Source: Gracilariopsis chorda (taxonomy: Eukaryota; Rhodophyta; Florideophyceae; Gracilariales; Gracilariaceae). Taken from it: 25,778 bases of DNA. Numbering within the stretch: position 1 is the stretch's first letter; each line of letters begins with the position of its first letter. The position numbers and the translations under genes were made by a program. Positions 1 through 25,778 of this stretch are shown piece after piece. Below the pieces are notes generated by a model, which did not search any database, was not told the DNA's origin, and saw only the letters and a program-made list of their open reading frames with translations. Where the stretch lies: NCBI GenBank assembly GCA_003194525.1, contig NBIV01000439.1, forward strand, positions 1-25,778. Reading direction: 5' to 3'.

Positions 1-384
1 CCCTAAAAAAAACCCCTAAAACCCCTAAAATCCCCTAAAAACCCCTAAAAACCCCTAAAACCCCTAAAAACCCCTAAACCCCTAAAAACCCCTAAAATCC
101 CCAAAATCCCCAAAATCCCCTAAAATCCCCTAAAAAAAACCCCTAAAAAACCCCCCCTAAAAACCCCTAAAAACCCCTAAAATCCCTAAAACCCCTAATC
201 CCTAAAAACCCTAAAAACCCTAAAAACCCTCCCCCCCTAAATCCCCTAACCCCTAAAAACCCCCTAAAAACCCCTAAAACCCTAAAAAACCCCTAAAAAT
301 CCCCTAAAATCCCCTAAAAACCCCTAAAATCCCTAAAATCCCTAAAACCCTAAAACCCCTAAATCCCCTAAAAACCCCTAAAAC
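1..384. repeat. Telomere repeat array (C-strand)
   Basis: Uninterrupted run of C3-4(T)A3-5 units, mostly CCCCTAAAAA, CCCCTAAAAT and CCCTAAAAA, reading 5'-CCCTAA-3' into the chromosome as expected for a left end. Units vary in both the A run and the C run, with stretches such as seven C or eight A, and some units lack the T (CCCCAAAAT). The variation may be real (a slippery or mixed telomerase template) or homopolymer error from long reads. Non-telomeric sequence begins at about 385. Confidence 0.95.
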
Positions 385-431
385 CACCGCCACCACTCCG
401 CGCAAGAGCGCGTCAAGTGCAGCACAGTGAC

Positions 432-1577
432 ATGAACGAGACCGATGAGGAAATCAACGAGTCGATGGCAGTCTATGTTGCCTAGGAGCGGTTAAAGCAA
501 ACCCTCGCCGTGTGTAACTTTCGCATAAAATCGCTTCACGTCGAATCTTCTTCTGTGAAGGATCTTCCATTTGACTTCATTGCGTCAACGTCCTCGCACA
601 CTGCCACTGACAGCACGCAACCTCAATCTAGGAAACGTCCGGCCTCAGGATCTTCTGCCGAGAGCACCTCTCGTCTCACAAAGCGAGCTCGCAGCTCTTC
701 TGGTTCGCCCGCAGCCTGTTCGGCACGCGTCACGTGTATGGTTTGTCATAAAACAGTCGCCGACATAGACACGCTTGTTCGTCACTTCCGTCACGCACAC
801 TAGGACCTCAAGCCGTATTCATGTCCACGGTGCAGTGGGTTGTATGCCACCGAGGACATGACGTGGGCACATCTTAGCAATGTGCATCTTGCCAAGCCAC
901 GTACGTTCAAGTGCGGCCACTGCGACGCCTCGTTTGATCAGATTGGAGCCAAGACAACACACGAACATGCCACGCATAACAAGTCGAAGCTCCCATATGT
1001 GTGTTCGTTTGAAGGATGCAACTTTGGTTTCAGGTTTCCGGCTCATGTGCGACGGCGGCTGCGGCGGAGAAGGACATCTGACGCGCAGCGGCAGATGGAA
1101 ACATGCGGCGGTGAGGAGCTTTTGACGATAAGCAGAGAGCCAGTGCTTCACGAGACGGGATTGCGAGCGAGAGTGGAGCGAGGTCTCGTGGTTCATCAAG
1201 CTCAATATACGACAAAGCGGAGAGCGCTATGGCCGTTTTCATCGTCTTTGGAATACGACGTGGTCTCCTTTCGTCGTCGCTCAATTTCGGCTCCATTGGA
1301 TTACAGCAATTCTCATCTCAAACGCCGTATTCTACCGCAACCTGTTGATACTGCTCTGTCTAACTCCGAAACTCCACCGTCACCTGAGCTGCTTTTGGCA
1401 GCAAATCCGCCAAAAACTGATGAAGTACTTTTATTCACGCCACCTTCACATCAAATGTCGCAGCGGCTGTGTTTATTGTCACAAACGCCTGTCCCTGAAG
1501 TTTTTGGCACGACAAACGTACCTTCGTTCGTTCCGAATGACGATGATAATTTGTGGATTGATTTGCACAACTTCTGA
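432..1577 (+). pseudogene. C2H2 zinc-finger protein relic, four fingers, two internal stops
   Basis: One continuous frame runs from ATG 432 to TGA 1577, broken by TAG at 483-485 and TAG at 801-803. Read through, it has a Ser/Lys/Arg-rich basic stretch (about 620-710) that could be a nuclear localisation signal, then C2H2 fingers. Finger 1 is C-x2-C-x12-H-x4-H ending at 800. Finger 2 (about 820-880) and finger 3 (about 911-977) have the same spacing. Finger 4 starts C-x4-C (about 1001-1020) but its histidines are missing in this frame; a GHLTR stretch typical of a finger lies in the +1 frame near 1068-1084, so a frameshift or small unrecognised intron is likely. The C-terminal third is Ser/Pro-rich and ends in an acidic segment, as in many transcription factors. 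A TFIIIA-like or sequence-specific DNA-binding role is family knowledge; the target is unknown. The two stops make function doubtful unless stops are read through. It lies only 47 bases from the telomere. Confidence 0.75.
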
Positions 1578-2298
1578 ACCTGATAGTTCACATGTATAGC
1601 GAAAGTATTAATGTTGTTCCACAGATTTACTGCAAGTAGAAGTATATGCGCAGTATATGACCTTACATAGCCGGATTGCACTTTGCTTGTTTGACGCCAT
1701 ATGGATAGTTTCATTCCCCTTGCTGCAAGTCATTTCTGGTCAAAAGAAAGTAAAGAAAGGAGACCTTAGTGTTGTACGTGCGTGGATCCACCCAGCCGTA
1801 AAGAGCTGCGTCGTCAGCTGCCATATTCTTCGAGCAGTACAACTTGGCAACGTGTGTGGTCCGCGTAGCATGACATCAAGCAAACTGTCCCGCCAGCCTG
1901 CCAGGCTGCCTAGCGAATGTTTTTGGCGCTTTCTCGTACAAACATGTGCTACATCAGCAGTGCCCAAATAACTTCACGCCGCCAACCCTCACGCGTCGAA
2001 ACTCGTACAATGCCTGCGATCTTGGATTCGAGCGCGCATATGTTGCCCGTGCCGCCGTTGGTAGTTGCTTTTCTCTCCCACCTACGGGTATTATTCGTCT
2101 TGTGCAATTTGTATTGCATGAGTGGATGCACTTTGTGTTTGAAATCCGCTGCACGTCGTTCACCGCAACGAATCATCAAAACTGATTGTTGGCATTGTAA
2201 CATCATCTGCTTCTCCGCCGATACTGTTGGTTAGAACAAGCAACGCTTTCTCATGAGTGTTGTGTTGTGTGTTTGCGTAGTCTTTCAAGTGTCTTTTC
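1578..2298. other. No supportable gene
   Basis: Several short open frames occur on both strands (for example + 1917-2234 and 1946-2185). None has a recognisable domain, and frames overlap without a preferred one. The stretch translated from about 1966 to 2185 reads more protein-like than its surroundings, so a decayed gene is possible. I see no RNA gene here. Confidence 0.4.
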
Positions 2299-2800
2299 AT
2301 GGCATCCGATATCGCCGCTGAGCTACAAACTACTCTCTCTAAAGCAGACTTCAATACCATTGCTTCACTCATGTTATTGTACAATTCTTTCAAACCTGAG
2401 GAAGCAGGTCAAACAAGAGTAGCTTTTCAGTATTTCGTCGAGAATCTACGCCTGCGATACAAAAGAGAATTTAAAGGTTGCCAAAAGCTTCTCACTCTCA
2501 AAACGGAAGAAGTGGAACATTTACTGGTCGAAAATGAATCCAAGCGAGACTCAAAGATCTCCCGAGTCAGAAAGGAGGAGAAATAGAGGAAAAATGTATA
2601 GAGATGCCGGAGATAATCCAGCTCGCAAGATGTGTAATTTGTCCATGAATGCCTTGCATAGAAACGAAATGGGTAAAGCTGCGAAGCTTGTTGATGAGCA
2701 CCATCGAGAGGCGGTGATTGAAAAGGAGGCGGCAAGGAATTTGCAGTATGAGGAAGGCAAGCAGTCTACCTCTCCAATCAAGCAAGTTGAAAGACCTTGA
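2299..2800 (+). pseudogene. Unrecognised helical charged protein in two overlapping frames
   Basis: A first frame (ATG 2299 to TAG 2586, 95 aa) is helical and ends in a highly charged Lys/Glu/Arg stretch. A second frame (ATG 2534 to TGA 2800, 88 aa) overlaps it by 53 bases and is also helical and charged, with Glu/Ala/Lys-rich heptad-like spacing in its last 50 residues. The matched composition suggests one ancestral coiled-coil-like protein split by a frameshift near 2580 rather than two genes. No family is recognised. The alternative is a missed short intron, but no convincing GT-AG pair was found at the junction. Confidence 0.45.
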
Positions 2801-2860
2801 GCATTCCAACATTCATGTCCAAGTCAAATGCAGAACTAGAAGATTACCTACATTGATAAA

Positions 2861-3124
2861 ATGAATACGTTGCTGTTGTTGTTTACTATGGGCCCTCAAT
2901 GCTTAATTACTGCACTTTGGGTAGAAGTATCGTCTACCGAGCAAACCACGTTAGTCTTTTTCATCAAAGCACTGTGTGGCAGAAACCTGCGTTTCGAGCT
3001 CCGCAATGGCGTTTGCGTGGAAGGCGAGTTGGAGTCCGCTGATCAGAACATGAATTCATGTACTCAATTCTCACCGAAGAGAACATTGGGGGTGTTTAGC
3101 GACTCACTAACTTCATTTACATAA
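2861..3124 (+). pseudogene. Sm-like (LSM) domain fragment
   Basis: An 87-codon frame starts at ATG 2861. Residues about 31-65 (2951-3055) match the Sm1 half of the Sm fold: a helix with LVFFIKALCGR, then strands with FELRNGVCVEGELESAD and an NMN at the end of Sm1, which in Sm proteins lines the RNA-binding loop. The Sm2 half (normally a RG motif in a strand) is not found in any frame downstream to about 3250, so the fold is incomplete. Sm-like proteins form heptameric rings that bind U-rich RNA in splicing and decay. Here it is most likely a truncated copy. Which LSM paralogue it derives from cannot be decided. Confidence 0.6.
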
Positions 3125-4098
3125 TCGCTTGCAATCAGTGTGGCGATCTGCCATGTGTTATGGAACTGGTTGCCTTGCTTGGCTGCGTTCGTGTTCTACA
3201 AATTTCTCGCCTGAAGGAGCCCCTTGCGTTGATCTGGCCGTCAAGTGAGGGTTAGAAATGTTGGCGATATGGCGTTTCTGTGCCCTGCCGTAGCACTGGT
3301 AACAAGCTCCCAGGGGTGGGCATGCTTCACAGAGTACCAAAGGTGGTGAAGGGACAAAGAAAGAGCACGGAGAGTCCATTGACGGGAGATGCAGTCGAGA
3401 TTTGCACAAACCTGAGGTGTATCGCTCTCACGATTCGCGTATTGCCGACGCCCTTCAACTCGAGTTAGGACGCGATCGCAACGATGATTCGTCTGCTGCT
3501 GAGCAAGTCAAGCCAGCAAGTGCTGCTCTTCCAAGGCTCCCAATCATTCATTCGCTGCTGCGCTTCATTGTCGACAGTTGCACGCTTCATTGTCGACAGT
3601 TGCACCTCATCTGCCCGTTCCACAGACAAAGCCGGCTAACACTTCGTTTGATTCATTAGGTATAAACTCATCCATAAGTTCCCTTCTTTCTGCCCGAGCT
3701 ACTCGCCGTCAACGGAAACGCACTAGCGCTGTTAAGAGCAGATGCGAAAAAGTGGAATCTCACCTTCGTGGCAAGAAGAACAACTCGAAATACTCCGCGA
3801 AGCCGTTGTCTCCTTTGTGTCAGGTGAGACCAGTAGTATTGGAGCATACTTTACAAGCACTCAAGATATGTAACACCGTGCCACTTACATGCCTGGTTAA
3901 GACTGTATGCAGTCTCGAAGACACCTGCTGCATTTAGAGACAGAGAGATGTGTATGTAAATTATAAGCCACCATGAAGCGATCCGACTTCGTAGCTAGTA
4001 TACGACCTCTGAATGTAGTCCGTCCAATTTTGTACATCATTCATATAAAGGAATACAAAAGTTGAGCTGAACACAATATGCTTGTCTCTTTAGCTATC
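3125..4098. other. Decayed intergenic stretch with unrecognised frames
   Basis: Holds short overlapping frames on both strands. Plus frames at 3402-3659 and 3578-3937 switch exactly at the 22-bp tandem duplication (3561-3604), suggesting a coding remnant broken by that duplication. The downstream frame has a basic Arg/Lys stretch around 3695-3800. It has no ATG of its own and no recognised domain. The last 160 bases (3940-4098) are AT-rich and may be the shared 3' flank with the minus-strand gene that ends at 4099. Confidence 0.4.
3561..3604. repeat. 22-bp perfect tandem duplication
   Basis: CGCTTCATTGTCGACAGTTG followed by CA occurs twice in direct succession (3561-3582 and 3583-3604) without mismatch. 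Because 22 is not a multiple of 3 it shifts any reading frame that crosses it. Confidence 0.9.
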
Positions 4099-5101
4099 CT
4101 ACCTCGCCGATGATTCTCTGCTCTCAACTTCCTTTGGCTCATAACCTTGAAAACTTTGCTGTGAAGTTGTCAATACATCTACTCTACCTGTATCATTCCA
4201 GTCCATGTATTCCTCGTCGTCTGAAGAATCTGCAGTATCGTCGACCACGGATATAACATTGGAGGCCATTTGCATGAGATTGGTGTCCATACCAAGGGAT
4301 ACAGTCTCCTCTGCACTCTCCGTAACGGCGCTGTCCAGAGATGCCGATCCCGGTTCGTTGTGAACAACCTTTAAATTGGCGAGCTTTTCTGTGGCTCCCG
4401 CAATAGACTTGATCTGAGTATCAACAAACGCTTCATACGATCCTTCTTCCTCGTCCAATGAAGAATCCACAGTGTCAATCATTGTTCAAATTCAACATCC
4501 CTTAGCTCATGAAGCTTCGACATGTACGCTTTTTGGCTCCGGTCACGGCTGTTCTCCCTTGATACTCTCCCCGGTTTTGAGGAGTCCTCAGTTGCGATAG
4601 AATCCATGATCGGCTTCACAACCTCCACTTCTTCTTCTTCCTTTGCAAACCGCGCTCTCATTTCCAGGGGAATGTCGTGATCCACCGGTTTCGCATTGCG
4701 AGCATTATCATCGTCGGCAGCAAACTGCTCCAGATCATCGAAATCAACTGGCTTGATTTCTTCTTCTTCTTCTACAATGTCATCGCCTGGTCTAGGAGGA
4801 TTCTGCATCAAAGATATGTGCATGGCACCAGAGCCGTCTCCAAAGTGGTCCGAAAAGCCTAGCCCGCCCATCTCGAGTAGATTGGTAGCCTCTGCTTCGT
4901 CCTCCTGGTGTTCGCATAGAGGTTCTGACGAGCCAAAAAGCTTGCTGACTGGCTCCATTCTAAAGCTGAAAACAATGTTTCGATAACAGTCGAGTCGCAT
5001 CCGGGGCAACATCTCAAGCGGCAAACCTCATGGAAACTATGGAGGCAGGCGCCAAGGTTCTCCTCATTGACAAAGACCTGACAGCCACAACTATTGAACA
5101 T
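4099..5101 (-). pseudogene. RING-H2 finger protein with acidic tail, frame-broken
   Basis: Read on the minus strand from ATG 5101, the first 36 residues carry a RING-H2 pattern: C19-x-H21-x2-H24-x2-C27 then C32-x2-C35, preceded by a C5-x-C7 pair where a normal RING has C-x2-C. RING fingers act as E3 ubiquitin ligases (family knowledge). The frame then changes at about 4975-5000 into a 181-codon frame (to 4479) rich in Asp/Glu runs, and changes again at 4479-4482, where TGA overlaps ATG, into a 127-codon acidic Ser/Asp-rich frame ending at 4099. The three pieces abut closely and share composition, so one ancestral gene with two frameshifts (or an intron at the first junction, where TTTTCAG sits) is the simplest reading. 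The first zinc ligand pair is atypical and may be damaged. Confidence 0.5.
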
Positions 5102-5217
5102 CGAAGACTTTCAAACAAAAAATGGAAACCCCTTCTGGAGACACAGCATATGTTTGCTTATGCATGTTCCTAGTGCGAAATGTCCCTGCCATAACATCGC
5201 CTCCGTCATTGAGACCA

Positions 5218-6441
5218 TCATATATTCTTCACTTTGTGCTTCAAAAGTCCGCTACGGAGTCTTGTGAAATAAACCTCCCGATCTTCTATTACTATTGGAT
5301 TGAGTTGCTTTCCTCCACCAACGCAGAGTAGAGACTCAACGCCCAGGCGAAGCGGAAACGGTTCTTCGCTGTCTAGAATAACCTGTGTATGCGCATCAAC
5401 GGCAACCACGTGATCTGTCTTCTTCTTGACGTACATTCGAACTAAATAGAAATGCATCCCAGTTGATGCAGCAACACATGACGGTTTGTAAAGCAGCGCA
5501 GAATACTTTCTTACTTCAAGATTAAGCTTCATCTTTTGAAAAACAGGGGTTACGGACGCTACCGTATACAAAGGTTCCTCGTGAGATTCGAAGCACTTCG
5601 AAGCCACCAAAGCTGCCGCCCTGCTCTGTTCTTCGCACCGCGTTAGTGAAAGATATGCGCAATACACAATGTTCACACAAGCGTCAATTAAACAGTTAAA
5701 TCTGCTTCCGTACCTCAAATTATTTCTTAAGTCTTCCATCCAATACCGCTTGGAAAGATCAAATGTTGGGCGGCGTCCGGGTATATTCAATCTTAGACTT
5801 ACGCCAGGGTTATTGCGTAGATAACCTAAGCATGCATCCGTAAATCCAACAGAGTTATCTTCATTCAGCGCGTTAGTCTGTATCTCAGCTACTCTTTTCT
5901 TCGACCCGAAGTACCTTTTGGCCCTTGTAGTCATTGATGAAGCATGCAGATAAATGACGTCTCCTTTAACATGATGAAATCCAAAGCTGTCTTCCTCAAC
6001 TTCATGAAAAGAATCAATATTTCCTTGAGCAGATCCACAAGCGTAATTACGACCTCTGGCGAACCTTTTCGTGCCATTCACAGTTCTAATTTCTGATCCA
6101 TCTCCACAGAACATTTGCTCAATAACCCATTCGTTTGGCGAGTCAAAATCTACATTAGAATATTCACCAACCTTTTCCGGAGCTGTGGTAAAGCTTATGG
6201 GATTTACTGACACTCTTTCAAATTGGGGTCCACCTTCGCCCACAACTTCCTCTTCGATTGGGTTAGATTGGAAAACCTTTGAAGTAAATTGCGCCTTCCT
6301 GTGATTGAAAAACTTTGATACGACTTTTGCTTTCGGCGGTTTTTGTTGCTTGAATCTCGAAAACTGATGCGGTGGTAAGTCGGGGATGCCTGCTTTCTTC
6401 ATTCTACTTTTCAGCCTGGTCTTTGAACTTGAACGCCCCAT
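5218..6441 (-). CDS. Unrecognised 407-aa protein; possible papain-fold cysteine peptidase-like C-terminus
   Basis: Largest intact frame in the left half of the window. The frame is open from 6483, but the first ATG is at 6441, giving 407 residues. The N-terminus is very basic (RSSSKTRLKSRMKK) and could target nucleus or nucleolus. No known domain is certain. The C-terminal 170 residues show two segments reminiscent of papain-fold peptidases: FNCLIDACVNIVYCAY (residues about 248-263, candidate Cys250) and DHVVAVDAHTQVILDSEE (about 343-360, candidate His344 followed by Asp349/Asp357), the second resembling the His-strand-Asp part of such enzymes. This assignment is inference only; a transposon-derived protein is an alternative. 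It sits upstream of, and in the same direction as, the RING relic, 116 bases away. It is open throughout while its neighbours are broken, which argues that it is functional or recently acquired. Confidence 0.6.
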   Translation of the reverse strand: MGRSSSKTRLKSRMKKAGIPDLPPHQFSRFKQQKPPKAKVVSKFFNHRKAQFTSKVFQSNPIEEEVVGEGGPQFERVSVNPISFTTAPEKVGEYSNVDFDSPNEWVIEQMFCGDGSEIRTVNGTKRFARGRNYACGSAQGNIDSFHEVEEDSFGFHHVKGDVIYLHASSMTTRAKRYFGSKKRVAEIQTNALNEDNSVGFTDACLGYLRNNPGVSLRLNIPGRRPTFDLSKRYWMEDLRNNLRYGSRFNCLIDACVNIVYCAYLSLTRCEEQSRAAALVASKCFESHEEPLYTVASVTPVFQKMKLNLEVRKYSALLYKPSCVAASTGMHFYLVRMYVKKKTDHVVAVDAHTQVILDSEEPFPLRLGVESLLCVGGGKQLNPIVIEDREVYFTRLRSGLLKHKVKNI

Positions 6442-7059
6442 TAGGACTTGGAGCACACACCCTTCGTGACTACAAGACGGCAAACGATTTGCTTATGATG
6501 GGCGAGATTAGCCAGATCTGTCGTCCTGATCGGCCAGCTTTGCGCGCTGTCATCACGCCTAGTGGACACGTGGAGCCACACTACCAATAAAGGAGTCGTC
6601 TCGCCGGCGCCTCCACCCGGACGAAGACGACCATCGATTCGGTCAGTCTCACGCGCTATAGCTCTTTCGCTGTGCAGCGCAGTCTGCGTCTCATTGTGCA
6701 ATGCTTATGTAAAGGACGTTTAGTGATTGCATCTGGGGCAAAAGTACATATGATTGGCTCATGGGAATTGAATCCAAAAATATCGCAGCAAGGACAACAT
6801 ATTCACAAATATATATTTTTCTACGCCTGCAGTTAACACAAATCTTCAGATCTGCCTGCAAGCTGTTCTGCTACAAGTTCTGGCATGAGATGTTCGTGAG
6901 TCTGTGTCAAACGACGTTAAGGCAATCAAACTCGATTTGCGCATGCCTATGTAGCAAAGATGTTGTACGCATTAAGTGCGCGCAGTCTGCAGCTACGCTT
7001 TCAAAGGTGATGTACGCGTCATAAGGTTTGAAATTTGCCTTTTTCGTTTGTTCTTAAAG
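6442..7059. other. No supportable gene
   Basis: Short frames only. About 6440-6700 is open on the minus strand in a low-information Arg-rich frame; I regard it as chance. It could contain the promoter of the minus-strand 407-aa gene (its ATG is at 6441) and the decayed 5' part of the DIS3 relic, whose recognisable homology starts at about 7075. Confidence 0.4.
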
Positions 7060-8051
7060 AAGAAGCCGAAGGATATTCCTACAGATGATGATGTGACCCA
7101 ATCGCTTCTGGGTTTGGCAGAAATTGCAAAGAAGTTAAGAAAGCGACGAATGAACTCAGGCGCTCTGATCTTGGCGTCACGCGAGGTGCAGTTCAAGATT
7201 GAAGAAGCACAAGACGAAGTTACGGGTGTGGCGATGTACGAAGTTCGTGAAACCAATCAAATGGTAGAGAAGTTTTATGCTCCTAGCGAATGTTGTTGTG
7301 ACCGGGAAGATTTTGAAGCATTTCCCTCAGTGCTCGATGCTTAGAAGACATCCAATACCGTCGGAGAAACTGCTCGAACCTCTAATTCGGGCTTAAAAAT
7401 GTGCCGGGTTTGACATCGAACAGTCAAACAGCAAGAGACTCAATGAGTCATTGGCTGAGGTTGAGAACATTGCAAAGGCAAGTAGAGATGAGTATCTAGG
7501 TACTTTGCTCACAAGCGGTGTACTTTTCCTCAGGAGAATTATCGGACACCGAATATTTGCATTACGGTTTGGCAGCGCCTGTGTACACCCACTTCACATC
7601 TTCCATTCGTAGGTACGCAGACGTCCTTGTTCATAGATTGCTCTCCGCGTGCCTTGGGTACGCGTGGCTTCCTGTATCTTTGCAGGATTCGCACAGAATG
7701 ATCCAATGTGCTGTGGCTATCAATCAAAGACACAGATGTGCTCAGTACGCTTCAAGGGCGTCCACATTGCTGCATACAGTTCTATTGTTCAAGGAAGAAG
7801 GTGAGAAGCTGGAACAAACTGCGCGCATCATTCGAATTCTCGGCAATGGTGTAGTGGTGCTCGTTCCGTGATATGGCGTTGAAAGTATAGTACACGTCAA
7901 TGATGATGAAAAATAGAAAGTTGATGATACGGGGTCGATGATGATGCTAAAGGATGGACGTACGTTGCAAGTTGTGGGTGAAGTGAAGGTGCGCATTAGG
8001 ATTGACCCAGCTCCTGAAAGAATGGGCAAAGTTGTGTTCAAACTGATCTGA
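7060..8051 (+). pseudogene. DIS3/RRP44 exosome ribonuclease relic (RNB C-terminal half plus S1)
   Basis: Three plus frames tile one DIS3-like protein. Frame 1 (about 7075-7277) carries the RNB segment with GALILASREVQF and YEVRETNQMVEKF. Frame 2 (7277-7516) continues with MLLANVVV and the LRRHPIPSE segment and has TAA at 7394-7396. Frame 3 (from 7518) has [18 protein letters not shown], then [18 protein letters not shown], the signature of the RNB core, and runs into an S1-type RNA-binding end, broken by TGA 7869-7871 and TAG 7914-7916, ending at TGA 8049-8051. DIS3 is the 3'-5' hydrolytic subunit of the RNA exosome. The catalytic aspartate cluster, the PIN domain and the cold-shock domains that precede this part are absent, so this is a C-terminal fragment with two frameshifts and at least three stops. 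It cannot encode an active enzyme; presumably an intact copy exists elsewhere. Confidence 0.85.
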
Positions 8052-9422
8052 ATTGCAGTCCCGTCTTGTCTCGAGTGCGGCAGATTGAGCAGAAGATCAC
8101 GTGCCATCTGCTTTTCTTTGTGTAGAGATGTGAAGTAAATGATCGCAACTCATGTAGTCGGACATGCATAGAACGACGACGATGAACACATAGATTTCAC
8201 GCCAAGTTTGAACTCTGGACTACTCAAAAAAACAACATAGAACTAACCCTAAGCAAGGCAATGAGAAGTCCTGATGCAGTGGAGAGCGCTATAGCTTGGA
8301 TTGAAGGGTTTTGGGAAGAGCCGGAGAGTTCGAAATCTCCAGGACAAGTGGGAAAGAAAACACTAAACTGACTGGTAGGGAGTTCATGAGTCCAAAACGT
8401 TTGTGGTCCCAACTGATAATAAGAGTTTGTGGGAGAATGAGGCAACGATTTATGAATAGAATGAGTAAGCCATGTGCAAAAGAGATCGCTTACTGAGTCT
8501 TAAAGACCGAACTGGTAGAATATGATGAGCATTTTGAGCTCTCATGAGGGAAGTAGTTTGATCAAAACGATCCCCCACAGCACGGAGAGCTGTTACTAAT
8601 ACGTGAGTATGCCGAATATTTATCCGATTTCCAAGAACAACATGGTGTACGAACTTCATTCGCAGTACAGGGGTACAGGATATGGGTTAACCCTTACCCT
8701 TCCCTTCGGTGATTTGTGCCAACTTCTGTCAAAGAAGGATAGCGCGCGCTAGAAATGACTTATTCTGTCGGTCGAAGCCATATGCGAACCCACAACAGCT
8801 CATGATGCCCTCCCTAAGACTACAAAACGTCTACTCATTCTCATCAAGAGCAACAGCTCAAAGTAGACAATCGCGTGCGACTAATGAAACCCGCAAGAAA
8901 GGTTCAATTTGGAGACTTTCCTGCCAGTGTCGCTGCACTCCTGTTCCTCTTCGCTGATGGTATCCGTATCATTTGTGAGAACGAAATCCTTATCCAGAAT
9001 TGCCACTTGAGCAACCTGTGCGCCAAAACCATATGTAGCACTCGAAATTCCATCGCTATCTTGGTTTATGACACCACGAACCTCCCCAGCATCGAGGTCA
9101 GTCTGCGTACACATCCACGAAGGCATGGGCTTTAATCAAAAGGTTAGTAGCATGACGATATTGATCAGAATATCGAGTCTCCATGGACCTCCTTTGTGCC
9201 CTTTTTATACTCGAAGTACGATCCTCAAAGAAATTCAACATGTCCATTGAAGCGGATTTCGTGCATAACGCCCAACTCTTAATGAACAATGCCCAATTCG
9301 AGCAACGGTATCTTTGGTCCTCTCAACAGCTGACAAAACTCTAGAAAGAATTCGAAGCACTTTCCAATGGACACAATCTCGCAAGCGGACAGTGATTAAA
9401 TTGTGGAGACTTGGCCATACTT
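8052..9422. other. Long stretch without a recognised gene
   Basis: Many short frames on both strands. Two look more protein-like than chance: a minus frame 8881-9126 (Asp/Glu-rich, possibly continuing from the minus frame 9098-9289) and a plus frame from ATG 9240 that stays helical and Gln/Leu-rich across two stops to about 9400. No family could be named for either. These are probably further decayed gene fragments. No tRNA or rRNA seen. Confidence 0.35.
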
Positions 9423-9975
9423 TTTTTGGCACCATGTTCTATCAAGAGAACATGCAGCTCATATGAATGTACTTGATAAACATGAATTCAGAACATCATA
9501 TGTCTTCTCGGTCGAACTTCTTTCGGCCATCCACCACAGCCTCTTTGTAGTTCGTCGTAAATGAGTGTCAACAGGAAATTCACCGCGTTTCATTCCGAAC
9601 ACCAAAACGCACGACGCTGTTTTTGGCCCTACTCCATTGAAGGAACACAAGATCTGTTTCACTTTCTCAGTGCTCACATCCCATAGGAAATCTAAGAAGC
9701 ATGATCCACGTTCCTCGTACAGCTGTTGCAGTATGCTGTGCGTTACTTCAGAATTTGCTGTCGCCAAACCTCTGCACCGCATCTACGCCTCCATTGATTG
9801 TGCGCCCGCGTTCACGTCGTCTTCTCAATTTGGGAAACTTACTATTCAGCGTTACCAATGCTCTGGACGAATTAGTGTTGTGGTTGCTTGGCTCAAAATT
9901 GTCGGGAAAAAGCCTCCAAGTAGATCCTTTGGACGTTTGTTCTTCGAGTCGGATGCTTTTGACAGCTCACCTCTG
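9423..9975 (-). pseudogene. Endonuclease III-type HhH-GPD DNA glycosylase relic
   Basis: On the minus strand, pieces in different frames follow the endonuclease III order. First comes TILSQATT (about 9910-9890), then a segment with SRALVTL and FPN-EDDVNA (about 9875-9800), broken by TGA where Trp is expected and by TAG just before ATG 9782. The longest intact frame (9782-9459) holds GLATANSE, the helix-hairpin-helix FNGVGPKTA with the catalytic-type Lys, and FPVDTHLRRTTKRL with the catalytic-type Asp. A further frame (about 9482-9423) gives YELHVLLIEHGAKK, which in the family follows the HhH-GPD core. These enzymes excise oxidised pyrimidines from DNA and cleave abasic sites. The 4Fe-4S cysteines of classical Nth are not visible. 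At least two stops and two frameshifts make it a pseudogene. Confidence 0.8.
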
Positions 9976-10219
9976 TGAAATGCAAAGCATCGAGAAGGTT
10001 GAAATCACTTTCTCTGCTGCCTCGTCCGTGCCGTGAGGTGTTCGCTAGGAGGATATCAAAGCAATACGCAGCCGCCATTGGTTCCCACTGTAGCATCTGA
10101 GTCTGGGCTGTTGAACTCGGGCAGCTCAGAGGGGGCCCTCGCCTGCTATCCTGTCGTTTTGGTCGCCCTCTCTTATTCTGCAGCTCACAGGCGTCGATTC
10201 TCGTTACTCAAAACTAACA

Positions 10220-10438
10220 AAAATTGCTGTGGGAATCAAATACTTACAAACCTACTATGGTTGAACTCTACTTGCCAAGATTCTGAAGATGATGTATTCA
10301 GAACTGAACAAGCATGCGTATTTACATCATGATGATCACGATCCCGACCAGCTTCAAATACTTACGGAAAGTAGCTCTCTCGCCGATTCCAGGGTCGCGA
10401 TAAGGACTTTGATCCAAGGCATCTGTACTTCACAATGA
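10220..10438 (+). pseudogene. Unrecognised gene remnant
   Basis: A plus frame without ATG runs from about 10220 to TGA 10436-10438 with a single internal TGA at 10262-10264. The translation is coherent: helical around KILKMMYSELNKHAY, then a His/Asp-rich turn and a Leu/Ile-rich helix. It is unlike random frames but I recognise no family. It is probably one exon or fragment of a decayed gene. The 240 bases before it (9976-10219) contain no supportable gene. Confidence 0.35.
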
Positions 10439-12012
10439 TCTAGTGAGAGATACACATGCGTCAGAACTTTCAGAAATCTCTCCCATCGCTACAGGGCTAC
10501 CTAATCACCAGCCTTCGGCGAATCAGCCACATCCAACCACCGCGTGCCCACCAGACGACTCGAATCTTTGCAACGAATTTCGTGGCGTGTTTGAATTGCC
10601 TAAAAACAACAAGATCCGACGACCAAGAAACGAGAAGTGCTCAAAACTAACGGGATTATTATCATTGATGATCAACACAAGCCCAAGAACATAGCCGCAA
10701 ACCACCTGAAGTTCCGGGCTCGAACCTGCAGTATGTCCAGAGAAAGGAACTTTCATCACATCGTTCAATGCAACGGGGCTAATGGGCGGGGTGATTCTGA
10801 AGGCTTTTGTCATTGTTCGGCTGGATACCACTCTCAAATCAATACTAGCGCGGCCTGATTGGGAGCGAAGGCGAAACGACGAAGTCATGGTACGGCAAAC
10901 AGAAGCCGTAACTTGAGAACGAACGGATACATGTATCTTCTCGCTTTCTATAAAAATGCCCGAAGCACCCAAAAGTATAGGCTGGTTCGAGCTTTTACTG
11001 CGCCAACTACCGTCGTACGCTGCATTCAGTTCATAGAAGCTCTAATGAGGTTGAGGCAGACAACAAGCGTGAGAATTTGCAATTCCATTTTCGGAGACTT
11101 CGTCGGCAACGGGCATATCTTAGGAAGGGTACGGTCGGTAGGGCATCCTCACTTTGATGTTTAGAACGGCCTGACTAGCGTAAACGACACCCTCAACGCA
11201 AACTTGCCTGCATATTCTTCTCCTCTCTTTCTACACTTTCCCCGAAAAGTGTAGAGGCGTGCATGACATCAGTAGTAGTATTCAGCACGGTTGCGTGTCT
11301 TTCTATCTCTCTTTCTCCTCTTAGAGCGTGATCGTGGGACTGGGAATCTTGGTTGGAACAATCTTGATTACAAACAACGCTGCAGCCCGCGTTGCAATCG
11401 ATGTCTTCATTAAGACAAGCAACCAAAGTTGCACGCAGGGGTTTTGGCAAGATGACGCTTTTCTTCCTGGAAGAGGGGCCTATGCATCAAGTCGGAAGCG
11501 CTTGTGATCTCTTGATGACAAAGGGCAGGTGTTGGTGTGCTCATGCTGGTACGGGCGTTACTTAAGCGGGGGTAGTACATTCGCTACCAGTTCTAGTCAA
11601 CGGTTCTTTGCAGAGCGAGAAAGCAGCAGACCGCAAGAAGTCGAGTCAGAACTGAGGTCGGTCACAAGTGGCAGCATCCACAGTGAGGTAGGTAAAGTTC
11701 CACCGCCTTCTTGGAGCTCGGTTACCACAAAGTCGGAGTTTCTTCCATTTCGGTTGCACTGCATCGACACGGAGCTCGTCAACGCTCCATAGATGCGACC
11801 TTGCCAAAATCGACACAATGGTCGTATCTGTCATTGTGGGAGGGATAGATGGGGTCTTTCAGTGAAGGAGGCGTCTGTGAGGAAGGAAGGGATTGGCTTG
11901 ACTTACGAGTGTTCACGTTCCAATTGAATGTTGCGCAATTCGTGGGCCACAGAGACTATAATTGATCTATGTGAGGGCGCTCCTCTTCGTGATTACCCAA
12001 AACCCAAGTCAT
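10439..12012. other. Decayed region with scattered coding-like fragments
   Basis: The most protein-like pieces are a plus frame about 10710-10916 (contains a Gly/hydrophobic stretch NATGLMGGVILKAFVIVRL and ends in TGA), and plus frames in 11340-11520 and 11529-11792, the latter Ser/Arg-rich. A long antisense frame (10523-10972) overlaps the first and cannot be distinguished from a shadow. None has a recognised domain, a clear start or splice sites. I see no RNA gene, repeat or mobile element here. Confidence 0.35.
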
Positions 12013-12210
12013 TAGAAGTGGCGAAGCCCGCTGTGCTCTGCACGATGTAGCAATCTGGAGGAATATGAAAGGCTGGTTGCTGTTGCGGTTGATGCCCTTC
12101 ACTCTTCCACCGCCCGCCTTGAATCATCTATTCGCACAGTTTTGTTAAACCTGAACTCACAATGCTTGGATTCGTCATCAACATCGGTTTTCTGGTCATT
12201 GCGAGCATGA
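12013..12210 (+). pseudogene. Unrecognised coding remnant
   Basis: A plus frame after a stop at 12010 stays open to TGA 12208-12210. Residues from about position 10 on form an amphipathic Leu/Val/Ala-rich helix (LEEYERLVAVAVDALHSST) followed by Leu/Ser-rich helices. It has no ATG in frame and no recognised family. It is listed because the helical periodicity is clearer than in neighbouring frames. Confidence 0.3.
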
Positions 12211-12311
12211 ATTGCAATGAAGTCAGAAGAGAAAACAGGCAAGTGAGGGGATTAGAAAAGGGATGCTACGATAAAATGACTGGTTCAACATTTAACTCCT
12301 TTTGACTTCTG

Positions 12312-12400
12312 ATGCAGTCAATGTGCCCATTACAGTACGCTTGACTGCATTCAAAAATATGAATGCTTACACCATTCAAATACTTGAATGCATTCATATT
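12312..12400. repeat. Two adjacent inverted repeats
   Basis: ATGCAGTCAA (12312-12321) pairs perfectly with TTGACTGCAT (12341-12350). AATATGAATGC (12356-12366) pairs perfectly with GCATTCATATT (12390-12400). The right arm of the first and the right arm of the second are themselves related (TTGACTGCATTCA against TTGAATGCATTCA), so the cluster may have arisen by local duplication. It lies in the upstream region of the zinc-finger gene at 12601. Confidence 0.75.
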
Positions 12401-12437
12401 ATTTTGGGGGAAGGTTAGCTTCACAGAATCTGCTGTT

Positions 12438-12458
12438 GAAGTTGGTTCAACCAACTTC
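12438..12458. promoter_or_regulatory. 21-bp perfect palindrome upstream of C2H2 gene
   Basis: GAAGTTGGTT, one central C, then AACCAACTTC: ten perfect pairs around a single central base. It is 143 bases upstream of the ATG at 12601. The near-zero loop suits a dimeric DNA-binding protein better than an RNA hairpin; a regulatory role is inference. Confidence 0.5.
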
Positions 12459-12600
12459 GGCTGCATGCGATGAAATCATCATGGCGGACGTGCCCCCTCC
12501 CCTCGTGCCCTCTCCTTTACCCGACACATGAGCGTAATTCGTTCGTTCGTTCAACAACTGTCGTAAACCAAGAGTCGTAGCCGAGCGTGCCGTCGTCGTT

Positions 12601-13082
12601 ATGAATGTATGGGAGCTGCTCACAGACGAAAATGAGTCTCCTAACACCTGCTTAACATGCGAACGCAGCTTCGTATCCAAATCGCATCTGAAACGTCATG
12701 AACAGACCGTACATATGCGTTTGAAGCGACACACTTGCGGAGTGTGCAAAAAGAACTTTGGGCAGCGATGCTCTATGCGTCGGCTTGAGCGTATGTTTCA
12801 TGAAGGAACGAAGGTTATTCCTTGTTCACATACTGGATGCAACAGGGGCTTGGCCGACAATTGGTCGCGCCTCTCCCACGAGGTATGTTTCACCTGGCTG
12901 GTTCTTTTACGTCATTCTAAGAAAAGCTGACTTCTTTCTTTCGTTATGAACAGGTTAACACACATAGATCAAAAAAAACTCAAGTGGATGCGGATGGGGT
13001 TGGAGTCACAACTTCCCCTGTGACCATGTGCATGTGTGCGGGTTGTGTGCTGGCTCTTCACAGTGTGGACCCCGCTGCCTAG
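12601..13082 (+). CDS. C2H2 zinc-finger protein, intron-containing
   Basis: ATG 12601; exon 1 ends at 12882; intron 12883-12953 (71 bases, GTATGT to AACAG); exon 2 runs from 12954 to TAG 13080-13082, giving 136 residues. The intron is supported because removing it keeps phase and completes a zinc finger. Finger 1: C-x2-C-x12-H-x4-H (about residues 17-38). Finger 2 has C-x2-C but Leu where the first His should be, so it may not bind zinc. Finger 3: C-x4-C-x12-H-x4-H, its second His lying in exon 2. The tail after the fingers is short with a Cys/Met cluster. It is probably a nucleic-acid-binding or transcription factor. At least two functional fingers and no internal stop make it a candidate intact gene, though it is small. 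It resembles in kind the relic next to the telomere, including a C-x4-C last finger. Confidence 0.7.
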
Positions 13083-13229
13083 TTTCTTGTAAATCTGGAG
13101 TGTCTTGACATCTTTATCGTTGCATCTATCTATTGTTCTAAACCTCACTTTCTTGCGAGCTCAAAGTGAAAGCGTTGTTGTTTATTGTCCAGGGCGATGC
13201 TGGCGCTGTTCTAAACCATCGCGCCCGGC

Positions 13230-13725
13230 TTGCACATCGATATGGTGCGCATACTCGAAACAACCACAACGCTGGGCGGATTAATCTGCGTGTTCGAGTT
13301 TCTACGCCCACTGGCATACTCTCTCGCCCACGCGAGCAGACTTTCTTGCGTGGCCGAGCACAAACTGGGCACGACGAACGTGCACGGCGGTGCCAGCCAC
13401 CTCGGAGGCAACGTAATGGGCGCGGCAATCGCGCCTCGCGTGATAGGCACGGTGCAGTTACCTTCGGTAGAATCATTCAGCACAGCAGCCGCACTGCTGC
13501 TAGGGCTGCTCGCGTACGACGTGTGGTATCCACTGGGTATTCGGCACGGACGTGATAGCGGCCATAGCAGTAGAGCTACAAACGCCGCCACGACTGGCCT
13601 TACCGGGCGTCATACACGGGCTGGGCGACGTCGCCGTTCCAGGCCTAATCGGCGCACGTCCGGGCCCGATATGCCCCAACAACGCACGCCCTTACAGCCG
13701 AGTCGCCACTGCAGTTTGTGTTTGA
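13230..13725 (+). pseudogene. Signal peptide peptidase (A22B intramembrane aspartyl protease) relic
   Basis: The first frame ends in a characteristic segment: VIGTVQLPSVESF, a hydrophobic helix, then YDVW at 13515-13526, where YD carries the first catalytic aspartate of the GxGD proteases. At about 13530-13537 the frame slips by one, and the continuation in the next frame is VFGTDVIAAIAVELQTP, a loop, then GLGDVAVPG (13618-13644), carrying the second catalytic aspartate. The frame then degenerates and ends at TGA 13723-13725. SPP sits in the endoplasmic reticulum membrane and cleaves signal-peptide remnants. The loop between the catalytic helices is shorter than usual, the C-terminal helices are missing and the N-terminal part (13230-13430) is only weakly SPP-like. 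Both catalytic motifs are visible, so the assignment is firm, but the copy is broken. Confidence 0.8.
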
Positions 13726-13778
13726 AGCTTTGCCTTACGCGTCCCGCTTTTGACGTATTTTGAAACTGCCAATTTCGC

Positions 13779-14562
13779 ATGGCCGCCGCGCCCCTCTTTG
13801 CAGCTCCCAACTGCAACTCTGCCTCTGAGCTTTCCGTCGTAGCACTGTCCGTTACCGTCGGGAGTCTTGTGAAGGAAGAGCGAAATATGAATACCAATGC
13901 CTCTGAACTTCTAAAGGCTATGGAGCAGCGTATGGCAAAAATTGAAAAAAGGATGGAAGTCTTGGAAAAGATGGAAAAGCTTGAGGAGGAAGACTCTGCT
14001 AAACGTGTGAACAACCTTAGGAACGAGTTACCAGGTGAGTTCTCGTTTTGTATGTCCGCTTTCTACAATTTGGACTTGTGTTCACGAACACAGGTTTCTG
14101 ACGTACGTTTGGGTGGGATAATGTTGGCTGCAACTTCTCCAGAGAGAGTGGCAGCAATTGCTACAGCGCGAGAGGATTTGAAACGTCTGGGAATGGAATT
14201 GATAGAGAAAATGAAACAACAAGTAAGCTTTATCTAAATGTGCTTTGGAATATTATCATTGTTCTAACTTGTTCTTGCAGAGGAGACGCCTGCGGAAGAG
14301 CCGCAACGCGAATGACGCCCTCAGAGCTCCGATCAGAAGGCTGGAGCGAACCGTCTGGATTTTGCGACTGCTTGTTTTGAGTGCCTTTGTTATGGTAATC
14401 GCACTTTTTCTAGTTTATCAGTGTCTCGAAGGAAAGAGAAAGACACAGAGTACAGCCACCCCAGAGTACTCCATAGAATCTTTGCCCGGTATCATAACCA
14501 GCACGCACTCAGGAAGCAGCAGTAGCCACGCTGCTCTGACTTCCTGTGACAACCCTCTCTGA
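13779..14562 (+). CDS. Coiled-coil single-span membrane protein, unrecognised
   Basis: ATG 13779 (a G follows the start codon). Exon 1 runs to 14222; intron 14223-14280 (58 bases, GTAAGC to TTGCAG); exon 2 runs from 14281 to TGA 14560-14562, about 241 residues. The intron joins two open frames in phase. Residues about 41-72 form a Met/Glu/Lys/Leu coiled coil; a basic stretch RRRLRKSR starts exon 2; a single membrane span (WILRLLVLSAFVMVIALFLV, about 173-192) follows; then a Ser/Thr-rich tail of about 45 residues. Topology suggests a cytosolic coiled coil with a tail in the lumen. A second possible intron (GTGAGT at 14035) is ambiguous: splicing to CACAG 14093 gives an immediate stop, whereas retention, or splicing to CTACAG 14166 (132 bases), keeps the frame. 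No family recognised. Confidence 0.65.
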
Positions 14563-14577
14563 ACGATTACGCTCGCG

Positions 14578-14905
14578 CCCAAAAGCCGTCAGTATGGTGT
14601 GCCCTTCGCCGAGCTCTCTTGCCACGCGCATGGCGCCCGCCACGGTGATGCCGGACTATGTGTCGAGACACAGGCCCTCCTTCTGCATCAGTTTGTAAAT
14701 CATGTCCAACATCTGCGTGCACGGGCGCGCAACAGAAAACGAACAAACAGTAAATGACCACGCGCGCAGGCCACGTACCGGAGTCATTAACTCGGACATG
14801 CCGTAGATCTTGCAGCCGGTTTCGCGGGAGGAGCGCCGCTACTTGATGAGGGGGGATCGTGCCGATGGCGTCCACGATGCTGTCGAACAAATTGCCAGCA
14901 AGCAC
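14578..14905 (-). pseudogene. Cysteine synthase (PLP-dependent) relic with internal exon deletion
   Basis: Minus strand. N-terminal part: FDSIVDAIGTIP, followed after a frameshift in a run of six G (14850-14855, plus strand) by LIK, a TAG, and SRETGCKIYGMSELMTP, matching the IGNTPL and ETGCKIYGKAEFMNP region of cysteine synthases. An intron with GTACGT to ACGCAG (14778-14713, 66 bases) joins it in phase to the C-terminal part MLDMIYKLMQKEGLCLD, then TAG (14658-14656) where the family has Gly-Ser, then SGITVAGAMRVARELGEG, matching SSGINVAGAIRLAREL. Everything between, including the PLP lysine region (GGSVKDRA) and the substrate loop, is missing. Thus the donor of an early intron is fused to the acceptor of a late one. 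The enzyme would make cysteine from O-acetylserine and sulfide; this copy cannot. Confidence 0.8.
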
Positions 14906-14911
14906 GCGGCG

Positions 14912-15067
14912 CGGCGGGAGCGGCTTGGTGGCGGGAGCGGCTTGGTGGCGGGAGCGGCTTGGTGGCGGGAGCGGCTTGGTGGAGGGAGCAGCTTAGTGGC
15001 GGGAGCGGCTTGGTGGCGTGAGTGGCTTGGCGATGGTGTCTTGAGCGGTGGCGTCTTGAGCGGTGGC
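14912..15067. repeat. 18-bp G-rich minisatellite plus 15-bp doublet
   Basis: About seven imperfect copies of an 18-base unit (GCGGGAGCGGCTTGGTGG, with later copies diverging at one to three positions) run from 14912 to about 15035, followed by two copies of a 15-base unit (GTCTTGAGCGGTGGC) to 15067. The plus strand reads as Gly/Ala/Trp-rich and the minus strand as Pro/Arg/Ala-rich low-complexity protein; I treat both as consequences of the repeat. It lies directly 5' of the cysteine synthase relic. Confidence 0.85.
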
Positions 15068-15412
15068 GACTATCATTAGAGGGTGGCGGCGGGTTCGTTG
15101 GGGGAGCGACACTTGAGTGCAACGGAGCCAACAGGGAAGGGAAACGTGGGACGAAGAGGTGGTGGAGCGGGATGATAGGCGTATGCTGGCCTTTTGATAA
15201 GACGCTTGTGCGCCCGGGGTGCCACGTACGTGGAGCATGTTGCCCTCATTCTAGGGTATCTGCATCCACATCCACAAAGGAAGGTCATGATATGATGAGA
15301 AGGCGGCGGTCTTGCAGATGGAATGGTGGACGACGGAGTAAGGCGATGAATCTGTGTTGGTGGCGAAAGAATCAACGTCCGGCCTTCGGGGCTTCGAGCC
15401 CATTTTGGCGTT

Positions 15413-15456
15413 ACGCGATGTGACGGATGGCAAACATGCCATCCGTCACATCGCGT
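15413..15456. repeat. Perfect 20-bp stem with 4-base loop
   Basis: ACGCGATGTGACGGATGGCA (15413-15432), loop AACA, then its exact complement (15437-15456). It is not followed by a T run, so it does not look like a bacterial terminator. It could be an RNA hairpin or the trace of an inverted duplication. Confidence 0.9.
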
Positions 15457-15518
15457 TTGGCCCGTTTGCACGGTGTTCGTAACACTGATAGGCACTCTCG
15501 CCATAAAATTCTGATTAT

Positions 15519-15575
15519 CAAATCGTGACATGTATGTATATCCTACCTGGTAGGTTATATACCTGTCACGATTTG
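15519..15575. repeat. 57-base imperfect hairpin centred on CTACCTGGTAG
   Basis: CAAATCGTGACA (15519-15530) pairs perfectly with TGTCACGATTTG (15564-15575). The inner part (GTATGTATA against TATATAC) pairs partly, and the centre is the palindrome CTACCTGGTAG (15543-15553). Confidence 0.8.
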
Positions 15576-15714
15576 GATCCCCTACCTGGTAGACTGCTAC
15601 CAGGTAGGCTGACATAACTTGTCAGGATCTACCAGGTAGACTGACATATCGGGTTAAGCGTTACATATTGGTTCAGTGTATCAAACGGTTGATCTTTACA
15701 CGCATACCTGGTAG
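15543..15714. promoter_or_regulatory. Cluster of five CTACCWGGTAG palindromes
   Basis: Full 11-bp copies lie at 15543-15553, 15582-15592, 15597-15607 and 15629-15639; a shorter copy (TACCTGGTAG) is at 15705-15714. Two copies belong to a longer direct repeat, CTACCAGGTAG then RCTGACATA, with a 32-base period (15597 and 15629). Odd-length palindromes with a W centre repeated in a short interval look like binding sites for a dimeric regulator. The chromovirus now separates them from the divergent pair beginning at 21,632/21,653. Function is inference. Confidence 0.55.
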
Positions 15715-15716
15715 GG

Positions 15717-15721
15717 GTTGA
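15717..15721. repeat. Target site duplication, left copy (GTTGA)
   Basis: GTTGA directly precedes the 5' LTR (TGTTATG at 15722). The same five bases directly follow the 3' LTR end at 21285-21289. Five bp is the usual duplication length for Ty3/gypsy integrases. Confidence 0.9.
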
Positions 15722-16077
15722 TGTTATGAATTCTCGCCTTGATGGCAAGATAAGCATGCAAATTATAGGAATTTGGGATAAAACCCGAATTCAATCCCAA
15801 ATTTCCAAACTGCATTGCTTTAATGTATGAAAGTAATAACAGATAGATAGTATGAACATGAAATTATTGCTTTATTGGGGTCTATGCACTATTCTAAACT
15901 CTATATAAGAGGAAGAAAGTTGCCGCGGCCGACCGCGTCTTTCTTTCTTTCTTCCTCAACCAACTTAGAGTGGTTCGAGTGTCTAGAAGTACCTCCCCAC
16001 CAAAGTTTAAATGAAAGACATTTTTATTTTCTGTGTTTTGCTTCAACAGTAAGTGCTTACTGTCCAGAATTGCTACA
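15722..16077 (+). repeat. 5' LTR (356 bp)
   Basis: Starts TGTTATG after the GTTGA duplication and ends TTGCTACA, just before the primer site. The left boundary rests on the duplication. The right boundary rests on the 59-base match to the 3' copy (16019-16077 against 21226-21284, one mismatch). It contains a TATA box at 15902-15909 and, near its end, an ATG (16011) and a splice donor GTAAGT (16049). Confidence 0.85.
15902..15909 (+). promoter_or_regulatory. LTR TATA box
   Basis: TATATAAG in the middle of the 5' LTR; transcription would be expected to start about 25-35 bases downstream, near 15930-15940. From there the first ATG in the transcript is at 16011. The truncated 3' LTR lacks this element. 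Confidence 0.65.
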
Positions 16078-17011
16078 TCTGGTAGCATCGCCCTCTTACA
16101 GTACTAACCAGTTTACAGTTTCCAACACCACTGACAGAAACAAACAAGCTGACCTGACAACTGATGGTCAGACTGACAAACCTCATCGTACTGAAAGGAC
16201 TTTGGACCCCACAACCAATCAGAAAGCGACAAGTCCAACCAGTCAGAAAGCGACAACTGGCAGCCAGCGGTCGTCGGTGGAAATCATTTCGAGTCACTCA
16301 GTGGACAGGTCGTCCACGTGTAACAAACAGCACACTGTTACACGTTTACCTCGCCTTAGTGACGCTCATAATTTCAAAAAGGGCAAAATTTCAAAACCAT
16401 TGAAACCGAGATCACCGAGGCCAATCCGTCATCAGCGGCTATTGAACCAAGTAACCGTGAGGTTACCCGGGGATGAGGATAAGTTTATTCCGATAACTCC
16501 TCATCACCTCCACGCCGGTAACCGGTCCGGTAACCGCTTAGATCGATTTTTGACGGCGGTGAACAAAGCTCGTTTCGAAGGTGATCCAATTGGTCGACGT
16601 CAGCTAACTCGTGACAACGTGACTACCAACAACGGTGACACCTGTAAAGTTTGTCACCCACCAAAGTCACGCACCGTTTCGTGGGCAGATCACAACAGTT
16701 CAGCCAATCACATTCGCTCGTTGATCAGCCAATCAGGATTCGGTGTTGCACGTCATCGTGTGCAGCTGGAATTCGTGGACAAGTTGAAGGTGCATTGCTC
16801 TGTCTGCAATTTGTGGTGTGAGGACGTTCTGTCTTACAGTCATCACTACCTTACAGAAGTTCATCAACAAAGGGTGTCAGCCTTCTTGGAATATGCCAAT
16901 GTGGCAACGTTTCCAGACGGCTTGCATATTACAAGTGTAACGAAAACGCCCAAGGAAACTGCTGATACTATAAGCATAGTAATTAGGCATTTTAAATCTA
17001 AGAATCTTTAA
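16011..17011 (+). CDS. Chromovirus accessory ORF with two JAZ/U1-type zinc fingers
   Basis: A frame open from before 15875 to TAA 17009-17011 lies between the primer site and gag, where most chromoviruses have nothing. It contains no ATG after the primer site. With the candidate intron 16049-16101 removed, translation starts at ATG 16011 in the LTR and gives about 315 residues. The first third is Thr/Ser/Gln-rich with a short QKAT repeat, the middle is basic (KKGKISKPLKPRSPRP near 16380), then two zinc fingers of identical spacing C-x2-C-x12-H-x5-H: one at 16643-16711 (CKVC...H...H) and one at 16796-16864 (CSVC...H...H). The x5 His spacing is that of the JAZ/U1C/matrin class, several of which bind double-stranded or structured RNA. 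Role unknown: RNA packaging, a silencing countermeasure or nuclear targeting are possibilities. Unlike gag and pol it has no internal stop. Confidence 0.7.
16049..16101 (+). other. Candidate intron spanning LTR end and primer site
   Basis: GTAAGT donor at 16049 and CCCTCTTACAG acceptor ending 16101 (53 bases). Removal joins ATG 16011 in phase to the zinc-finger ORF. The donor lies in an 8-bp inverted repeat, ACAGTAAG-TG-CTTACTGT (16046-16063), conserved in the 3' LTR copy (21253-21270). Competing acceptors at 16111 and 16118 would not keep the frame; the 16118 one has a TACTAAC branch-like motif just upstream. Confidence 0.5.
16080..16097 (+). other. tRNA primer-binding site
   Basis: TGGTAGCATCGCCCTCTT starts two bases after the LTR end. 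The complement ends in CCA as a tRNA 3' end must. The first eight bases equal those of primer sites that use initiator tRNA-Met in animals (TGGTAGCA); beyond that the match is not known. Confidence 0.75.
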
Positions 17012-17060
17012 GTTGGAATAAATTTCTGCATTATTTTGCTTAAAATAGCTATGAACTAAA

Positions 17061-17921
17061 ATGACCGATCAAAATAATTTACCATATAATCAAAATATAC
17101 AAGCTCTACAAGAACTCCAACAACAAGTAAATAATTTACAACAACAATTGCATAATGCGAATCAAGCCTTTATTTCTTTAATGAATTCTAACCAATCTAC
17201 ATCTACACAAAAAGTAGGTAAACCTGAAAAGTTTTCCGGTAAAGGTGTACGTAGTTGGATAAAGGGCTTAGAAAATATTTTTATTAGCATGCATCAAGCA
17301 CCAAGTGATGAACCAAAAATCAAATACGCTGTAAGTTATATGAGCGGTGATGCACTGCAATGGTGGGAACTAATCACCATTGATGGTGATGAATTAATAT
17401 CATACGATACATTTAAATCCAAACTGTAAGAATATTTTGAGCCTGTTAATAGAGAACTAACAGCTTGCAAAAAACTAAGTGAGTTAAAACAGATTGGAAA
17501 GTTTAGTACTGTACGATCCTATAACCAAGAGTTCACAAAATGGTTATTACAGATACCAACCATGAGTATATCAGAACCATTATTTCATTATAGTCAAGGA
17601 CTAAAAACAAAACCCAAAATTGAAGTAATAAGGTCTGACCCTACTGATATTCAAAAAGCAATGAAGATTGCACATAAAATAGATCACATATTCCGTAACG
17701 ATACCTGGGGAGGAAATCGTTCGGGAAGTAGTAGTTCTGGAAGCAATGGGCCAACGCCAATGCAAATTGGAAATCTTAATATGAGAAGGATACCCTTCGT
17801 ATCAAAAGAAGAAAAGAAACGATGTTTAGAAGATAAACTTTGTTTCATATGCAAGAAAAAAGATTGCATAGCAAGAAATCATTATAAGAGAAATTACGAA
17901 GGTAACCAGTCAAAAAACTAA
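17061..17921 (+). pseudogene. Chromovirus gag with one internal stop
   Basis: ATG 17061, 49 bases after the accessory ORF; frame ends at TAA 17919-17921, 286 codons, interrupted by TAA 17427-17429 (before EYFEPVNREL). N-terminal Gln/Asn-rich coiled coil (about residues 10-40), then a retrotransposon gag capsid-like segment (FSGKGVRSWIKGLE, and later W-rich ALQWWEL and SYNQEFTKWLLQ). Near the C-terminus a zinc knuckle-like motif at 17841-17882 has the order C-x2-C-x4-C-x4-H, not the usual CCHC. Gag forms the virus-like particle and the knuckle binds RNA. The frame ends in the heptamer A AAA AAC followed at once by TAA, suggesting frameshifting into pol. Confidence 0.85.
17912..17918 (+). promoter_or_regulatory. 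Candidate -1 ribosomal frameshift site A AAA AAC
   Basis: In the gag frame the codons are TCA AAA AAC TAA, so the heptamer has exactly the X XXY YYZ phase. Slipping by -1 enters the pol frame (CTA AAG AAA GCC CTA ATG), which is open until 18416. Eight bases downstream a weak stem CTAAT/ATTAG (17930-17934 with 17944-17948), with two outer GC pairs across a mismatch, could act as stimulator. Alternatively pol may start at ATG 17933. Confidence 0.6.
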
Positions 17922-20900
17922 AGAAAGCCCTAATGCCTTCTATATTAGCGCAGCCCAATAAATCAACTCATAAAGATTACCAAAATCGTCAAAAGCACAG
18001 GAATAGAAGTAAGGATAGGATTTCTATCCACCATAAAGAAAATAAAACTATAAAGATATGCGCCTTTTCTCCAGTTAAAGAAAGAAAAGTCTCGAGAAAA
18101 AGTAAGTTACTAATCTTCAATGGAGAAGTAATACGTTTAAAGCCACATAAGTGTAAAGTCTTAGTAGACAGTGGCTGTGAGGAGATTATAATCTCAAAAG
18201 AGTTTGCAGAGAAGTTAAATCTGCAACTTAATAAGTCAGACTTACAAGCAGAATTTTCGGATGGAACTCTAGTTTTTATGAACAGGAGTTCAAGTGTGCT
18301 AACTCTAAAAATTAATGAATTTTGCTTTGACATTAAACCGTATGTGGTAGATTTGATACTGTATGACATAATCCCAGGCAAGTCATGGTTATCAGAGATA
18401 AATCCATTTATAAATTGAAAGTCAGATCGCATGCTCATTAACTTAGAAGGTAAGCAAGTTATTCTGGACGCAGAATCTTGTAGGTATGAGGCCACATCCC
18501 GACCGACATTCCTACGTACCAGTAAGCAATTCGCGAGGCTTGTAAGGAAAAGTAAATCCATGATATATCATGTTGTTGTGAAGGCAAGTCCAGACAAGTC
18601 TAAGTCCGAGCCTAAAGTGAAGTTAAAGTCTAGACAAAGTTTTATGTTAAAGTCAAAGAGTGAATCAAATTTGATTAAGAGTACAAGCAACATTGAGTTA
18701 AAACAGCTGTTAAAAAATTATGAAGATATTTTCCCAGAGAAGCTACCAAGAGAATTACCTCCTCATAGAGAAGTTGAAATGAGGATAGATCTCGAAGAAG
18801 GAGCAAAACCTAAAATGGGAACAATTTATAAGTTGTCAAAGGTGGAACTACAAGAAATGAAAAAGCAGCTTGCAGAGCTATTAGCTTGTGGTTTCATAAG
18901 ACCAAGTATAAGTCCTTGGGGAAGCCCCGTTCTTTTTATTAAAAAGAAAGATGGAGGACTAAGAATGTGTATTGATTATCGTGCTCTCAATAAGCAGACG
19001 AAAAAAAATCAAGTACCATTACCAAGAATTGATGAAATTTGGGACCAAGTGGGAGGAGCAAAAGTATTCTCAGCCCTTGATCTCAGATCTGGATATAATC
19101 AAATAAGAATGAGAGAAGGTGATATAGAGAAAAGAGCCTTCCGAACTAGATATGGTCAGTTTGAATATCTAATTACACCGTTTGGTCTTACTGGAGCTCC
19201 TGGATGCTTCCAAACATACATGAATATTCTATTCAGGAAACATCTTGACGAGTTCGTATTAGTATATCTAGATGATATACTAATATATAGTAATACCACA
19301 GAAGAGCATCTCAGACATCTCAAATAAGTATTTGAGATTCTAAGAAAGCATAAATTGTATGTCAAATTATCAAAATGTAAGTTTATGGACAAATCCATCG
19401 AATATTTAGGACATGTTATTACAACAGAAGGAATTAAAGTCAATCCACAAAAAACAGAAGCCATAATGAATTGAGAAATTCCTACGAGTATAACAGAGCT
19501 TCAAAGCTTCTTAGGATTGTGTAATTATTACAGAAGGTTTGTGAAGGATTTTTCAAAAATTGCTTCACCCCTCACAGACTTAACTAAGAAAACGAATCCT
19601 TTTATATGGAACTCAAAAGAAAATGATTCGTTTGAACAACTGGAAGATGCATTAAGTCATACGCCAGTTCTAAGATGTGCAGATCCCTCACTACCGTATG
19701 AGTTAACTGCAGACGCATCTCAAACAGGAATTGGTGCAGTATTATCACAAACAGAAAATGAACTAAGTAGACCCGTTGCTTTTGCTTCAAGAAAATTATC
19801 TGCAACTGAGCAAGGCTACTCTACGCATGAGAGAGAGTTACTCGCTATTGTGTATGCATTAGAAACATGGAGATCGTATTTACATGGAGCCAAATTCATA
19901 GTATATACTGATCATCATCCCTTAAAACACTTAGAAAAGCAAAAGAGTTTGTCAAGAAAACAAGCAAGATGGGTTGAGTTTATGCAAGAATTTGATTACT
20001 AGATCAAATATATCAAAGGCAAACTAAACAAGGTTGCCGATGCATTATCAAGAAAACACAAAGAAATACATGAAGTATCAGTTGATTTTATAAAGAAATT
20101 GATGAGTATAACAACAGTTCAAGTACAAGAAAAAATATTGAAAAGACTAATATCAGATTATATGCAAGATGAGTTCTTTAGAAATGTAATGAATGACCCT
20201 AAAGAACCATTTGAGAGAAAAAATAATAGACTATACCTTGAGAATCGTCTATGTATTCCAAAAGGGGAATTAAGAGACCAAATTCTATATGATTGTCATA
20301 CATCTATACTTGGCGCTCATAGAGGTTCTCAGAAAACTATAGCTTTGATCAGAAGTTCTTATTTCTGGCCAAAGATGAATAACGATATTAAGGAATACGT
20401 TAAACACTGCTATGAATGTCAAACTTCTAAAAGTAGTAATGAACGATCACAAGGTTTATTACGACCATTTCCACCTCCCAGCAAAAAGTGGGAAGTCATA
20501 TCAATGGATTTCATATTCGATTTACCAAAAACCAAAAACGAAATGTGTTCCATATTAGCAGTTGTGGACAAACTATCAAAGAGAACGCATTTTATACCAA
20601 TGAAATCCAATGTAAATGCGAAAGATAAAGCAGAAGTATTTTATAAAGATGTGTATAAACACCATGGACTACCGCGAAAAATATTATCAGACCGACACTC
20701 AAGATTTACAGGAAGTTTCTGGAAAGAACTAATGCGAACCTTTAAAGTGAAACTGAACTTATCAACAGCATTTCATCCGCAAACTGATGGTCAATCAGAA
20801 CGATCTTTCAGAACGTTAGAAGAAATGCTTCGATGTTTCATTAGTTACACTCAAAGAGATTGGGATACATATCTCCCTGGTCTTGAATTTGCATACAATA

Positions 20901-20923
20901 ATCATCCAGAGTCTATGAAGTAA
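17918..20923 (+). pseudogene. Chromovirus pol: protease, RT, RNase H, integrase core
   Basis: One frame carries everything, with stops at 18416 (TGA), 19325 (TAA), 19472 (TGA) and 20000 (TAG). Protease: VDSG at 18164-18175, the aspartic protease motif. [29 protein letters not shown] (usual FGLTNAP), and YLDD at 19265-19276, the catalytic pair. RNase H: catalytic-type Asp at 19712 (ADAS), then HEREL and YTDHHPL. Integrase: H-H-C-C zinc module (about 20294-20430) and the DDE triad with Asp 20507 (SMDF), Asp 20690 (SDRH, normally SDRD) and Glu 20798 (QSERS). The core runs to AYNNH, then a deletion removes about 150 codons. Every assignable stop sits at a residue where the family has Gln or Trp, so each could be a C-to-T or G-to-A change. 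The enzyme set copies RNA to DNA and integrates it; this copy cannot act alone. Confidence 0.93.
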
Positions 20924-21225
20924 AATTAGCAAAGGAGTTGGAACAAATTCATCCTATCTTTCATGTATCATTGTTGAAACCATATCATGAGAACGTCAAT
21001 TCAGAAGACAGTAGGAAGCAAGCGCAAAGAGAACTAATCATCCAGAAGAAGGACCTCAGTATTGATCAGATACTAAACCACCGCATTCGAAAGAGCAAGC
21101 TCGAATACCTAAAACACTATAAAAACCGGGACGATACCGAGAATCGTTGAGTGGATAGTCACACCATCATCACCACCGTCAAGCCGGAGATTATTGACAA
21201 CTACACATCCAAACACTTTATCAAT
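20914..21225 (+). pseudogene. Integrase C-terminal end and chromodomain, after deletion
   Basis: After a deletion near 20905-20914 the frame changes by -1 and reads YEVKLAKELEQIHPIFHVSLLKPYH, the usual end of the integrase C-terminal (GPY/F-like) region. About 25 residues later comes a chromodomain start (DQILNHRIRKSKLEYL, 21064-21111), then TENR followed by TGA 21148-21150 where chromodomains have the Trp of an ENTWEP motif, then in frame PEIIDNYTSKH, resembling the chromodomain's final helix. Chromodomains in such elements direct insertion to modified histones. The segment runs straight into the 59-base 3' LTR remnant; no polypurine tract is visible, so it was lost. Confidence 0.8.
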
Positions 21226-21284
21226 CATTTTTATTTTCTGTCTTTTGCTTCAACAGTAAGTGCTTACTGTCCAGAATTGCTACA
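21226..21284 (+). repeat. Truncated 3' LTR (last 59 bp)
   Basis: 58 of 59 bases match 16019-16077. Sequence to its left does not match the 5' LTR, so about 297 bases (U3, TATA) and the polypurine tract are missing. It ends TACA and is followed by the GTTGA duplication, so the right end of the insertion is intact and the loss is internal. Confidence 0.9.
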
Positions 21285-21289
21285 GTTGA
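21285..21289. repeat. Target site duplication, right copy (GTTGA)
   Basis: Directly follows the 3' LTR end and equals 15717-15721. Confidence 0.9.
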
Positions 21290-21305
21290 GCTTTACTTGA
21301 AGCTT

Positions 21306-21632
21306 CTAATATGAATCTACCGTTGCACAAGACTGACCACCAACATGGTGTGACGTTTGCGAAACGGCCGGGCGTCTAATTCTGGTCCGGTTGGCGAAGG
21401 TTCCCGCCAAGAGTGAGTGATGTTTCTGTAAGCGCTCGGGGAGGTGTTCAACTCTCGTTACTTGTATGAGTTCGGAGAGAGAAGGGTAGGGCTGCGGAGC
21501 AGGATTCAGGGAACTTTCGACTTCAAGCACAAACGCTATGCCGCGCAGAGTCGTTAGGCCCAGTCTACTGCTTAAACGCTCGCCACGCCACACTCGCCCC
21601 GCAATCGTAGCTGCATTGACCTTCGAAGCCAT
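21306..21632 (-). CDS. Unrecognised 108-aa protein, divergent from the repeat-rich gene
   Basis: ATG at 21632 in a good context (CAG-ATG-GCT), open to TAG at 21306. The N-terminus is basic and hydrophobic with Arg at regular intervals (RVWRGERLSSRLGLTTLRG), which could be a mitochondrial targeting sequence; the rest is Pro/Ser/Leu mixed. No domain recognised. Its start is only 20 bases from the ATG of the plus-strand gene, so the two would share a promoter-sized gap far too small for separate regulation. It may instead be an antisense frame in the 5' region of that gene. It ends 17 bases from the retrotransposon's target duplication. Confidence 0.35.
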   Translation of the reverse strand: MASKVNAATIAGRVWRGERLSSRLGLTTLRGIAFVLEVESSLNPAPQPYPSLSELIQVTRVEHLPERLQKHHSLLAGTFANRTRIRRPAVSQTSHHVGGQSCATVDSY

Positions 21633-21652
21633 CTGAAGTTGAAACGTTGGAC

Positions 21653-23518
21653 ATGATGAGGTGCGTTACACGATCACAGACTTGCGCCCTGCAAGAATTG
21701 TCCGCCAATACCATGGGTGAGGCACCTAGAGATCTGCCAGACCCTGTCCATAAGAAGAAGGGAAAGGGGAATGCCCGTCATGCTGCCAAAGAAATCTACA
21801 AGGAGACGGGGCGCGATGTGCGTGAGGAGCCGAATCTAAGTGAAAACCCTGAAGTGAGCGATGCCTCAAATATGAGAGATGAGCCCAATGAGCACTATGT
21901 GGGAGATCAGCCCGATGAACCCGTAAGGGGCAATGAGCCCAAAGTGAGAGATCAGCCCGATGAGCCGAACGGCGATGAGGAGCCTGAAGTGGAAGATCAG
22001 CCTGACCAGCCCGTAAACGACAATGAGCCCGACATGGGCGATGAGCCCCATGATCTCGAAGAAGGGGGTGAGCCCCATGAGCCCAAAGAGGGCAATGAGC
22101 CCAATGAGCCCGAAGAGGGCATTGAGCCCAATGAGCCCGAAGAAGGCATTGAGCCCGAGAAGCTCGAAGAGGGCAATGAGCCCGAGAAGCCCGAAGAGGG
22201 CAATGAGCCCGAGAAGCCCGAAGAGGGCAATGAGCCCGATTATCCCGAAGAGGGCAATGAGCCCGATAAGCCCGAAGAGGGCAATGAGCACCATGAGCCC
22301 CAAGATGGCGATAGGCCTCATGAGCCCAAAGAGGGAGATGAGCCGCTTGTGGATGGGCTCGAGGAACCACAGGTCAATTGGGACGGGAGCCGGGCCACTG
22401 ACTCCTCGGAATGTGAAGAATTGGAAAGCTGTATTGAAGAGTACTTGGATTGTGAGGAATTTATGGGAGTGGGAGGCACCAAGAAGCCAGAAGCTGCGAA
22501 CGAGCCCTTAGCCAATGCTATAGAGCGGGTTCATATATGTCAAGAGGATGATATGAGCAAGGCAGAAAGCGAAACTGTCATTAATGGTACAATACCCGAC
22601 ATTTTGCGCTGGGCCATTCACTACCACCGAAGGATGTCGGTTGCAGGCACCAATATCACATTACCAAGGCCGCCTGCAATTGCTGTCGGAGTAAGCGTCA
22701 CATTTTGGAACGGAGGAAAGCGGTTCTGGGAGAACGTTACCCGCTTCGCGAGTGCTATGCCTGCTTTTGGACAATTCGAGAATGTATTGTACGCTATGGA
22801 GCGATATCCGTCCTCGGTCCTAGTACATACTGGCTTCAAACTCCTCTTTGAGAAGTACAAGAAGATCGGGAACAAGTCAGTTCCAACTCTCATACCAAGC
22901 TCTAATGCCTTCTTGGAGTTCAGTGTGCTGAAGGCCAACAGCATCGCTAAAGACTGGTACGAGGAAGATTCTCACACGAGACTGCAAGAGGCTGCAGTCC
23001 ACTTGACGGCCGTGGCTGAGTATATACTGCGATGTGCTTTCATCTCTTTTCAACCCGGTAGCAATGCATTATTCTCTAGCATGCTCACAACGAGCATAAC
23101 AATGGCCGGAAGTGAAGAAGATCCCCTGCTAGTGCTTCCGAGCTCGAAAGGACTGTTGAGGGATCTATCGGAAGAAGACGCTTACGAATGTCTCAATCTT
23201 GCTATGAAGGACGCTCACAATGCAGTTATCCGTGGTAGCGCAGTCTCGGGTAGAAAGAATGGCAAGAAACGATGTACCTCCACCAGTCGTGAGCGGCTCA
23301 AACTCCAGAACCTCCAGGATATCCCCTCAGAAGTTTTAAACCTACTGATTGCGATCTTGAGAGAGTCCGTAACTACGACAGCATCAGCTACGAATAGATC
23401 TGAGGAGCTCAATTCCGACGAATTCGAATACCAGATGAAGAAGGTATTTCGTGGAGTTATGGCTCTCTACAGACATGTTGGGATGAAGTTCTTTGTGGAT
23501 GTATTTGGATCCGAGTGA
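21653..23518 (+). CDS. Intact 621-aa protein with ten acidic 9-residue repeats, unrecognised
   Basis: The frame is open from 21647 but the first ATG is 21653; TGA at 23516-23518. It has a short N-terminal region with a Lys-rich patch (HKKKGKG), then about 160 residues dominated by Glu, Pro, Asp, Gly and Asn including ten 9-residue repeats (consensus GNEPEKPEE, 22064-22336), then about 350 residues of ordinary composition, largely helical, with conserved-looking segments DILRWAIHYHRRMS, FWNGGKRFWENVTRF and a C-terminal VMALYRHVGMKFFVDVF. No signal peptide or membrane span. No family recognised. The acidic repeat is probably disordered, giving a flexible or decoy-like arm. It is the only long single-exon gene in the right half that has no stop, between two defective retrotransposons. 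The C-terminal domain could be a lineage-specific or transposon-derived protein. Confidence 0.75.
   Translation: MMRCVTRSQTCALQELSANTMGEAPRDLPDPVHKKKGKGNARHAAKEIYKETGRDVREEPNLSENPEVSDASNMRDEPNEHYVGDQPDEPVRGNEPKVRDQPDEPNGDEEPEVEDQPDQPVNDNEPDMGDEPHDLEEGGEPHEPKEGNEPNEPEEGIEPNEPEEGIEPEKLEEGNEPEKPEEGNEPEKPEEGNEPDYPEEGNEPDKPEEGNEHHEPQDGDRPHEPKEGDEPLVDGLEEPQVNWDGSRATDSSECEELESCIEEYLDCEEFMGVGGTKKPEAANEPLANAIERVHICQEDDMSKAESETVINGTIPDILRWAIHYHRRMSVAGTNITLPRPPAIAVGVSVTFWNGGKRFWENVTRFASAMPAFGQFENVLYAMERYPSSVLVHTGFKLLFEKYKKIGNKSVPTLIPSSNAFLEFSVLKANSIAKDWYEEDSHTRLQEAAVHLTAVAEYILRCAFISFQPGSNALFSSMLTTSITMAGSEEDPLLVLPSSKGLLRDLSEEDAYECLNLAMKDAHNAVIRGSAVSGRKNGKKRCTSTSRERLKLQNLQDIPSEVLNLLIAILRESVTTTASATNRSEELNSDEFEYQMKKVFRGVMALYRHVGMKFFVDVFGSE
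22064..22336 (+). repeat. 27-bp coding tandem repeat (about ten units)
   Basis: Ten units of 27 bases encode GNEPEKPEE and variants (GIEPNEPEE, GNEPDYPEE, GNEHHEPQD, GDRPHEPKE). Central units are nearly identical; outer units diverge, and a looser EP/DQP pattern continues upstream to about 21880. Period and reading frame coincide, so unit number can change without shifting the frame. Confidence 0.9.
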
Positions 23519-23713
23519 GTCTTCGACTTGAAGTGCAATCTTCAAGGAGGAAGGCTCAGCGATGCCCTGTGGACTTGATGTTTTTGCCGCCTTCGCGTGT
23601 TTATGATTACTACCGCTATTAGCAGGTGTCTCAGCCCTCAGCGGATCCGCACTGTGCGCCAGGTGCACACCTGTGCATGCGCCGTGTGCAGCCCAAGGCG
23701 TGAGTGGACCACG
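23519..23713. other. 3' flank of the repeat-rich gene
   Basis: No gene. Contains CAGGTG-CA-CACCTG (within about 23660-23675) inside a longer imperfect GC-rich hairpin (about 23650-23692). It ends where the second LTR element appears to begin. Confidence 0.5.
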
Positions 23714-24028
23714 TGTGACACGAATAGTCAAGAGGAGTTTGGCACCACGGTGTGGACATTGAGTTAACTTATATTTATTATTCATTATTTATCTACGCTA
23801 CAGTAGTGAGATTACTACACTATATAGTGGCTCGGCGACCTCGCCCTGACACAGAGTAAACCTCCCCAACCAGGGTTCTTGGCTCTAAGTCTTTTCCGCT
23901 TTCGCGAGTCTTCTACACTCCTTGGAGGTAAAGCTGCGTTACTAACGGTAGACCTATCCACCCTGCGTCACTAGAAGTATCACCGCCCTGGGCACTTGTC
24001 ACTTAATTCACCACTGCCGTGTTCTCGC

Positions 24029-24528
24029 CCCTGTATAGGGTTCCTTTGTACCTTTTTCCGTGGTCCCGTTGGCCCACACCCCTGTCGCCCCCAGTCGGGC
24101 ATCCTCCGTATTTCCCTTACCCCACTCTCGTGGTTTCTACCCCTTTGTGTGGTTGCTCGTCACCGCTGACGCGTGTCTCTCGTGCCGGTATCCCGTGACG
24201 TCCTCCCCCACTTATGTGGACTCGTACTCCTTGGAAGGGCTGTTTTCCCGTTCGTGGTAATCCTAATCCTACCGTTTCAACTCTTCCCGCTTGGCGTGAG
24301 GGTGAGCCTCGGCTTTAAAACCCGACTTCGTCGTGCTCATCCGGAGAGGGTCCGTTCGCTGTGTTACCCTCCAGAGGGGAAGATTCCAAACGTCTTCGTG
24401 TGTTGTCCCGCTTGCGGGTATTGCACTTCAAAGTGGTCTCCCGACCTAGACTCGGAAACGGTTAGGTTTTGTATTACCTCTCCTCGGAGATTCACTTTCC
24501 AAACTTTTGGTTTCTTACCACTTCGTGG
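24029..24528 (+). other. Leader with many short C-rich/G-rich hairpins
   Basis: Upstream of gag lie numerous 4-5 bp perfect stems with 2-7 base loops: CCCT/AGGG 24029-24040, GCCC/GGGC 24087-24100, CCAC/GTGG 24122-24133, CGTCA/TGACG 24158-24171, CCAC/GTGG 24208-24219, CCCT/AGGG 24367-24378, CCCGC/GCGGG 24407-24418, CACTT/AAGTG 24424-24435, TCTCC/GGAGA 24479-24490, CCAAA/TTTGG 24499-24510, CCAC/GTGG 24518-24528. The left arm is nearly always C-rich. Four-bp stems are expected often by chance; the consistent polarity is the notable part. Confidence 0.4.
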
Positions 24529-24545
24529 GAGGTTTTGGTCTACAC

Positions 24546-25778
24546 ATGTCTCGGCGACCATCCTCCGCCGAACCCGTTGTCACGCGGAGTCGTTCTGTCA
24601 GTGACGTGGAACAGGCAGAGATCTCGAAGGTCCCCGCTGGCCACCCTTGACGTGCCACTTTGAAAGGCAAGTCGAAGGGCCAAGACTCGTCGAGAGCCCA
24701 GAAACCCCCGCCTAAGGCGTTGAAGGACGCTCCCAACTCTGGTGTCGACCCGGCTTCTGTCGATGTAGCTGCACCCCGGAGGAGAGACCCCGATACCGAC
24801 GCCCCCCCCAGTGTCCAAGCGCAGCTTGAGGAGATGCGTGAAGCACACAATGCCCTCGTGGAGGAGTTTGAAGTCCTGCGTGTCAGGTTTGATACCTCTT
24901 CTATGAAGGATTTGGCTGAGGACATTCGCCTTTTAAGGGCGGATGTCAACACTGTGTTGGAATGTTTTGGTGGCCCTGCCAACTATGTTGAGAATGTGGA
25001 AACCCGATTTGATCGTGTCAGTGCCCGTCTGAGGACGTTGGAGCAAACTATCTTGATGGATGACAACGTCCCGGGTGAAGCCGCTGCTGTCTCGCAAAAA
25101 GCGAAGCGCAAAAAGAAAGATTCTACCCGCCGCACTCGCAAGAAGCAGGCCAAGCACGATCCCGACTCGTCGGATTCCTCCCTGTCTTCATAGGATTCTC
25201 ACCATTCAGATGGTTCGGTGTCGTCGGATTCTTCGTCGGACGATGATCGTCGCCGACGCCCGTTCCATTCTAAACGGTCTTCGTCCACCAAAGGTGTGAT
25301 TCGCCCCCGGAGGAAGGGAAGGAAACACTTAGGGTTGAGGGAACTCAAATTTACTAATCCCCTCTACAAGAGGTTGGTATCGTACGATATTATCGGCTTG
25401 AGGACTCCTCATTTGATCGTACACCCCGCGGTACGGGTAAGGTGAAGGACTGCATAAAGCGTATGCAGCTTTCCCTTCGTAACCAGTGCTTTTCTGGAGA
25501 AGATCCCATATTGGTGTTAGACTTCCTCGGAAGGTTCGTTTCCGAAGCGGAAATACTTGGTATGAACGAAGGACAGGCGTTTATTGCCCTACCGTATTTT
25601 CTACGTGGACTCGCCGAGGATCAATACAACTCTGTAAGAGGTTCTTCCCGAGCCTCCGAAGGAGGTGTAACGTGCTGCCCGGAAGCGGTTCAGTACCTCT
25701 TGCGATCCTACGCGACGAACAACGCTATTCAAGCGGCTATTCTCGCTTTACGCGATACCGGCCAGAACTCTGGAGAGA
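24546..25778 (+). pseudogene. Gag of second retrotransposon, two stops and one frameshift, partial
   Basis: ATG 24546. Frame 1 has TGA 24648-24650 and TAG 25191-25193 and runs to about 25385, where a one-base loss shifts it; the next frame is open to the window end. N-terminal Ser/Arg-rich region, then coiled coils (about 24825-24960 and 25000-25050), a Lys/Arg-rich stretch and a Ser/Asp-rich stretch (25150-25250). After the shift comes a capsid-like gag domain: CFSGEDPILVLDFLGRFV, then EAEILGMNEGQAFIALPYFL, and EAVQYLLRSYATNNAIQAA. This matches the retrotransposon gag pattern of a short helical bundle followed by a conserved aromatic segment. The copy is non-autonomous as it stands; pol is not in the window. 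Confidence 0.75.

Follow-up and report, generated by a model that had tools for sequence, protein, structure and literature searches.

The element described here resembles the Ty3/gypsy chromoviruses in its order of gag, protease, reverse transcriptase (RT), RNase H and integrase, in the Tf2-1-type SH3 match and weak Chromo match of the window copy, and in its primer binding site for the initiator tRNA-Met. Unlike chromoviruses, its lineage carries an extra conserved gene between the primer binding site and gag, with a splice donor signal inside the long terminal repeat (LTR). To our knowledge, an extra pre-gag gene with an LTR donor is not a chromovirus feature. Among the other retrotransposons compared here, the plant Ty3/gypsy elements with extra ORFs belong to the OTA superclade (Athila, Tat/Ogre), a non-chromovirus clade, and BARE is a Copia-type element. 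Extra ORFs of plant LTR retrotransposons are described, in the available text of a report, as lying mostly between pol and the 3' LTR (PMC7264820), and in that of another a class termed eORF-5'F consists of forward-oriented ORFs in the element's 5' part (PMC6317226). The likeness to the algal element lies in the additional forward ORF in the 5' part; the accessible portions of both reports mention neither a two-finger U1/JAZ protein nor a start made by splicing (PMC6317226, PMC7264820).

Three systems are comparable in their use of splicing, as far as the available excerpts describe them. In foamy viruses the major splice donor lies inside the R region of the LTR (PMC5035957); because this is upstream of the primer site, their subgenomic RNAs should lose that site. 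By its sequence signals, the algal element has the same layout of an LTR donor before the primer site and an acceptor before a gene, but foamy viruses are retroviruses, and the accessible text states no start codon split across the junction (PMC5035957). The BARE retrotransposon keeps separate RNA pools, and its splicing yields a Gag-only RNA, whereas splicing in the algal element would yield an accessory gene with a start made at the junction (PMC3735527). For P4 of rice tungro bacilliform virus, a leader splice provides the start of an accessory protein; there a leader upstream ORF is fused to a distal ORF, whereas the algal element would assemble the codon itself (PMC5902531). Among the titles and abstract openings listed in searches of the open-licence literature, none speaks of splicing as the origin of a start codon in a retroelement.

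In this report we propose that the extra ORF, here called ORF1, is a conserved accessory gene for a protein with two U1/JAZ-like zinc fingers, and that its start codon is probably assembled by splicing of the leader, which would at the same time remove the primer binding site. We assign this reading a probability of about three in four.

The window, i.e., the whole stretch of DNA analysed, comprises 25,778 nt of a Gracilariopsis chorda contig (NBIV01000439.1); the genome searched comprises 91.3 Mb in 1081 contigs, and its seven phycobilisome linker matches, each above cut-off, befit a red-algal host. The element occupies positions 15722-21284 of the + strand, on which all its parts lie, between 5-bp GTTGA target-site duplications read from the sequence at 15717-15721 (left) and 21285-21289 (right). 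The 5' LTR (TGTTATG...GCTACA, 356 bp) spans 15722-16077, and 343 bp of it are duplicated in copy L032 at 97.7% identity; a TATA-like box, TATATAA, is read from the sequence at 15902-15908. The primer binding site TGGTAGCATCGC (16080-16091) is the complement of the 12 3'-terminal nucleotides, CCA included, of the initiator tRNA-Met; this host tRNA has four genes and was named from its CAT anticodon. The gag gene (17061-17921; ATG at 17061) gave a weak Ty3_capsid match and has an in-frame stop at 17427-17429. Remnants of protease, RT, RNase H and integrase follow at 17906-20923, split over separate frames, and the integrase C-terminus (20902-21147) shows SH3_Tf2-1 and a weak Chromo, both under the Pfam cut-off. 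Only the last 59 bp of the 3' LTR are present (21226-21284; 98.3% identical to 16019-16077).

The Pfam scan of the window copy gave the Ty3-type domain order gag-PR-RT-RH-INT, with RVP_2, RVT_1, RT_RNaseH and Integrase_H2C2 over cut-off, rve just under and Ty3_capsid under it. The Chromo match had an E-value of 0.0073 and 16.6 bits versus a cut-off of 25.1; in the tail of a young family (L076) no Chromo was found at E<=1, and SH3_Tf2-1 was matched at E 1.2e-15. Both gag and pol of the window copy are interrupted by stops and frame changes, and this copy is a dead, old relic of a chromovirus-like Ty3/gypsy element. Immediately to its left, at 15519-15720, is a cluster of palindromic CTACCAGGTAG-type motifs, and to its right, at 21620-23518, a frame of 632 codons with a 27-bp tandem repeat (EPEKPEEGN-like). 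Elsewhere in the window, at 6976-7871, two pieces of an RNB (RNase II/DIS3-like) domain occupy different frames and may be what is left of a decayed gene.

Between the primer binding site and the gag ATG lies ORF1, whose frame is open from 15851 to 17011 (stop to stop, 386 codons). A sequence-only reading of this DNA had described an extra ORF of about 300 codons here, which holds, and had placed its start at the ATG at 16011, which does not: that ATG opens a 13-codon upstream ORF (16011-16052) in a different frame and is missing from copies L031, L032 and L033. A splice from the same ATG into the CAG at 16099-16101 was also considered and rejected, as it fits the window copy alone. The only in-frame ATG, at 15884, is upstream of the TATA-like box, so that ORF1 is left without a usable in-frame ATG. 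The 5' part of the 386-codon frame, which crosses the LTR and the primer site, is probably non-coding, and the coding part likely begins at the putative splice acceptor, at 16119, and runs to the TAA ending at 17011. These approximately 296 codons contain no methionine codon. ORF1 had further been taken for the only gene of the element without a nonsense change; it is indeed free of stops, in contrast to gag, but it is not intact, since its junction codon in this copy would not be ATG. Nor does the analysis support a plain extra reading frame, as had been assumed: the leader carries intron signals, and a start codon could be made by splicing instead.

Used as a genome-wide query, the window ORF1 matched 40 stretches, and the ORF1 of the young family matched 42; the matches inspected, a part of all hits, are located in element copies. 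ORF1 is found upstream of gag in four subfamilies, A1 (the window copy, C65, C96 and C10:57k), A2, B and C. The nearest relatives of the window ORF1, in C65 and C96, are 91% identical to it, group A2 (C145, C91, C151, C37 and the C266 array) shows about half identity, and in subfamilies B (C122, C100 and others) and C the ORF1 is shorter, at approximately 160 codons, and carries the same pair of fingers. The family C copy in C73 is flanked by the 5-bp repeat CAAAC and has 371-bp LTRs that are 100% identical, and family C is therefore young. With ORF1 present in further copies and in three further subfamilies, it is a gene of the element lineage and not of one copy.

For RT, 150 of 3298 candidates were scored and compared by eye with ORF1 places: among these 150, ORF1-bearing copies mostly have 64-98% RT identity (C327, 59%), and whole-length RT matches of other lineages reach at most 58%; a few short RT pieces (C72, C10:43763, C369) are at 78-87%. 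When the young ORF1 or a profile served as query, protein searches returned two proteins only, at 99% and 63% identity, both from the source 'lgn'; the protein search with the window ORF1 returned 0 matches, and a search of viral contigs for ORF1 gave none that was confirmed. As to genomic arrangement, ten decayed ORF1 copies form a head-to-tail array at C266:34515-78381 with a spacing of 4.79-4.82 kb, and family C copies stand in tandem in C225, C509, C755, C84 and C943 with a spacing of about 6.35 kb, as if LTRs were shared. The C73 copy has a further frame of 155 codons between pol and the 3' LTR (L076:843-1307), which had no Pfam match at E<=1.

Selection on ORF1 was assessed by Nei-Gojobori counts on tblastn-aligned codons. 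Between families C and B, dN was 0.23-0.30 in 24 pairs with dS near or past saturation, and omega was 0.08-0.12 in those 10 pairs for which dS was finite; differences were distributed over the codon positions as, e.g., 41/22/85. For gag, four C-B pairs gave an omega of 0.10-0.17. Plain DNA alignment gave 43, 23 and 89 differing sites by codon position for ORF1 of C versus B, and 42, 34 and 74 for the window versus L051, while the spacer behind ORF1 (43/29/39) was without third-position excess. Against A2-type copies, the window ORF1 had an omega of 0.17-0.23 in three of five pairs, the other two being saturated. Values were about 0.35-0.7 in mid-distance pairs, and in close pairs of decayed copies they were 1.03 (window and L031), 0.58 (window and L032), 0.65 (window and L033) and 1.26 (L053 and L054). 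Close or intermediate pairs overall thus show a relaxed omega of about 0.3-1.3, and the near-neutral values in close decayed pairs are those expected after insertion. The checks suggested by the sequence-only reading hence did not refute the gene: between B and C, ORF1 is under purifying selection like gag, with an omega of about 0.1.

Both fingers of ORF1 are real. In the window copy, the claimed pair of C-x2-C-x12-H-x5-H motifs, 28 residues apart, was recovered at 16643-16711 (finger 1) and 16796-16864 (finger 2). In 20,000 residue shuffles of the window ORF1, both motifs occurred together in 0 and at least one occurred in 12. Both cysteines and both histidines of finger 1 are invariant in five aligned rows; finger 2 has the same spacing in L066 and L053, where finger 1 has x11, and in L051 the pattern is kept in finger 1 only. 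In family C, finger 2 is followed by an arginine-rich stretch, HINRRRRVAQVYRAARK.

The assignment of these fingers to the JAZ/U1 class is supported by their geometry and by a profile comparison, and not by Pfam models. A Pfam-A scan of the window ORF1 (including zf-C2H2_jaz, zf-U1 and zf-met) gave 0 families at E<=1; matches of its relatives and of a window piece were sub-threshold (zf-U1 in L053, E 3.3; the best for a window piece, the KIN17 zinc finger, E 0.5; also weak zf-BED and zf-C2H2), and no single ORF1 sequence was over any Pfam cut-off. A profile of six ORF1 sequences searched against PDB matched the finger of Snu23 (5nrl_L), a 23-kDa U4/U6.U5 snRNP protein, with an E-value of 3.3e-5, followed by non-significant matches to the RNA-binding protein ZFa (1zu1_A, 0.018), Bud20 (3jct_I, 0.51), VMS1 (0.59) and TRIM69 (4.4); the single young ORF1 sequence matched Snu23 at E 0.07. 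The fingers of Snu23, ZFa and Bud20 are of the U1/JAZ/matrin type. These are not element proteins, the likeness covers about 35-45 residues around finger 2, and Snu23 alone is significant. A single-sequence AlphaFold2 model of a window ORF1 piece had a mean pLDDT of 45.6 and was unusable. RNA binding is a plausible activity of the protein, and the likeliest one, on the strength of these similarities; the RNA bound would most likely be the element's own.

In the window copy the putative intron has 70 nt (16049-16118, + strand), with the donor A/GTAAGT at 16049, a branch-like TACTAAC at 16102-16108 and the acceptor CAG at 16116-16118. The same order is kept across four subfamilies, viz. A/GTAAG in the LTR, the LTR end, the primer site, YTAAC and AG/TG, with GTAAG 29-34 nt before the primer site and a putative intron length, judged from sequence, of 57-81 nt. 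The TG after the acceptor supplies bases 2 and 3 of the first ORF1 codon. In copies with all parts, translation across an A/TG junction would give MSEQKK (C), MTEKED (B), in A1 MSNPT (L032) and MYNNT (L031), and in A2 MNVKK (L049); L016 and L051 would give MTAKK, but with the variant donors GTGAGA and GTACGA, respectively. The young ORF1 frame itself (L066) is without Met. A script recognised both donor and TATA-like box in 14 leaders out of 20 examined, and 11 of these 14 have no ATG between the two, the window, L030 and L072 being those that do; the young LTR has no ATG over 161 nt. Among the host snRNAs, one U1 and one U2 match were over cut-off, and the U1 match begins ATACTTACCTGG.

These signals go with ORF1. 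The exact combination AGTAAGT, primer site and AGTG occurs at 24 places in the genome, each with ORF1 within 400 nt (24/24), and the reversed-pattern control at 0 places. GTAAG lying 12-42 nt ahead of the 12-nt primer site was found at 27 places, all 27 with ORF1 on the same strand within 400 nt. Combined matches to ACA and the primer site number 191 in the genome; 100 of them were listed, 96 of these being distinct, and among the 96 the donor is present in 13 of the 15 with ORF1 and in 0 of the 81 without ORF1 within 1500 nt. Out of 20,000 dinucleotide-based shuffles each, 19, 2, 2 and 12 reproduced the joint signal (A1, A2, B and C, respectively), in a test that was framed after the signals were known and with families that share descent. 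The stretch from primer site to acceptor is 70-82% identical between families, so that its agreement may be plain descent. From donor to primer site, most families share only about half of the positions (13-16 of 29-33; B versus C, 20/29), and with this stretch diverged and the next still similar, it is the donor alone that stands out from its surroundings in conservation.

Exceptions are mostly old copies with other damage, apart from L067, which belongs to the young family. The acceptor or junction is altered in the window, L067, L050, L030 and L073; GT is missing from the donor position in L068 and L035, no donor could be recognised in L017, L051 has an altered and L016 a variant donor, and the leader of L078 is decayed. 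Next to the acceptor, L033 has an insert of about 354 bp with the repeat ACTAC, and L035 one of about 1.06 kb with the repeat CAGTA. Taken as candidates for variable introns, these were rejected, as their 5-bp repeats make them look like separate insertions; they are dissimilar and lie a few bases apart, perhaps at a shared integration target. The remote ORF1 copies C99 (L077) and C164 (L078) were too decayed for a full test of their leaders. In one copy of a next Ty3 lineage (L080, C30) the primer site is the same, no GTAAG occurs in the preceding 68 nt, and no finger motif occurs in three frames of 501 nt; about 2.9 kb separate its primer site from RT, and another leader gene may be there.

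Judged from these signals, the leader appears to be spliced and the junction AUG to be used. The LTR would provide a first exon ending in A beside a strong 5' splice site, the short intron would hold the LTR end and the tRNA primer site, and exon 2 would open with a TG that lies in the ORF1 frame. Splicing would join A and TG into the AUG of ORF1 and discard the primer site; in the young family, the LTR sequence ...AAAA would be joined to TGTCTGAG. Partial splicing of the LTR-driven RNA would then produce two classes of RNA. The spliced class, in which the junction AUG would come first, would be a messenger for ORF1 alone and, lacking the primer site, could not prime reverse transcription. The unspliced class would keep the primer site, lack the ORF1 AUG and serve for gag-pol and as genome. 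The sequence-only reading had suggested packaging, export or defence against host silencing as roles. The ORF1 protein may then act on element RNA by helping it to fold or to be packaged; a bolder reading makes it a switch for splicing or export. A switch of the Rev/Rex kind, binding donor, intron or primer region and either restraining splicing or carrying unspliced RNA to the cytoplasm or particles, would suit a Snu23-like finger (Snu23 being a U4/U6.U5 component) encoded by a message made only by splicing, and each round of splicing would shift RNA from messenger to genome; we consider this extension rather unlikely.

Other explanations place the start or the purpose of the intron elsewhere. 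ORF1 might be translated from unspliced RNA, by a non-AUG start at a conserved GTG or by an internal entry site, with the splice-like motifs incidental or otherwise used. AG/TG does read as an in-frame GTG at the junction codon in many of the 20 leaders, and the database proteins P0001 and P0002 start with M at GTG, as a gene caller would have it. Such a start nevertheless leaves unexplained why, among the matches listed, the donor accompanies nearly all primer sites with ORF1 and none of the others, and why donor, primer site, branch and acceptor keep a fixed order in four subfamilies, and we hold it to be quite improbable. A leader intron that serves mainly Gag expression or RNA export, with the junction ATG as a by-product, is very improbable. 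The distance from primer site to gag is 739-1025 nt in three copies measured, and in three of the four leaders tested the number of ATGs falls short of expectation (window, 5 versus 13.2; L053, 5 versus 11.6; L051, 5 versus 15.7; in L066, 9 versus 12.5, P 0.18), so that scanning to gag may matter. However, ORF1 evolves as a protein, with its third-position excess, low omega between C and B and retained finger residues, and no clear conserved acceptor was seen by eye directly before gag.

That ORF1 is a captured host exon or a functionless relic, the null stated in the sequence-only reading itself, agrees with the decay of the window copy and its nearest relatives, where omega is near 1 (as with L031), but ORF1 occurs in four subfamilies, between which dS is saturated or nearly so and omega is low; this contradicts the null, which we regard as extremely improbable. 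Expression could also proceed as proposed while the target of the fingers is DNA or a host protein, e.g., for aiming integration. C2H2 fingers are commonly DNA-binding, and the weak zf-BED and zf-C2H2 matches point the same way; the x5 histidine spacing and the best profile match being of U1/JAZ type (Snu23, then ZFa and Bud20) speak against it, and we think it unlikely.

If splicing of the leader does assemble the ORF1 start codon, a single intron would decide the fate of the RNA, its removal creating an accessory gene's start codon and deleting the site needed to prime reverse transcription. As the same intron sets both outcomes, messenger and genome fates could not mix. Genes like ORF1 will be missed by ORF finders that require an ATG. 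If confirmed, the arrangement would extend spliced accessory-gene expression beyond retroviruses and pararetroviruses, and would represent, in a red alga, a very compact answer to the conflict of retroelement RNA between serving as messenger and serving as genome.
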